DNA from: Actinomyces viscosus
Lineage (GTDB): Bacteria > Actinomycetota > Actinomycetes > Actinomycetales > Actinomycetaceae
Assembly: GCF_900637975.1 (NCBI RefSeq)
Contig: NZ_LR134477.1
Span: forward strand, 1,798,001-1,862,000
Length of the DNA: 64,000 nt
Direction of reading: 5' to 3'
Part shown: positions 1-64,000 of the stretch, piece by piece
Position numbering within the stretch: the first letter of the stretch is position 1
Layout: each line of letters starts with the position of its first letter
Notes under the pieces: generated by a model
Database searches by the model: none
Told to the model about the DNA's origin: nothing
Seen by the model: only the letters and a program-made list of their open reading frames with translations
Position numbers and translations under genes: made by a program

Positions 1-36
1 GATCGGCTTGGCGGCGGGGATGAACTCGCGTGACAT
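1..36 (-). CDS. DegT/DnrJ/EryC1/StrS-type aminotransferase, N-terminal fragment (cut by window edge)
   Basis: Only the first 12 codons lie in the window, reading MSREFIPAAKPI from an ATG at 36-34. That opening resembles the N-terminus of PLP-dependent sugar aminotransferases of the DegT/WecE family. The ATG overlaps the stop codon of the upstream acetyltransferase in an ATGA arrangement, so the two are translationally coupled. An acetyltransferase plus aminotransferase pair is what N-acetylated amino-sugar pathways of the Wlb/Wbp type use. The identification is an inference from a very short stretch and from context. Confidence 0.5.
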   Translation of the reverse strand, partial: MSREFIPAAKPI

Positions 37-674
37 CAGTGGGTGACCTCTCGGATGGTGATGGACTCGGGGCCCGACTCGGTCCCGGTGCCGGATTCTT
101 GGTACAGGGTCCCGGTGACGGGGCAGCGCCAGCGCCGGAGGCCGTCGGGACCGGGATCGGCGGGAGTGAGCGGCTCGCCGGCGCGCCCGACCCAGCCGAT
201 GCGGCGGGCCGGAACCCCGGCGACCAGGGCGTGGGCGGGGACGTCCTTGGTGACGACGGCGCCGGCGGCCACCGTGGCCCAGGCGCCCACGTGCACCGGG
301 GCGACGCACACGGCGCGGGCGCCGATCGAGGCGCCCTCGTCGATGGTGACCCCCACGGGCTCCCAGTCGTCGGCCGACTTGCGCGTGCCGTCGGGGTTGA
401 CGGCCCGGGGGAAGTGGTCGTTGGTCAGGGTGACCGCCGGGCCGATGAAGACGCCGTCGGCCAGCCGGGCGGGCTCGTAGACCAGGGCGTAGTTCTGCAC
501 CTTGCAGCTGTCCCCCATGACCACGCCCTCACCGATGTAGGCGCCGCGGCCCACGATGCAGTCCCGGCCGAGGACGGCGTGCTCGCGAACCTGGGCGAGG
601 TGCCAGATGCTGGTGCCATCTCCGAGGGTGGCGTCCTCGGAGACGTCGGCTGACGGGGCGATTCGGGTAGCCAC
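36..674 (-). CDS. Left-handed beta-helix (hexapeptide repeat) sugar N-acetyltransferase
   Basis: A 212-residue protein of the WlbB/WbpD type, which use acetyl-CoA to acetylate the 3-amino group of a UDP-sugar. Imperfect hexapeptide repeats run through most of it (for example ATLGDG, CIVGRG, YIGEGV, ASIGAR, ATVAAG), ending in the GVPARRIGWV turn typical of the family. The GTG at 674 is chosen because AGGAG lies six bases upstream; the open frame continues to 884 but that extension is low-complexity Pro/Arg and lacks the fold. The stop overlaps the ATG of the next gene, an apparent sugar aminotransferase, which supports a role in surface-glycan precursor synthesis. The exact substrate is not visible. 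Confidence 0.82.
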   Translation of the reverse strand: MATRIAPSADVSEDATLGDGTSIWHLAQVREHAVLGRDCIVGRGAYIGEGVVMGDSCKVQNYALVYEPARLADGVFIGPAVTLTNDHFPRAVNPDGTRKSADDWEPVGVTIDEGASIGARAVCVAPVHVGAWATVAAGAVVTKDVPAHALVAGVPARRIGWVGRAGEPLTPADPGPDGLRRWRCPVTGTLYQESGTGTESGPESITIREVTH

Positions 675-925
675 GGCGACTCCTGTGCGGACGGCCCGGG
701 CCGCCCTGACGGTCGAGTGAGGCCGGTCAACCTGCTGGTTGCCGGGGCCGTGCCACTCCGGTCGCCGGGGCGGCGGGCGCTGCACGACCGGCCCCATCCT
801 AGGGGACGCGCCGGTCTCAGACGACGCCGGGACGTGACCGGAACGAGACCTACCCCACCCGGGCCCGGAGGTCCGGGGCGTCACACACCGGACGGAGCCC
901 AGTCGTCGCGTGCGAGAATGCAGCG

Positions 926-1642
926 GTGACTACCTCCAACGCGACACGGGCCGACGAGCCCGTCCCGGTGCCTCAGATCACCGACGCCTGGCTCGTCATC
1001 CCCCTGTACAACGAGGCGACCGTCGTGCGCGAGGTCATCTCCCAGGCCCGCGAGATCTTCCCCTACGTCGTCGTCGTCGATGACGGATCCAAGGACGACT
1101 CGGCCCGGGAGGCGGCCGCCGCGGGGGGCATCGTCGTGCGCCATCCGGTCAACCTCGGTCAGGGCGCGGCGCTGCAGACCGGTTTCTCCTACGTCCTGGA
1201 GAAGACGAACGCCGACTACGTCGTCACCTTCGACGCCGACGGCCAGCACTCCGCGACCGATGCCGCCGCCATGGTCGCCGCGGCGCGCGAGGAGGGGCTC
1301 GCCGTCGTGCTCGGGTCGCGGTTCCTGGAGGGACCCTCCCCGGTCGGCTGGCTCAAGCGGCTCGTCCTGCGCACGGCCGCGGCGGTCAGCTCCCGCACCT
1401 CCGGCATGCGGCTGACCGACGCCCACAACGGCCTGCGAGTCATCCGCCGCGACGTCCTGGCGCGCCTCGACCTCAAGCAGAACCGGATGGCTCACGCCAG
1501 CGAGATCATCCGCCAGATCGGCGCCACCGGCCTGCCCTGGCGCGAGTTCCCGGTGCACATCGTCTACACCGAGTACTCCCGCTCCAAGGGCCAGTCCCTG
1601 TGGAACTCGGTCAACATCCTGGTCGACCTGCTCTTCTCCTGA
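926..1642 (+). CDS. Family 2 glycosyltransferase (DPM1/polyprenyl-phosphate sugar transferase type)
   Basis: A 238-residue single-domain GT-A glycosyltransferase. Visible motifs are VIPLYNE (24-30), the nucleotide-binding DDGS (52-55) and the metal-binding DADG (103-106). There are no clear membrane helices, so it probably works at the inner membrane face on a lipid-linked acceptor. Proteins of this shape next to a DUF2304 protein form a common actinobacterial pair in envelope polysaccharide loci. The GTG start gives an N-terminus close to the first beta strand. The next gene follows after 38 bases. Donor and acceptor cannot be read from sequence. Confidence 0.85.
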   Translation: MTTSNATRADEPVPVPQITDAWLVIPLYNEATVVREVISQAREIFPYVVVVDDGSKDDSAREAAAAGGIVVRHPVNLGQGAALQTGFSYVLEKTNADYVVTFDADGQHSATDAAAMVAAAREEGLAVVLGSRFLEGPSPVGWLKRLVLRTAAAVSSRTSGMRLTDAHNGLRVIRRDVLARLDLKQNRMAHASEIIRQIGATGLPWREFPVHIVYTEYSRSKGQSLWNSVNILVDLLFS

Positions 1643-1680
1643 GCACTCTCTCCTGAGCCCGGCACGGAAGGCACGGACCC

Positions 1681-2106
1681 ATGATTCATCAGTTCGCCAC
1701 CCAGGTCGTTCCGACCACGAACCACCAGTTCTTCATCCAGGCCGCCCTCATCGTGGCCGTGGCGGCCGTGGGCTGGATGATGCTGCGCACTCCGGGCGGA
1801 GCCCGGCATCAGGCCGGCCGACGGTTGGCCACCCTGGCCTTCGTGGCCTTCGCCATCTTCACCATCGCCTTCCCCTCGGTGACGACCTCGATCGCGCACC
1901 GGGTGGGGGTCGGACGAGGCGCGGACCTGCTGCTGTACGCCCTGGTCATCGCCTTCCTGGCGCAGATCCTCTCCTCCTTCCGCCGCAACGGCGCACGCGA
2001 GCGGCAGATCACGCACCTGGCCCGGCGGATCGCCCTGGACGAGGCCCCCGAGCCGCCCGCCGCGGCCAGGCTCACGCCCGAGCACGAGGCCCCTCGCGAA
2101 CGGTGA
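1681..2106 (+). CDS. DUF2304 family small membrane protein
   Basis: A 141-residue protein with three predicted membrane helices (about residues 18-36, 48-65 and 78-98) and a short polar C-terminal tail rich in Glu, Arg and Pro. It matches the DUF2304 family in size, topology and position directly downstream of a GT2 glycosyltransferase. Family function is unknown; a role as membrane partner of the upstream transferase is an inference from gene pairing. It converges on the minus-strand glycosyltransferase that ends at 2130. Confidence 0.75.
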   Translation: MIHQFATQVVPTTNHQFFIQAALIVAVAAVGWMMLRTPGGARHQAGRRLATLAFVAFAIFTIAFPSVTTSIAHRVGVGRGADLLLYALVIAFLAQILSSFRRNGARERQITHLARRIALDEAPEPPAAARLTPEHEAPRER

Positions 2107-2129
2107 GCCGGTAGCGGGCCCCTGCCCCG

Positions 2130-3182
2130 TCAGCGTCGAGAGGCCCGGACCTCGAGCTCCTCGCGCAGGCGCAGCCCGCCGGAGAGCACCCAGCGCACCG
2201 GCGCCTGCCACGGCGCGTCGTAGACCCCCGACAGGTAGTGCCGGGCCGATGCGTGGTGGGCGCGGATCATCTTCTCGGGGCGGGCCTTCCAGCTCGCCCC
2301 CTGCTCGTGGATGACGACGGAGTCGTAGACCTGCACGTTGAGCCAGCCGGCCCTGCCGACCCGCTCGCCGAGGTCCACGTCCTCGAAGAACATGAAGTAG
2401 TCGTCGTCGAATCCCCCCAGGCGCCTCCAGGCGGCCGCCGGCAGCAGCAGGCAGGCCCCCGAGAGCCACCCCACCGTCCGCGACCCGCCCGAGCCCGAGT
2501 GGTCGGCGGTGTGGTAGGCGGCGGAGAAGGGGTTGCTCGGCCATATCCTGCCCAGGACGGCGTGACCGGCGCCCTTGACCAGCGAGGGCAGGGCGCGCCC
2601 GGAGGGGTAGACGGTGCCGTCGGTGTTGAGCAGGAGCGGCCCGAGGCAGCCGGCCGTCGGGTTGGCCAGGCCCGCGTCGATGAGGGCGTCGAGGCTGCCC
2701 GGCTGCCAGACGAGGTCGGGGTTGGCCACCACGACCCAGTCCTCCTGAAGGTCGGCGGCCGCCAGGTTGGCACCGGCCCCGTAGCCGAGGTTGGTTCCGT
2801 CGCCGACGACGCGGGCGCCGTGGCGCTCGGCCGCGGCGGTGACGACGTCGTGCTCGGTCCCGTTGTCGGCGATGACGACGGTGAGCCGACGCGCCGTCGC
2901 CGTGGCCAGGGAGGCCAGGAAGCGCTCGAGCTCCTCACCCGGGTTGAAGGCCACCGTCACCACCCGCACGCTCTGATCGTCGGGAGCGTCGGGGACCAGC
3001 GCACCTTCCGAGGGCCGTTCCGACAAGCTGTCCGGTTGGCTGTTTTCACCAACCGGTCGTCCGTCCGTCTGTCGCTCAGGAGAGGCAATGGCCTGAGGGG
3101 CGGAGGGCTCGCCTACCGGATTCGGGGTGCTGCCGGGAGCGCTTGAGGCAAAGGCTGGCGTGGGTTCCACAACATTGGTCAC
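2130..3182 (-). CDS. Family 2 glycosyltransferase, rhamnosyltransferase (WbbL)-like
   Basis: A 350-residue GT2 enzyme. The first 70 or so residues are a low-complexity Pro/Ser/Glu leader, followed by VRVVTVAFNPG and the GT-A fold with ADNG, NLGYGAGAN, ANPD and the FFEDVDL motif of the rhamnosyltransferase branch. Actinobacterial WbbL attaches rhamnose from dTDP-rhamnose to decaprenyl-PP-GlcNAc when the wall polymer linker is made; nearby LCP ligases fit such a role, but the sugar is inferred. Start is GTG at 3182. It is divergent from the LCP gene at 3302. Confidence 0.8.
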   Translation of the reverse strand: MTNVVEPTPAFASSAPGSTPNPVGEPSAPQAIASPERQTDGRPVGENSQPDSLSERPSEGALVPDAPDDQSVRVVTVAFNPGEELERFLASLATATARRLTVVIADNGTEHDVVTAAAERHGARVVGDGTNLGYGAGANLAAADLQEDWVVVANPDLVWQPGSLDALIDAGLANPTAGCLGPLLLNTDGTVYPSGRALPSLVKGAGHAVLGRIWPSNPFSAAYHTADHSGSGGSRTVGWLSGACLLLPAAAWRRLGGFDDDYFMFFEDVDLGERVGRAGWLNVQVYDSVVIHEQGASWKARPEKMIRAHHASARHYLSGVYDAPWQAPVRWVLSGGLRLREELEVRASRR

Positions 3183-3288
3183 GGAAAGAGCCTAGCGCTG
3201 TGACCGACGTGAGAGGCTTCACCCCTCTCGGGACGAATCTCATGCAACAGGTGTAGGAAGACCCATATAGATCTCCCCAGTGATTCCC

Positions 3289-3294
3289 TATCAT
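3289..3294 (+). promoter_or_regulatory. Possible -10 box of a leaderless promoter
   Basis: TATCAT lies seven bases before the GTG start of the first LCP gene, with no recognisable ribosome binding site between them. This spacing would put the transcription start at or next to the start codon, a leaderless arrangement common in actinobacteria. No good -35 box is visible. Confidence 0.3.
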
Positions 3295-3301
3295 CGCTCC
3301 C

Positions 3302-4567
3302 GTGCCTCAGTTCAGTAAGCCGCGCGCGCGGCACTCCTCCAAAGAGCTCGGACGCCGCCTGGCCCGCCGAGCAGGGCTCAGCGTCCTGGCGGTGATGCTG
3401 TTCGTCGTCTCGGCCGCGGGCTTCGCATGGCACAACATCCAGTCGCGTATCACCTGGTACAACGTCGACAGCATCCTCTCCGAGGAGGACCGGCCCGGCA
3501 CCAAGCCGCCGGACAGCTATGACGGCCGGGCCGTCAACCTGCTGGTCCTGGGCACCGACTCCCGTTCCGGGGACAACAACGTGGACGGTTCCGAGGGCAG
3601 TGACGAGGTCTCCGTGGCCCGCTCCGACACGGCGCTCGTCATGCACATCTCCGCCGATCGCAAGCGCATTGAGGCCGTCTCCATCCCCCGCGACACGCTG
3701 GTGGACATCCCCGAGTGCACGAGCCTCGACGGTGAGACCACCGGCGCCGAGGAGGACGGCCAGTTCAACTCCGCCTTCGCCAACGGAGCCGGCACCGGCA
3801 ACGACAAGAAGGCCGTCGCCTCAGGGGCGACCTGCACCCTCAAGACCGTGGAGAAGATGACGGGCATCCGCATCGACGACTTCGTCGTCGTCGACTTCAA
3901 CGGGCTGTCCAAGGTGGTCGACTCCCTCGGAGGCGTGCACGTGCAGGTGGACGAGGCCATTGACGACTCCGAGTACACCGGTTTGCAGCTCGATGCGGGC
4001 TGCCAGAAGCTGGATGGCCAGACCGCACTGCAGTACGCCCGCGTCCGCCACGGCGTCGGCGACGGCTCGGACATCTCCCGCATCTCCCGCCAGCAGAAGC
4101 TCATGAACGCCATGGCCTCCAAGGCGCTGTCCTCCAACGTGCTCACCCAGTCCGGCTTCCTGACCAGCACCCTGGAGACCCTCACCACCTCGGAGCACAT
4201 CGGCCAGATCGGGAACCTGTCGGGCCTGGCCTACTCCGTCCAGGGCGTCGGCATGGACAAGATCAACTTCATCACCATGCCCAACGAGGCGGCGGCCGAC
4301 GAGAACCGCGTCATTCCCACCGAGAACGCCAAGAAGGTCTGGAAGGCGCTCAAGGAGGACAAGCCTGTTCCCGCCGACGCCGCAGCGCCGGCCACGACGG
4401 ACGCGGGCGCCGCCACGGACGGCTCCGCCGCCTCGCAGGAGGCCCCCGAGGGGGCTGAGGCCGATGAGGGAACCACGGCGCCGGCGCCCCAGACACAGGC
4501 GCCTCAGACGGGCTCCTCCTCCCAGCAGCCCGCCGCGAAACCGAGCGCTCAGACCTGCCCTGCCTGA
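3302..4567 (+). CDS. LytR-CpsA-Psr (LCP) family cell-wall polymer ligase
   Basis: A 421-residue membrane-anchored protein. A short Arg/Lys-rich N-terminus is followed by one membrane helix (about 25-45) and an extracellular LCP domain (about 75-310) with NLLVLGTDSR, IPRDTLVDIP, NSAFANG, GLSKVVDSLGGV and YARVRH motifs. LCP enzymes move glycopolymers from undecaprenyl diphosphate to peptidoglycan; the conserved Arg and Asp residues of those motifs bind the pyrophosphate. The last 75 residues are a low-complexity Ala/Glu/Gln/Pro tail. A second LCP gene begins 15 bases downstream, so the two are probably cotranscribed. GTG start. Confidence 0.9.
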   Translation: MPQFSKPRARHSSKELGRRLARRAGLSVLAVMLFVVSAAGFAWHNIQSRITWYNVDSILSEEDRPGTKPPDSYDGRAVNLLVLGTDSRSGDNNVDGSEGSDEVSVARSDTALVMHISADRKRIEAVSIPRDTLVDIPECTSLDGETTGAEEDGQFNSAFANGAGTGNDKKAVASGATCTLKTVEKMTGIRIDDFVVVDFNGLSKVVDSLGGVHVQVDEAIDDSEYTGLQLDAGCQKLDGQTALQYARVRHGVGDGSDISRISRQQKLMNAMASKALSSNVLTQSGFLTSTLETLTTSEHIGQIGNLSGLAYSVQGVGMDKINFITMPNEAAADENRVIPTENAKKVWKALKEDKPVPADAAAPATTDAGAATDGSAASQEAPEGAEADEGTTAPAPQTQAPQTGSSSQQPAAKPSAQTCPA

Positions 4568-4582
4568 GGCAGAATCATAGGC

Positions 4583-6088
4583 GTGACCCCGACAGACGAC
4601 TCGCTTCCACCCTCGATCACCCCCGGCTCCGGCGGGGGCAGGCCCCAGCGCCGGCAGCGTCCCATCGACGCCGTCAACCAGCGCAGCCGCGAGCGCGCAG
4701 AGGCGCCTCGAGATGAGGCCGGCGCCGCCTCCGAACCCGCCGGCGGCTCGCCGCGACGCCCGGCCTCGTCGGCCTCCGCCTCTCAGCCCCAGCGGCACTC
4801 AGTCCTGGGACGTCAGAACGGCGGCGAATCGTCCCCCTCTCAGCAGTCATCACGACAGGCATCACAGGCGGCCCAGCAGCCCCCCTCGGTTCAGCCACGT
4901 CGAAGCGGGGCTCCGTCCCAGTCTCAACGTGGCAGTCACGCCCGAGCCGGCTCCAGCGCGGTGCCCCTGGAGTCGGGCGCCGACGGCCGCGGCGCCGGGC
5001 CCGAGCGCACTCAGGCGATGCCCGCCCGGCGCGACACCTATCCCGTGGGAGCCCGGGCCCTTCAGTCCCCGGAGGAGCCCGTCCTGGTCAGGCCGGCACC
5101 CGAGCCGGAGCCACCGCGTCGGCCGAAGCGGCCCCGGCCGAGCTGGCGCCGGATCCTGCGCTGGACGATCGTCGTCATCGTCGTCGTCCTGGCGCTCATC
5201 GCGGCTCGGGTCGCCTGGTTGTGGCACGACGTCTCCTCACAGCTCCACCGGGTCGACGCCCTGTCCGGAGCCGCGGACACGCCGGGTGAGACCTGGCTCA
5301 TCGTCGGCTCGGACGCACGCGGCGGCGTCATCCAGGATGATACCGAGGGTGCCCGCGCCGACTCCGTCATGCTGCTGCACCGGGCGGAGAACGGACAGAC
5401 GAGCCTGACCTCCTTGCCGCGCGACACCTTCGTGGACATCCCCGAGTACGGGGAGAACAAGATCAACGCGGCCTACTCCTTCGGCGGCCCCAAGCTGCTG
5501 GTTCAGACCGTGGAGCAGCTCTCCGGTCTGACGGTCGACCACTATGTGGAGGTCGGGATGACCGGCGTCTCGGAGATGGTCGACGCCGTCGGCGGGGTGG
5601 AGCTCTGCTGGTCGTCCGATGTCGCCGACGAGGACTCGGGGATGGTCTGGGACACCTCTCAGGGCGAGTGCCAGACGGTGGACGGGACGAAGGCGCTGGC
5701 CTACTCTCGGATGCGCAAGTCCGACCCGACCGGTGACGTCGGGCGCGGGCTGCGTCAGCGGGCCGTCATCTCCGCGGTGGTGTCCAAGGCGGCCTCTCCG
5801 TACACCGCCGTCTCCTTCTCGCGCCAGGACGCCCTGGTCGACGCCGGCACGAACGCCCTGACGGTGGATGAGAGCACCGGCAACCTGGGGATCGCCAGGA
5901 TGGTACTGGCCTTCCGCTCGGCCTCCGGTGACGGCCTGACCGGTGCCCCGCCCATCGAGGACACGGCCTACACCCCCGACGACGCCGATATCGGGGAGGC
6001 GGTGCTGCTGCAGGACACGACCGCGCCGGACTTCTTCTCCAAGCTGCGCGACGGAAAGCTGACGGCAGCGGACTTCAACCAGGCCTGA
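4583..6088 (+). CDS. LytR-CpsA-Psr (LCP) family cell-wall polymer ligase with long cytoplasmic region
   Basis: A 501-residue second LCP protein. Residues 1-190 are disordered, rich in Gln/Ser/Arg/Pro, and end in a basic stretch before one membrane helix (about 193-213). The extracellular LCP domain follows, with TWLIVGSDARGG, LPRDTFVDIP, INAAYSFGG, MVDAVGGV and AYSRMR. It shares the catalytic architecture of the upstream LCP protein but not its C-terminal tail. Length of the cytoplasmic part suggests regulation, for instance by phosphorylation, which is only an inference. GTG start at 4583. It ends just before a strong hairpin terminator shared with galE. Confidence 0.9.
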   Translation: MTPTDDSLPPSITPGSGGGRPQRRQRPIDAVNQRSRERAEAPRDEAGAASEPAGGSPRRPASSASASQPQRHSVLGRQNGGESSPSQQSSRQASQAAQQPPSVQPRRSGAPSQSQRGSHARAGSSAVPLESGADGRGAGPERTQAMPARRDTYPVGARALQSPEEPVLVRPAPEPEPPRRPKRPRPSWRRILRWTIVVIVVVLALIAARVAWLWHDVSSQLHRVDALSGAADTPGETWLIVGSDARGGVIQDDTEGARADSVMLLHRAENGQTSLTSLPRDTFVDIPEYGENKINAAYSFGGPKLLVQTVEQLSGLTVDHYVEVGMTGVSEMVDAVGGVELCWSSDVADEDSGMVWDTSQGECQTVDGTKALAYSRMRKSDPTGDVGRGLRQRAVISAVVSKAASPYTAVSFSRQDALVDAGTNALTVDESTGNLGIARMVLAFRSASGDGLTGAPPIEDTAYTPDDADIGEAVLLQDTTAPDFFSKLRDGKLTAADFNQA

Positions 6089-6109
6089 TACGCCGAACGC
6101 GTGACGGCT

Positions 6110-6153
6110 GCGGGCGGGCCGGCACCCCCGATCAGGGGTGCCGGCCCGCCCGC
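6110..6153. terminator. Strong bidirectional hairpin terminator
   Basis: A perfect 19-bp inverted repeat (arms 6110-6128 and 6135-6153) with a 6-base loop, almost entirely G/C, sits between the convergent LCP gene and galE. There is no long T run, which is usual for high-GC actinobacterial terminators. Position between two converging genes supports a bidirectional role. Confidence 0.85.
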
Positions 6154-6184
6154 GTGGGTCTCCGATCCGGTCGGACGCGGCCGT

Positions 6185-7174
6185 TCAGGCGAAGTGGGGC
6201 CGGTTGGGGTCAGCCTGCCAGGAGGTGTAGGAGGAGGTGACGATGTCGTCCAGGTCGTGCTCGGCCCGCCAGCCCAGGACCTCGCCGATACGGGTGGCGT
6301 TGCCGATGAGCTGGGGCGGGTCGCCCGCACGCCGGGCCAGCTCCTCCGGCTCCAGGTCCAGCCCCGTGGAGGCGATCACCCTGGAGACGACCTCGCGCAC
6401 CGAGGCGCCCTGACCGGTACCGACGTTGAAGACGTGCTCGGCCATCTCCTGACCACCGGCCAGGTAGTCCAGGGCGGCGATATGGGCGACGGCGAGGTCC
6501 TTGACGTGGATGTAGTCGCGCACGCAGGTGCCGTCGGGGGTCGGGTAATCGGTGCCAAAGATCTTGGGGGTCTCTCCCCTGGAGAGGCGGTCGAGGACCA
6601 TGGGGATGAGGTTGAGGGTGGCCATGTCTCCCAGGTCGTCCCAGCCGGCGCCGGCGACGTTGAAGTAGCGCAGGCCGGCCCAGCGCAGCCCCCAGGCCTT
6701 CTCGGCGTCGGCCATCATCCACTCGCCGATGAGCTTGGTCTCGCCGTAGGGGTTGATGGGGCGGCAATCGATGTCCTCGGGCACGACCTCCACCGGGGGC
6801 ATGCCGTAGACGGCCGCCGAGGAGGAGAAGATCATCTGGTTGACGCCGGCTCTCTCCATGGCCAGCAGCACGTTCGCCAGGCCGCCCACGTTCTGCTGGT
6901 AGTACCAGGCCGGGCGCTCCACGGACTCGCCCACCTGCTTGCGGGCGGCGAAGTGAATGACGGCGGTGACGCCGCGCGAGCTCATGACCTCGGCAAGGGC
7001 CTCAGGGGCCTGGCCGTCGGCAACATCGAGCTCGACCAGGGCGGCACCCTTGACTCGCTCCGGCGTCCCGTAGGAGAGATCGTCGACGACGACGACATCC
7101 TCCCCGCGCTCGAGGAGAAGTCGGACCACGTGCGCGCCGATGTAGCCGGCGCCTCCAGCAACGAGAATGCTCAT
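6185..7174 (-). CDS. galE: UDP-glucose 4-epimerase
   Basis: A 329-residue extended short-chain dehydrogenase. The NAD-binding glycine motif GGAGYIGAHV opens the protein (7-16), DDLSYG follows the second strand, and the catalytic Ser-Tyr-Lys set appears as SSSAAVYG (117-124) and Y143xxxK147. FNVAGA and the C-terminal VRDYIHVKDLAVAH are characteristic GalE motifs. It interconverts UDP-glucose and UDP-galactose (and may accept GlcNAc forms) for surface glycans, matching the neighbouring envelope genes. It stands alone on the minus strand with 200 bases of non-coding DNA upstream. Confidence 0.95.
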   Translation of the reverse strand: MSILVAGGAGYIGAHVVRLLLERGEDVVVVDDLSYGTPERVKGAALVELDVADGQAPEALAEVMSSRGVTAVIHFAARKQVGESVERPAWYYQQNVGGLANVLLAMERAGVNQMIFSSSAAVYGMPPVEVVPEDIDCRPINPYGETKLIGEWMMADAEKAWGLRWAGLRYFNVAGAGWDDLGDMATLNLIPMVLDRLSRGETPKIFGTDYPTPDGTCVRDYIHVKDLAVAHIAALDYLAGGQEMAEHVFNVGTGQGASVREVVSRVIASTGLDLEPEELARRAGDPPQLIGNATRIGEVLGWRAEHDLDDIVTSSYTSWQADPNRPHFA

Positions 7175-7376
7175 GTCCCCAGTCTACACACGATCCCCCA
7201 GAATCGAACAGAAACGAACTTTGAGATCAATGCGTCATCGAGGTCCTCGCGCACCGGGGTCCTTCCAACGTCATTCCTGTGGGCACCGAGGGACTGACGC
7301 GCTCACCGCAGGCCGAGGAATACCGAGGAATACGGCGACCACGCAGCGGACACGCCTTCGCGCGGTCGGTTGATCA

Positions 7377-7931
7377 TCAACTCTGCAGGCGCTCGCGCAG
7401 AGCGGCGCCCTTGGCATGGGCCACCTCACCCAGGTCCTTCTGGAAGTCGCGCATCGCCGCAGCCAGGCGCGCGGCCTCCTCACCCGGACCGGAGGCGAGG
7501 ATCCGTGCCGCCAGCAGCCCGGCGTTGCGGGCACCGCCGATGGAGACGGTGGCCACCGGCACCCCGGCGGGCATCTGCACGATGGAGAGCAGGGAGTCCA
7601 TGCCGTCGAGGTACTTCAGTGGCACCGGCACCCCGATGACCGGCAGCTCGGTGACGGCTGCCAGCATCCCGGGCAGGTGCGCCGCTCCCCCGGCACCGGC
7701 GATGATGACCCGTAGCCCCCGCCCAGCGGCGGCGCGCCCGTAGTCGATCATCTCGGTGGGCATGCGGTGGGCGGAGACGACGTCGACCTCGTAGGCCACG
7801 CCGAACTCGTCGAGCACGTCGGCGGCGGCGCCCATGACCGGCCAGTCCGAGTCCGAGCCCATGACGATGCCGACCACCGGCCGAGTCGTACCTGCCTTCA
7901 TTCCTGCCTTCATTGCGCTGCTCTCGCTCAT
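7377..7931 (-). CDS. purE: N5-carboxyaminoimidazole ribonucleotide mutase
   Basis: A 184-residue class I PurE. Seen directly are GSDSDWPVM (substrate phosphate binding), SAHRMP with the catalytic His, and GGAAHLPGM. It converts N5-CAIR to CAIR in de novo purine synthesis, working on the product of PurK. purK lies 68 bases upstream on the same strand, giving the usual purK-purE order. The N-terminal 17 residues ([17 protein letters not shown]) may include an alternative start; the fold begins at [12 protein letters not shown]. Confidence 0.95.
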
Positions 7932-7999
7932 ACGCCGCCCCTGTCTCTGAGTGCTGTGTTGCTGTGTGTTAGCCGTGCGCGGTGTCCCCGGGTCCCGGC

Positions 8000-9295
8000 T
8001 CAGGCGTCCCCGCGCAGGATGGCGACGACCTCGCGCGCCTGCTCGACGACCTCACCGACCTCCTGGTCCGGCCCGACCGTCATGTTGACGTGCCCGAGCT
8101 TGCGCCCGGGACGCCACTGCTTGCCGTAGAGGTGGATCCGTGCGTCCGGCTGGGCGGCCATGGCCCGAGCCAGGGCGTCGGCACCGGGCCGGTGCCGCCC
8201 GCCGATGAGGTTGACCATGATGGTGGTGGGCGCCGTCGCGTCAGCGGCGCCCAGCGGCAGGTCGAGCACCGCCCGCAGGTGCTGGGCGAACTGGCTGGTG
8301 ACGGCCCCGTCCTGGGTCCAGTGCCCGGAGTTGTGGGGGCGCATCGCCAGCTCGTTGACATACAACCGCGTAGGCTCCCCGAAGGTCTCAACGGCGAAGA
8401 GCTCGACGGCGAGCACCCCGGTCACCCCGGCGCGCTCCGCCACTGCCCGTCCGATGAGCTCGGCCTCCTCGACGGCGGCCGAGTCGAGACCGGGCGCCGG
8501 AGCCAGGACCTCGGCGCACATGCCGTCCTCCTGAACCGTCTGGGCCACCGGCCACACCGCGATCCGCCCGCTGGGGGTGCGGGCCAGCAGGACGGCCAGC
8601 TCGCGGGTGAAGGGGATGGCCTGCTCCACCAGGAGGCTGGTCACCGCGGCCCCGCCGAGGCTGCCTCCCCCGCCGGCCCCCTGGCCGTCGGTCTGACCGG
8701 CGCGGGCCCGCGCCACCGAGGCGATCCACTCGGCGGCCTCGCCCTCACGCAGGGACTCGGGGCTGCGCACGAGCAGGACCCCGTGGCCATCGTAGCCGCC
8801 GCGCGGTGTCTTGAGCACCACGGGCCAGCCGTGCTCGCCGGCGAATGCCGCGATGGCGTCGGTCATCTGCTCGGCGGTCTCCTGCTGCGGTCCACCGACC
8901 TCGACCCAGGCGGGCTGGGGGATCCCGACCTCGCTCATCGCCCGGCGCATGGCCAGCTTGTCGCGGGCCAGCTCAAGGGCCTGCGGCGCGGGCTGGACGC
9001 TGACGCCCTCGGCCTGGAGACGCTCCAGGAGGTCGGCGTCCTGGTGCTCGTGCTCGAAGGTGAGGACCGCGGCCGGCTCACCACCGGGCGCCTCGGTGCC
9101 GTCACCGGCGACGACGGCGCGCACGGCCGCCTCGTCGTCGGCCGCGCCGACGGGGGCGTCAGGGGTCACCTGGCCGGTGGAGCCGTCAGCGACCTCCACC
9201 AGGGCCCTCAGGTGGATACCCAGGGCGCTGGCCTCCTCCTGCATCATGCGGGCCAGCTGCCCGCCTCCGATCACGGCAACAATGGGTGCGCTCAC
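8000..9295 (-). CDS. purK: N5-carboxyaminoimidazole ribonucleotide synthase
   Basis: A 431-residue ATP-grasp enzyme that carboxylates AIR with bicarbonate and ATP in purine synthesis. The N-terminus [13 protein letters not shown] is the PurK signature, followed by the ATP-grasp lysine and glycine loop ([14 protein letters not shown]) and the C-terminal [14 protein letters not shown] motif. GTG at 9295 is selected because the fold begins at once; longer in-frame extension to 9580 overlaps the divergent gene and has no homology. The insert [12 protein letters not shown] (mid-protein) is a low-complexity loop not usual for the family. Confidence 0.94.
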
Positions 9296-9364
9296 GCCCC
9301 CAAGGCTACCCGCCCCCAGCAAGCCCTCACCGCAGGCGGCGGGCGAGACCGTAGGGTGGAGTCC

Positions 9365-10633
9365 GTGACGCCACCCGCCGCAGACCCCATCCCCGCCCAG
9401 CAGCACCTGCCCTCCGCCCCGACGACGTCGTACGGCCCGTTCTCGCGCCTGCCTCGCTCGATCCAGGTCCTGGCGGTCTGGGCGGCGGCGAGCGCCCTGA
9501 CCTTCCTCATCTTGCGACTGGGGGCCCAGGACACACCGGCCACCCCGTGGGGCGGGGCCGCGCCGTCCTGGGAGGAGCACATGAGCTTCTGGGACGCCGG
9601 CTGGTACAACCGGATCGTCGAGGAGGGCTACCCCGAGCGGCTGCCGGTCGGTGCCGGCGGACAGGTCGTTCAGAACACCTGGGCCTTCATGCCGCTGCTG
9701 AGCGCCCTGGTCTCCCTGCTGGCCTGGACGGGCTGGTCCTTCTACACGCGTGCCGCGATCGTGTCGATCCTGGCCTCGGCGGGAGCCGCCCTCGTCATGG
9801 ACCGCTGGCTCTCACCGCTGGCGGGGCGTCGGACCTCCCTGTGGGCGGTGGCCCTGGTCTGGTCCTCGCCGTGCGCGGCGGTCCTCCAGGTTCCCTACGC
9901 CGAGTCCCTGGGGATGGTGCTGGTGGGGCTGACGCTGTGGCTGGCGAGCCGCGGGCGGGCTCTTGCGGCGATCCCCTTCGCCCTGGCCGCCTGCTTCGCC
10001 CGCCCCGTCGGCGTTCCCCTGGGTGCGGCTCTGGGGCTGTGGTGGGCCTGGGAGGTGGGCTGCGCTCGAGGCTGGCTCCCGGCCTCCTGGTCCTCCCGTC
10101 TCCTGCCGGGGCGCGATCCTCTCAGTGCAAGCGGGCGCTGGCGGCTGCTGACGCTGGCGCTGCTCACCTGCGCGGCGGCCCTGGCCTGGCCGGCGATCGC
10201 CTGGCTGGTCACGGGCAGGCAGGACGCCTACACGGCTACTGAGACCTCCTGGCGCGGCGCCGACCTGGCTCCCTTCGCCCCGTGGCTGACCCGACTGGGC
10301 GACTGGGTGGGCCCACACCTGGGGCTGCTCCTGCTCGCCGTCGTGCTGGTCGCCGTGGGTCTGCTGCTGAGCGCCCCGGGCCTGCGCTCCCTGGGGCCCG
10401 CGGTCTGGTTCTGGTGCCTGGGATACCTGTTCTACCTGCTGGCCTTCTTCGACCCGACGACGTCGGTGCTGCGCCTGCTGCTGCCCCTGGCCCCGGCGGG
10501 CTGGGCGCTGGCCACCGCGGCCGGCACCACCCGCCGGCGACTGGCGCTGCTGGCCGCCTGCGTCGTCGGCCAGCTGGTGTGGGTCTCCTGGGTCTGGGAC
10601 TTCGGCAGCGTCAGTATTCAGTGGGTGCCGTGA
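9365..10633 (+). CDS. Polytopic membrane mannosyltransferase, PIG-V/GT-C-like
   Basis: A 422-residue integral membrane protein with about nine to ten helices. After a first helix, the extracytoplasmic loop carries WDAGWYNRIVEEGYP, which matches the WDGxWYxxIAxxGY type motif of PIG-V-like and related GT-C mannosyltransferases that use polyprenyl-phosphate sugars. RPVGVPLGAALGLWW and the C-terminal RLLLPLAPAGW fit the family. GTG at 9365 is used since upstream sequence is the divergent purK region. GtrA follows 49 bases later. The donor is presumably polyprenyl-phosphomannose; the acceptor is unknown. Confidence 0.72.
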   Translation: MTPPAADPIPAQQHLPSAPTTSYGPFSRLPRSIQVLAVWAAASALTFLILRLGAQDTPATPWGGAAPSWEEHMSFWDAGWYNRIVEEGYPERLPVGAGGQVVQNTWAFMPLLSALVSLLAWTGWSFYTRAAIVSILASAGAALVMDRWLSPLAGRRTSLWAVALVWSSPCAAVLQVPYAESLGMVLVGLTLWLASRGRALAAIPFALAACFARPVGVPLGAALGLWWAWEVGCARGWLPASWSSRLLPGRDPLSASGRWRLLTLALLTCAAALAWPAIAWLVTGRQDAYTATETSWRGADLAPFAPWLTRLGDWVGPHLGLLLLAVVLVAVGLLLSAPGLRSLGPAVWFWCLGYLFYLLAFFDPTTSVLRLLLPLAPAGWALATAAGTTRRRLALLAACVVGQLVWVSWVWDFGSVSIQWVP

Positions 10634-10682
10634 CCGGTCTCGGCTTGCGTGACCTGACAGCGACCTGCATAGGATGCCGATC

Positions 10683-11261
10683 ATGACGCGTTCCTCCAGC
10701 AATTCCTTGACGCAGCGGCTCATCGCCATCATCAAGGAGTTCATGCAGTTCGGCATGGTGGGCGCTGCGGCCTACGTGATCGACGTCGGCCTGTTCAACC
10801 TGTTCCAGCACGGCCCCGTGGGGTTCCTCTCCGGACACCCGAACTCCGCCCAGCTCCTGGCCTCCTCGATCGCGACAGTCTTCTCCTGGCTGGCGAACCG
10901 CTACTGGACCTATCGGGGCCGCACCCAGAAGAACGTCGCCCGCGAGGCCACCCTGTTCGTCCTGGCCAACCTGGGCGGAATCGCCATCACGCAGTTCTGC
11001 CTGCTCTTCACCCACCACGTGCTGGGGCTGACCTCGCCCTTGGCGGACAATATCGCGGCCTACGTCGTCGGCTTCGGGCTGGGGACCGCCTTCCGCTTCG
11101 TCTTCTACCACTACATCGTCTTCACCGGTCACAAGGACCGTGGTGCCGACGACGACGGCCCCGAGACCCGCAGTGACTCCAACAGTGACACGAGCACTGA
11201 CATCCAGGACCCGGCCGACGACGACGTCGAGCCCCAGGTCCCGGCCGCAGCTCGCCCCTGA
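10683..11261 (+). CDS. GtrA family membrane protein
   Basis: A 192-residue protein with four membrane helices spanning about residues 12-135, including EFMQFGMVGAAAYVIDVGLF and the SWLANRYWTYRG motif that define GtrA. Family members are thought to flip or present undecaprenyl-phosphate sugars for surface-polymer modification. The C-terminal 45 residues are acidic and low in complexity (Asp/Ser/Asn-rich). The second ATG (10683) is preferred: it has AGGA at suitable distance, while the first ATG at 10674 has none. The upstream GT-C mannosyltransferase is a plausible partner. Confidence 0.85.
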   Translation: MTRSSSNSLTQRLIAIIKEFMQFGMVGAAAYVIDVGLFNLFQHGPVGFLSGHPNSAQLLASSIATVFSWLANRYWTYRGRTQKNVAREATLFVLANLGGIAITQFCLLFTHHVLGLTSPLADNIAAYVVGFGLGTAFRFVFYHYIVFTGHKDRGADDDGPETRSDSNSDTSTDIQDPADDDVEPQVPAAARP

Positions 11262-11421
11262 GCCGGACTGACACCGCACCGACACCGGACCAGCACAGAG
11301 CCGACGCCGCACTGACGCAGACCGGAGCGCCCTGACGCACCGGCTGAGGGTGCCCGATTCCACAACCCGGAGGGGACCACTCTCACGGCACGGCCACAGG
11401 GCCACCGCTTAGCCTTGCACG

Positions 11422-12141
11422 GTGACTGCCCTGACCGCCTTGGCCCCGGCACTGAACCTGCCCGCCGCCCACGCCCCGATGCTCGGACCCGAGTGGCTCG
11501 ATGCAACCTTCATCATCAAAGCCTTCGTCGGCTGGATCGGCCCCTGGGCCATCGTCGGCGTCATGCTCGTCATCTTCGCCGAGACGGGACTGCTCATCGG
11601 CTTCTTCCTGCCCGGCGACTCCCTGCTCTTCACCCTGGGCATGTTCGTGGCCATCGGCGAGACCAGTCCTGCCGACGGCGTCCCCGTCCCCATCTGGGTG
11701 GCCGCCCCCCTGGTGTGGCTGGCCGCCATCGCCGGCAACCAGACCGGCTATCTCATCGGCCGCAAGGCCGGCCCCGCGATCTTCAACAAGCCCGACTCGC
11801 GCCTGTTCAAGCAGGAGTACGTGGATCGCACCTCCGACTTCTTCGAGCGCCACGGCGGCAAGGCCGTCACCCTGGCCCAGTTCGTGCCGATCGTGCGCAC
11901 CTTCACCCCGGTCATCGCCGGCGTGGGCAGGATGCACTACCGCCACTTCATCACCTTCAACATCCTGGGCGCCACCCTCTGGGCCTTCGGCATCACCTGG
12001 CTGGGCTACTTCTTGGGCACGATCAAGTGGATCCAGGACAACATCGACGCCATGATCCTGGGGATCGTCTTCGTCTCGGTGGCGCCGATGCTCGTCTCCG
12101 CCATCGCCAACTTCCTCAAGTCCCGCCGTCAGAAGTCCTGA
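11422..12141 (+). CDS. DedA family (VTT/SNARE-associated) membrane protein
   Basis: A 239-residue DedA protein. The hallmark F/Y-hE-T-x2-IGFFLPGDSLL block appears as FAETGLLIGFFLPGDSLLF, followed by GNQTGYLIGRKAG, then FERHGGKAVTLAQFVPIVRTFTPVIAGVGRM with the conserved R and P residues. DedA proteins include undecaprenyl-phosphate and phospholipid flippases, consistent with the envelope theme here. GTG start at 11422 with only a weak upstream purine run. A 13-bp inverted repeat downstream separates it from the convergent histidine kinase. Confidence 0.9.
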   Translation: MTALTALAPALNLPAAHAPMLGPEWLDATFIIKAFVGWIGPWAIVGVMLVIFAETGLLIGFFLPGDSLLFTLGMFVAIGETSPADGVPVPIWVAAPLVWLAAIAGNQTGYLIGRKAGPAIFNKPDSRLFKQEYVDRTSDFFERHGGKAVTLAQFVPIVRTFTPVIAGVGRMHYRHFITFNILGATLWAFGITWLGYFLGTIKWIQDNIDAMILGIVFVSVAPMLVSAIANFLKSRRQKS

Positions 12142-12168
12142 CGCGCCTGACTTTCCCTCCTCTTCCCC

Positions 12169-12236
12169 GCGGACGCACCATCGAGCTCGCGGACTGCTCC
12201 CACAGGTTCAGTCGTCGAGGCCTATGGTGCGTCCGC
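12169..12236. terminator. Inverted repeat, possible terminator between convergent genes
   Basis: Perfect 13-bp arms (12169-12181 and 12224-12236; GCGGACGCACCAT and its complement) enclose a 42-base spacer between the DedA gene and the convergent histidine kinase gene. Location suggests termination for both genes. The loop is long for a simple hairpin, so a regulatory site or a repeat is also possible. Confidence 0.42.
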
Positions 12237-12264
12237 GCGTTGCAGCCAGACCTGAGGCTCAGGC

Positions 12265-13341
12265 TCAGATGCGACGACGTCGACCCACGGAGACGAGCGC
12301 ACCTTGGGGAAGGACGTTGTTGGGGTCCAGGGACTTGGGGACGGCGTTGAGCAGGATGGAGAAGACGGCGGGCTTGCGCTGGGACAGCTCGATGCGGCCG
12401 CCGTCGGCCTCGACGAGGTCCTTGGCCAGCGCCAGGCCCACACCGGTGGAGCCATAGCCGGAGACGTGCCGCTCGAAGACGTGCGGCGCGATGTCCTCAT
12501 CCACCCCCTCGCCCTCGTCGGCGATGTCGATGAAGACCGCGTGGCCGCCGTTGGCGCTGCGCACGCTGACCGAGGTCGTCCCGGCCCCGTAGCGCAGGGA
12601 GTTCTCGACGACGGTGGCCAGGACCTGGGCCAGTGACCCGGGCGTGGCCAGGACCGGGTGGCTGATCTCGTCGCGGAAGATGATGGTGCGACCGGCCTGC
12701 TCGAAGGCCGGCTCCCACTCCTCGCGCTGCTGGGCGAAGATATCCTTGAGGTGAAGGGCCTCGGTGGTTCCGCCGCCGGTTCGGCGCGAGACCTTGAGCA
12801 GGTCCTCGACGACGCCGGTGAGCCGCTCGACCTGCTCCAGGCAGGCGTGGGCCTCGACGCGCACCTCCTCCTCGCCGGCGAGCAGCTCGATCTCCTCCAG
12901 GCGCAGGGACAGGCTGGTCAGCGGCGTGCGCAGCTGGTGCGAGGCGTCGGAGGCGAACTGGCGCTCCGCGGCGATGCGCCCGGCCACTCGCTCCGCCGAG
13001 CGCACGAGCTCGGCCTGAACCAGGTCGATCTCCTCGATCCCCGAGGAGCGCAGCCGCGGACGCACCTGCCCGCTGCCGAGCTGCTCGGCCTCGGCCGCCA
13101 GGTAGATGAGGGGCGCGGAGATGCGCCGGGCCGCCCGGGAGGCGACAACGGAGGCCGCCGTGAGCGCGGTGATGGTCAGGACCAGGACCGTGAGGATGAC
13201 CGTGCCGATGATGGTGACCCGGTTCCCACCTCCGGAGGTGCGCAAGGCGCTGGCGATCCAGGCGCCTCCCAGCGGTAGTCCCAGCAGGAGGATGGCCACG
13301 GACACCGCTGCCATCGTCATCGTCATGGCGTAGCGGCGCAT
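12265..13341 (-). CDS. Two-component sensor histidine kinase (HisKA class)
   Basis: A 358-residue membrane kinase. Two N-terminal helices (about 10-33 and 41-66) frame only a very short outside loop, so it senses through the membrane or cytoplasm. A HAMP-like segment is followed by SDASHQLRTPLT with phospho-accepting His135, the N box VVENSLRYGAG, and the G boxes DEGEGVD and GYGSTGVGLALAKD. A short basic tail (VGRRRRI) ends it. The response regulator lies 78 bases upstream and probably forms one operon. The stimulus is not evident. Confidence 0.9.
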   Translation of the reverse strand: MRRYAMTMTMAAVSVAILLLGLPLGGAWIASALRTSGGGNRVTIIGTVILTVLVLTITALTAASVVASRAARRISAPLIYLAAEAEQLGSGQVRPRLRSSGIEEIDLVQAELVRSAERVAGRIAAERQFASDASHQLRTPLTSLSLRLEEIELLAGEEEVRVEAHACLEQVERLTGVVEDLLKVSRRTGGGTTEALHLKDIFAQQREEWEPAFEQAGRTIIFRDEISHPVLATPGSLAQVLATVVENSLRYGAGTTSVSVRSANGGHAVFIDIADEGEGVDEDIAPHVFERHVSGYGSTGVGLALAKDLVEADGGRIELSQRKPAVFSILLNAVPKSLDPNNVLPQGALVSVGRRRRI

Positions 13342-13419
13342 GGCTGTCCTCCTTCAGACGCGGTCGGTTATCCGCGACGGCCCGCTCGGTGACCCCGAGA
13401 AGCCGTCCCGGTCAGTGGC

Positions 13420-14091
13420 TCAGCCGATGGCCAGGCGGTAGCCGTCCTCCTGGGCCAGCAGGAGCGTGGGCTGCTCCTCATCGTCCCCGAGCTTGCGGCG
13501 CAGCCAGGTGGCGTGCATCTGGAGGGTCTGGGGGCTGCCGGTGGGGTCCTCGCCCCAGACCTCCTTGAGGATGTCCTCACCGGAGGCGACCTCGCCGCCG
13601 GCACGCACCAGGACGCGCAGCAGCTCGAACTCGCGGGTCGTCAGCTGCAGCTCTCGGGCGCCGACGAAGGCCCGGTGGGCGGCGACGTCGACCCGGATCT
13701 CTCCGACGCTCAGCTCGTCCTCCGTGGCCTCCCCCGAGGCGCGGCGCACCTGCGCCCGCACCCGGGCCAGCAGCTCGGCCAGACGGAACGGCTTGGTGAC
13801 GTAGTCGTCGGCACCGGCGTCCAGGCCGACGACGAGGTCGGAGTCCTCGCTACGCGCGGTGAGCATGAGGATCGGGATGGTCAGGCCCTGGGCGCGCACC
13901 TGGCGGGCCACGTCCAGACCGTCGATGTCCGGCAGTCCCAGGTCCAGGACGATGATGTCAGCGGCCGAGATCTCCTCGAGGGCACCCTTGCCGGTGCCGT
14001 GAGTCAGGACCTCATAGCCCTCGCGCCCAAAGGCACGGGCGAGGGGCTCGGAGATGGCGGGGTCGTCTTCGACGAGCAGAACAGTTGTCAC
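13420..14091 (-). CDS. OmpR/PhoB family response regulator
   Basis: A 223-residue regulator. The receiver domain (1-115) has the acidic pair EDD (8-10), phosphorylation site Asp50 in IIVLDLGLPDIDG and the conserved Lys in VTKPFRL. The C-terminal winged helix (about 130-223) shows LTTREFELLRVLVRAGGEV and the recognition-helix region. It lies upstream of the kinase gene, its probable partner. ATG start; the 225-base upstream region should contain the promoter. Confidence 0.92.
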   Translation of the reverse strand: MTTVLLVEDDPAISEPLARAFGREGYEVLTHGTGKGALEEISAADIIVLDLGLPDIDGLDVARQVRAQGLTIPILMLTARSEDSDLVVGLDAGADDYVTKPFRLAELLARVRAQVRRASGEATEDELSVGEIRVDVAAHRAFVGARELQLTTREFELLRVLVRAGGEVASGEDILKEVWGEDPTGSPQTLQMHATWLRRKLGDDEEQPTLLLAQEDGYRLAIG

Positions 14092-14316
14092 ATCCGCGAT
14101 GTTAGGCGACGACGCAACAACCCGCCATCGTCCCCGGGGTGGAGAAGATACCGAGACGTGACCAGCACCGAGGGGCCGGGCTCACTGCGCTTGCACGAGC
14201 GGAATATGTTTCCCAGGAGATACAGCGGCAAACCGCGACCCTGCCGTGACATTCCGGGAGCTGCGCAACCAAAGAATAACGAGATGATAACGGTGCTCCC
14301 GCTCCGCCTCACGGCC

Positions 14317-15471
14317 TCAGGGCCGGGTCGGAGAGGTCCTCTCCAGCGACCAGGGCACGATCTGCCCCAGCCCCTTGGCCACGACCTCATGGCACTGCCC
14401 CACCCGGTACCTGCTGGCCTGGGGCGAGTGGAGGATGGCCATGGCGGTAGACTCGTCCAGGCGGATCCCACCGGGCTCGGCCGCGTCCACGAGCCGTGAT
14501 GCCAGGTTGACGGTGGGGCCGAAGACGTCCCCGGAGCGGGAGATGACCCGGCCCTCGACGAGGCTGGCCCTCACCCGGATGGCGTCCGGCCCCTTCTGGA
14601 GCTCGTCGACCAGGGCGGTGACGACGTCGGCGGCGACGAGCAGGTCGTCGGAGATGTACATGACGGCGTCGCCGATCGTCTTGACCACGCGAGCACCCCG
14701 CGAGGTGATGACGTCGCGGGCCGTGTTCTCGAAGTCCTCGAGCATGTGGGTCAGGGCGGCCTTGCTCATGCCCTGGGCGCGCTGGGTGAAGGAGACGATG
14801 TCGACGAAGCCCAGGGAGCGGATGAGCGGGTAGAGGTCGGGGCCGGTGTCCTCACGCCCCCGGGCGGAGACCTCGGCGTCGGTGCGCCCCAGGATGGAGG
14901 CCATGTGGCGGCGCCACACGTAGGTCAGCTGACGCGACAGGAGGTCCACCAGGCTGTCGATGCGGTCCAGGGCGACCAGCCGCGCCGAGGTGTCATCCAG
15001 GTCGAGACGCTCGCTGAGGTCGGTGACGAAGGTCTCCAGCTCCCACAGGACCAGACGGTCCATCGTGTAGGACTGGGCCCGCAGGAGCTCGAGCACGCTG
15101 GCCGCGGCCAGGGCGGAGTCACTGGTCTCATCGAGCAGCGTCACGGTGTCCTGCAGCGCGGCGACGTCCTGCTCAGTGAAGCGGACCGCATCGGGCCTGA
15201 CGTCGGCAAAGCCCATGGCCCGCCAGAACTTCTGCGCCATCTCCAGGCTGGTTCCGGCTCGCTGGGCCACCTCGGTCAGAGTGAGACTGGGGGCCTCCCC
15301 CAGAAGCAGGTGCTCGTGCCCCGCCAGGGTGGTCCGCCCCGCGGGGCCCGCCCCAGCGGCGGCCTCGCCTTCCACACGTAGGGCACCCGCGTGAGCCTCC
15401 TGCTGGGCGTCTTGCCGGACCCCGTGCGAGTCCCCTGCGCGCCCCTTGCTCGCTTGGCTGTCTAATATCAC
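14317..15471 (-). CDS. Class III adenylate/guanylate cyclase with N-terminal regulatory domain
   Basis: A 384-residue soluble protein. After a low-complexity start of about 60 residues comes a region beginning LTLTEVAQRAGTSLEMAQKFWRAMG, like the regulatory domain of mycobacterial cyclases of the Rv2212/Rv1264 kind. The catalytic domain (about 215-380) shows the first metal Asp in FVDIVSFT, the second in KTIGDAVMY, and GPTVNLASRL with the transition-state Asn and Arg. It would convert ATP to cAMP (a GTP substrate cannot be excluded). It is a single gene. Start at GTG 15471 is uncertain because the N-terminal 40 residues look unstructured. Confidence 0.85.
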   Translation of the reverse strand: MILDSQASKGRAGDSHGVRQDAQQEAHAGALRVEGEAAAGAGPAGRTTLAGHEHLLLGEAPSLTLTEVAQRAGTSLEMAQKFWRAMGFADVRPDAVRFTEQDVAALQDTVTLLDETSDSALAAASVLELLRAQSYTMDRLVLWELETFVTDLSERLDLDDTSARLVALDRIDSLVDLLSRQLTYVWRRHMASILGRTDAEVSARGREDTGPDLYPLIRSLGFVDIVSFTQRAQGMSKAALTHMLEDFENTARDVITSRGARVVKTIGDAVMYISDDLLVAADVVTALVDELQKGPDAIRVRASLVEGRVISRSGDVFGPTVNLASRLVDAAEPGGIRLDESTAMAILHSPQASRYRVGQCHEVVAKGLGQIVPWSLERTSPTRP

Positions 15472-15557
15472 CCCGCCAGAGTAGCGCAGATCACAAGCCG
15501 ATGCTCATCGGGCAGCTCTCCGCTCCAGACCGCAACAGGTCCGCAACTCAGACGGGC

Positions 15558-16457
15558 TCAGCTCTTGACGCGCACCAGGGTCACGTCGCCCGCGCGGACC
15601 TCGGTGTCCCCGACCTGGCTGCGCAGCACCAGGGCGGGGGTGACGCCGACGGCCAGCCCGCTGAGCTCGCCGTCGGGAGCCTGGACACTGACCCGCTGCC
15701 CCAGAGTGGTCAGCACCGAGCGCAACCGCCGCCCGAGAGCCCCGTCCCCGGCGTCGACGTCACCGCCCACCACCTCCCACTGCTCCAGGATCTCAGCCAG
15801 CCGCTGACCGACCGCCACGAGAGCGGCCTCAGCAGCGTCCTCACCGGTATCCGCCGCGCCCAGGGTGCGCAGCGATCCCGCCCAGGCCACCGGCAGCTCG
15901 CCGGCGTCCTGTCCGATGTTGACACCGACGCCGAGGATGACCGTCGGGGCCTCATCGCGGCCGGCCGGTACCTCGTCGGGCGCGGGCCGCTGAGCGGCGC
16001 GGTTCTCGGAAGGCTCCGGGGTGACGAGCTCGCTGAGGACGCCGGCGATCTTGCGGGTGCCGGCCCATCCGGGTACCACGGGAACCGCTGACGGATCCTC
16101 GGGGACGGCGACGACGTCGTTGGGCCACTTGGTGCCCAGCCGCCAGGGCAGCCCCTCGACGAAGGGGGCCAAGGCGTCTCGCACGGCCAGGCCGGCCAGC
16201 AGTGGCAGCCAGGCCAGACGCTCGGCCGGGACGAGTGGTCGCAGGACCACGGAGACCAGGAGGGCACCGTCGTCGGGGGTGACCCAGGCCCGCCCGGATC
16301 GCCCTCTGCCCGCCGTCTGCCTCAGTGCTCGGAGGGCCGACAGGTGCGGCCAGGATCCGGCCTCGGCTCCCGTGAGGGCGCTGCGCAGGTCGTCCTGGGT
16401 GGATCCGGTGACGGGGACGGTGACAAGACGTGAGAAAGGACCGCTGCCAGAGCTCAT
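15558..16457 (-). CDS. birA: Biotin-[acetyl-CoA-carboxylase] ligase (BirA, no DNA-binding domain)
   Basis: A 299-residue class I biotin protein ligase. GSTQDDLR and the biotin-binding loop QTAGRGRSGRAW mark the catalytic core, with KWPNDVV and GVGVNIGQ completing the active site. The N-terminal helix-turn-helix of bifunctional BirA is absent, so it should ligate biotin to carboxylase carrier domains but not repress biotin genes directly. It is divergent from maf with only 39 bases between the starts, so their promoters overlap. A loop around residues 140-170 is longer than usual and rich in Pro/Glu. Confidence 0.93.
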   Translation of the reverse strand: MSSGSGPFSRLVTVPVTGSTQDDLRSALTGAEAGSWPHLSALRALRQTAGRGRSGRAWVTPDDGALLVSVVLRPLVPAERLAWLPLLAGLAVRDALAPFVEGLPWRLGTKWPNDVVAVPEDPSAVPVVPGWAGTRKIAGVLSELVTPEPSENRAAQRPAPDEVPAGRDEAPTVILGVGVNIGQDAGELPVAWAGSLRTLGAADTGEDAAEAALVAVGQRLAEILEQWEVVGGDVDAGDGALGRRLRSVLTTLGQRVSVQAPDGELSGLAVGVTPALVLRSQVGDTEVRAGDVTLVRVKS

Positions 16458-16496
16458 GAGCCGAGCCTAGCGGCCGCGGCCGTATAGGGTGGCACC

Positions 16497-17150
16497 GTGA
16501 TTCTCCTGGCTTCGAAGTCATCCGGCCGCCTGGCCACCCTGCGAGCCGCCGGCATCGAGCCGCTGGTGCGAGTCTCCTCGGTCGATGAGGACGTCGTGCT
16601 CGACGAGCTGACCAGGCGGCGTCGGACGGCAGGCCTGACAGCCCCGAGCGCCGCCGAGCAGGTGCAGGCCCTGGCCCGGGCCAAGGCGCTCGACGTCGCG
16701 GCCTCCACCGGCGAGCAGGAGGCCGAGGTGGTCGTGGGCTGCGACTCCATGCTGGAGATCGACGGCAGAGTCGTCGGCAAGCCCGCCGATGCCGCGGAGG
16801 CCCGCGAGCGCTGGAGGACGATGAGCGGGAGCACCGGGACCCTGTACACGGGGCACTTCCTGGTGCGCACCGCGGACGGAGCCATCGCCGAGGGGGTCAG
16901 CTCGGCCACCATCCGTTTCGGCTCCCCCTCTCAGGCCGAGGTCGAGGCCTACATCGCCAGCGGCGAGCCGCTGTGGTGCGCCGGGGCCTTCACCATCGAC
17001 GGCCTGGGCGGCGCCTTCATCGAGGGGATCGACGGGGACCCGCACGGAGTCGTCGGCATCTCCCTGCCGCTGCTGCGCCGGCTCCTGGCTGATCTGGGAG
17101 TGCGCTGGACAGACCTGTGGGCGCCGCCGGCCGGCAGTGGAACCGACTGA
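16497..17150 (+). CDS. maf: Maf family nucleoside triphosphate pyrophosphatase
   Basis: A 217-residue Maf/YhdE-type protein. It opens with ILLASKSSGRLATLRAAGI, then has VVGCDSMLEIDGRVVGKPADAAEA and the ...GEPLWCAGAFTIDGLGGAFIEGIDGDPHGVVG block that forms the nucleotide pocket. Family members hydrolyse non-canonical or canonical nucleoside triphosphates (dTTP, UTP, m7GTP) and affect septum formation. GTG start at 16497. In actinobacteria maf commonly sits close to birA and acyl-CoA carboxylase genes, as here. Confidence 0.93.
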   Translation: MILLASKSSGRLATLRAAGIEPLVRVSSVDEDVVLDELTRRRRTAGLTAPSAAEQVQALARAKALDVAASTGEQEAEVVVGCDSMLEIDGRVVGKPADAAEARERWRTMSGSTGTLYTGHFLVRTADGAIAEGVSSATIRFGSPSQAEVEAYIASGEPLWCAGAFTIDGLGGAFIEGIDGDPHGVVGISLPLLRRLLADLGVRWTDLWAPPAGSGTD

Positions 17151-17185
17151 CGACGCCCACCGTTACGGACGGTCGTTGAGGAGGA

Positions 17186-17890
17186 TCAGGACGGTGACGA
17201 GGCCGACGGCGCCGAGGCGCCGGAGGAGTCCGGGGCCTGGGCGATGACCGTCATGAGCTCGGCCAGGGCGACCTGCTGCTCACGACTGAGCCGGTCGATG
17301 ACGTGGCGGCGCACGCCGTCGAGGTGGACCGGGGCGGCCTCACGCAGGAAGTCGAGGCCCGTCTGAGTCAGCGTGCAGTTGACGCCGCGACGGTCCGAGT
17401 CGCAGGAGCTGCGCTCGACGTAGCCCACGTTCTCGAGGCGCCGGACCGTGTGAGTCAGGCGGGAGCGGGAGTGGGAGACGTGCTCGGCGAGGGTCGACAT
17501 GCGCAGCGTCCGGTCGGGCGCCTCGGACAGGCGCACCAGGATCTCGTACTCGTGCATGGAGATGCCGCAGCCGGCCTCGAGCTCCCGGTTGAGGCGGGCG
17601 GTGACGGAGGTGGAGGCCGCCAGGAAGGAGCGCCAGGCATCCATCTCGATCTCATCGAGTCGGCGGAAGCCCTCCGGCTGGACCGCGGAGTCGCTCTGAC
17701 CGCAGGTCCGGGCGGGCTCCTGACCACAGGTGGCCGCCGGTTCCTGGCCGCCACCGGCCGAGCCGGCGGCCCCAGCCGACTCCTGGCTGTAGGTGGCTTC
17801 GACGGCTTCCTGATCGCTCTGAGTCCACTTCATCTCGACGTCCTCAGTGTAGGCCGTCGGCTCCACCATCGTTCGTTCTGCGGTAATCAC
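17186..17890 (-). CDS. MarR family transcriptional regulator
   Basis: A 234-residue regulator. The winged-helix core occupies about residues 95-210 (LEAGCGISMHEYEILVRLSEAP, TLAEHVSHSRSRLTHTVRRLE, then the wing with SSCDSDRRGVNCTLTQTG). About 75 residues before the core are Gln/Ser/Thr-rich with two near-identical CGQEPA repeats, an unusual extension for the family. GTG at 17890 is chosen since GAGGAG lies about nine bases upstream; the open frame starts at 17947. It is alone on this strand and has a 500-base A/T-richer region upstream, likely its control region. Confidence 0.82.
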   Translation of the reverse strand: MITAERTMVEPTAYTEDVEMKWTQSDQEAVEATYSQESAGAAGSAGGGQEPAATCGQEPARTCGQSDSAVQPEGFRRLDEIEMDAWRSFLAASTSVTARLNRELEAGCGISMHEYEILVRLSEAPDRTLRMSTLAEHVSHSRSRLTHTVRRLENVGYVERSSCDSDRRGVNCTLTQTGLDFLREAAPVHLDGVRRHVIDRLSREQQVALAELMTVIAQAPDSSGASAPSASSPS

Positions 17891-18395
17891 CTTATCGACT
17901 CCTCTCAGCACCGACCCGGATAGGTCGCGAACCCTCAAAGCGCGCACCTGCCGATTGCCTTTTGGCTTTCATACAAGTGCAACTCCACTTCTTTTTTATC
18001 ACACTCGGTCAGAGCGCCAGAACGTCGGTACAACCACCCGGAGCGCCGGGCAACCGTGAAGACACCGATCACACACCGACTTTTCGTTGGCACCACAGGG
18101 ATCTGCGTCCGTCTGCCCGCCGTCGGAAAGCAATTTCCACACTATCTTCACGTCACCCTGACATCCATCAGATTGACATTGCAATTACCCACCTTTGTTA
18201 CGTTATCATCCCCACTGACCGATGATTGGGGGAGGTCGATAATTCATTTCCAGCCTCTCATCTCGTCGCCATCGAGACAACAGTGAATCGCCGTCAGAAT
18301 TCCCTTCAGGGGGTAATCATTTTTTCCTCACGAGGCGATAGGGGGTCGACCAGCGCCCGCGGCGGCCCCTGACATCCAGTGCCGGTCAAGAACCG
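17891..18395. other. A/T-rich intergenic region without a recognised gene
   Basis: About 500 bases clearly less G/C-rich than their surroundings, with runs such as CTTCTTTTTTATC and CATTTTTTCC. Small open frames on both strands have no family resemblance and no convincing ribosome binding site. It lies between the start of the MarR gene and the end of the MaoC-like gene, both on the minus strand, so it must hold the MarR promoter. No repeat or RNA fold was recognised. Confidence 0.5.
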
Positions 18396-19232
18396 TCATC
18401 GGCGTCGCAGAACGGGGCGTCGGTCCTGACTGATGGTGATGCCGTCGGGGTCGACGGCGAGCGTCGCCCAGGGCGCCGCCCCATCCCGACGGGAAGCCGG
18501 GACATCAGCTGAACCAATGAATTTCAGGGATATCCACCGATCAGGTGAAGACTGGGCGAGAGCGAGGCTGAGTGCGCCGAGCAGAAGACCATGAGCCACG
18601 ACGTCGTCGGGACCGGCTCGCAGCCCGGCCTCAGCCGCCCTGCCGGCAAGGAGGTGGATGGGGTTGCCGTCCCCGGTGGCCTCTGCCCAGGCGGCGATGT
18701 CGCCGCGGGTGAGCCGGTAGAAGCGGGCGCCGGGCGGCGGATCAAATCCGACCCCGGACTCCGTGAGTTTCCCCGCCCGGACCGCGGTCGCCCGAGACGC
18801 CGGGGCGCGTCGGGCGAGCTCGTGGGTTACTCGCCAGCACCTCCCGCCCGCCTCCACCTCGGTCGCGGCTCGGAGGAGCTCCCAGCCTGCGCGGCCGGTC
18901 CGCTGAACCGTAGGCTCATCAGTACCCCCATCGAGGCCACAGGCCGATTCGGCCCCGTCAACGCGTGAGGGGATCGGCTCCATGAGGCAGCGACGGTGCA
19001 GCAGACCGTCCCAGGCGGTGGTCGTCTCACGGGACCGCACCCACTCCTGGACCTGCTGCATGGCCAGGACCGCGGGGACAACCGCCGTCGCCCCACGCCG
19101 AGCGAGACGAACCGCCTCCGCCTCGGAGAGCTCGGGCGGCCCTGACGGTGCGGACGCCCCCGTCGCAAGCACCTCGGCAAGGATCGTCGCGAGCTGCTCA
19201 ACGACGTCGTCGGAGAGGCTGGAACCGTTCAC
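18396..19232 (-). CDS. MaoC-like hot-dog domain protein (putative acyl dehydratase)
   Basis: A 278-residue protein from the GTG at 19232. The C-terminal half carries YRLTRGDIAAWAEATGDGNPIHL and VVAHGLLLGALSLALAQ, which match the MaoC hydratase motif with its catalytic Asp/Asn and His (D..NPIH...HG). The N-terminal half resembles the degenerate first hot-dog repeat of two-domain MaoC proteins but lacks clear catalytic residues. Such proteins hydrate 2-enoyl-CoA/ACP or act as 3-hydroxyacyl dehydratases. The longer frame from 19286 is possible. No operon partner is visible; the rpmG gene upstream is separated by 110 bases. Confidence 0.7.
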   Translation of the reverse strand: MNGSSLSDDVVEQLATILAEVLATGASAPSGPPELSEAEAVRLARRGATAVVPAVLAMQQVQEWVRSRETTTAWDGLLHRRCLMEPIPSRVDGAESACGLDGGTDEPTVQRTGRAGWELLRAATEVEAGGRCWRVTHELARRAPASRATAVRAGKLTESGVGFDPPPGARFYRLTRGDIAAWAEATGDGNPIHLLAGRAAEAGLRAGPDDVVAHGLLLGALSLALAQSSPDRWISLKFIGSADVPASRRDGAAPWATLAVDPDGITISQDRRPVLRRR

Positions 19233-19344
19233 GTCACCGATGCTAGGTGGTATCCCCCGGGCACGACGAAGCCCCGCCGACGTCATGCCGACGGGGCCTG
19301 CTCCTCGGTTGCAGGTGGTTGCTCCCGAGATCGGAACGCGCTGC

Positions 19345-19515
19345 TCAGCGGGTCTCGCGGTGCTCGGTGTGCTTGCCGCAGCGCGAGCAGAACTTGGAGA
19401 TGCTGAGACGGTCGGGGGTGTTCCGACGGTTCTTCTTGGTGATGTAGTTCCGCTCCTTGCACTCCGAGCAGGCCAGAGTGATCTTGGGGCGAACGTCGGC
19501 GGACTTGCTGGCCAC
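19345..19515 (-). CDS. rpmG: 50S ribosomal protein L33
   Basis: A 56-residue ribosomal protein with the full L33 pattern: [22 protein letters not shown] and [16 protein letters not shown]. It is a zinc-binding (C+) form with two CxxC pairs. GTG at 19515 is preceded by CGAGGAGAC, a strong ribosome binding site. It lies directly after three tRNA genes on the same strand, an arrangement usual in actinobacteria. In many species C+ and C- forms are swapped under zinc limitation; no regulator site is visible. Confidence 0.96.
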
Positions 19516-19576
19516 GTTTGTCTCCTCGTGTCGATCCTCGAGCATGCGACGGGTGCGCTGTACTCGAAACCTTGCG

Positions 19577-19650
19577 TAGCGGGGGAGGGACTCGAACCCT
19601 CGACCTCACGATTATGAGTCGTGCGCTCTAACCAGCTGAGCTACCTCGCC
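19577..19650 (-). tRNA. tRNA-Met (CAT, elongator)
   Basis: A cloverleaf reads on the minus strand with D arm GCTCAGCTGGTTAGAGC, anticodon stem-loop CACGACTCATAATCGTG (anticodon CAT) and T arm GAGGGTTCGAGTCCCTC. The acceptor stem has one A-C mismatch and one G-T pair as read here. No CCA is encoded. It is the last of three clustered tRNAs. Confidence 0.93.
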
Positions 19651-19688
19651 ATAGGAACACAATGGGGGCCAGTGGCCCCCGCTGCGAG

Positions 19689-19761
19689 AGCCCCGAAAGG
19701 GAATCGAACCCTTGACCTTCTCCTTACCATGGAGACGCTCTGCCGACTGAGCTATCGGGGC
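19689..19761 (-). tRNA. tRNA-Thr (GGT)
   Basis: A full cloverleaf on the minus strand: acceptor GCCCCGA paired with TCGGGGC, D arm GCTCAGTCGGCAGAGC, anticodon loop ATGGTAA giving anticodon GGT, and T arm AAGGGTTCGATTCCCTT. CCA is not encoded. Confidence 0.95.
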
Positions 19762-19873
19762 AACGAGCCGAATCCTAGGCAGATCCGAACCGCGCTGGCA
19801 ATTCGGTCCGCCGTGGCTTCGCTCACTGCGGGCCTCGCCGCTGGGGCGAGATGCGATCAACGAGTGATCAGCG

Positions 19874-19955
19874 TGGCGGGTGAGGGATTCGAACCCCCGT
19901 AGCATTACGCGGCTGATTTACAGTCAGCTCCCATTGGCCGCTCGGGCAACCCGCC
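19874..19955 (-). tRNA. tRNA-Tyr (GTA)
   Basis: A class II tRNA on the minus strand: acceptor GGCGGGT/ACCCGCC, anticodon arm CTGACTGTAAATCAG (anticodon GTA), a variable arm about CCGCGTAATGCTACGG, and T arm GGGGGTTCGAATCCCTC. It is the first gene of the Tyr-Thr-Met-rpmG series. Confidence 0.95.
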
Positions 19956-20113
19956 TCGGCTCCGCGCTCCGGCCTCTCGGCCATCGCTTGGCGCCGTGGA
20001 AGAATAGCAAGGTGGTGGCGCGCAGCGCCAATCGCCCCCGTAGGACCCTCCTCACAGAACAACCCGCCTAGACTCGCCTCGACCGAAGTCCCACCCCGGA
20101 AAGGACTGCCGCC

Positions 20114-20611
20114 ATGGCCAACGACTCCTCCTTCGACGTCGTCTCCCGCCTCGACCGCCAGGAGGTGGACAACGCCGTCAACCAGTGCGCCAAGGAGATC
20201 TCCCAGCGCTACGACTTCCGCGGCGTCGACGCCTCCGTGAGCCTGTCCGGCGACACCATCACCCTGGAGGCCAACACCGCCGAGCGGGTCCTGGCGATCC
20301 TGGACGTCCTGGAGTCCAAGCTCTTCCGCCGCGGCGTCTCCCTCAAGGCCCTGGACCTGGGCGACAAGGAGCCGCGCCCCTCGGGCAAGCTCTACCGCCT
20401 GGTCTGCCCGCTGCGCGAGGGGCTGACCCAGGAGGTCGCCAAGAAGATCACCAAGGCGATCCGCGACGAGGGCCCCAAGAGCGTCAAGGCCACGATCCAG
20501 GGTGACGAGGTGCGTGTGACCTCCAAGTCCCGCGACGACCTCCAGTCGGTCATCTCCCTGCTCAAGAACCTCGACGTCGACGCCGCCCTCCAGTTCGTCA
20601 ACTACCGCTAG
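20114..20611 (+). CDS. YajQ family nucleotide-binding protein
   Basis: A 165-residue protein matching YajQ over its full length: [69 protein letters not shown] and the C-terminal [19 protein letters not shown]. The family binds nucleotides or RNA, and some members bind cyclic di-GMP; the cellular role here is unknown. AAAGGA lies upstream of the ATG at good distance. It is monocistronic, converging on the TetR gene. Confidence 0.92.
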
Positions 20612-20668
20612 GACGCCACGCAATCCGCGACATGAGCCCGAGGACGTCACGGCCCTCGGCGCACAGGC

Positions 20669-21292
20669 CTACATGACGGCCCGCTGACGCCCGCAGGGAT
20701 GGGGGAAGGCACTCGTGACTGCGTCGCGCAGCAGCTCGGTCCCGGACAGACTCGGGTCGAGCAGCATCGTGGCGCCGATTCCGACGACGGTTACCCACAA
20801 CTGCTGAGCAACCCGCTGAGGCTCCACGTCGGGCGCCGCCTCCCCGCACCGCTGGGCGTTGCGGACCACACCGGCGAGTCTCTCGCGAAAGGCCCGGTCA
20901 GAATCCCGAGCAACCGCTGCGATCCCCTCATCTCCCGCAGCCAGGGCATGGAACTCCCGACGCACCTGGCACTCACGGATCCTCGCGGCATCCAAGGGGA
21001 GGAGCTCGGCCAGGCCGAGAGCAGCCATCTCGCGTATGGAAGCGGCTTCCTCCTCCCCCTGCTCCACGATCGTGGCCACACGGCTATCAACGTCAGCCAG
21101 CAGATCGACAAAGACACGCTGCATCAGCGCACCCTTGGACGAGAAGTAGTGCTGAACCAGTCCAACTGACACACCGGCACGGCGAGCCACGGAGGCCACC
21201 GTGACCCCGGAGAGTCCCTCATCCAAGGCGACGTCACGCGCAGCCCGCGCCATCTGCCGGCGGCGCGCATCATGATCCGCGGTTCGTGCCAT
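20669..21292 (-). CDS. TetR family transcriptional regulator
   Basis: A 207-residue regulator. The N-terminal helix-turn-helix (about 10-55) reads ARDVALDEGLSGVTVASVARRAGVSVGLVQHYFSSKG, the classic TetR block with recognition helix VGLVQHYF. The C-terminal ligand domain contains VRREFHALAAGDEG, of the BetI/TetR_C type. It starts 34 bases from the divergent serine hydrolase gene and probably represses it and itself. Confidence 0.9.
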   Translation of the reverse strand: MARTADHDARRRQMARAARDVALDEGLSGVTVASVARRAGVSVGLVQHYFSSKGALMQRVFVDLLADVDSRVATIVEQGEEEAASIREMAALGLAELLPLDAARIRECQVRREFHALAAGDEGIAAVARDSDRAFRERLAGVVRNAQRCGEAAPDVEPQRVAQQLWVTVVGIGATMLLDPSLSGTELLRDAVTSAFPHPCGRQRAVM

Positions 21293-21302
21293 GGAAGAGA
21301 TG

Positions 21303-21324
21303 GTAACGCCGTGATATCAATACC
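21303..21324. promoter_or_regulatory. Possible TetR-family operator in a short divergent promoter
   Basis: The 34-base gap between the two divergent starts holds an imperfect palindrome with outer arms GGTAACG and CAATACC and an inner GATATC. Outer matching is 5 of 7 positions. This is the only space available for control of both genes, so an operator here is plausible but unproven. Confidence 0.35.
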
Positions 21325-21326
21325 GT

Positions 21327-22622
21327 ATGAGCATTCAATTATGGTTCAGGCTGTCCGCGCTTCTGACCGCAGTGGCCCTGCTGCACGCCTCGGCGCCGGC
21401 AACCGCATCACGTTCCGAGCTGGATACGGCGATCTCCCAGGCGAAAGAGGCCGGCGCCCCCTCGGGCGCCTTCGCGCTTCTGAGGGACGGAGAGGTCGTG
21501 CAGGTCGAGACCTTCGGCGAGGCGAACCCGGACTCGGTGTTCCTGTGGGGTTCGGTATCCAAGCCGGTTGCGGCTTCCATCGCTCGTGAGCTGGAGTCGC
21601 AGGGCCGCCTTGATCCGAACGCACCGGCCGAGCAGTACGCACCGGGTAGCACGGAAGCCTCGGTGCGCCACCTGGTCAACCACACCTCCGGTCTCGGTTT
21701 CGGCGCCAAGGAGCTTGATGTCGACCGACCGAGGGCCAACGCCCGCGACGTCGTGGCGGACCACCCGGCCACTAGTACGGCAGGCGGGTACCAGTACTCG
21801 AGCCTGGGATACCTGCATCTCCAGGCGGTCCTGGAATCCGCCTCTGGAGGCTCCTACCACAGCCTCGTCAGCGAGAGCCTCCCGGGTGCCGGTGCCAGCC
21901 AGGAGTTCTGCGAGCACCGTATCCAGGGACACCGGCTCGCCGGGCCGATAGCGCTCCCGCTCGACTCCGGCTACGACGGCGCTGGCGGTGCTTACGGGTA
22001 CACATGCGGAGACATCGGCACTCTCGCGTCCTTCGCCCAGCAACATGTGAGGGATCCGGACCTGACGGACGTGGTGGACACCGGCCAGCATGAGCAGCAG
22101 TACGCCGGAGGCTGGCGTCTCACCCACGAGGACGACGGACGCCTCACCCACTGGCACACCGGTACGGTCCCCGGGTACTTCAGCGCCATATATCTTGATA
22201 TCTCCAGCGGAGACGGGACAGCCATGCTTCTCAACGCCTCCGGATACCTGCATGAGCAGGAGCTGGCCTCGGTGGCCCGAGCGGCTTTCGATCGAAGCAC
22301 TGACCGCAAGCCGGCGACCGAGGCCGGCTCGTTCGCCGCCACGCTCATCCCGACCGCTCTCGCAGGGAGTGCTGTCCTCGTCATGGCTGCCGGCTTCAGG
22401 TGGCGCTCACGCCGCGCGGCACTGACGTGGACCGCGCTGCTCACGGCGCTGACCTCATCCGGCGTCGGGCTGCTCATGTGGTCGGGATACCCGGCGCGCT
22501 ACCTGTGGCTGTGGGAGCCTGGGACGCTCGTAGCGGCGGGTATGCTGACCCTGGCGCTCCTGGTGGCTGCGACGGCATCCCTGTGCCGGCTCAGGACGAC
22601 AGCAGCGTCAGGACGGCCTTGA
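21327..22622 (+). CDS. Membrane-anchored serine beta-lactamase-like hydrolase
   Basis: A 431-residue protein. A signal peptide or anchor (about 7-27) is followed by a penicillin-binding/beta-lactamase fold (about 30-330) with the SxxK tetrad as S76VSK79, a second-motif region YSSLGY in place of YxN, and HTG as the third motif. Three further hydrophobic helices (about 340-425) follow, an architecture seen in secreted class C-type hydrolases of unknown substrate. Its divergent TetR neighbour probably controls it. The tail overlaps the convergent response regulator gene by 32 bases. An esterase or peptidase role is as likely as beta-lactam hydrolysis. Confidence 0.8.
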   Translation: MSIQLWFRLSALLTAVALLHASAPATASRSELDTAISQAKEAGAPSGAFALLRDGEVVQVETFGEANPDSVFLWGSVSKPVAASIARELESQGRLDPNAPAEQYAPGSTEASVRHLVNHTSGLGFGAKELDVDRPRANARDVVADHPATSTAGGYQYSSLGYLHLQAVLESASGGSYHSLVSESLPGAGASQEFCEHRIQGHRLAGPIALPLDSGYDGAGGAYGYTCGDIGTLASFAQQHVRDPDLTDVVDTGQHEQQYAGGWRLTHEDDGRLTHWHTGTVPGYFSAIYLDISSGDGTAMLLNASGYLHEQELASVARAAFDRSTDRKPATEAGSFAATLIPTALAGSAVLVMAAGFRWRSRRAALTWTALLTALTSSGVGLLMWSGYPARYLWLWEPGTLVAAGMLTLALLVAATASLCRLRTTAASGRP

Positions 22623-23235
22623 CGCGTCGGTGGACGGCGGCGTCGGGCAGCAGGCCGAGCTTGGCGAAGATCCGCTGGGTGTGCTTCTCCACGGCGCCCT
22701 CGGTGACCACCATGACCTCGGCGATGCCGGCATTCGTGTGGCCCTCGGCCATGAGGGCCAGGACCTCCCGCTCCCGGGGCGTGAGCTCCTCGAGCGGGTC
22801 GTTGCGCCGTCCGCGCTGGAGGACCTGGGAGACGACGTCGGGGTCGAGCACCAGCTCGCCGCGCGCCACCCGCTCGACCGCCCCGAGGAAGGCGTCGATG
22901 TCGCCGACCCGGTCCTTGAGGAGGTAGCCGAGCGCACCGCCGCCGTCGGCCAGGAGATCGGGCAGGTAGCCGGCGACGACGTACTGGCTCAGCAGCAGGA
23001 CCGGTGCGCCCGGCCACTGGGCGCGGATACGGGTGGTGGCGCGCAGGCCCTCATCGGTGTGGGAGGGCGGCATCCGAATGTCGGCGACGACGACGTCGGG
23101 GCGTAGCCGCAGGGCCTCACTCACGAGGGCGTCACCGTCCCCCACTCCCCCGACGACCTCGTGGCCGCCGTCGGCCAGGATGAGGGCCAGCCCCTCGCGC
23201 AGCAGGACGGAGTCGTCAGCGATCAGAACGCGCAC
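22591..23235 (-). CDS. NarL/FixJ family response regulator (LuxR-type HTH)
   Basis: A 214-residue regulator. The receiver domain has ADD (6-8) and phosphorylation site Asp52 in VVVADIRMPPSHTDEG, the MPPxxTDEG form common in actinobacterial regulators. The C-terminal LuxR HTH reads ELTPREREVLALMAEGHTNAGIAEVMVVTEGAVEKHTQRIFAKLGL. It overlaps the kinase gene upstream by 13 bases, so the pair is cotranscribed and coupled. Confidence 0.93.
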   Translation of the reverse strand: MRVLIADDSVLLREGLALILADGGHEVVGGVGDGDALVSEALRLRPDVVVADIRMPPSHTDEGLRATTRIRAQWPGAPVLLLSQYVVAGYLPDLLADGGGALGYLLKDRVGDIDAFLGAVERVARGELVLDPDVVSQVLQRGRRNDPLEELTPREREVLALMAEGHTNAGIAEVMVVTEGAVEKHTQRIFAKLGLLPDAAVHRRVKAVLTLLSS

Positions 23236-24482
23236 GGGATCATCGCCTCCACTGTGGTCGGCCCGCCGGCCGGGGACATGAGCGCGAGCCTACCGTCGAC
23301 GCCGTTGAGGCGCTCGACCAGGCCGGCCAGGCCGTGGCCCTTGGCGGTCGACGCCCCGCCGATGCCGTTGTCGCTGACCGTCACGTGCAGGACGCCATCG
23401 GCCACGCGGGCCTCGACGGCGGCCGCCGTGGCCCCGGAGTGCTTGTTGAGGTTGGCCAGGGACTCGCTGATGACGAAGTAGGCGGCCTGGGAGACGTGGT
23501 CGGGCAGGTCCTCGGACAGCTCGGTGCTCACGGTGACCGGGACGGAGGAGCGGGTGGCGGCCTCGGTGATGGCGGCGGCCAGGCCGCGGTCGACGAGGAC
23601 GGGCGGAGCGATGCCGCGGGAGAGCTGGCGCAGCTCGTCAAGGGTCTGCTGGGTCTGGTCCATGGCGCCCTGGATGATCGCGGAGGCGGCCACCGGGTCC
23701 TTCTCGGCCTGGCGCTGGGCACGGGCCAGGTCCATACGCAGGCGCACGAGACGCTGCTGGGGTCCGTCGTGGATGTCGCGCTCCAGGCGGCGGCGGGTGT
23801 CCGCCTCCGCCCGCTGGACGGCGGCCCGGGAGGTCTGGAGGCGGCTGACCTCACTGCGCCAGGAGAGCATGCCGCGGATGAGCCCCGCCTGCATGGCGGC
23901 CAGGCCCCGCAGGACGAAGGGGGCGGTGAGCATGAAGATGACGCCGACGGTCAGGTCGATCACGACGTCCCAGAGCAGAGGCGGGTACAGACCCAGAAGA
24001 TCGGACAGACCATTGCGTTGATCTCCAAGGATTGATTCGGTAATGACATCGGCGATGGGGCCGAGGAGGCCGCCCACTGCCGCCGCCAGCCACACGACGG
24101 TGAGGATCCAGCTGACGAGGGATACCGGGAAGAAGACGATGACCCACAGCAGGTCCACCCAGCGCTGAGGGTCGCGCAGGCGTCGCAGGATCATGCGGTG
24201 CAGGGAGGTTCCCGGCTCGGGTTCGAGGTAGCCGCCCGGCACCGGCTCGCGCCCGTCCAGGCGCGCCACGGCGAGGCGGGCCAGGTTGGCGAAGCCCCCG
24301 GCGATGCTCAGGGCCAGGACGAGCACCATCAGCCCCACCCAGATGATGACGGTGCCCGTACCGAGGGCGGTCAGCGGCAGGACGAGGCAGAAGGCGAGCA
24401 GGCTCAGCGGCCAGCTCAGGAGGAGGAAGGTGGCGTCCCGGCCGAGTCGGCGGTAGCGCGAGGCCCATGTTGATCGGTTCAT
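23223..24482 (-). CDS. Two-component sensor histidine kinase (HisKA_3 class)
   Basis: A 419-residue membrane kinase. Four hydrophobic helices (about 18-45, 48-70, 110-140, 170-195) form a sensor like the DUF1206/PspC-type "sensor domain" of actinobacterial NarL-pair kinases. The dimerisation segment has RRRLERDIHDGPQQRLVRLRM with the phospho-accepting His, and the ATPase domain has SESLANLNKHSGAT and the G box DNGIGGA plus GHGLAGLVERL. It forms an operon with the response regulator. The signal is unknown; envelope stress is a typical cue for this architecture. Confidence 0.92.
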   Translation of the reverse strand: MNRSTWASRYRRLGRDATFLLLSWPLSLLAFCLVLPLTALGTGTVIIWVGLMVLVLALSIAGGFANLARLAVARLDGREPVPGGYLEPEPGTSLHRMILRRLRDPQRWVDLLWVIVFFPVSLVSWILTVVWLAAAVGGLLGPIADVITESILGDQRNGLSDLLGLYPPLLWDVVIDLTVGVIFMLTAPFVLRGLAAMQAGLIRGMLSWRSEVSRLQTSRAAVQRAEADTRRRLERDIHDGPQQRLVRLRMDLARAQRQAEKDPVAASAIIQGAMDQTQQTLDELRQLSRGIAPPVLVDRGLAAAITEAATRSSVPVTVSTELSEDLPDHVSQAAYFVISESLANLNKHSGATAAAVEARVADGVLHVTVSDNGIGGASTAKGHGLAGLVERLNGVDGRLALMSPAGGPTTVEAMIPCAF

Positions 24483-24560
24483 GCCTCATATCCTCCTCAG
24501 GCCTGGAATCATGCCCAATCCTGTCACCTGGCGAGGCCTTGGTGGGGCTAGCCCGACATG

Positions 24561-25574
24561 TCAGTCTGTGAGTCGGGCGACCAGGCTGCGGGCGAGCTCG
24601 TCGGCCCACGTCCCGTAGCAGGCCTTGTCGGGGCGGCTGAGGCAGTACAGGAGGTTGCCCAGGCGGTCGAGGAGCTCGTAGGCGCTGCGGCGGGCCAGCA
24701 GCTGCTGCGGCTCGTCGGCGCCGGTGGCCGGCGGGATGCTCATGCGCTGCGCGTACCACGAGTACTCAGTGACGAGGGCGGCGACGGCGTCGGGCGTCAG
24801 GGGCAGGTACCAGGGGCCTCCGGTCACCCGGCCGCCGATGAGGGCCAGGTCCTTGGCAACGTCACCGGGACCCGACCACTCGAAGTCGATGAACCGCGGG
24901 ACGCCGTCGGGGCCGAGGATGACGTTGGTGGCGACGAGGTCGCCGTGGATGAGCGGGTGGGCGCGGACTCCCGAGAAGGCGGGATCGAGACGGGCCAGCT
25001 CGCGGCGCCAGGCGGGCAGGAGCGAGGCGACGCGTGGATCGGTGAGCGTATTCGGGTGGCGTTCTCCCCACCAGGTCAGCAGCTCCTCTCCCTGCTCGCT
25101 AGCGCTCAGAACTCGCGCGGTCGACGGCGCAGAGTTGGCAGCAGGGCCGGCCGCGAGGTCCGCCGCGAGCGCCGCGTGCAGGCGGGCGATCTGGTGGGCG
25201 AGGGCGGCCACGAGCCCCGGGTTCCAGTCGCCGGCTCGCAGGGCTCGGCCGGGGACGTGGGTGGTCACCATGTAGGGGGCGCCGAGCGGGTTGTCGGAGC
25301 CGGCCTCCAGGGCGACGGCGCTGGTGCCGATCTCAGGCGGAACGCGCCTAAGGGCCTCGAACTCGGCGGTCATGGAACGGGGCATCTCGCGGCCGGCGCG
25401 ACGTGGAACGCGCAGGACGCGGGCCCGCGGGCCGGAGCCGATCCGCCAGGCGGTATAGCTCTCTCCGGCTCCGAGCGGCTTAACCGGTCCGGTGCCCACG
25501 CCGCGGAGCCGGCCGGCGTCGACGGCGGCCCGAACACGTCGGGCGAGGTCGTCGGGCGGGGGCGGAGCGTGCAC
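24561..25574 (-). CDS. Aminoglycoside phosphotransferase (APH)-family kinase
   Basis: A 337-residue kinase-like protein. The catalytic loop HPLIHGDLVATNV contains the Brenner-type HGDxxxxN motif and is followed by metal-binding FIDFEWSGPGD. The family phosphorylates small molecules such as aminoglycosides, choline or homoserine; nothing here fixes the substrate. GTG start at 25574, with the small P-loop gene ending 59 bases upstream. Resistance should not be assumed from family membership. Confidence 0.8.
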   Translation of the reverse strand: MHAPPPPDDLARRVRAAVDAGRLRGVGTGPVKPLGAGESYTAWRIGSGPRARVLRVPRRAGREMPRSMTAEFEALRRVPPEIGTSAVALEAGSDNPLGAPYMVTTHVPGRALRAGDWNPGLVAALAHQIARLHAALAADLAAGPAANSAPSTARVLSASEQGEELLTWWGERHPNTLTDPRVASLLPAWRRELARLDPAFSGVRAHPLIHGDLVATNVILGPDGVPRFIDFEWSGPGDVAKDLALIGGRVTGGPWYLPLTPDAVAALVTEYSWYAQRMSIPPATGADEPQQLLARRSAYELLDRLGNLLYCLSRPDKACYGTWADELARSLVARLTD

Positions 25575-25633
25575 TGCCCTATCTCACCACCGCGCCTGGG
25601 GCCACCAAGCTAGCCGCAGAACCAGCCACAGAT

Positions 25634-26170
25634 CTAAGCACCGACACTGCTCGCGTCGACGATGGCTTGGGCGGCCTCGGTGGCGGTGAGCTCGGCGGTG
25701 TCCAGCCGGAGACCGGCCTCGGGCCAGGGGGCGTAGTCGCGTTGCTCGATCGCCCGCCAGTCCGGCAGCTCGAGGCCCTCGATGTCGCTGACCCGCTGCC
25801 GGGCGCGGCGGCGGTGCTCGGCCTGATCGGAGCAGACGAGCTCGACGGCGAGGAAGCGGCACCCCAGGGCCGACGCGGCCTCCTCCCACAGGCGACGGGT
25901 GACGGGCAGCGGGTTGACGCACTCGACCAGCACGTCAGCACCCGTGGCCAGGACGTCCCGAGCGACGGCGGCGGCGGCATAGTAGCCGGCGCCCCCGGGC
26001 GCACCGGGAAGCATCTCGCCGCTGTCCCGCAGGGCCTGCTCGATGGAGTCGATGCGCAACCAGGTCGGGATCCGGCTATGCGAGTGCGCCTCGGCGCGCA
26101 GACGCAGAACCTCTCGGCACACGGCGGTCTTACCGACGGCCGGCAGCCCGCCGACGACGGTCAGGGTCAC
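25634..26170 (-). CDS. Small P-loop kinase/ATPase
   Basis: A 178-residue protein opening with a Walker A motif GLPAVGKT (8-15). ADVLVECVNPLPVTRRLWEE resembles the second strand-loop of Zeta-toxin/chloramphenicol-phosphotransferase-like or gluconokinase-like AAA kinases, and a lid-type RRRARQR segment follows. It is likely a small-molecule kinase of unknown substrate. The GTG start lies two bases after the htpX stop, so both are read from one transcript. No matching antitoxin gene was seen, so a toxin role is not supported. Confidence 0.68.
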   Translation of the reverse strand: MTLTVVGGLPAVGKTAVCREVLRLRAEAHSHSRIPTWLRIDSIEQALRDSGEMLPGAPGGAGYYAAAAVARDVLATGADVLVECVNPLPVTRRLWEEAASALGCRFLAVELVCSDQAEHRRRARQRVSDIEGLELPDWRAIEQRDYAPWPEAGLRLDTAELTATEAAQAIVDASSVGA

Positions 26171-26172
26171 CG

Positions 26173-27042
26173 TCAGTAACCGGCCATCTGCTCGAGGCGG
26201 GCGATGCGCTTGTCCATCGGCGGGTGGGTGGAGAAGAGGTTGCGCAGGCTCCCGAAGGGGTTGGCGATCATCATCGAGGAGACCGGCTCCAGTCGCGGGT
26301 CCTGCCCCATGGGCACACGCGAGATACCCGACTCGAGCTTGCTGAGCGCACTGGCCAGGGCGAGCGGGTCCTGGGTGAGCTCGGCGCCGTCGTGATCAGC
26401 GTCGTACTCGCGGGTGCGCGAGATGGCGAACTGGGTGACGGTGGCGGCCAGGGGCGCCAGGAGGGAGAGCAGCAGGACGGCGATGATGTTGCCGCCGTCC
26501 CGGTCGCGCCGGTTGCCGCCGCCGAAGAACAGAGCCATGGAGGCCACCGAGGAGATGACACCGGCGATGCCCGCGGCCACCGAGGAGGTGAGGATGTCGC
26601 GGTTGTAGACGTGTGAGAGCTCGTGGCCCAGGACGCCGCGCAACTCACGCTCGTTGAGTAGCTGAAGGATGCCCTGGGTGCAGCACACGGCGGCGTGCGA
26701 GGGGCTGCGGCCGGTGGCGAAGGCGTTGGGGCTCATCGTGGGGGCCACGTAGAGGCGCGGCATGGGCTGGCCAGCAGCGGCGGAGAGCTCACGCACGATG
26801 GCGTACATCTGGGGCTGCTGGGCCTCGGTGACCTCGATGGCGCCCATGGAGCGCACCGCGATCTTGTCGGAGTTCCAGAAGCCGTAGGCGGTCTGCACCA
26901 GGCCGATGACCGGCGCGATGATCAGCCAGATGGCGGAGCCGGTCCCCCTGGCCAGCGCGTAGCCGAGCAGGAGAAGCAGGCTCCACATGCCGCCCAGGAG
27001 GACGGCGGTCTTGAGACCGTTGTAGTGGTGGGTCCTTGTCAT
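26173..27042 (-). CDS. htpX: HtpX-type M48 membrane zinc metalloprotease
   Basis: A 289-residue protease. Two N-terminal helices (about 12-30 and 35-55) lead to the cytoplasmic catalytic domain with H140ELSH144 (HExxH) and the third zinc ligand Glu in REYDADHDGAEL; two more hydrophobic segments (about 150-195) lie between. HtpX degrades misfolded membrane proteins in envelope stress. THPPMDKRIARLE at the C-terminus is a family signature. A truncated paralogue begins at 29155 with a near-identical first 35 codons. Confidence 0.95.
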   Translation of the reverse strand: MTRTHHYNGLKTAVLLGGMWSLLLLLGYALARGTGSAIWLIIAPVIGLVQTAYGFWNSDKIAVRSMGAIEVTEAQQPQMYAIVRELSAAAGQPMPRLYVAPTMSPNAFATGRSPSHAAVCCTQGILQLLNERELRGVLGHELSHVYNRDILTSSVAAGIAGVISSVASMALFFGGGNRRDRDGGNIIAVLLLSLLAPLAATVTQFAISRTREYDADHDGAELTQDPLALASALSKLESGISRVPMGQDPRLEPVSSMMIANPFGSLRNLFSTHPPMDKRIARLEQMAGY

Positions 27043-27075
27043 GGGTGGAGACTATGGGATGAACCTGTGTCTGAC

Positions 27076-27660
27076 CTATGTCTGCTGGCGCGGGACCACT
27101 CGCGCGGTGATGAGGCCGCAGTCCAGGCAGTGCAGGGCATCGCGGAAGTCGTCGGGGTCGAAGGTGGTTCCTGGCGCCTCACGCACGAGGGTCCAGTACT
27201 CCCCCGTCGAGTCCTGGACCGCGTACCCGGTGTCGCGGAAGCCGGAGCGCTCGTAGAAGGAGAGCCGACGGCGTCGCTGCTCGGCGTTGTCGGCCTCGGC
27301 GACGACGGGCTCAATGTCCAGGACGATGGTGCAGCCGGGGTGACGTCGCTCGAGCTCGGCCAGGATGCGAGTACCCAGGCCCCGGCCGCGGGCGACGTCG
27401 TCGACGGCGAGGTAGAAGAGGTAGAGCAGGTGGGAGCCGGGGCGGCGCACGGTCCAGGTCAGGGCGACGGGGGCCGGCGAGGCCGCACGGGTCGGTCCGG
27501 CGGGCTGGTCCCACCAGGCGACGAGGTCGACGCCGCGCCGCGCACTGAGCAGGTGGATGAGCGCCCAGGGAAGGCGCTCATCCTCGGGGAAGGCACGCAG
27601 GTAGAGGTCATGCGCCCAGCGGTCGGTTCTGCTGGCGAAGCGGATGCGACGGGTTCTCAT
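27076..27660 (-). CDS. GNAT family N-acetyltransferase
   Basis: A 194-residue acetyltransferase. The acetyl-CoA loop appears as VDDVARGRGLGTRILAELE (motif A: RGxGLG), followed by the beta-bulge strand TIVLDIEPV and SFYERSGFRDTG typical of motif B. Substrate is unknown. Its start lies three bases past the stop of the chimeric transposase/ald frame, so its original upstream neighbour was alanine dehydrogenase. Confidence 0.83.
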   Translation of the reverse strand: MRTRRIRFASRTDRWAHDLYLRAFPEDERLPWALIHLLSARRGVDLVAWWDQPAGPTRAASPAPVALTWTVRRPGSHLLYLFYLAVDDVARGRGLGTRILAELERRHPGCTIVLDIEPVVAEADNAEQRRRRLSFYERSGFRDTGYAVQDSTGEYWTLVREAPGTTFDPDDFRDALHCLDCGLITARVVPRQQT

Positions 27661-27663
27661 CGC

Positions 27664-28941
27664 TCAGCCCAGCAGGTCGGCGACGTCGGCCGCGGGGAGG
27701 TCCAGGGCCTGGCCGACCGCGGCGGTGTAGAGCGTCCCGGCGTGGGTGCTCAGTCCGCGGGCGAGGTCGGGGCGCGCCGCGATGGCGCCACGCCAGCCCT
27801 CATCGGCCAGGGCCAGGGTGTAGGGCAGGGTCGCGTTGGTCAGCGCGTAGGTGGAGGTGTGCGGGACGGCTCCGGGCATGTTGGCCACGCAGTAGAAGAT
27901 CTTGCCGTCCACCTCGAAGGTGGGCTCGGAGTGGGTGGTGGGGCAGGAGTCCTCGAAGCAGCCTCCCTGGTCGATGGCGATGTCGACCAGCACGCTGCCG
28001 GGCCGCATGGTCTCCACCATGGCCCGCGTGACGAGGTTCGGGGTGCGGGCCCCGGGCACGAGGACGGCGCCGATGACCAGGTCCGCCCCGGCGCAGGCCT
28101 GGGCCACGTCGAGCTCGGTGGAGAAGCGGGTGCGGATGGTTCCGCCGTTGAGCTCCTCGATGCCGTGGGCGGCCTGGAATGCCTCCACCACCGGGATGAT
28201 CGTGGTGGTCTCAGCCTTGTTCCCTTCCCAGCAGCCGACCTGGAGGGGGAAGCCGGCCCGGTCGACCAGCAGGCCGACGATGACCTGGGGGTCGACCCTC
28301 CGCTCTTTGGAGTAGCCGACCCGCCGCAGGTCGTCCTCACGCTCGGCCTCGAAATAGAGCGTGGTCACGTCGTACAGGCACAGGGCCAGACCGGAGGTGT
28401 TGGTGACGTGCTCGAACAAGGCCCCAGAGATCGCCTGGCGGTAGCCCCGCTCCTGAGCGCGGGCCAGGGACGCGTACAGGGTGTTGCGGTGGGCCGGGGC
28501 CGGCCAGCCGATCTCGGACAGGACCCGGGGAGTGTCGGCCTTGGAGGTCGGCTCGACCAGGCGAGCGGCGACCATCTGCTCAAAGGCCTGGTCACCCCCG
28601 ACCGCCTCACCCAGCCCCAGACGCCTGTAGGCCGAACGGATGGCCTCGATCGGCCAGCCCGACCTGCGCGAGACGATCTGCGGCCTTCGCACCGCACCAC
28701 CGTCACCGGGTGCCTGACCACCCACCTCGTCAGCGTCGTCGTTGAGTGCCGGCCCCAGGTCCAGGACCTGCTGGCCGGCCAGGAGCCGCTGGCGCCCCAG
28801 ACGCATCAGCGCTGCCAGCTCAGCCTCGTCATGGGCCGACCCCAGGTGCTCCACGATCCGGCGCACACCATGGTCCTTGGCCACGACCTGCACGGCCGTG
28901 GCCCCCGAGACTGTCTTAACCTGACGCAGGTACGGACTCAC
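27664..28941 (-). pseudogene. ald: Chimeric frame: IS1634-type transposase N-part fused to alanine dehydrogenase C-part
   Basis: A 425-codon open frame made of two unrelated genes. Residues 1 to about 264 match the N-terminal half of an IS1634/IS4-type transposase (SPYLRQVKTVSGATAVQVV, CLYDVTTLYFEAE, GCWEGNKAETTTIIPVVEAF). From about residue 266 the sequence becomes the C-terminal part of alanine dehydrogenase (GTIRTRFSTELDVAQA, ADLVIGAVLVPGA, VLVDIAIDQGGCFEDS, NMPGAVPHTSTYALTNATLPY). The Ald catalytic N-domain and most of the Rossmann glycine motif are missing, so alanine dehydrogenase activity is lost. The junction lies near 28150. The fusion happens to stay in frame. Confidence 0.88.
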
Positions 28942-29047
28942 CCACCAGATCCTACCGCCGCCTTAGTGCCCCGAAACAACCACCCCACCCCCACAATCCC
29001 AACGAAAAACCCCACCCTGAAACACAAACCACCCCAACCTGTGCAAC
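28150..29047 (-). mobile_element. Truncated IS1634-family insertion sequence (left end and 5' half only)
   Basis: About 900 bases with the start region of an IS1634-type element: an outer end beginning CTGAGTTGCACAGG (minus strand, near 29047), a G/T-rich leader, and the first half of the transposase frame from GTG 28941. The remainder of the element, including the catalytic C-part and the right end, is absent and alanine dehydrogenase sequence follows instead. The outer edge falls inside a second htpX gene. Exact borders cannot be fixed without an intact copy. Confidence 0.75.
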
Positions 29048-29155
29048 TCAGGTGAGCAGGTAGCCGATGAGGATGAGCAGGCCCCACATGCCGCCCAGGA
29101 GGGCGGTGGTCTTCAGGCCGTTGTGGTGGTTGGTGCCTCGGTAGATCGCCGACAT
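29048..29155 (-). pseudogene. htpX: 5' remnant of a second htpX gene
   Basis: From ATG at 29155 the frame reads MSAIYRGTNHHNGLKTTA, then LLGGMWGLLILIGYLL, and stops at once on entering the insertion element. It closely matches the start of the intact htpX at 27042 (NGLKTAVLLGGMWSLLLLLGYAL). The catalytic domain is gone. A paralogue or tandem duplicate of htpX was therefore cut by the IS insertion and a later deletion. Confidence 0.8.
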
Positions 29156-29358
29156 GCCGTCAGAGTAGCGGAGCCACCTGTGCGCGCCCTGTGCAGTCGC
29201 CCCGAGTTACGCGCGCGAGACCGGTGGACATCAGGATCAAGACTGTGGTGTGTCAGGACATCTGGGACGGTGTTGGCGTCTCAGACGTCCTGGAACGATC
29301 TGGGCGAAGTTTGGAAGCGGTGACGTCAGGCGCGCGTGGCACCGGCGGCGACATTCTG

Positions 29359-29431
29359 CACCGGTGGTTGCGCCTGGCACCTTGGGTTGCGTTCTCACCG
29401 CGCCCGAAGGTGCTAGGCGCAACCACCGGTG
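29359..29431. repeat. Long intergenic inverted repeat
   Basis: Arms 29359-29383 and 29407-29431 are 25 bases each with a single mismatch (CACCGGTGGTTGCGCCTGGC in one arm), separated by 23 bases. Weaker matching extends outward from the arms. It lies in the 348-base gap between the htpX remnant and the epipeptide-like permease gene. It could be the terminator of the minus-strand operon or a REP/MITE-like element. No T run follows. Confidence 0.7.
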
Positions 29432-29503
29432 CTCAAGGCACCCGACGATGCGACCACGACACGACCGCTTGTCCCAGGACAGGATTCACCGACTGATCGC
29501 GCT

Positions 29504-30238
29504 CTACTTCTCCAGATAATTCTGCCGCGTCCTCCCGATGAGGAGACACACCCCGACCAGAAGCGCCAGGAGCACGCCGTTCGCGCAGACTAGCTGAAGC
29601 ATCCGATATTCAGGATCCACCACGTACTGCCCCTGAAGCGGGATCATTCCGAGATAGTAGCTCGAGAAATCATCACCAGTCACTGCGCCCACGACCCAGT
29701 GATCAGCAAAACGCCTGACGAGGGAGAAATACAGCGTCGCGAACGCAAGAATTTGCATAAAGACGAACATGGCCCATGAGACCGAGCGCGCCATACCAGG
29801 CCCGGCGACCCGCTTGCCAGCAGAAGCGCCTATGAGCATCATCAACATGCCACAGGCTAGAGCGACCCCCTTTGCGATGAGCCCTAGGAGCACCGCACTC
29901 CAACTAGTCTCGCCTCGACCAGAATCCGGAAGGCTAACGACGGCGTACAAAACCATCAAAAACGACCAGAGAACACAACCGTGCAAACCCGCCATCTTCC
30001 ATCTCGGCAGTGGAGAGAGGAAGAAGATCCTCTCACTGCAAAGGGCCACATGCCGCACCAAGTAATCTAGCGCATACAATGACGCTCCGAATGAGAGCAG
30101 CATGACACCCAGCGCGTGCATCTGTGCCACCATTTGCCCAGATCCCACCCGCCCTGCGACAGCAACGACCAACGCGAGTACCAAGATGGGCAGGAAGAAC
30201 CGTCCATGACGACGCAGGACCATCCTCAAATCATTCAT
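29504..30238 (-). CDS. epeB: ABC transporter permease of the epipeptide-like cluster (EpeB/YydJ-like)
   Basis: A 244-residue protein with about six membrane helices (residues roughly 14-32, 40-60, 80-100, 112-140, 155-175, 215-235) and no recognisable domain beyond that of a small ABC-2-type permease. The ATG at 30238 is used; it overlaps the stop of the ATPase gene by eight bases (ATGAATGA), which argues for a tight two-component exporter. In B. subtilis the YydIJ pair serves the epipeptide operon, probably in export or immunity. Base composition is less G/C-rich than the core genome. Assignment rests on position and topology more than on sequence motifs. Confidence 0.7.
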   Translation of the reverse strand: MNDLRMVLRRHGRFFLPILVLALVVAVAGRVGSGQMVAQMHALGVMLLSFGASLYALDYLVRHVALCSERIFFLSPLPRWKMAGLHGCVLWSFLMVLYAVVSLPDSGRGETSWSAVLLGLIAKGVALACGMLMMLIGASAGKRVAGPGMARSVSWAMFVFMQILAFATLYFSLVRRFADHWVVGAVTGDDFSSYYLGMIPLQGQYVVDPEYRMLQLVCANGVLLALLVGVCLLIGRTRQNYLEK

Positions 30239-30920
30239 GTGCGGCCACCAAACGTTTAAATGCCATCTCGAGGGACCCATCACCGATCCGCCGAACATCG
30301 GCAACCTTTCCAGAGCGGAGCAGCCGCCCGTCCACCACCATCATGACAGCGTCGAAGACGCGCTCAACCCCCTCGATCAGATGGGTACTCAACAACATTG
30401 GAGCCTCCTGACATCGAACTTCGATGATGTTCTCGATCAAGCGATCACGAGTCAGGGGATCGACGCCAGCTAACGGCTCATCCAAGACATATAGTTTTGG
30501 CCGCCTCGCCATGATCAGAGCCAGATGCAAGCGCTCCGACATCCCTTTCGAAAGGCTTCCCACAGGCGCCGACCTTTTAATCGCGGACCCAGCGAGAAAC
30601 TCTTCCGCGACATCATCGCGAAAATCCTGGTGCCTCGCGCTAAACAGATCAATCGCCTGCCCAACTGTCATCCAGGAGAACAAGAACGGCTTATCTGGTA
30701 GATAGGCGATCTCATCTCGACTGGGGCACCTCAGCGCACCGTCATATCTCCCAATATCGCCACAGACCGTCTTGAACAACGTGGTTTTCCCGGCACCGTT
30801 CGGGCCAAACATGCCGACAACACCATCGTCCGCGTCTACTCTAAAACTCATGTCCGAGACCGCACGATGCTTGCCGTAAGACACCGAAAGGCGAATCCCT
30901 TCAACAACAATATCACCCAT
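30231..30920 (-). CDS. epeA: ABC transporter ATP-binding protein of the epipeptide-like cluster (EpeA/YydI-like)
   Basis: A 229-residue ATPase subunit with Walker A GPNGAGKTT (39-47), signature-like SLSKGMSER (122-130, replacing LSGGQ), Walker B LYVLDEPLAG (143-152) and the H-loop in LLSTHLIEG. The ATG at 30920 is fixed by GGAGGTGATC eight bases upstream, which overlaps the stop of the peptidase gene and implies translational coupling. It overlaps the permease downstream. The drug/peptide-export branch of ABC ATPases fits best. Confidence 0.9.
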   Translation of the reverse strand: MGDIVVEGIRLSVSYGKHRAVSDMSFRVDADDGVVGMFGPNGAGKTTLFKTVCGDIGRYDGALRCPSRDEIAYLPDKPFLFSWMTVGQAIDLFSARHQDFRDDVAEEFLAGSAIKRSAPVGSLSKGMSERLHLALIMARRPKLYVLDEPLAGVDPLTRDRLIENIIEVRCQEAPMLLSTHLIEGVERVFDAVMMVVDGRLLRSGKVADVRRIGDGSLEMAFKRLVAAHE

Positions 30921-30927
30921 ATCCAGA

Positions 30928-31737
30928 TCACCTCCAAAGGAACGACACGACAACGAAAATGATAATATAGGCCAATACCCCGAGCGAGACAATCCTCAGA
31001 ACCAGAATGGGCTTTGGCGCATCCGACCAGCCCTCGACTTCCTCAAGATCGAAGCACGCCAATAGCATACGTTGACCATCCGCATTCCACAAGGGCAACA
31101 AGTTGGTGGCGACAAAGATCATCACCAAGGCAGTTCCATATCTCCCCTCCTCACCCAGGCCCAGAACTTCCTGGCACAATACGAGCAGGTTCACGGCGAT
31201 CAAGTTAGCGAAGAGTCCGGCAGAGTGGCAGAGCAGCCTTTCCCTTCTAGGGAGAAGGGATACCTGATTCATTCTAACGAAGAATGCCGGCATGACCCAA
31301 TAGTTCATCTTGAATCCCACCTTGTCAGGACGCCTTCCGCACCATCGCAACGCCAGGACATGACCAGCCTCATGGATGAGCAGATTACTGACAACTAACG
31401 TCGCCGCCAGGACGAGGCCTCCGCCTCCGTTGAGCCTTTCTGAAGCCACGTCTGAAGCGAGATACCCCAGCAGCCATAGCAACCCATTGATCAACATCGT
31501 GAGAAACAGCATGACGTAGACGCCCAGCCATAGCGTCGACAGGCGAGAAGCCTTGTCCACCCAGGCAACAGGTCTCTCCCCAATCACCACAAAGGTCGTC
31601 TTGAAGTAGGTATCGCTAGCGCGATCATGTATCACAACACGATCTCCGTGCCTGACGATTTCGATGTCGTCCTCGCAGCACGACTGCCACGACGGCCGTT
31701 CTTTGAGTCGACTGAGTCGATCGAGTCGGTTTGACAA
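30928..31737 (-). CDS. epeP: M50-type membrane zinc peptidase of the epipeptide-like cluster (EpeP/YydH-like)
   Basis: A 269-residue membrane protein. A soluble N-terminal 60 residues is followed by helices at about 68-95 and 105-125, the zinc motif H122EAGH126 within the membrane, further helices, and LWNADGQRML (about 213-222), the NxxDG-type motif supplying the third zinc ligand in site-2-protease relatives. YydH in B. subtilis has this layout and is thought to cut the modified peptide. The start is TTG at 31737, 20 bases after the end of the disrupted epimerase gene, with GAGGGG upstream. It precedes the ABC genes. Confidence 0.8.
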   Translation of the reverse strand: MSNRLDRLSRLKERPSWQSCCEDDIEIVRHGDRVVIHDRASDTYFKTTFVVIGERPVAWVDKASRLSTLWLGVYVMLFLTMLINGLLWLLGYLASDVASERLNGGGGLVLAATLVVSNLLIHEAGHVLALRWCGRRPDKVGFKMNYWVMPAFFVRMNQVSLLPRRERLLCHSAGLFANLIAVNLLVLCQEVLGLGEEGRYGTALVMIFVATNLLPLWNADGQRMLLACFDLEEVEGWSDAPKPILVLRIVSLGVLAYIIIFVVVSFLWR

Positions 31738-31942
31738 GACGCTTCCATCCCCTCGGCTCAGCGCTCACTCACATATTGAGCCTTGTACTCCTCGAAATCA
31801 TTCCGCAACTCGCTGATTCTGCTCTTGTCTGCGAAGATCACGCTGCACAGATGACAGGCATCGACAACGGGAAAAGGCTCGGCGAATCGTTCATCTCCAT
31901 TCCTCTTGAGTTTTTCCACAAACCACCCCAGGCCTTCTTCTA

Positions 31943-33196
31943 TAGTGTGATTAAAACAAGATTCGTGTTGCTGGTTTTGTTGTTGGGTTGGTGATCGGGT
32001 ATTCGTGGGGCGTCCGATGTGGGGGTGTCGCTTTCTCGTGGGGTGCTTGGCTGCTGGTGCTGGCTTCTTTTGTTGTCGTCTCTTGTGTTGTCGGCGTTTC
32101 GTGTGAGCTCTCGGGTCGAGGGCGGAATATCATGCTGGGATGGACAGGGTCGTGGTTAGTGATGATGAGTGGACTGTTTTGCAGGGCTATAAGCACCAGG
32201 CGCCTTACAGGTTGATGCGTTTGAAGTCCGAGGCGGTCGTGCTGCTGTCCAAGGGTGTGGATACCGCGGTCGTGGCCCAGGTCGTCGAGCGCACGCCCGA
32301 GACGGTGCGCAGCTGGGCTCGGGAGTGGAACCGGTACCGCCTGGCCTCAATCCACACCGGTCACGCCGGCAACCTCAACGCCTCCAGGCTCACCGCCACC
32401 CAGCGCCAGGAGGTGGCCGGGGTACTGTCCCGGCCCCCGTCGGAGCAGGGCCTGCCCATCGGGTTCTGGGACGTGCCCCATCTGGCGGCCTGGGTCTACG
32501 ACCACTTCGAGGTGGAGTACGCCTCTGCCGCCTCCTACCGGTTCCTGCTGCACATGGCGGGCCTGTCCTTCCACCGCCCCCAGACCGTTGACCAGCGCCG
32601 CCCGCCCCAGGCGGACGTTGACCAGCGCATGAGCCAGATCCGTTCCGAGATCGTCCGCAAGTGGTCCGATCCCGAGGTGATGGTGGTGTGCGCCGACGAG
32701 GTGCGTATCGAGCACGAGGCGATCGTGCGCAGGGCGTGGATCCGCCGGGGGGACGCCGCCCGCCTGGAGGTCGACCGCCGCCGCCAGGCCCAGTCCTACA
32801 TCGGCTTCCTGCACGAGACCGACGGCACCGTCGACTTGATGACCCTCGACTGGCAGGACACCGGCACCATCACCCAGGCCCTGATCGACCTGACCGTGAA
32901 GCACCCCGACAAGAAGAAGATCGTCATCGTGTGGGACAACGCCTCCTGGCACCGTTCAGCAAAGCTCACAAACAGCCTCAAGACCATCAAGAACCTCGAG
33001 AGGATCCACCTGATCAACCTACCCGCCTACAGCCCCGACGAGAACCCCATCGAGCACGTCTGGAAAGAAGCAAAGGACAGTATCAGCAACCACCAAAGAG
33101 CCACATTCCCCCAAACCCGACAAGCATTCGAGACCTTCATCCAGGCAAACAAGTTCCCCTACCGACTCACAAAATAATCTCGTTTAAACTCCACTA
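31943..33196 (+). mobile_element. IS630-family insertion sequence with TA target duplication
   Basis: A 1254-base element with imperfect terminal inverted repeats (left TAGTGTGATTAAAACAAG, right complement TAGTGGAGTTTAAACGAG) flanked by TA on both sides (31941-31942 and 33197-33198). TA duplication is the rule for IS630/Tc1 elements. It carries one transposase gene on the plus strand with an A/T- and G-rich leader of about 195 bases. Its borders are confirmed by the exact in-frame repair of the host gene when it is removed. Confidence 0.92.
32140..33177 (+). CDS. IS630-family transposase
   Basis: A 345-residue DDE transposase. The N-terminal helix-turn-helix (about 28-65) is followed by the catalytic triad: Asp186 in VVCADEVRIEHE, Asp266 in VIVWDNASWH and Glu301 in LPAYSPDENPIEHVW, a DD34E spacing typical of IS630. 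The frame is intact, so the element may still be active. It is transcribed against the host gene. Alternative starts (TTG or GTG nearby) are possible but ATG 32140 gives a normal N-terminus. Confidence 0.94.
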   Translation: MDRVVVSDDEWTVLQGYKHQAPYRLMRLKSEAVVLLSKGVDTAVVAQVVERTPETVRSWAREWNRYRLASIHTGHAGNLNASRLTATQRQEVAGVLSRPPSEQGLPIGFWDVPHLAAWVYDHFEVEYASAASYRFLLHMAGLSFHRPQTVDQRRPPQADVDQRMSQIRSEIVRKWSDPEVMVVCADEVRIEHEAIVRRAWIRRGDAARLEVDRRRQAQSYIGFLHETDGTVDLMTLDWQDTGTITQALIDLTVKHPDKKKIVIVWDNASWHRSAKLTNSLKTIKNLERIHLINLPAYSPDENPIEHVWKEAKDSISNHQRATFPQTRQAFETFIQANKFPYRLTK

Positions 33197-34037
33197 TATC
33201 ATAATCTTGAATGCAAGGTTGCATTCTATGCGACGCGCCCCCTCCTCGATCGTGAGTTCATTGGCGTCACCAACCGAAAGAGCGCTGTTGATGACACCCA
33301 GCGAACAGCATGGGTAGACTTGGCCGTCACCCGAGAACAGCAAAACCTGTCCTGGGCACTTCAGGTTCTCGGTTGAGACATGATCGTACGTTATCTCGCA
33401 TGATGCGATGCCCTCGGCCTGCCCAACAGGTGTAATATCGAAACTGTTGATATGCACACCTTCTAGGAGGCCTTCTAGTTGGTCCAGCGTCTTACTGGCG
33501 GGCTCACTTCGCGACTGGCAGATGTTGACAGCGAATTCAATTTCGGGCGCGACATCCCTCACCTTGAGGATGTTCCTCACTCGCTCGATTGGCACATAAG
33601 GCAGATGAAAGGTGTCAGCACTGATCGTGATAGTTCGGACGCCAGCGTCTGCCAATTCTAGAAGAACTCCCCTGGCGCTCGCTTCCGTGATCCCCCAGAA
33701 TCCATTTGAAACGATCGTGCTTCGTTTGCCAGCTCGTTTCAAACGTCTCATCTGCTCCAGTATGAAGGACTTGCGCAGCAACGCCTCTCCACCAGTGAAC
33801 GCGACTATCTTGATCGACGGTGAGGCGATGGCTTCGTCGATCAGACGAACAACTGTAGCATCCTCTAAGTGCCTCTCATCCTTTGGGTGGGACGACACGC
33901 AGCAATGAGCGCATCTGGCATTGCACTTCATATGCGGAGCGATAATCACACGTTGCATTAGAACACCTTGATAGTGGTATCGAATTGGGCGATGGGTGCG
34001 GGCGCCTCCAGTGGCACCCGCACCCACTTCGCAGCCG

Positions 34038-34151
34038 TCACCAGCCAGCGGCAACCCAGTTGTTGCTGACAAGAACCCAACCAAGGTCATCGCTGTCAGA
34101 CAACTTGACGACTCGGTCGTCCACGATAAGCGCATCGAGCAGATCCTGCAT
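34038..34151 (-). CDS. epeX: Candidate epipeptide precursor (EpeX/YydF-like)
   Basis: A 37-residue peptide beginning MQDLLDALIVDDRVVKLSDS and ending DDLGWVLVSNNWVAAGW. The C-terminus aligns with that of B. subtilis YydF (DLWYFVKSKENRWILGSGH): DL, an aromatic pair, V-x-S, N-x-W or NNW, a hydrophobic residue, then G near the end. By that alignment Val28 and Val33 sit where YydF has its epimerised Val and Ile. GGGAGGTGAG lies just upstream of the ATG, a near-perfect ribosome binding site. It precedes the epimerase gene by 79 bases, the epeXE order. The frame is open to a GTG at 34305, so a longer leader (89 residues) cannot be excluded. Confidence 0.68.
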   Translation of the reverse strand: MQDLLDALIVDDRVVKLSDSDDLGWVLVSNNWVAAGW

Positions 34152-34849
34152 GATCTCACCTCCCTCAATCGAGCTCAATTGTCGGTCGATTGGCAACGCC
34201 AACGTCAGGCAGTTCACACCTTCAGCGCCAACCATCCGATCGATTTCGCTCCAGAGTACCACGGGTAGGGGATCGCGCACCATGCGGAAGTTCCCCGCAT
34301 GTCGCACATTCGTGCGGACTTAGGTGTACTACATCGCCCTTTGGCACCGCCAAACTCATCCGAAAGTATGACGGTCGCGACTCCTTCAAGGAGGCTGTGT
34401 CAGCAAGCCGAGGCCCATCTGCGACGCCTCGGCGGCCCCGGGCTCACCTGGAGCAATGATGCGGGAAGCGGATCTGCGCCGGGACGGAGACAGTCGCCGA
34501 TCGCGGCCCACGAGTGGGCAGCGCGGATATGACTTGGCCGCCCGTCGTGCCCGATCTTGGATGATCGCGGGCGGGGATTGGCCTCCGGCACGCACCCAAG
34601 TGGGACGTCCAGAGCGGCGCTGGGCGCTCCTGAGCGACCCTGGACCCTCGAGAGCACCGCCGGAGCGCTGCCCCCAACGTCCCTGCGCGCTGTAGCCGTC
34701 CCTTCTCGCGCCGTCGGGCCCGCAGAAACCGTCTCGGCCCGCTCCCGCGCCCTCAAACTGCGAGGATGAGGGCGCAACGACGGGGCGAGGTGCGGTGAAC
34801 CAGTCCGCCCGGTCTTCCGGGACCTCCCGGCCGCCCCTCCCCCGCTTCC
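34152..34849. other. Intergenic region upstream of the epipeptide-like operon
   Basis: About 700 bases between the candidate precursor start and the end of the ferredoxin reductase gene. The half near the precursor is less G/C-rich and has paired hairpins at 34281-34319; the other half is ordinary high-GC DNA with overlapping short frames on both strands and no family resemblance. It must hold the operon promoter, though no convincing -10/-35 pair was picked out. No regulator gene is present here. Confidence 0.45.
34281..34319. repeat. Two adjacent small hairpins upstream of the precursor gene
   Basis: CATGCGG (34281-34287) pairs with CCGCATG (34295-34301) across a 7-base loop; next to it GTCGCAC and GTGCGGAC can fold with one bulge and a 4-base loop (34301-34319). 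They lie about 130 bases before the 37-residue precursor frame. They may be an operator or an attenuator. They could equally be part of the coding sequence of a longer precursor leader. Confidence 0.35.
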
Positions 34850-36331
<1,482 letters not shown>

Positions 36332-36898
36332 TGTTCTTCGTTCCTGACTCAGGGGATGTGGACGTGGTGCCCGGGGCCCGGACGGCCGGTGCGGACGGCC
36401 AGGCGACGGCGGAGCGTCGGCAGTGCGTCAGCAGCGCGTCGGCAGCGCGTCGGCAGAGTGCCGCTGGGACGGTCGGGCGCGAGCGGGGTGCTGCGCCACG
36501 GCCTCGGGTACCGCGGCACAGTCTATGGACGAAGGGGAGCCTCACCCAGGGCGCGGGCAACATCGCGGCTTTGAGGCGCGTCACGTCGGAGGGGCGGCAG
36601 CGTTGCGGGGCGTGGCCACTGCGGCAGCCTGTCGATACTGCACGAGGTCTCGGTACTACTGGAGGAGGTGCGGATGTACTCCACGAGACTCCGGGTCACG
36701 TGCAGTGCGGTTAGCCCTCATCCAGTGGGACCCGAGGCTCGTACAGTAGACCCTCCCCAGACCCTCCCCTGAGCGGCGCACTCAGCGCCTCAACGGACTC
36801 GAACGACTCTTATGGATATCGCGTTTTCGTTGCTATGACGGCGGTTTGCTGGGGTCGCTCGGGGTGCGGGCGGTAGTGGGCGGGGCTATACTGTACAT
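36332..36898. other. Intergenic region between divergent fprA and the DUF222/HNH gene
   Basis: 567 bases without a supported gene. It contains short direct repeats of the type CAGCAGCGCGTCGG near 36425-36460, the 20-base motif described at 36823, and the promoter of the DUF222 gene at its right end. Small open frames exist on the plus strand but match no family known to me. Confidence 0.5.
36823..36842 (+). repeat. 20-base motif also present at 62121-62140
   Basis: GTTTTCGTTGCT(A/G)TGACGGC occurs here and at 62121-62140 with one mismatch, both times in a long intergenic region on the plus strand: 57 bases before the first base of a plus-strand DUF222 promoter region here, and before menG there. 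Two copies this long in 64 kb are unlikely by chance. It may be a regulator site. Confidence 0.55.
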
Positions 36899-36906
36899 AT
36901 GTTCGA
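36887..36906 (+). promoter_or_regulatory. Leaderless promoter with LexA-like site at the DUF222/HNH gene
   Basis: TATACT (36887-36892) lies six bases before the ATG at 36899, leaving no room for a ribosome binding site, so transcription probably starts at the A of ATG. CTGTACATATGTTCGA (36891-36906) overlaps both. Its right half GTTCGA is the perfect half site of the actinobacterial SOS box TCGAACN4GTTCGA; the left half agrees at three of six positions. Mycobacterial 13E12 relatives include LexA-controlled genes. LexA binding here is an inference. Confidence 0.5.
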
Positions 36907-39905
36907 AGAGGGCGTGCTTCCCTGTGACCCGGCTGTTGTGGTGCCGGGCGGGGTGGGCGCGCCCGCCGGGGTCGCGGCACCGGGCCCGGGCCCGCAGCCG
37001 GTGCCGGCGGAGGAGGTAGCGGGTGTACTGGCGTCCCTGGGTGCGGGTGGGGTGCTGGCCGGCGTGGTCGAGGGTCTGCTGGCCCGCCTGCTGGTGGACA
37101 CCCAGGGGCCCAACGGCGAAAGCCCCACCGCCGCCGACGACGCCGACGGCGCTGATACTGGCGCTGGCTCTCAGGGCCCCGGCACCGCCGGGGCGGACTT
37201 CACCGGCGGCGCTGATGCTGCTGCCGGTGCTGGTGGTGGGGTGGCTGCGGGCCTGTTCGCCGGTGAGCCGTGCGGTGATGCGGTTCTGGTGGCTGCTGCC
37301 GAGCGCTACCGGGCACTGGGGGTGGAGGAGGCCGCCTCCTCAGAACTCATGGCCCTGGGGGCTGAGGGTCTGGGGGAGCTGGTGGCGGCCTGCCACCGCC
37401 TGGCGGCCTGGGCCGCCTGGGGTGAGGCCCTGGCGGCGGCCTGCCTGACCGGGTGCGAGGAGCTGTCGACCCACCCCGGACAGTGGGGCCCAGCAGGCAC
37501 CGTGTCCCCCGTGGTGGGCTATGACGAGCGGCGCTTGAACACCACCTGCCTCCTTTCGGCCCGCCTCGGAGTCTCCCGCACCCGGGCCGGGCAGGTCATC
37601 GACCACGGCACCGCCTTGATGAGCGCCGGTTTCGGGCCGGTCGAGGCTATGGAGCGCTGCGGGGTGCTGGACTCAGCCAAAGCCTGCCTGGTAACTCGTC
37701 GTCTCGAGGGGGTGCCCGCCCCGGTGGCCCTGGAGGTCCAAGAGCAGGTGCTGCCCCAGGCGCCCCGGCGCAGCGTCTGCCAGCTGGGACACGACATCGA
37801 GAGAGCCCTCATCCAGGCTGACCCCGACGGCCACGCCGAGCGCGCCCAGGCCAATGCGGCGCGGCGGTGCGTGTCGCGCCCCAGGCCCGCCGGTGAGGGG
37901 GTCTGCCGGGTGAGCATGCTGCTGCCGGCCATGGACGCCCTGCTGCTGGACGCCACCCTGGACGCCATCGCCGCCAGCGCACGCGCCGCCGGCGAGGAAC
38001 GCACCCTGGCCCAGCTACGAGCCGACGCCATCACCAGCATGACCCTGGCCACCCTGCGGGCCAGCCAGCAGACCGCCTGCCAGGAGGCCCCGAACCAGTC
38101 CGGTTCGCGCGCCGCAGAGCAGCAACAGTCAGACTGGGGGCGTCCCGACCATCCCAGCGCTTGCCTACGTCCGCAGGGCGCTCTGGGCGGGGACGCCGGC
38201 GATGCGGGCAGCGGCCTGGAGGGCTCGAGCTTGTCCGGGAGCTCGGGCGCGTCGGTTTCTTTCCCAGCGGTCCCAACGGGTTTCCCGGCTGTTCGAGGTT
38301 CTTGGGCGGGTTGTGCGGCGGCGGGTTCTCACGGCAGCACCGGTACGCGCGCCAGTGCCCCTGTCAGCCACGGCAGCCCCGCCGGCGGGTGTGCCAATAT
38401 TCATGGCGGCGCCTACTGCAGCACCCATGGCAGCGCCTGTGGCCGGGGCTGTGGTGGCGGGTCAGGCACGCCGCCCGATCCCAACGGTCCGGTATCCGGC
38501 GCGATGGGAGATTCTGGCGCGGTGGCGGCCGGCTCGGCAGCCACCGGGGCGATCGGCTCGGGGCGGTTGCTGCCCGACGGGGTGCCCCTGGAAGGACTCC
38601 TCAGCGCCTTGAGCTCCCTGGTGGGATCCACCAGCCCCTGGTGGAGACCCTCACCCACCGGGCGCCTGCCCCTGCCCAACAACATCCGCATCAACGTCAA
38701 CGTCACCGTCCCCCTGACCAGCCTGGTACCACCAGCAGACCCCACCAGCAGCGGCGGCGATCCCGGCGGCGGAGACGGCGACAGTGGTCCCGGTGGCGGT
38801 GGTCTTGCAACCGCGCCTGAGCTCACCGACCGACAGCCGCCCCAGACCACCAGCAGCGGCAGAACCCTGCCCACTACCGGTGGCAGGAGTCTGCCTACTT
38901 CCGGGCGGGGCGTTCCTGCTGCCCCAACCTCTTCGGTGCCCTCCCAGGGGCCCACCTGCCTCGTGCGGGCCGTCGAGGCCGAACCCGCTGCCGGATCCGT
39001 TGACCGGGTTCCTGTCGCAGTGCCCGCTGGGACTGCCCCGCACGCGACAGCACCCACCCCTACGCAGGCCGCCCCTGTCACCGGGGCTGCCACCACAGCC
39101 ACCACAGCCACCGAGACCACCAAGCCCACCAACACCACCGGGCTCACTGATCCCGCCAACGCCACCGAGGTCACTGACCTAGCTGAGCCCGCTGACCCCG
39201 CCGAGGTTGCTGAGGTCTTGATCGGCGCCCGCGGTGCCGGCGGCCACTGCCTGGTGCCTGGCGGCTGGGGGTACCTGGAGGCGCCTGGTCACCGACCCGC
39301 TCAGCGGCACCGTCATCGACGTGGGCCGCAGCCGGTACCGTCCCCCGGCAGGCCTTGCCGACCTGGTGCGCGCCCGCGACCACTCCTGCGTCTACCCCAC
39401 CTGCCAGACCCCCGCCCAGAGGTGCGACATCGACCACCTCACCCCCTGGAGCCAGGGCGGGACCACCAGCCTGGACAACCTGGTCACCCTGTGCCAGGCC
39501 CACCACCGCCTCAAGCACACCCCCGGATGGGCCCTGACCCGCAACGAGGACACCGGGGTGCTGTCCTGGCACACCCCCGACAAGACCGTCTACCAGCGCC
39601 ACCCCGACGCCACCATCAACCGCCTCCCCAAGAAAGTCGGACCGCGCCAGCACTACCTCCCCGGCGCCCAGGTACCCACGACCCTGAGCAACCAGATCAG
39701 CCCCGAGATCATCGACCGGCTCAACACCGCCCTGACCAACACCCACAGCACCAACAACACCAACGACACCAACAGCCCGCTCCGGCTCACCACCCGAGGC
39801 CCCACCCCCGGCCAGAAAGCCGGAGACTACGAAACCACCCCCTACCCCCACGCCACCCACACCCTCGGACCCGCACCCCTCATCGACCAAGCCCCACCCT
39901 TCTAA
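36899..39905 (+). pseudogene. DUF222/HNH endonuclease (13E12 repeat family) gene with a frameshift
   Basis: The first frame (from ATG 36899) carries the DUF222 domain (AERYRALGVEEAASSELMALG, TVSPVVGYDERRLNTTCLLSARLGVSRTRA, LDSAKACLVTRRLEGVPAPVA). A long Gly/Ser/Ala/Pro-rich spacer follows (about 38100-39200). The HNH domain lies in another frame, from about 39222 to stop 39905: WRRLVTDPLSGTVIDVGRSRYRPP, CVYPTCQTPAQRCDIDHLTPWSQGGTTSLDNLVTLC. A one-base loss or two-base gain near 39222-39235 joins them; without it the first frame runs to 40228 over nonsense sequence. The family is nuclease-like and often repeated in genomes, with no settled role. A sequencing error is possible. Confidence 0.78.
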
Positions 39906-40264
39906 CCAGACCGGCGCCACTACGCATTGGTGACCGGGATGTCGGTGAGGCGGGCAGCGATTGCTTCACCAAGTATGTTCTGTCCTCCCGGCAGGTCGAG
40001 AACCACTACGTCCTGGCCAGTGTCCGGCCAGACAGCGGGGAGATGTCGATTCTCTCCCACTTTCAGCTTCGGAACGAAGGTGGATGTCACCGGATGATAC
40101 ACCTTCTCGGCATCCGGATAATCAGCAATGAAGACACGCGAACCACCACTGAGCAGAGTCATACTGCAAGACCCATCCAGCGTCCACCCATGACTCCGTA
40201 CTTTAGAAATATAAGATGGCGGAGATAACAACCCCAATTCCAGCAACATATCGCTGGCAACACT

Positions 40265-41139
40265 GAAGGTTATTCAGGGGCGTGTATGGGGGTTTAGGGG
40301 TTCGGTGTGTTGAATGGGTGACGGCTCGTTGGTCTGAGAGAATCAGATTGCTACATGAAACCTCTCAGGAACGAGCCGTCATGGGTAAGGGTATCACAGG
40401 CCTGGACAGAACGCAGTTGAGCTGCCTGGTGGAAATGGTGCTGGGTGATACTGAGATCTCCTTGGCGCCAAGAATTCTTGGCCCACTGGCCGCGGTGCGG
40501 GCGACGTTGATGTATTTGCGCACCAACACCTCCCAGGAGGCGATCGCCGAGATCATGGGGGTGTCACAGCCGACGATCTCGCGGGCGATCTCGGTGGTCA
40601 CCCGGATCATCGCCAGGGTCTTGGGGCCTGTGCTGGCGACCGTCGAGGAGGTCCCCCATGGGGGCGTGCACATCATCGACGGTACGCTCCTGCCGTGCTG
40701 GAGCTGGAAGGATCGGACGGACCTGTGGTCGGGCAAGCACAAGCGCACCGGCCTGAGCCTGCAAGTACTGGTCAGCCCCGCCGGGCGCCTGCGGTGGGCC
40801 TCAGACCCGCTACCGGGGGCCACCCACGACACCAAGGCCATCACCACCTCCGGTCTCTTGGAGGAGATCGACCCCTCCTGCTGCATCGCCGATAAAGGCT
40901 ACATCGGAACCGGGGTTCTCACCCCCTACAAGAAACCTCCCAACAGTGAGCTCACCAAGGCCCAGAAGCAGGCCAACAAATCCCTAAATGAAATCCGGTA
41001 TGTCGTGGAGAGAACCATCGCGCACATCAAATCCTGGAAGATCCTGGCCCACGACTACAGGCGCCCCCTGCACACCTTCAAAGAAACTATCACAGCCACC
41101 CTAGCCCTCTACGCCTACACCAACCCCTGAATAACCTTC
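40265..41139 (+). mobile_element. IS5-type insertion sequence with 3-bp target duplication
   Basis: An 875-base element bounded by perfect 16-bp inverted repeats GAAGGTTATTCAGGGG, with ACT directly repeated on both sides (40262-40264 and 41140-41142). A 3-bp duplication and this size agree with small IS5-family groups (IS427/IS1031-like); the subgroup is an inference. One transposase gene fills it and its stop codon lies inside the right repeat. Confidence 0.9.
40381..41130 (+). CDS. IS5-family transposase
   Basis: A 249-residue transposase. The N-terminal HTH reads SQEAIAEIMGVSQPTISRAI (51-70). The DDE catalytic fold follows with Asp100 in VHIIDGTLLPCW, Asp171 in CIADKGYIGTG and a conserved Glu in NEIRYVVERTIAHIKSW. 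ATG 40381 is chosen over the upstream 40282 because the fold starts at once and the upstream part lies across the element's end region. The frame is intact, so the element is probably mobile. Confidence 0.92.
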   Translation: MGKGITGLDRTQLSCLVEMVLGDTEISLAPRILGPLAAVRATLMYLRTNTSQEAIAEIMGVSQPTISRAISVVTRIIARVLGPVLATVEEVPHGGVHIIDGTLLPCWSWKDRTDLWSGKHKRTGLSLQVLVSPAGRLRWASDPLPGATHDTKAITTSGLLEEIDPSCCIADKGYIGTGVLTPYKKPPNSELTKAQKQANKSLNEIRYVVERTIAHIKSWKILAHDYRRPLHTFKETITATLALYAYTNP

Positions 41140-42496
41140 ACTGAACAGGAGTGTTCCAATCAGAAATTTTCCAACCCTGGTCACGCCACTCATCGACAGC
41201 CTCGCAGTCTTCCCGCCCATCGTCACATCCACGCCCTCGGGCCCCTTGCCCACCGGACCGGTAGCCTCCGGCAGTGCCGTCGACGACGGAGCCTCACTCG
41301 CACTCGGTGACGCACCGGCTTCGGCGGGCTTCGAGGGCGTCAGCGTGATCTCCACGCGGCGGTTGGCCTGCTTGTTCTCCTCGGAGTCATTGGGCACCCG
41401 AGGAGCAGACTCCCCTTTACCCGACACCGACTGCTTCCACTTCGACAGGTCCGTCAGCGTCTTGAGCCGCTCAGCCACCGCCTTGGCGCGACGCTCCGAC
41501 AGATCCTGGTTGTGCGCATCATCAGCCACGTCATCCGTGTGACCCGTGATCGTCAGATCACCACCAGACGGATACTTCTTGATCTGCTCCACCACACTCG
41601 CCAACACACTGTCAGCCTGAGCCGAGAGCTGATCGGAGTCAGTTGCGAAGGTGACATCCCCGGCCACCGCCACCGTCGTCGACTTCTCATCCTGCTTCGT
41701 ATCCGACGAACCATCAGCAGCCACCCTCAACCCCTCAAGCTTGAACGGACCGGAACTCTCTTGCGCCATTTCAGCATTGGACAGAGCATCGGCGACTGAG
41801 TAACTAACCTCATCAGCACCGACCACAGGCACACCTGTAACCACACCCAGGTTTGGCAGGAGTATCTCAACATTTTTAATACTGTCATCCGGAGCAGCAA
41901 AGACGGCAAACATCTCGACCTGCTTCTCCTTACCGATCCCATCAAGAACCCCATCACTGCTCTTATTCAGATCGGAGAACACCACTCCATTCTCCAAGGA
42001 CATCATCAAGACACCTCTAAGCGAGTAAAATCCGTCCTCGGAAAGCGCCTGACTGAGCATCGGGGACGAGGACGATTCCGGCGCCTCCGAGTTCATGACG
42101 ACGCCCAAGCGGACCACAGACTGCTTCCCCTTGACGACAACAGGCCCCACTTCAACATTCAGCGCAATACCCTCATACTCGGTCTCCAGCATCACACCAC
42201 TCTGCGAGCCGGTCGACGTCGCCGCTGCACGAGCAGAGGTCGCAGAACCCGCCCCCTTCCCCGAGGCGGAGCCACTCTTTCTCAGCATCCCGCATCCGGC
42301 CAGTACGACACCCGCGCCGACCAGGGCGGGCAGGGACAGGACACTGCGGCGAGTCAGCTGGGCGCGGCGATCAGTCGACGGCGGCGTGAAGGACGGCATA
42401 TCGGGGACCTTTCGGCACATCGGGAATATGTGCCCGCCAGGCTAGCCCTGCAAGCCCCACACGCACGATGGGCAGGTACCCGTCTCTCCCCATCGG

Positions 42497-42518
42497 CTCC
42501 CCATCCCCCTATGGGGAG
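42497..42518. terminator. Small hairpin, possible terminator of the nuo-polyprenyl synthase operon
   Basis: A perfect 8-bp stem (CTCCCCAT 42497-42504, ATGGGGAG 42511-42518) with a 6-base loop lies 54 bases past the stop of the polyprenyl synthase gene, at the end of the long minus-strand operon. No T run follows. Next to it is a short direct repeat, TAGTCATGGG, on the plus strand. Confidence 0.45.
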
Positions 42519-42571
42519 TCATGGGTAGTCATGGGCAGTGACAGCGAGCTGCGTACCCCGACGGCGCCCTC

Positions 42572-43678
42572 TCAGGCGGCCCGGTCCACGAGAATGCGGG
42601 CGAAGTCCTCCATGGCGGCACGCACCTGGGTCACCCGCTCGCCGGCGTCGGCCACCGCGGCCGCGGCGGCCTCGCCCTCGACGCCGGCCTCGGCCAGGCG
42701 CCGTCGGGTCCCGCCGATGACGGCCTCCTCCAGACCCTCAAGTCCCTGAACCGCCTCCGCCGCCCAGGCCATGGCCATCTCGCGGGTGCGGGCCAGGACC
42801 GGGTGCTCCCGCAGCCGGGCGACGACGTCGGCCAGGAAGGCGTCGTCGGACAGGTCACCGGTGGACAGGCGAGAGAGGATCGCCTGGCCGGCGGCGTCGA
42901 GCTCACCGGCCGCCAGAGCCTTGCGCAGGAGCAGGACCGGCATGGTGTCCACGCCCTCGCGCAGGTCGGTGCCGGGGGTCTTGCCGGTGGTGGCCGAGTC
43001 GCTCATGAGGTCGATGACGTCGTCGGCCAGCTGGAAGGCCACCCCGATCTTCTCGCCGAAGTCCTCGACGATCCGCTCAGTGCGCTCCCCGGCGCCGGTG
43101 AGCATCGCCCCGTAGCGGGCCGAGACGGCGATGAGGGAGCCGGTCTTGTCCGCCAGGACCTGGATGTAGTGGTCCACCGGGTCGGTGCCCGAGGGGCGCG
43201 GCAGGGTCTCGTGCAGCTGCCCCATGCACAGGCGCTCGAAGGTCTTGGCATGGGCCATGACGGCCTCGGGTCCCAGGGCCGCCACGAGCTGGGAGGCGCG
43301 GGCCACGAGGACGTCGCCGGTGAGGATGGCGGCGGAGTTGCCCCATACGGTCTGGGCGCTCGGGGCGCCGCGGCGCAGCGGGGCCTCGTCCATGACGTCG
43401 TCGTGGTAGAGGGTGGCGATATGGGTCAGCTCCACGGCCACGCCCGCGTCACGGATCTGCTCGCCGGTGGCCAGGGCCGGGTCGCCGAGCTGGGCGGTCA
43501 GCAGGGCCAGGACCGGACGCAGACGCTTGCCCCCGGCCTCGGCCAGGTGCGAGGTCGGCGGGTTGATGGTCTCATCCGCACTGGTGACCACCTCCATGAG
43601 GCGGTCCTCGATGGCCTGGAGGGCGGGAACGATGCGCGCCTCCAGCTGGGGCGCGCTCAGCGGCAATGATCCGATCAC
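42572..43678 (-). CDS. All-trans polyprenyl diphosphate synthase (menaquinone side chain)
   Basis: A 368-residue isoprenyl synthase with both aspartate-rich motifs: D93DVMD97 in TLYHDDVMDEAPLRRG and the second in FQLADDVIDLMSD. GGKRLRPVLALL opens the domain. It extends allylic diphosphates with isopentenyl diphosphate. The start overlaps the stop of nuoN (ATGA), so it is translated from the nuo message, which suggests it makes the isoprenoid tail of menaquinone (heptaprenyl to nonaprenyl type). Chain length cannot be read safely; the residues before the first motif are bulky-poor (Ile, Ala). Confidence 0.88.
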   Translation of the reverse strand: MIGSLPLSAPQLEARIVPALQAIEDRLMEVVTSADETINPPTSHLAEAGGKRLRPVLALLTAQLGDPALATGEQIRDAGVAVELTHIATLYHDDVMDEAPLRRGAPSAQTVWGNSAAILTGDVLVARASQLVAALGPEAVMAHAKTFERLCMGQLHETLPRPSGTDPVDHYIQVLADKTGSLIAVSARYGAMLTGAGERTERIVEDFGEKIGVAFQLADDVIDLMSDSATTGKTPGTDLREGVDTMPVLLLRKALAAGELDAAGQAILSRLSTGDLSDDAFLADVVARLREHPVLARTREMAMAWAAEAVQGLEGLEEAVIGGTRRRLAEAGVEGEAAAAAVADAGERVTQVRAAMEDFARILVDRAA

Positions 43679-45282
43679 GGAAGGAGCATAGCCGTACGGT
43701 CGAACAGGTCGAAGGCGGCCTGCGGCAGAATACCCAGCCCGATTGTGGCCATCACCGCAACACTGACCGCCAGGATGATCGGGCCGTTGCTGGCCACGAC
43801 CACCGAGCGCTCGCCGTCGGGCTCATGGAAGAACATGAGCACGATGAGCCGCATGTAGAAGAAGGCGGTGACGGCCGAGCAGACGACCGCCAGCACCACG
43901 AGGGGCACCCCGTGGCCGCTCAGCCCGGTGGCGAAGAGACGGAACTTGGCCATGAAGCCGGCCGTCAGGGGCACGCCCGCGAAGGACAGCAGGAACACGG
44001 TCATGGCGCCGGCCGCCCAGGGGCTACGGCGTCCCAGGCCCTTGAAGGCCTCCAGATCGCCGTCCTCGCCGCCCACGGAGCCGTCGCGGTTGGAGCGCAC
44101 CAGGGCGATGATGCCGAAGGCGCCCACGGTGGCCACCCCGTAGGTCAGGGCGTAGAAGCTGAGCGCGGAGATCGCCTCCTTGGAGTAGGCGAGGATACCG
44201 ATGAGCATGAAGCCGGCGTGGGCGATGGCGGAGTAGGCGAGCATGCGCTTGACGTCGCGCTGGACGACGCCGACGACGGTGCCCACGAGCATGGTCAGCG
44301 CCGCCACGGCCCACAGGGCGGGCGCCAGGTCCCAGCCCATGGCCCCGGCGATGACGTAGTAGAAGCGCACGAGGGCCAGGAAGGCCGCGGCCTTGACCCC
44401 GGCGGCCATGAAGCCGGTGACCGGGGTGGGGGCGCCCTGGTAGACGTCCGGGCTCCAGGCGTGGAAGGGCACGGCCGCCACCTTGAACAGCAGGCCGACG
44501 ATCACCAGCGTGAGACCGGCCAGGATGAGCCAGTCCTGCCCCTGCACGGTGCGCACCGCCTCGCCGAGGCTGCGGTAGTCGACGGCGCCGGCCACCCCGT
44601 AGAGCAAGGCCGAGCCCATGAGGAGGAAGGCGGAGGCGAAGGCGCCCAGCACGAAGTACTTCAGCGCCGCCTCCTGGCTGAGCAGCCTGCGGTGACGGGC
44701 CGTGGCCGCCAGGATGTAGAGGGGCAGGGAGATCATCTCCAGGATGACGAACAGCGTGATGAGGTCGCTGCTGGCCCCGAAGAGCATCATGCCGCCCAGG
44801 GAGAACAGGGTCAGCGGGAAGACCTCGGTGGTGGTCCACCCCGCCAGGAGGGACTCGCTCTCCTCCGCGCTGCCGGGCCGGTCGGCGGCCTGGGCCGCGA
44901 AGGCGCCGTCGCCGACGGCGGTGCGGTCGGCCATGACCAGGACGGCCAGCAGCCCGATGACCAGGAGGATGCCCTGGGCGGCGATCGAGAAGGGGTCCTC
45001 GGTCAGGCCCGCGGACATGCGGGCGCCCGGAAGGAAGCCCTCGGCGCCCTGGTAGCTCGCCTCGACGGCGGCCCCGGCGGCCTTGACCTCGTCCCAGCGC
45101 AGGAAGAGGGACACCCCGGAGGCCAGAATGGCCAGGACGCTCAGCGTGGCCTGGACGGCCAGGCGAGCGGGACGGGCGATGAAGGCCTCCACGAGGACAC
45201 CCAGGACACCGGCTCCCAGGATGATGAGCACCGGCGTCAGAGCGTCCCAGTTGACGATCGGGGCAGTGTCTGAGGGGCTCAC
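43675..45282 (-). CDS. nuoN: NADH-quinone oxidoreductase subunit N
   Basis: A 535-residue antiporter-like complex I subunit with about 14 helices. Visible are FLRWDE, the conserved lysines in the central broken helices, GMMLFGASSDLITLFVILEMISLPLYILAATAR, and SPDVYQGAPTPVTGFMAAGVKAAAF typical of NuoN. It takes part in proton pumping in the membrane arm. GTG start overlaps the nuoM stop, and its stop overlaps the polyprenyl synthase start. Confidence 0.96.
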   Translation of the reverse strand: MSPSDTAPIVNWDALTPVLIILGAGVLGVLVEAFIARPARLAVQATLSVLAILASGVSLFLRWDEVKAAGAAVEASYQGAEGFLPGARMSAGLTEDPFSIAAQGILLVIGLLAVLVMADRTAVGDGAFAAQAADRPGSAEESESLLAGWTTTEVFPLTLFSLGGMMLFGASSDLITLFVILEMISLPLYILAATARHRRLLSQEAALKYFVLGAFASAFLLMGSALLYGVAGAVDYRSLGEAVRTVQGQDWLILAGLTLVIVGLLFKVAAVPFHAWSPDVYQGAPTPVTGFMAAGVKAAAFLALVRFYYVIAGAMGWDLAPALWAVAALTMLVGTVVGVVQRDVKRMLAYSAIAHAGFMLIGILAYSKEAISALSFYALTYGVATVGAFGIIALVRSNRDGSVGGEDGDLEAFKGLGRRSPWAAGAMTVFLLSFAGVPLTAGFMAKFRLFATGLSGHGVPLVVLAVVCSAVTAFFYMRLIVLMFFHEPDGERSVVVASNGPIILAVSVAVMATIGLGILPQAAFDLFDRTAMLLP

Positions 45283-46871
45283 TTGGTGTTCCCTTCCGTA
45301 GCGGTGGAGGCGGTGGGCGCGTCGGCGGCACCGTCGTCATCAGGGGCGACGCCGGAGGCGGCGGCCTCCGGGGCCCGGCTCACCGTGAGCGTCACCTGCC
45401 GGGCGACGTCGTCGAGCGCGTGGGTGAGCACGGCCGGGGCCAGGCCGAGCGCGAGCATCGCGGCGATGATGGGGACCATGACGAGCCGCTCGCGCCCGTC
45501 GAGGTCAGGGCTGCCCACGCGCTCGGGAGCCGGCGCGCCGGTGAAGACCCGCTGGTAGGGCAGCAGCATGTAGACGGCCGCGATGACGACGCCGACGACG
45601 GCCGCACCGCCCAGGGCCAGCGAGACCGAGAAGGTGCCGGTGAGCACCATCCACTCGGGCACGAACCCGCTCAGGCCCGGCAGGGCGATGGAGGCCAGGC
45701 CGCACACGAGGAAGGTGCCGGCCACCAGCGGCATGACCCGGGCGATGCCGCCGAGCTCACTGATGGCGACCGTCCCGGTGCGCCGGGCCATGAAGCCGGT
45801 GACCAGGTAGAGCCCGGCGATGGACAGCCCGTGGGCCACCATGTAGACCATGGCGCCGTTGGCGGCCACCTGGTTGCCGATGAAGATCCCCAGGACCATG
45901 AAGCCGAAGTGGCTCACCGAGGTGTAGGAGATGAGCCGGTAGAGGTTGTCCTGGGCGATGGCGGCCAGGCCCCCGTAGATGATGGAGACGACCGCCAGGA
46001 CCAGGACCACGGGCGCGGCCCAGCGCGATGCCTCCGGGAAGATCGGGATGACCAGGGTGATCATCCCGAAGGTGCCGATCTTGTCCAGGATGCCGATGAG
46101 CAGTACCGAGGTGCCCGGGGTGGCCTGCTCGGCGGTGTCGGGCAGCCAGGTGTGGACCGGGACGAGGGGCGCCTTGATGGCGAAGGCGATGAAGAAGGTC
46201 AGGAAGATCCAGTGCCCGGCGGAGGTCGACACGTGCAGGTTGGCGACCACCGAGTCGATGAGGAAGCTGGGACTGCCGTCCTTGGCGGAGTGCAGGTAGA
46301 CCGCGATGACACCGATGAGCATGATGAGCCCGCCGGCCAGGGAGTACAGGAGGAACTTCAGGGCGGCGCGCTGGCGCCTGTCCCCGCCGAAGCAGCCGAT
46401 GAGGAAGTACACCGGGATGAGCATCGCCTCGAAGCAGAGGTAGAACAGCAGCAGGTCGCGGGCCGAGAAGATGACGACGACGAAGAACTCCAGGGCCAGG
46501 ACGAGCCCCGTGAACAGGCCCTGCCGGTCGGCGGGGACCTCGCCCCAGGAGGCCAGCAGGACCAGGGGGGTGATGAAGGCGGCCAGGAGCACCATGGCCA
46601 GGCCCAGGCCGTTGACGCCCAGGGCCCAGGAGGCGCCGATGGCGGGGATCCACGAGTAGGTGTCGGTCAGCTGGACCGTGCCGGCGTGGCCGAGGTCGAA
46701 GGCGCTCAGTGCCCACAGGCCCAGGACGAGGACGGCCAGGGAGAGCACCAGGCCCACGGCGCGGGCGTGGAGCCGGCGCAGCGGAGGGACCAGCCACAGC
46801 AGGAGCGCCCCGACCAGTGGCACGATCGCCATGACGGTCAGGACGGGCAGCGATGCGGGAAGAGTCGGCAT
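45279..46871 (-). CDS. nuoM: NADH-quinone oxidoreductase subunit M
   Basis: A 530-residue antiporter-like subunit with about 14 helices. Signature stretches include YLCFEAMLIPVYFLIGCFGG with the conserved helix-5 Glu, FAIKAPLVPVHTWLPDTAEQATPGTSVLLIGILDKIGTFG and VSHFGFMVLG. The C-terminal 60 residues are an Ala/Asp-rich tail. It lies 15 bases after nuoL and overlaps nuoN. Confidence 0.97.
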   Translation of the reverse strand: MPTLPASLPVLTVMAIVPLVGALLLWLVPPLRRLHARAVGLVLSLAVLVLGLWALSAFDLGHAGTVQLTDTYSWIPAIGASWALGVNGLGLAMVLLAAFITPLVLLASWGEVPADRQGLFTGLVLALEFFVVVIFSARDLLLFYLCFEAMLIPVYFLIGCFGGDRRQRAALKFLLYSLAGGLIMLIGVIAVYLHSAKDGSPSFLIDSVVANLHVSTSAGHWIFLTFFIAFAIKAPLVPVHTWLPDTAEQATPGTSVLLIGILDKIGTFGMITLVIPIFPEASRWAAPVVLVLAVVSIIYGGLAAIAQDNLYRLISYTSVSHFGFMVLGIFIGNQVAANGAMVYMVAHGLSIAGLYLVTGFMARRTGTVAISELGGIARVMPLVAGTFLVCGLASIALPGLSGFVPEWMVLTGTFSVSLALGGAAVVGVVIAAVYMLLPYQRVFTGAPAPERVGSPDLDGRERLVMVPIIAAMLALGLAPAVLTHALDDVARQVTLTVSRAPEAAASGVAPDDDGAADAPTASTATEGNTK

Positions 46872-46886
46872 GTGTCTCGTGTCCTC

Positions 46887-48881
46887 TCAGAACCTGGCAG
46901 CCAGGACGGCGATGAGTACGAGGACCGTTCCGGCCAGCATGTAGCCGGCGTAGGAGCGCACGTACCCGGACTCGGTGCGGCGGGTCAGGCGCCCCACGGC
47001 ACCGGTTCCCGCGGCGGCGCCCTCGATCGCGCCGTCGACGACGTAGCGCTCGACGGCGTCGGTGGCCAGGACGAGTCCCTGACCGGTGCGCATGGCCAGG
47101 GCCTCGTTGACGGCGTCCTGGTACATGTCCTTGCGGGCGGCCTCCACCAGGACGTTGGCGGGCTGGAGGACAACGGGCACCGGGCGGCGCACGTACATCC
47201 ACCAGGCCACACCGACGCCGACGACGACCAGGGCGAGGGTGGCGCCCATGATGACGGTGGCCGGCAGGACCGGCTCGCCGTGCTCGGCGTGGCCGGTGAC
47301 CGGCTCCAGCCAGGTGACGAACATGTTGTTGTAGGTCAGCAGCCCGCCCAGGCCCGCGGAGAACACGGACAGGATGATGAGGGGCAGCGTCATGAGCCAG
47401 CCGGACTCGTGGGGGTGGACCTCGCCCTCCAGGTCCTTGTCCGTGGTCCAGCGCCGCTGGCCGTGGAAGATCATGAAGAACAGACGAGACATGTAGAAGG
47501 CGGTCAGGCCGGCGCCCAGCAGGGCGATGGTTCCCAGGATCCAGGGCTTGGCGCCCTCGCCGACGAAGGCGGCCTCGATGAGACGGTCCTTGGACCAGAA
47601 CCCGGAGAAGGGCGGCACCCCCAGGATGGCGAGCCAGCCGATGCCCATGGTGACCCACGTGATCGTCATGGCGCTGCGCAGGCCGCCGAAGCGGCGCATG
47701 TTGACCTGGTCGCTCATGGCGTGCATGACCGAGCCGGCCCCCAGGAAGAGCTGGGCCTTGAAGAAGCCGTGGGTGAGCAGGTGGAAGATGGCGAAGGCGT
47801 AGCCGATCGGGCCGAGCCCGGCGCCCAGCATCATGTAGCCGATCTGGCTCATGGTGGAGGCGGCCAGGACCTTCTTCATGTCGTCCTTGGCGCTTCCGAT
47901 GACGGCTCCCAGCAGCAGGGTGATGGCGCCGACGACGGCGACGGCCATCTGGGCGTCCGGGGCGCCCTCGAAGACGGCGGCGGAGCGGACCATGAGGTAG
48001 ACGCCGGCAGTCACCATCGTGGCGGCGTGGATGAGGGCGGAGACCGGCGTGGGACCGGCCATGGCGTCACCCAGCCAGGCCTGGAGCGGGAACTGGGCGG
48101 ACTTACCACAGGCTGCCAGGAGCAGGAAGAAGCCGATGGCGGTGAGCCAGCCGGTGGCCACCGAGCCGTCGAGGGCGGCGGCGGAGACGGCGTCGAAGGA
48201 GACCGAGCCGACCTGGCCGACCATCGTCATCATGGCCAGCAGGAGGCCGACGTCGCCCACGCGGTTCATGACGAAGGCCTTCTTGGCGGCGGCCGCGTTC
48301 TCGCGGCTGGTGACCTGCTCACCCTGGGGGGCGTCGGCGTCGGCCGTGTTCCAGAAGCCGATGAGCAGGTAGGAGGCGAGCCCCACGCCCTCCCAGCCGA
48401 CGAAGAGCACGATGTAGGAGTCACCCAGGACCAGGGTGAGCATCGCGGCGATGAAGAGGTTGAGGTAGGCGAAGAAGCGGCGCCGGTGAAGATCATGGGC
48501 CATGTAGGCCACCGAGTACAGGTGGATGAGGAAGCCGACGCAGGTCACCAGGGTCACGAAGGTCAGCGACAGCGGGTCCAGGCGCAGGCCGACGTCGATG
48601 CTCAGGTTGCCGGCGGTGAACCAGTGGTAGAGGGGCAGCTCGATGACGCGCTCCTCGGCGGGCAGGCCCAGGACCTGCAGGAGGATGCCCACGCCGAGGC
48701 AGGCGGTGGCCAGGGAGGCGGCAAGGCCCAGCCAGTGGCCCCAGGCGTTGGAGCGGCGACCGGCCAGCAGCAGGAGGGCGGCCGAGGCGGCGGGTACGGC
48801 GATGAGCAGCCACGCCCAGGAGGCCGGGCCGGTGGCCTCGGTCAGGGGCGTCACGACGGCGGTGACAGGAGCGGGAAACAT
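46887..48881 (-). CDS. nuoL: NADH-quinone oxidoreductase subunit L
   Basis: A 664-residue largest antiporter-like subunit with about 16 helices. FVGWEGVGLASYLLIGFW, QFPLQAWLGDAMAGPTPVSALIHAATMVTAGVYLMVRS and TMSQIGYMMLGAG are diagnostic. The C-terminal part contains the long lateral helix region. It lies 17 bases after nuoK. Confidence 0.97.
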   Translation of the reverse strand: MFPAPVTAVVTPLTEATGPASWAWLLIAVPAASAALLLLAGRRSNAWGHWLGLAASLATACLGVGILLQVLGLPAEERVIELPLYHWFTAGNLSIDVGLRLDPLSLTFVTLVTCVGFLIHLYSVAYMAHDLHRRRFFAYLNLFIAAMLTLVLGDSYIVLFVGWEGVGLASYLLIGFWNTADADAPQGEQVTSRENAAAAKKAFVMNRVGDVGLLLAMMTMVGQVGSVSFDAVSAAALDGSVATGWLTAIGFFLLLAACGKSAQFPLQAWLGDAMAGPTPVSALIHAATMVTAGVYLMVRSAAVFEGAPDAQMAVAVVGAITLLLGAVIGSAKDDMKKVLAASTMSQIGYMMLGAGLGPIGYAFAIFHLLTHGFFKAQLFLGAGSVMHAMSDQVNMRRFGGLRSAMTITWVTMGIGWLAILGVPPFSGFWSKDRLIEAAFVGEGAKPWILGTIALLGAGLTAFYMSRLFFMIFHGQRRWTTDKDLEGEVHPHESGWLMTLPLIILSVFSAGLGGLLTYNNMFVTWLEPVTGHAEHGEPVLPATVIMGATLALVVVGVGVAWWMYVRRPVPVVLQPANVLVEAARKDMYQDAVNEALAMRTGQGLVLATDAVERYVVDGAIEGAAAGTGAVGRLTRRTESGYVRSYAGYMLAGTVLVLIAVLAARF

Positions 48882-48898
48882 GTCGGTGGCCTCTCCCC

Positions 48899-49204
48899 TC
48901 AGTTCTTGAGCAGGTTCTCGTCGTCGACCGACGTGGACCTGCGGGTGCGGAAGATGGATACGACGATGCTCAGCCCCACCACGACCTCGGCGGCGGCCAC
49001 CACCATGACGAAGAAGGCGAAGACCTGGCCGGTGAGGTTGCCGTGGATCCGGGAGAAGGTCACCAGCACGAGGTTGACGGCGTTGAGCATGAGCTCAACC
49101 CCCATGAGCTCGATGATGGCGTTGCGGCGCAGCAGCACGGTAAGCGCCCCCAGGGCGAACAGGACCCCGGCCAGGATGATGTAGACGGCGATGGGGAGAC
49201 TCAC
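48899..49204 (-). CDS. nuoK: NADH-quinone oxidoreductase subunit K
   Basis: A 101-residue three-helix subunit. It has [40 protein letters not shown] with the two membrane Glu residues of helices 2 and 3 needed for the proton channel ([14 protein letters not shown] and [17 protein letters not shown]). It overlaps nuoJ (ATGA). Confidence 0.97.
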
Positions 49205-50208
49205 TTCTCCTCCTTGGGCTCGAAGTCGTCATCGTCGCCGAGGACGGGCTGCTCGACGGCGGGAGCGGCGGCACCGGGCATGGCGGGCATCCCGGAGCGG
49301 CCGGTGCGCTGGGATCCGGCGTCCCCGACGCCGCCGACACTGTCCTGCCGGGAGATGATCTTCCCCGAGCGCTGGGCCAGGCCCATCTCCGGGGAGACGT
49401 CGGACAGCTCCAGGCCCTGGCCGCGGGCCCTCAGGACCCGGGGCACGGACTCCTCGACCGCCTCGCCGTCGGCGCCCAGGGCCGGGGCGGCGGCGGAGTT
49501 GGTGGAGGCGTAGACGCCGGGCATCGGCTTCTGACCGGGGTGGACGCCCTTGGAGGCGTAGGCCTGCATCTTGCCTGCGGCCACGCGGCGCTGGCTGAGC
49601 CGGGCCCGGATCCGCTGACGGTGGGTGAGGGTCAGGGCGCCGACGGCGGCGATGATGAGCAGGATGGCGGTCAGCTCCATGGTGACGACGTGGTCGTTGT
49701 AGAGCGTGACGGCCAGCAGGTCGGGGGCGGCCTTGGCGCCGTCCTTGAGCCCGGCCGGCGTCGGCAGGGTGGTGCGCCACACGGCGGCGCCCAGTACCCC
49801 GGCCAGTCCCAGGCCCAGGAGGATGAGGACCGGGCGCCTCATGACCGAGCCGGCGGCCCCCACCGGCTCGTCGCCGCCGACGCCCACGAGCATGATGACG
49901 AAGAGCACGAGGGTCATGACGGCGCCGGTGTAGACCACGACCTGGGTGATCCCCATGAAGGGCGACTCGTTGACGATGTAGAGGACGGCCAGCGAGATCA
50001 TGATGCCGATCATGTTGATGGCGGCCGTCACGGCCCTCTTGGCGGTCAGGACGCCGATGCCGCAGGCCACGGTGACCAGGGCGACGACGCCGAACACGAT
50101 GGTCTCGCCCAGCCCCAGGCGACCATCGCCGGTCAGCGCGGCAGGGACAGCGGCCGGGACAACGGCGGGGACCGCTGCGGAGGCGGCGGGCAGCAGGAGG
50201 GCACTCAT
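49201..50208 (-). CDS. nuoJ: NADH-quinone oxidoreductase subunit J
   Basis: A 335-residue subunit. Five helices occupy residues about 30-205, with [58 protein letters not shown], including the conserved helix-3 Tyr/Gly bulge. The cytoplasmic C-terminal 120 residues are low in complexity, longer than the E. coli protein but common in actinobacteria. The start overlaps the nuoI stop and the stop overlaps nuoK. Confidence 0.96.
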
Positions 50209-50915
50209 CGCACGGCCCCCTTGACGGTCTGCCTCGTGCCCCAGCCGGAGGCGGTGGAGGCGGCCTTGGCGCGGGCGCCGGCCAGGCTGGGGTCGTCGGG
50301 CCGGTGGGCGCGCACCCAGTCGATCTGGGCCTGGGTGGAGCCGGTGACCCGGCCGCGGTAGTAGTCGCCGTCCTCGGTGCCCTCGACCATGGGGTGGGGG
50401 GCGGCGACGGCGCCGTCGGGCACGGGGGCCAGCAGGTCCTCCTTCTCGTAGATGAGACCCTCGCGGCCGGGGCCGACAAGCTCATCGAAGTCGGTGGACA
50501 TGGTCAGGGCCCGGGTGGGGCAGGCCTCGATGCACATGCCGCAGAAGATGCAGCGCAGGTAGTTGATCTGGTAGACGCGCCCGTAACGCTCCCCGGGCGA
50601 GTACTGGGCGCCGGGCTCGTTGGAGGCGGCCTCGACGTAGATCGCGTCGGCGGGGCAGGCCCAGGCGCACAGCTCGCAGCCGATGCACTTCTCCAGGCCG
50701 TCGTCGTAGCGGTTGAGCTGGTGGCGGCCGTGGTAGCGGGGCATCACCTGGGCGGGCTCAAAGGGGTACTGCTCGGTGACCACCGGGCGGAACATCGAGG
50801 AGATGGTGACCCCGTAGCCGGCCACGGGGGCGAAGGCCCGGGCCAGAGCGGAGGGAGCGTCGCGCAGCCAGTCGTCGTGCTGGGAGCCCCGGGAACGGTG
50901 CGGGCGATCAGTCAT
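50205..50915 (-). CDS. nuoI: NADH-quinone oxidoreductase subunit I (8Fe ferredoxin)
   Basis: A 236-residue iron-sulfur subunit. Two CxxCxxCxxxCP sets, [12 protein letters not shown] and [12 protein letters not shown], bind clusters N6a and N6b. [15 protein letters not shown] and [14 protein letters not shown] are the typical flanks. The C-terminal 70 residues are a longer than usual extension. The ATG at 50915 overlaps the nuoH stop by eight bases. Confidence 0.97.
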
Positions 50916-52551
50916 CTTTTCCCTCCTGGGGTGCCTCAGTGGTCTTGTCGCTGGCCTGGTCGGCCTTGAGGCCAAGGGTGAAGGTGGGCAGGGCGGTGGC
51001 CGCGTCCGCGCCGGTGCGGGCCGGGGCGGAGGTCTCAGCACCGGAGGAGTCGGGAGACCCGGCGGAGGCCGCGGAGCTCGCTGAGTCGGCCGAGTCAGCG
51101 GACTGAGCCCAGTCGGCGTCGTCGTCGGCCTCAAGGTCGGGGTCCTCCAGGAGGCCGACGGCGGTCGCCGGACCGTCCTCGAAGCCCTCGGAGTCACCGG
51201 CCAGGGCGGCGCGTCGGGCGCGCGGCGAGGGCGGCAGGGACTCGCCCGGCAGCGGCGGGACGGGGAAGCCCTCGAGGAAGGCGACGTGGTCGTCGTCGGC
51301 GCTCATGATCTCGACGTCGTCGCCCTCCTCGTCCTCGTACTCGTCATCGTCGTAGAGCTCCTCCTCGTCCTCCTTGTCGGGCATGAGGAAGAGGATGAGC
51401 ATGATGATGCAGAAGACGACGGCCAGCGGCAGCAGGAGGGCCTGAGCGGAGGCGCCGGAGAAGGTGCGGAAGGCGCGCACGACCGCGACCAGCACGAACC
51501 ACACCAGGGAGACCGGGATGAGGACCTTCCATCCGAGCTTCATGAAGTGGTCGTAGCGGATGCGCACCAGGGTGCCTCGGGTCCACACCATGAAGAACAT
51601 GACCGCCCAGACCTTGCCGATGAACCACAGCATCGGCCACCAGCCGGAGTTGGCGCCGTCCCAGAACAGGCTGAGGATCGTCGAGCGCCAGCCGCCCAGG
51701 AACAGGGTGACGCACACGGCCGAGACGTTGAACATGTTGATGTACTCGGCCAGGAAGTACCAGGCGAACTTCATCGAGGAGTACTCGACCATGTGGCCGG
51801 CGACGAGCTCGCCCTCGGCCTCGGGCAGGTCGAAGGGGAGGCGGTTGACCTCACCGATCATGGAGATGACGTAGATGATGAAGCTGGGCAGCATCGCCAC
51901 GGCCCACCAGATCCGCTGCTGGGCGCTGACGATCCCGGAGGTGGACATGGTCCCCGAGGCCAGGAAGACCGTGAGGATGGACAGGCTCATGCTCAGCTCG
52001 TAGGAGATGACCTGCGCGGCGGAGCGCACGGCGCCGAAGAGCGGGTAGGTGGAGTGGGTGGACCAGCCGCCCAGGATGATGCCGTAGACACCGAAGGCGG
52101 TGATGGCCAGGATGTAGAGGACCGCCACGGGGAAGTCGGTCAGCTGCAGGGGCGTGGAGTGGCCGAAGATGCTCACCTGCGGCCCGAAGGGGATGACCGC
52201 GTAGACCATGAAGGCGCTGAAGGCGGCGATGAGCGGGGCCAGGAGGTAGATGATCTTCTCGGCCCCCTTGAGCCAGAAGTCCTCCTTCATGATGAGCTTG
52301 CCGGCGTCGGCGACCGCCTGGAGCAGTCCGAGCGGGCCGTTGACGTTGGGGCCCAGGCGGGTCTGCATGCGGGCCAGGCCGCGCCGCTCCACCCACAGGG
52401 CCATCATGACGCTGACGATGAGGAAGGCGACGATGAAGACGGCCTTGATGAGGGTCAGCCACCAGGTCTCGGCGGAGAAGTCGGCGACCACGCCCCCGTT
52501 GGAGACGGCGTCGTCGGCGGCGGCCGCCTGAGCCACGTAGATCGGGTTCAC
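50908..52551 (-). CDS. nuoH: NADH-quinone oxidoreductase subunit H, with long acidic C-terminal tail
   Basis: A 547-residue quinone-site subunit. The first 400 or so residues hold eight helices and the NuoH marks: [67 protein letters not shown] and [17 protein letters not shown]. From about 410 there is a cytoplasmic tail of about 135 residues, very acidic at first ([20 protein letters not shown]), then Ser/Ala/Asp-rich. Such a tail is absent from the E. coli protein. GTG at 52551 overlaps the nuoG stop. Confidence 0.96.
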
Positions 52552-55295
52552 CTCAGTACCTCCGCTGCATGGGTCAGGGTGACCTGGGAGCCGTGGCCGG
52601 CGCCCAGGGTCTGGTGGACGGTGGATCCGGCCGAGCACTCGGGCAGCCACACGGTCCCGTCACTGACGCCGCCGACGACGGCCGGCAGGGTGATCGACCC
52701 GGTGGCGGTCGACACGGTCACCTCATCGCCCCCGACGAGCGACAGGCGCCGGGCGAGGTCGGCACCCACCTTGGCGACGGGGCGCAGGGCGGTGGCGGCC
52801 AGGAAGGGCTCGCCGTCCTGGAGGCGCCCGGCGTCGAGCATGGGCTTGTGGGTGGTCAGGCGCGCCTCCACGCCGCCGACGACGATGGCCGCCCCGGCGC
52901 CGGGCGTCGGAGCGCGGCCGAAGGCGACCGGCATGCGCTGGCCGCGCCACAGGCCCAGGGCGGCGAGCTGCTCGTGCAGGGTGACCAGGTCGTCGACCTG
53001 GAGGTCGACGCCCATCTCATCGGCGAGCATCCCCAGGACCTGGCGGTCGGTGCGGGCGCGCGAGACGTGGGCCTGGCCGAAGGGACGCACGCGCCCCTCC
53101 CAGTTGACGAAGGTGCCGTTCTTCTCCACCGCCGGGGCCACGGGCAGGACGACGTCGGCGTGCTCGCTGACCTCGCTGCGGCGCACCTCGAGCTGGACGG
53201 TGAAGCCGCTGGCGGCCAGGGCCGCGCGGGCCAGGCCCGGGTCGGGGAAGTCGCGCAGGTCGATGCCGCCGACGACGGCGCCGCCGAGGGTCCCGTCCAG
53301 GAGGGCGGAGAGGATCCCGGTGGCGTCGCGGCCCAGCGACGTGGGCAGGTGGTGCTCGGGGCCCATGTTCCAGGCCCGCTCGACCTGGGCCCGGGCCTCG
53401 GGGTCGGCCACGGGGCGCCCGCCGGGCAGCAGCCCGGGCAGCAGGCCCGCCTCGATGCCGCCGCGCTCGCCGCTGCGCCGCGGGACCCAGGCCAGCAGGG
53501 CGCCGGTGGCGGTGGCCAGGGCGTCGGCGACGCTGAGCAGGCCGGGCACGCGGGCGGCGCGCTCACCGACGAGGATGGTGGCGCCGTCGGCCCGCAGGGC
53601 CTCGACGAGGGCGGGGTGGGTCTGGCTGAGGTGGGCGACGACGCGGGCCTCCTCACCGGGCGGGGTGAGGATGGCCTGGGCGGAGAGCTTGCGGCTGCCG
53701 GCACTCAGGCAGGTGGTCACGGTGGCCACGTTGACGCCGCCGGCGCGCACGCCCTTGCGCAGGCGCAGGAACAGCGAGCCGCACTCGTCCTCGGGCTCCA
53801 GGCCCAGGAGCAGGACCTGTCCGGCCCTCTCCAGGTGCCGGTAGGTGACGGCACCCAGGCCGGTGCCGGCCACCCGGGCGGCCAGGAAGGTGTCCTCCTC
53901 CAGGCTGTGGGTGCGCACGCGCTGGTCGATGTCGTTGGTGCCCAGGACGGTGCGGGCGAAGCGGGACCAGGCCCAGGCGTCCTCCAGGGTGAGGCGGCCG
54001 CCGGGCAGGAGTCCCACTCCCCCGTCGGAGGCGGCGCGGGCCAGGCCCCGGGCGGCCACGTCCAGGGCATCGGACCAGGAGGTGGTGACGAGCTCGCCGG
54101 TCTCCTCGTCGCGCACGAGCGGCACGGTGAGGCGGTCGGGCTGGGCGGACCAGGTGAAGGCGAAGCGGTCCTTGTCGGTGATCCACTCCTCGTTGACCTC
54201 GGGGTCGTTGCCGGCCAGGTGGCGCAGGACGACGCCGCGGCGCATGTCGACGCGGATGGCCGAGCCGGAGGCGTCGTGCTCGGTGACGGAGTCGGTGGAG
54301 ACCAGGTCCATGGGGCGGGCCCGGAAGCGGTACCTCGCCGAGGTCAGGGCGCCCACGGGGCAGATCTGGATGATGTTGCCGGAGAAGTAGGAGGCGAAGG
54401 GCCGTCCGGAGACGTCCAGGTCCTCGCGTCCGGCCCCCAGGTCGGGTCCGTAGTCGGTGCCGTCGGAGGCGCCGGGCTCGCCGCCGGGGCCGGTCAGGTC
54501 GCCCAGGGCGCTCAGGGAGGGCACGCCGCGGATCGTCTGAAGGTCGGCGTCGATCGACTGCTCGGCGGAGCCGGTGGAGAAGTCCAGGACACGGGCGTCG
54601 AAGCGCCCGATCTGCTCGGAGTACAGGCCGCCGGCGTGCTCGGGGTGGCCGTCCATGTCGTAGGAGGGGTGGCCGCCGCCGCGTCCCTGGAGGGCGATGA
54701 AGGGGTCTCCGGGGATCTGGTCGGCGAAGCGCACGCAGCGCTGGCACAGGATGCAGCGGTCACGGTCCAGCAGGATGTTGCTGGTCAGGCGCAGCGGCTT
54801 GGGGAAGGTGCGCTTGACGTCGGTGAAGCGGGTGGCGGACTGGCCGCCGGAGGCCATGAGCTCCAGGGCCTGGTTCTGCAGGGGGCACTCGCCGCCCTTG
54901 TCGCACACGGGGCAGTCCAGCGGGTGGTTGATGAGGAGGAACTCCATGGTGCCGGCCTGGGCCTTGGCGGCGACCTCGCTGGTGGCCTGGGTGGAGATCT
55001 CCATGCCCTCCATGGCGGTCATGGCGCAGGAGGGCTGGGGCTTGGGCATGGGCCGCACGACGCCGTCGCGCCCGGGCATGGCCACCTCCACCAGGCACTG
55101 GCGGCAGTTGGCCGACGGCGCGAGCAGCGGGTGGTCGCAGAAGCGCGGGATGCGCACGCCGACCTGCTCGGCGGCGCGGATGAGGAGGGTGCCCTTCTCG
55201 ACCTCGACAGGGAGCCCGTCGATGGTCATGTGGACCATCTCAGGGGCCGGCGGCCCCACCGGTGCGGGGCTCTTGGTGGTCGTCTCAGCAGTCAT
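52548..55295 (-). CDS. nuoG: NADH-quinone oxidoreductase subunit G
   Basis: A 915-residue iron-sulfur subunit. The N-terminus has a 2Fe-2S ferredoxin domain (IPRFCDHPLLAPSANCRQCLVEV), the His-Cys cluster segment HPLDCPVCDKGGECPLQNQ, then DRDRCILCQRCVRFADQI and ICPVGALTS. The molybdopterin-oxidoreductase-like C-terminal fold follows. Between GDPFIALQGRG and GRPFASYFSGN there are about 90 extra residues rich in Asp/Gly, where most NuoG have about 20. The gene is three bases after nuoF and overlaps nuoH. Confidence 0.96.
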   Translation of the reverse strand: MTAETTTKSPAPVGPPAPEMVHMTIDGLPVEVEKGTLLIRAAEQVGVRIPRFCDHPLLAPSANCRQCLVEVAMPGRDGVVRPMPKPQPSCAMTAMEGMEISTQATSEVAAKAQAGTMEFLLINHPLDCPVCDKGGECPLQNQALELMASGGQSATRFTDVKRTFPKPLRLTSNILLDRDRCILCQRCVRFADQIPGDPFIALQGRGGGHPSYDMDGHPEHAGGLYSEQIGRFDARVLDFSTGSAEQSIDADLQTIRGVPSLSALGDLTGPGGEPGASDGTDYGPDLGAGREDLDVSGRPFASYFSGNIIQICPVGALTSARYRFRARPMDLVSTDSVTEHDASGSAIRVDMRRGVVLRHLAGNDPEVNEEWITDKDRFAFTWSAQPDRLTVPLVRDEETGELVTTSWSDALDVAARGLARAASDGGVGLLPGGRLTLEDAWAWSRFARTVLGTNDIDQRVRTHSLEEDTFLAARVAGTGLGAVTYRHLERAGQVLLLGLEPEDECGSLFLRLRKGVRAGGVNVATVTTCLSAGSRKLSAQAILTPPGEEARVVAHLSQTHPALVEALRADGATILVGERAARVPGLLSVADALATATGALLAWVPRRSGERGGIEAGLLPGLLPGGRPVADPEARAQVERAWNMGPEHHLPTSLGRDATGILSALLDGTLGGAVVGGIDLRDFPDPGLARAALAASGFTVQLEVRRSEVSEHADVVLPVAPAVEKNGTFVNWEGRVRPFGQAHVSRARTDRQVLGMLADEMGVDLQVDDLVTLHEQLAALGLWRGQRMPVAFGRAPTPGAGAAIVVGGVEARLTTHKPMLDAGRLQDGEPFLAATALRPVAKVGADLARRLSLVGGDEVTVSTATGSITLPAVVGGVSDGTVWLPECSAGSTVHQTLGAGHGSQVTLTHAAEVLR

Positions 55296-55298
55296 GGC

Positions 55299-56626
<1,328 letters not shown>

Positions 56627-56630
<4 letters not shown>

Positions 56631-57427
56631 TTGCTCTCCTCCTTGGGCGCGGTCCAGCCCTGCTCGCGGGCGATGCGCAGGCCCCGCAGGGTCGGCTCGC
56701 CGGGGCCGCGCCCCTCGTCGCTGCGGCCGTCCTCGAAGCCGGCGAGCAGGCGCTCGTTCTCGCGGAAGGTGGGCACGGTCTCGGGGCCCCGGGTGGGGGC
56801 GACGTCCTCGCCGCGCTCCAGGGCCTCGATCATGGCGACGGCGGAGTCGGGGGTCTGGTTGTCGAAGAACTCCCAGTTGACCATGACGACGGGGGCGTAG
56901 TCGCAGGCGGCGTTGCACTCGATGCGCTCGAGGCTGATGGTGCCGTCCTCGCTGGTCTCCTCGGCGCCCAGTCCGGTGTGCTCGGTGACGGCCGCCCAGA
57001 TCTCGTCCCCGCCCATGACGGCGCACAGGGCGTTGGTGCACACGCCCACGTGGTAGGTGCCGGCCGGGTGGCGGCGGAACTGGCTGTAGAAGGTGGCCAC
57101 GGCGCTGACCTCGGCGCGCTCCAGGCCCAGCCGGGCGGCGCACAGGGCGATGCCCGCCGGTGAGACGTAGCCGTCCACGGACTGGATGAGGTGGAGCATC
57201 GGGATGAGGGCGCTGCGCTCCTTGCCCGACGGGTAGCGGGCGATGATCCGCTCGATGTCGACCTGGAGGCCCTGGGCGACGTCGGGGGCGTAGCCGGCGG
57301 CGACGGCGGCGGCCGCCACGGTGCCCACCGGGCCCACGGCGCTGACGGTGGCGATGGTCTCGACGGCGGGGTTGACGGCCGGCGCTGCCGGGCCGGCCGG
57401 GTTGACTGCGTTCTCGGTGGTGCTCAT
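56627..57427 (-). CDS. nuoE: NADH-quinone oxidoreductase subunit E (2Fe-2S)
   Basis: A 266-residue thioredoxin-like ferredoxin subunit. Cluster ligands are in GVCTNALCAVMGG and ECNAACDYAPVVMVN. The N-terminal 45 residues are an Ala/Pro/Val-rich extension; YPSGKERSALIPMLHLIQ begins the domain. ATG at 57427 overlaps the nuoD stop. The extra C-terminal 50 residues are Arg/Glu/Gly-rich. Confidence 0.96.
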
Positions 57428-58815
57428 CAGCGGTCCACGCCTCCCAGGACGGGGTCGATGGAGGCCAGGGTGGGCACGAGGTCGGCGATCATGCCGCCCT
57501 CGCCCATCAGGGCCAGCGACTGCAGGTTGGAGAATGAGGGGTCGCGGAAGTGGACCCGGTAGGGGCGGGTGCCGCCGTCGGAGACGGCGTGGATGCCCAG
57601 GACCCCCTTGGCGTGCTCCACGGTCTGGTAGACCTGGCCGGCCGGGACCCGGAAGCCCTGGGTCACCAGCTTGAAGTGGTGGATGAGGGACTCCATGGAC
57701 GAGCCCATGATCTCGCGCACGTGCTCCAGGGACTGGCCCTGCCCGTCGGTGGCGATGGCCATGCGGGCGGGCCAGGCGATGGTCGGGTCGGCGACCATCG
57801 TGGTGTTGGAGGGGTCCTCGCCGCGGGCGGAGATCTCGTCGAGGCGGTCCAGGCACTGGGAGACGATCTTGAGGGACTCGTAGGACTCGTCCAGCCGGAT
57901 CCGCAGGCGGTTGTAGCAGTCGGAGACCTTGTAGGTGGGCACCCGGAAGTCGTAGGTCTCGTAGCCGCAGTAGGGCTTGGTGCGACGGATGTCCAGGGGG
58001 TAGCCGGCGGCGCGCAGGCACGGGCCGGTCAGCCCCAGGGCGAGCCCGCCGGCCAGGCTGATCTCGCCCACGCCGATGAAGCGGGACTTGAGGATCGGGT
58101 TCTCCAGGAGCAGCAGCTCGAGCTCGTGGATGTCGTGCTTGATGTCGGGCATGACCGAGCGCACGAACTCGGTGAAGCCCTCGGGGATGTCCTGGGCCAG
58201 GCCCCCGGGGCGGACGTAGGCGTGGTTCATGCGCAGCCCGGAGACCATCTCGAAGGCCTTGAGGATGTTCTCGCGGCAGCGGAAGGCGATGGTCATGAGC
58301 GTGGTGCCGCCCATCTCGTTGCCCCCGGTGCCCACGGCCACGACGTGGGAGGCGATGCGGTTGAGCTCCATGAGCAGCACCCGGGTGACGGTGGCCTTCT
58401 CGGGGACGTCGTCGGTGATGCCCAGGAGCTTCTCGACGGCGAGCGCGTAGCCGACCTCCTGGAAGAAGGGGGCCACGTAGTCCATGCGGGTCACGAAGGT
58501 CTCGCCCTGGACCCAGGTGCGGTACTCCATGTTCTTCTCGATGCCGGTGTGCAGGTAGCCGGTACCGACGCGGACCTCGGTGACGACCTCGCCGTCGGCC
58601 TCCAGGACCAGGCGCAGCACGCCGTGGGTGGAGGGGTGGACCGGGCCCATGTTGAGCACGATGCGGTCGTTGCGCAGGCGGTCGGCCTCGTCGCGCTCGG
58701 CGATCTGGGCAACGACGTCGTCCCAGTCCCCGCCGCTGACGGTGAACTGGTCGAGGCCCTCGGACAGGTCGTCGGTGGCGGGGCCGGAGGCGCGGAAGGT
58801 GCGTGCGGTGCTCAT
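57427..58815 (-). CDS. nuoD: NADH-quinone oxidoreductase subunit D
   Basis: A 462-residue 49-kDa-type subunit that builds the quinone pocket with Nuo[24 protein letters not shown] has the quinone-site His, then [53 protein letters not shown] and the C-terminal [25 protein letters not shown]. The ATG at 58815 overlaps the nuoC stop. Confidence 0.97.
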
Positions 58816-59600
58816 CAGCGGTAGGACCTCCGGGTGTCGGCGGGCGGGGTCTGGGCGCCCTTGTACTCGACGGGGATGCCGCCCAGCGGGTAGTCCTTGC
58901 GCTGGGGGTGGCCCACCCAGTCGTCGGGCATGGCGGTGCGGGTCAGGTGGGGGTGTCCGTCGAAGACGATGCCCATGAGGTCCCAGGTCTCGCGCTCGTG
59001 CCAGTCGTTGCCGGGGTAGACCGAGACGATGGAGGGCACGTGCGGGTCCGACTCGGGGCAGGCGACCTCCAGGCGCAGCTGGCGCCCGCCGTGGGTCAGG
59101 CTCATGAGCTCGATGCAGGCGTGCAGCTCGCGGCCGGCCAGCCGGGGGTAGTGGACGCCGCTGACGCCCAGGCACAGCTCGAAGCGCAGGTCCTGGTCGT
59201 CGCGCAGGGGGCGCACGACGTCGAGCAGGTGCTCGCGGGCGACGAACAGGGTGAGCTCGTCGTGCTCGATGACGACCTTCTCGATGGCGGCGGCCGGGTC
59301 GACGCCGGCGTCCTGGAGGTCCTCGATGAGGGCGTCGACGACGCCGTCGAACCAGCTGCCGTAGGGGCGCACGGCGGCCGGCGCGAGGGTGACGACGCTG
59401 CGGTGCTCGCCGTAGCCGGTGGTGTCGCCGGCGTCGGAGGCGCCGAACTGGCCGGTGGGGGCGGCGATGACCTCCAGGCGCAGCTCGGGGCGCACGGGGG
59501 TGCCGGCCACCTCGGGGACGGCGGGGACGGCTGAGACCTCGGGGATCTCGGGCAGGGCGTCCGGGCCGGAGGCGTTCGCCGGGGCGTTCTTCTCACTCAT
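58815..59600 (-). CDS. nuoC: NADH-quinone oxidoreductase subunit C
   Basis: A 261-residue 30-kDa-type subunit. It ends in the diagnostic [43 protein letters not shown] with WHERETWD before it. The first 100 residues are Pro/Val/Ala-rich and variable. The start overlaps the nuoB stop and the stop overlaps nuoD. Confidence 0.96.
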
Positions 59601-60220
59601 GCGAGCAGGCCCTTCATCTCATGGGTGGGAGTGGCCGACAGGGCGGCGGCCTCGACGGCGCGGGCGATCTCCTCGCGGTGCTTGAACAGCGGCTTCTTCT
59701 CGATCTGACGGGTGAGCTCGAGCATGGCGTTGAGGAGCATCTCGGGGCGGGGCGGGCAGCCGGGCAGGTAGATGTCCACCGGGACGATGTGGTCGCAGCC
59801 CTGGACGACGGCGTAGTTGTTGAAGATCCCGCCCGAGGAGGCGCAGGCCCCCATGGAGATGACCCACTTGGGCTCGGGCATGGAGTCGTAGACGTTGCGC
59901 ACGATCGGGGCCATCTTGTGGGAGACGCGGCCCGAGACGATCATGACGTCGGCGTGGCGCGGGGAGGCGCGGAAGACCTCCCAGCCGAAGCGGGCCATGT
60001 CGAAGCGGGGGGTTCCGGCGGCCATCATCTCGATGGCGCAGCAGGCCAGCCCCATGGTGACGGGCCACATGGAGCGGGCCTGGGCCAGGCCCGCGAGCTT
60101 CTCGACGGTGGTCAGCAGGAAGCCGGGGTTGTCCACCTCGGCGGCAGCGGCCGCGTAGGGGTCGTTGCGCTTGGAGGGGATGGACGCCATGAAGGCGTTG
60201 TGCTTTTTCATGCTCTTCAC
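59597..60220 (-). CDS. nuoB: NADH-quinone oxidoreductase subunit B
   Basis: A 207-residue subunit carrying cluster N2. Ligands are in [18 protein letters not shown] and [39 protein letters not shown] and [10 protein letters not shown] are typical. Several ATG codons occur in the first 11 residues ([13 protein letters not shown]), so the exact start is open. It lies 82 bases after nuoA, the only sizeable gap in the operon. Confidence 0.97.
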
Positions 60221-60302
60221 TGCTGTGTTCTCCTTGAGATCGTCAGGGCCGCGTGCAGCCCGTGGGTCCCGTTGTTGGTGCCTCGTGCTCGATCCGTGCG
60301 TC

Positions 60303-60662
60303 TCAGTCCCAGTCCAGCCCGCCGCGGCGCCACTCCAGGATGTAGGGCACGGTGATGAGGCCGATGAACAGGACGGCCGCGCCCAGCCCGAAGAACCCCA
60401 GGCGCCCGAAGGCCGTGGCCCAGGGGTAGAGGAAGACCACCTCGACGTCGAAGATGATGAAGGTCATGCCCACCAGGTAGAAGGAGACGGGGAAGCGCCC
60501 GTGCTCGGTGTTGGTGGGGGTGGGGTCGATGCCGCACTCGTAGTTGGCGACCTTGACCCGGTTGCGCCGGGTGGGGCTGACGATGGCGCTCAGGGCCAGG
60601 CCGCCGACGGCGACCACGAGGGCCAGCGCGGCCATGATGAGCAGGGAGGCGTAGGGGTTCAT
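60303..60662 (-). CDS. nuoA: NADH-quinone oxidoreductase subunit A
   Basis: A 119-residue three-helix subunit. [45 protein letters not shown] is the NuoA core, with the quinone-gate Cys and the acidic pair of helix 2. The ATG at 60662 overlaps the stop of the upstream flavoprotein gene (ATGA), so the flavoprotein is the first gene of the nuo transcript. Confidence 0.97.
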
Positions 60663-61960
60663 GCTTCCGGCACCATCCTTGTCAGGAGCTGGATGAAGTG
60701 GTCGATTCCGTCGCCGCCGCGCCGCTCCCAGCCGTCGGACAGGAGCTTGGTGACGAGCTTCATGAGGCGTTTGCGCGGCAGCCCGTAACGGGTGCACAGG
60801 CGCATGACCTCGGGGTGCTCGATGAGGGCGACGAAGACGCGGCCGAGCGTGTAGTAGCCGCCCATCTCGGCGCTGAGGGCCTTGGGGTACTGGGCCAGGA
60901 CCTGCTCGCGGCCCGACGTCGTGGAGCGGGCGGCGGCCTGGGCGGCGGCCTGGGCGGCCAGGCGGCCGGACATGAGGGCCTGGGCGATGCCCTCGCCGTT
61001 GAAGGGTGAGACCATGCCGCCGGCGTCTCCCAGCAGCATGAGTCCGTCGGCGTAGTGGGGCTTGCGGTTGAAGGCCATGGGCAGGGCGGCGCTGACCAGG
61101 CCCCCGACCTGGTTCTCCTTGGTGAAGCCCCAGGAGGCCGGGACGTTGTCCATCCAGCGGTTGAACACGGCGCGGTAGTCGATGGCGGTGGCCGAGGCGC
61201 GCGAGGACACCGAGCCGAGGCCGACGTTGACCAGCCCCTCCCCCACGGACCAGATCCACCCGTAGCCGGGCAGGAGGTCGGACTGGCCGGGCTTGCCGTC
61301 CCACAGCTCGAGGCGCGACTCCATCCAGGCGTCCTTGGCGCGTGGGGAGCGGAAGTAGGCGCGCACGGCCACGCCCATGGGGCGGCGCTCGTTCTTGGTG
61401 CGTCCGACGGCGGTGGCCAGGCGGGCCGAGACGCCACCGGCGTCGACGACCAGGGGGGCGGAGAAGGTGGTGGGCCCCTCGATACCGGGGTAGGCGACCC
61501 GGTTGGTGGGGCGGGCCTCGACACCGGTGACCCGGCCGGCGGGTGAGGTGACGGGACCGGTGACGGTCACGCCGGTCAGCAGGCGGGCGCCGGCCGCGGC
61601 AGCGTGCTCGGCCAGGTCCCGGTCGAGCAGGGCTCGCGGGCGGGCCATCCCGTAGGAGGGGAAGGAGGCCTGCTCGGGCCAGGGGAAGTGGAGGAGGTGC
61701 CCGCCCCCGATGACCCGCAGACCGCGGTTGCGCTGCCAGCCGGAGGTGTCCACGCCCATGGAGACGAGCTCGCGCACGGCCGAGGGGGTCAGCCCGTCAC
61801 CGCAGACCTTGTCGCGGCCGAGCTCCTGCTTCTCCAGGAGGATGACGTCGAGGCCGAGAGTGGCCATGTGGTAGGCCGCCGAGGATCCGGCCGGGCCTGC
61901 CCCGACGACGATGACGTCGGCAGTCGTGGAGGCGCTGGACTGGGCAGCTGCCTGAGTCAC
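60659..61960 (-). CDS. Geranylgeranyl reductase family FAD-dependent oxidoreductase
   Basis: A 433-residue flavoprotein. DVIVVGAGPAGSSAAYHMATLGLDVILLEK binds FAD, DKVCGDGLTPSAVREL and LLGDAGGMVSPFNGEGIAQALMSG are the family marks. Relatives saturate isoprenoid chains; mycobacterial MenJ reduces one double bond of the menaquinone tail. Translational overlap with nuoA and the nearby polyprenyl synthase and men genes support a menaquinone-saturating role, by inference. GTG 61960 has GGAGGG nine bases upstream; the frame is open further but that part lacks the fold. Confidence 0.85.
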   Translation of the reverse strand: MTQAAAQSSASTTADVIVVGAGPAGSSAAYHMATLGLDVILLEKQELGRDKVCGDGLTPSAVRELVSMGVDTSGWQRNRGLRVIGGGHLLHFPWPEQASFPSYGMARPRALLDRDLAEHAAAAGARLLTGVTVTGPVTSPAGRVTGVEARPTNRVAYPGIEGPTTFSAPLVVDAGGVSARLATAVGRTKNERRPMGVAVRAYFRSPRAKDAWMESRLELWDGKPGQSDLLPGYGWIWSVGEGLVNVGLGSVSSRASATAIDYRAVFNRWMDNVPASWGFTKENQVGGLVSAALPMAFNRKPHYADGLMLLGDAGGMVSPFNGEGIAQALMSGRLAAQAAAQAAARSTTSGREQVLAQYPKALSAEMGGYYTLGRVFVALIEHPEVMRLCTRYGLPRKRLMKLVTKLLSDGWERRGGDGIDHFIQLLTRMVPEA

Positions 61961-62360
61961 TCGGGCTTCCCTCCTCGGCACTTCTGGTACGGCGGGTGTT
62001 GTCGTAGGCATCACAGTTGGCACCGTAATGCAGGCCCCGCGCTCGGCGGAGCCTGTGCCGACTGTACCCAGGGGGCGGACGCCGCCATGACGAGACCGCC
62101 GACAGAGGTGGCGAACAGAGGTTTTCGTTGCTGTGACGGCAATGTTCAGGAAAGTCCCCACCTCAACGGACGGTTGCGGCGCCCCATAATTACGCTGCAA
62201 GTGAGTGACGAATTTCAACATTGTCGGACGGGACCTGGGTCCTAGCCCGTCCGGGCAGGCGTTCACGGGCCTCGCAGGGGCCTCGCGAGCCCCCTTCCCC
62301 ACGAGCCCTCCACCGAGCCACCTGCACAGCGTCAGACCGGTTTCTCAGCCGGGATTTGCG
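61961..62360. other. Divergent control region of the nuo operon and menG
   Basis: About 400 bases between divergent starts. It holds the 20-base motif shared with 36823-36842 (here 62121-62140) and A/T-richer patches such as CCATAATTACG (near 62185) that may be part of the menG promoter. The plus-strand frame is open from 62205 into menG, but this leader has no homology. No terminator or repeat of note was seen. Confidence 0.5.
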
Positions 62361-63098
62361 ATGATGCTCCCCATGAGCCCTTCCCCCCTTCGAGCCAGCC
62401 TCGCCAAGGACCCGCGTGAGGTCGCCGGGATGTTCGACGCCGTCGCGCGCCGCTACGACCTGTCCAATGACGTGATGAGCCTGTTCCAGGTGCACATGTG
62501 GCGTCAGGTGACCCGTGCCGCCGTCGCCGCGGGGCCGGGGATGCGGGTCCTGGACCTGGCCGCGGGAACCGGCACCTCCTCGGTGGAGTACGCAGCCGAC
62601 GGCGCCGAGGTCGTGGCCTGCGACTTCTCCACCGGCATGGTGGCGGAGGGCAAGCGCCGTCATCCTGAGATCGCCTTCGTGGCCGGGGATGCCACGGCGC
62701 TGCCCTTCGCCGACGAGAGCTTCGACGTCGTCACCATCTCTTACGGGCTGCGCAATGTTCAGGACACGGCGCGGGCACTGTCGGAGATGCACCGGGTGAC
62801 GGTGCCGGGCGGCCGGATCGTCATCGCGGAGTTCTCCACCCCGGTCTCACCTCCCTTCCGACGTCTGTACCGCTTCTACCTGGGCAGCGCACTGCCGACC
62901 GCCGCCCGCGTGGTCTCATCCAACACCGAGGCCTATGACTACCTGGGCGAGTCGATCCTGGCCTGGCCGGACCAGCGGGAGTTGGCCGGCCTCATACACG
63001 AGGCCGGCTGGCGAAGCGTGGGCTACAAGAACCTCTCCGGCGGGATCGTCGCGGTCCACCGGGCCACCCGGCCCGAGCACGCCCGTGGCGAGCAGTGA
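62361..63098 (+). CDS. menG: Demethylmenaquinone methyltransferase
   Basis: A 245-residue class I SAM-dependent methyltransferase of the UbiE/MenG family. [21 protein letters not shown] is the UbiE signature, [12 protein letters not shown] binds [18 protein letters not shown] and [12 protein letters not shown] follow, and [19 protein letters not shown] completes the family pattern. It methylates demethylmenaquinone in the last biosynthetic step. ATG 62361 has GGGA six bases upstream; ATG 62373 is an alternative. It overlaps the next gene by 14 bases. Confidence 0.92.
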
Positions 63099-64000
63099 GA
63101 ACTGGTCTGAGCAGGGTTTTGGGGCCGACGTCGTGAGGGCCGAGCACTGCCGGGTCGCGTCGCCGCGCCTGTCCTTCCACACCCACGAGCTGCCTGAGGA
63201 CGCGCTGGAGGGGCTGACGCTCATCGACCTGCTGGCGGGCCGTGCGGATGTCAGCTCCTGGGTGCACGAGGGGCGCGGGCTCATCGGCCTGGGCCGTGTC
63301 CTGGTGATCGAGGCCCACGGGGCGGACCGCATCGAGGCGCTGCGGGCCGCGTGGCGGGCCGTCGTCGGCGCGGCCTGGTGGCGTGATGCGCTGGTGCGCC
63401 CCGGAACCGGGCCGGTGGCGCTGGGCGCGATCACCTTCTCCCCCGCCTCCAAGCAGTCCTCGGTCCTGGTTGTTCCCGAGATCCTCGTCGGGCTCGACGA
63501 CTCCGGCGCCTGGCTGACGACCGTGGTGCCGGAGGCTGACGACGGAACCGAGCCGGAGCACCCGGATCCCGAGATGCTCCTGAGGGCGATGGTGGCGCAG
63601 GCGCGCGCAGCGGTTGACCGGGAGCGAGCCGGCGATGCCAGGGACTCCGGTGGCGCTGCCGCTGTCGAGACCGGAGCGCTTAGCGAGGAGCAGTGGTGCC
63701 AGGCTGTCTCCACCACGCAGGAGCGGATGCGCACGGGGCAGGCCCGCAAGGTGGTTCTGGCCCGTGACGTGCTGGTTGGCCCGAGCAGGCTGCTGGCCAC
63801 CGGTACGGTGCTGCGGCGCCTGGCCCGTGACTACCCCTCCACCTGGGTCTTCGCCGTCGACCAGATGGTGGGGGCCAGCCCTGAGCTGCTGCTGCGTCTG
63901 CGGGATCGGCGCCTCATCAGCAGGGTGCTGGCCGGTACTGCCCGCCGGCACGCCGGTGAGGACGCTCTGGCGACGGCGCGCCTGGCGTCCTGGCTGGAGG
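63085..64000 (+). CDS. menF: Isochorismate synthase (MenF/EntC family), cut by window end
   Basis: The frame from GTG 63085 stays open to the window end (305 codons). [14 protein letters not shown] and [37 protein letters not shown] are chorismate-binding enzyme motifs with the isochorismate synthase pattern. It would turn chorismate into isochorismate, the first step to menaquinone. Overlap with menG by 14 bases indicates one operon. The catalytic C-terminal Glu motifs lie outside the window. Confidence 0.86.

What the first reader, a model, noticed from the sequence alone, without database searches (positions are those of the whole stretch)
29504..34151. Epipeptide-type (epeXEPAB/yydFGHIJ-like) RiPP cluster in a high-GC actinobacterium
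Five minus-strand genes follow the exact content and order of the Bacillus subtilis epipeptide operon: small precursor, radical SAM epimerase, M50 peptidase, ABC ATPase, ABC permease. The stop of the peptidase gene overlaps the ribosome binding site of the ATPase, and ATPase and permease overlap. Sequence support is strongest for the epimerase (CNARCAHC, TGGE, SNGFWG, YPCCS, C-terminal CxxC). The region is visibly lower in G/C than the genes around it, which suggests transfer. Epipeptides are best known from Firmicutes.
Basis: partly seen in the sequence, partly recalled or inferred. Interest (0 to 1): 0.93.

Follow-up and report, generated by a model that had tools for sequence, protein, structure and literature searches.

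The report
Broken epipeptide cluster in Actinomyces
This Actinomyces chromosome carries an imported gene set that looks like a distant actinobacterial version of the Bacillus epipeptide system, which makes small antibacterial peptides containing mirror-image amino acids, and a jumping gene has recently cut its key enzyme in two.

Summary
In detail: at 29504-34151 (- strand) lie a 37-aa precursor, a radical SAM epimerase, an M50 peptidase, an ABC ATPase and a permease, in epeXEPAB order. The epimerase gene is split by an IS630 element. Its two pieces match consecutive parts of the YydG/EpeE model. An intact relative in A. timonensis is predicted to fold like B. subtilis EpeE (TM 0.93) and keeps the hydrogen-donor cysteine. 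A profile made from nine other precursors finds the window precursor at E 3.5e-12.

Three corrections. (1) Not a close copy: the nine actinobacterial epimerases of known origin in my tree fall in their own branch, outside the classical Firmicutes clade; cores are shorter; scores lie below NCBI's naming cut-offs. (2) The ABC pair shows no family link to Firmicutes EpeAB. (3) The latest transfer came from an A. timonensis-like donor (96-100% identity per block inside, 77-89% in the neighbouring genes, plus a scar of the donor's htpX), not from Firmicutes.

In this strain the epimerised peptide is probably not made, while peptidase and ABC genes stay open. D-residues and activity are inferred, not shown. 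New variant of a known kind.

The parts
34038..34151 (-). epeX-like precursor, 37 aa; putative leader ends ...SDSDDL, putative 14-residue core GWVLVSNNWVAAGW
   Evidence: coordinates; profile E 3.5e-12; alignment; genome search
33993..34026 (-). stem-loop (14-bp stem) between precursor and epimerase genes
   Evidence: z -5.60, 0 of 200 shuffles as low; A. timonensis has one G-U replaced by G-C; no T tail found
33199..33958 (-). epeE-like radical SAM epimerase, N-terminal piece: CxxxCxxC, SNGFWG, YPCCS with the H-donor Cys (EpeE C223 equivalent)
31941..33198 (.). IS630 insertion (1,258 bp counting the TA at both ends) interrupting the epimerase gene; 23-nt imperfect terminal inverted repeats
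   Evidence: one of 15 full-length, nearly identical copies in the genome
32140..33177 (+). IS630 family transposase
   Evidence: NF033545 2.4e-53; DDE_3
31758..31940 (-). epeE-like epimerase, C-terminal piece, holds the last two auxiliary-cluster cysteines (CHLC)
   Evidence: TIGR04078 positions 257-308
30928..31737 (-). epeP-like M50 intramembrane metalloprotease (HEAGH and a distal D-G motif); start codon inferred
   Evidence: NF058609 3.4e-40; HExxH and DG invariant in ten proteins
30231..30920 (-). ABC ATPase in the epeA position, of a canonical type (best NCBI models LptB and DrrA)
29504..30238 (-). ABC permease in the epeB position; overlaps the ATPase by 8 bp
   Evidence: no profile link to the two Macrococcus permeases
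29048..29155 (-). truncated 5' end of a second htpX, matching A. timonensis: scar of the donor
   Evidence: last 143 bases of the block 100% identical

Best explanation
The locus is an actinobacterial epipeptide-type RiPP cluster that arrived from an A. timonensis-like Actinomyces and was then disabled by an IS630 insertion in the epimerase gene. In the intact form a 34-41-residue precursor is made (shown: conserved gene; inferred: translated). A radical SAM enzyme of the EpeE type takes the alpha hydrogen from two hydrophobic residues of the core, and its Cys218 (EpeE Cys223) gives a hydrogen back from the other face, leaving D-residues (family and predicted fold shown; reaction and sites inferred: fourth core residue and the residue after the inner Trp). 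An M50 membrane protease cuts after the DDL motif and releases a peptide of about 12-15 residues (inferred). The operon's ABC transporter removes the peptide from the membrane or exports it (inferred). A strong stem-loop after the precursor gene, as in B. subtilis, would let precursor mRNA exceed enzyme mRNA (inferred). In this strain the epimerase is cut before its last two auxiliary-cluster cysteines, so the peptide should stay unmodified, while the peptidase and transporter genes stay open and may act as immunity (inferred).
For: Families. Fold of the intact relative: pLDDT 90.8; the nine best PDB matches are all EpeE chains (8ai1, 8ai2, 8ai3, 8ai4, 8ai6), TM 0.92-0.94, the tenth 0.59. Cysteines equivalent to EpeE C14, C18, C21, C206, C222, C223, C289 and C292 present in the intact relative and invariant in 31 aligned epimerases. 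Precursor; the L031 precursor passes NCBI's YydF cut-off (35.6 against 35) and L003 and L035 reach 30.3 and 30.6, a bridge from the Actinomyces ones to known epipeptides. Co-occurrence: epimerase, ATPase and precursor in the same 3 of 49 Actinomyces genomes (the precursor profile contains these three sequences or close copies). Tree: EpeE-type clade 99/97. Insertion. Transfer. Biology of the model system: passages of PMC8326336, PMC5682303, PMC7026026, PMC12871923, PMC7614699.
Against: No product or D-residue is shown. The intact epimerase scores 247.6 bits against NCBI's cut-off of 300, the window peptidase 138.2 against 225. The window precursor does not hit the YydF family, nor do those of L002, L034, L030, L032 and L004. 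EpeE Asp210 is Val in the Actinomyces enzyme. ATPase 14-15% identical to the Firmicutes one, permease without a profile match. The stem-loop is absent in two of 11 spacers folded (L031, L004), and 11 of 500 random 79-nt stretches of this GC-rich window fold as stably. A weak precursor-like match (E 3.3e-4) stands in G016, where the epimerase search found nothing.
Confidence: 0.85

Rival explanations
1. The radical SAM enzyme is an EpeE relative with another reaction, for example a cross-link between aromatic residues of the core, and the product is not an epipeptide.
For: Cores are rich in Trp and Tyr; the enzyme is a distinct branch; Asp210 of EpeE is not conserved.
Against: The H-donor and auxiliary-cluster cysteines of EpeE are invariant in 31 aligned enzymes; predicted fold TM 0.93 to EpeE; hydrophobic residues stand at both epimerised positions of the precursor in most loci, though not clearly in L004 and L032.
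Confidence: 0.1
2. The modified peptide is mainly a signal or a membrane-active self-regulator, and the ABC pair is its exporter, not its immunity.
For: NCBI calls the Firmicutes ATPase an exporter subunit, and its precursor model is named as an exported signal (expor_sig); the ABC type differs between lineages.
Against: B. subtilis EPE permeabilises membranes and EpeAB is described as autoimmunity (passages of PMC7026026 and PMC12871923), although loss of yydIJ did not change the MIC in PMC7026026; EpeP is thought to do cleavage and export (passage of PMC10885120).
Confidence: 0.25
3. The strain is an immune non-producer: the insertion was kept because losing the costly enzyme while keeping the transporter pays among producing neighbours.
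For: Peptidase, ATPase and permease are open and 98-100% identical per 250-base block to the intact A. timonensis copy, from L002 position 9012 on; an intact, nearly identical epimerase (P0001) stands for 170 member sequences in the protein collection; B. [quoted passage not shown]
Against: The insertion is young (copies about 100% identical), so retention of the other genes proves nothing; the element may also stop transcription of the downstream genes.
Confidence: 0.35
4. Chance resemblance of an unrelated small ORF and a radical SAM gene next to an ABC operon.
For: The window precursor alone has no significant family hit.
Against: Profile E 3.5e-12, same place in the nine other actinobacterial loci read, co-occurrence in 3 of 49 genomes.
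Confidence: 0.01

Closest known systems
epeXEPAB (yydFGHIJ) of Bacillus subtilis and other Firmicutes
   Same: Five-gene order; EpeE-type epimerase with the same cysteines and predicted fold; M50 HExxH peptidase; precursor with [DN]DL before an aromatic core and a Trp before the second site; stem-loop between precursor and epimerase genes (annotated epeX terminator in B. subtilis, abstract and passages of PMC12871923).
   Different: 28% identity to B. subtilis EpeE in the alignment; precursor 37 aa against 51 in Macrococcus, core 14 residues against 17 in B. subtilis, the two putative sites 6 apart against 8; ABC pair not of the Firmicutes type; host is an actinomycete; gene interrupted here.
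Macrococcus plasmid epipeptide clusters (L038, L039)
   Same: Five-gene order; precursor annotated YydF family, epimerase annotated YydG family.
   Different: As above; the L038 ATPase scores 292.6 bits with NF058610 (L039 not tested).
A. timonensis DSM 23838 cluster (L002)
   Same: 96-100% identical per 250-base block across the cluster, same place between a ferredoxin reductase gene and htpX.
   Different: Epimerase uninterrupted; one residue of the core differs.
Proteusin epimerases
   Same: Also install D-residues by radical SAM with a critical cysteine (passage of PMC8326336).
   Different: According to that review no significant homology with EpeE and only the radical SAM cluster; not compared here.

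Membership tests
epipeptide cluster (epeXEPAB) | EpeE-type radical SAM epimerase with H-donor Cys223 and auxiliary-cluster cysteines | tested here: met
   on the intact relative; the window has the same cysteines, but on two pieces split by IS630
epipeptide cluster (epeXEPAB) | NCBIfam TIGR04078 (YydG) curated cut-off 300 bits (a naming threshold, not biology) | tested here: not met
   Best family by far, but 247.6 bits for the intact relative, 231.1 to 292.9 for three others; window pieces 207.4 and 24.9
epipeptide cluster (epeXEPAB) | Small precursor of the EpeX/YydF type directly upstream of the epimerase | tested here: met
   but TIGR04077 itself is not hit by the window precursor: of ten other precursors scanned, three pass its cut-off (two Macrococcus, L031) and two come near
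epipeptide cluster (epeXEPAB) | M50 peptidase EpeP with HExxH | tested here: met
   NF058609 best family at 138.2 bits, below its cut-off of 225
epipeptide cluster (epeXEPAB) | ABC pair of the EpeA/EpeB (YydI/YydJ) families | tested here: not met
   ATPase 14-15% identical to two Macrococcus EpeA, NF058610 not among its best 25 of 189 families; permease profile comparison probability 0.1, with only two Firmicutes sequences in the profile
epipeptide cluster (epeXEPAB) | Gene order precursor-epimerase-peptidase-ATPase-permease | tested here: met
epipeptide cluster (epeXEPAB) | Two D-amino acids in a secreted peptide | not testable with these tools
   Needs mass spectrometry; sites only inferred from alignment
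epipeptide cluster (epeXEPAB) | Membrane-active antibacterial product | not testable with these tools
   Needs the peptide
IS630 family element | DDE transposase, terminal inverted repeats, insertion at TA | tested here: met
   both ends begin with TA. That IS630 elements target TA is recalled

The most novel reading that the evidence does not exclude
Actinobacteria have their own deep branch of epipeptides, mostly below current naming cut-offs: short cores of about 12-15 residues with the two D-sites six to eight residues apart, and an exchangeable transporter module (canonical ATPase plus permease in most, FtsX-type in some), so that precursor, epimerase and peptidase are the conserved heart and immunity is swapped per lineage. 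The window strain would be a recent recipient turned immune non-producer.
Probability: 0.6. Interest if true: 0.62.

Novelty: new variant of a known kind. Interest (0 to 1): 0.52.

Why it matters
The passages I read describe epipeptides from Firmicutes. Intact actinobacterial versions with divergent short cores would give new D-amino-acid peptides, a second substrate-enzyme pair to test how an EpeE-type enzyme picks two sites at different spacing, and a natural comparison of transporter or immunity modules. The broken copy beside a nearly identical intact one in a second species is a clean case for testing whether non-producers keep immunity.

Tried and rejected
Recent transfer from Firmicutes: rejected, because the tree puts all nine rows of known actinobacterial origin in a separate branch. 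Other radical SAM families: all far below TIGR04078 for the N piece and the intact relative. L003 precursor against PDB sequences: only chance matches. Phage records: no match with P0010. Plasmid records: 13 matches, of which I read four: two Macrococcus epipeptide clusters, and Collinsella and Tropicibacter with other neighbours. Weak radical SAM matches in G001, G004 (first of two), G015, G024, G025, G048 and the second in G013 lack the YPCCS and N-[GA]-[FY]-W motifs; L025-L029 lack YPCCS; they were not counted as epimerases. Of eight regions fetched, L036 and L037 gave no ORF that fits the script's motif and were dropped. G100 and G043 carry full-length matches but I did not read their loci for neighbours. 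Promoter and terminator scan of 33900-34900: nothing. In the tree I chose 50 rows; short pieces (P0009, P0017), near copies and most Firmicutes hits were left out; 'Act' there also holds metagenome proteins of unknown host, and 'Firm' holds unlabelled ones, so only named or kin-ranked rows count. First spacer folds used wrong gene starts for the window, L002, L004 and L038 and were redone. Some starts were guessed (peptidases; L031 precursor).
Full report
WHAT IS THERE. The window is part of a 3.49-Mb chromosome held as one contig; the genus Actinomyces is inferred from the 100% match to A. timonensis and the kin search. On the minus strand, 34151 to 29504, five genes follow each other: a 37-codon precursor, a radical SAM gene, an M50 peptidase, an ABC ATPase and a permease. 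The radical SAM gene is cut by an IS630 element (31941-33198) whose ends carry a 23-nt imperfect inverted repeat beginning with TA. It is one of fifteen full-length copies about 100% identical to each other in the genome, so the insertion is young.

THE EPIMERASE. The N-terminal piece gives TIGR04078, YydG peptide epimerase, at 3.5e-61, the next family at 5.8e-12; the C-terminal piece gives positions 257-308 of the same 309-position model at 1.2e-5. Among PDB sequences only EpeE/YydG is hit at 0.001 (3 of 3 distinct sequences). The uninterrupted relative of A. timonensis (P0087, 314 aa) was modelled from a 31-row alignment at pLDDT 90.8; the first nine Foldseek matches are all B. subtilis EpeE chains, TM 0.92-0.94 at 28-29% identity, and the tenth has 0.59. 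Its cysteines line up with EpeE C14, C18, C21, C206, C222, C223, C289 and C292, invariant in the alignment. Cys223 is the hydrogen donor (passage of PMC5682303). Asp210, mutated in one EpeE structure (8ai6), is Val here; I do not know its role. In the window the last two of these cysteines lie beyond the insertion, so the enzyme should be dead (inference).

THE PRECURSOR. MQDLLDALIVDDRVVKLSDSDDLGWVLVSNNWVAAGW has no NCBI family hit near a cut-off. Nine other actinobacterial loci carry a small ORF at the same place: L002, L034, L030, L031, L032 and its near copy L033, L035, L003, L004. Their leaders end in DDL or DDH before an aromatic or Gly-aromatic core. B. subtilis secretes WYFV(D)KSKENRWI(D)LGSGH (passage of PMC7026026) after a 32-residue leader (passage of PMC8326336); the two annotated Macrococcus precursors have NDL there. 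The L031 precursor passes the YydF cut-off (35.6 bits against 35) and L003 and L035 reach 30.3 and 30.6, while those of L002, L034, L030, L032 and L004 do not hit it. A profile of nine precursors without window and A. timonensis finds the window ORF at 3.5e-12, the next of 1,311 segments at 0.3. By alignment the two D-sites would be the Leu at core position 4 and the Val after the inner Trp, six residues apart against eight in B. subtilis; this is inference.

PEPTIDASE AND ABC. The peptidase has HExxH and a distal D-G pair, invariant in ten aligned proteins; its best family is NF058609 at 138.2 bits, under the cut-off of 225. The ATPase is of a canonical type (best NCBI models LptB and DrrA) and 14-15% identical to two Macrococcus EpeA, one of which scores 292.6 with NF058610. 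The permeases do not match in a profile comparison (probability 0.1, only two Firmicutes sequences). L032/L033 have an FtsX-type permease with an ATPase instead (FtsX domain in L032); the ORFs after the L004 peptidase look alike but were not scanned. So the transporter seems to be replaced between lineages.

THE SPACER. Between precursor and epimerase lies a 14-bp stem-loop (z -5.60, 0 of 200 shuffles); 9 of 11 spacers folded have z below -2.9, L031 (-0.78) and L004 (0.14) do not. Energy alone is less striking: 11 of 500 random 79-nt stretches of this window are as stable. B. subtilis has an annotated terminator structure in the same place, flanked by binding sites of the sRNA FsrA (abstract and passages of PMC12871923). 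No terminator-like T tail was found here.

DISTRIBUTION. Among 49 Actinomyces genomes the epimerase (56% identity or more), the ATPase and the precursor are found in the same three, G000, G013 and G043. Nine of 49 match the epimerase at 0.001; the other six match only in the radical SAM core. The precursor profile holds the window's, A. timonensis' and G013's own sequences, so it shows absence elsewhere better than presence; one weak match (3.3e-4) stands in G016. In the family 10 of 200 genomes match the epimerase profile at 1e-20, seven of them beyond the core (the window's own stops at the insertion); in the order 6 of 396, five beyond the core; in the phylum sample 5 of 396, only the window's own beyond the core. 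The samples overlap, and in the last two at most five candidates per genome were scored. In G013 the epimerase frame departs from its relative P0007 before the C-terminal cysteines, so two of the three Actinomyces copies look damaged; a sequencing error in G013 is not excluded. An intact protein nearly identical to the window's (P0001) stands for 170 member sequences.

ORIGIN. In the tree of 50 rows I chose, the EpeE-type clade has support 99/97. Within it 13 rows with the named Firmicutes form one clade (100/100); three unlabelled proteins form another (96/90); all nine rows of known actinobacterial origin lie in a third (97/89) with metagenome proteins and one unlabelled protein of the Firmicutes search, P0071. 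The root is drawn at the midpoint, one metagenome row (P0018) falls outside, L032 has a long branch, and the window row is its N piece only. The cluster has 0.548 GC, the rest of the window 0.700. Against A. timonensis the cluster is 96-100% identical per 250-base block, the block just downstream 88%, then 100% up to the break in htpX; the reductase side is 81-89% and the window's own htpX 77-85%. The window also has a truncated second htpX start (29048-29155) like the A. timonensis gene, and further on its own GNAT gene and full htpX. In 10 of 29 other Actinomyces loci the reductase gene lies within 1.5 kb of htpX with no cluster gene between; in the other 19 it was not found within the fetched flank; none of the 29 showed a cluster gene (30 of 49 genomes had loci). 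The simplest history: an older gain of a lower-GC cluster within Actinomycetaceae, then a recent import from an A. timonensis-like donor, then IS630.

FUNCTION. By analogy the intact form makes a short D-residue peptide acting on membranes (abstract of PMC7026026). EpeAB is described as autoimmunity in B. subtilis (passage of PMC12871923), but in PMC7026026 loss of the transporter left the MIC unchanged and LiaIH mattered more. B. [quoted passage not shown] The window strain fits that second state, which remains a hypothesis. I file the locus as epipeptide-type: it works like epeXEPAB, but its ABC pair fails that family's test.

NOVELTY. My searches (several listings were capped, at 40 of 45 papers) listed no paper that I could recognise, from title or start of abstract, as describing epipeptides of Actinomyces. 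The one paper with both words (PMC7616364) uses epipeptide in a reference and a table row for EpeX. The library lacks most subscription papers, among them the 2021 distribution study. One source already names a related protein YydG family (P0014), while NCBI names the Cellulosimicrobium enzyme only 'radical SAM protein' (P0010). I rate it a new variant of a known kind.

Noticed in passing
27664-28941 (-): A 425-codon ORF looks like a fusion of transposase-like N-terminal sequence (resemblance recalled, no Pfam hit) with the C-terminal domain of alanine dehydrogenase (PF01262, 4.1e-51).
   Followed up: partly
26173-27042 and 29048-29155 (-): A full native htpX and the truncated start of a second, A. 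timonensis-like htpX lie 2 kb apart: footprint of the import.
   Followed up: yes
31941-33198 and 14 other places of G000: IS630 has 15 full-length nearly identical copies in this chromosome, so a recent burst may have hit other genes.
   Followed up: no
L034:2995-3945: The epimerase frame of another Actinomyces (G013) also departs from its relatives before the C-terminal cysteines.
   Followed up: partly
L032, L033 and L004: Epipeptide-like clusters with FtsX-type ABC genes (domain tested in L032 only); the L032 precursor core holds cysteines, which B. subtilis EPE lacks.
   Followed up: no
L031:5983-6087: An Actinomycetaceae precursor (G066) with core WYFIKKGGNWILGSG, very close to the B. 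subtilis epipeptide: a good first candidate for chemistry.
   Followed up: partly
L040:4031-6146: Collinsella megaplasmid: a distantly related radical SAM-like protein followed by a methyltransferase gene.
   Followed up: no
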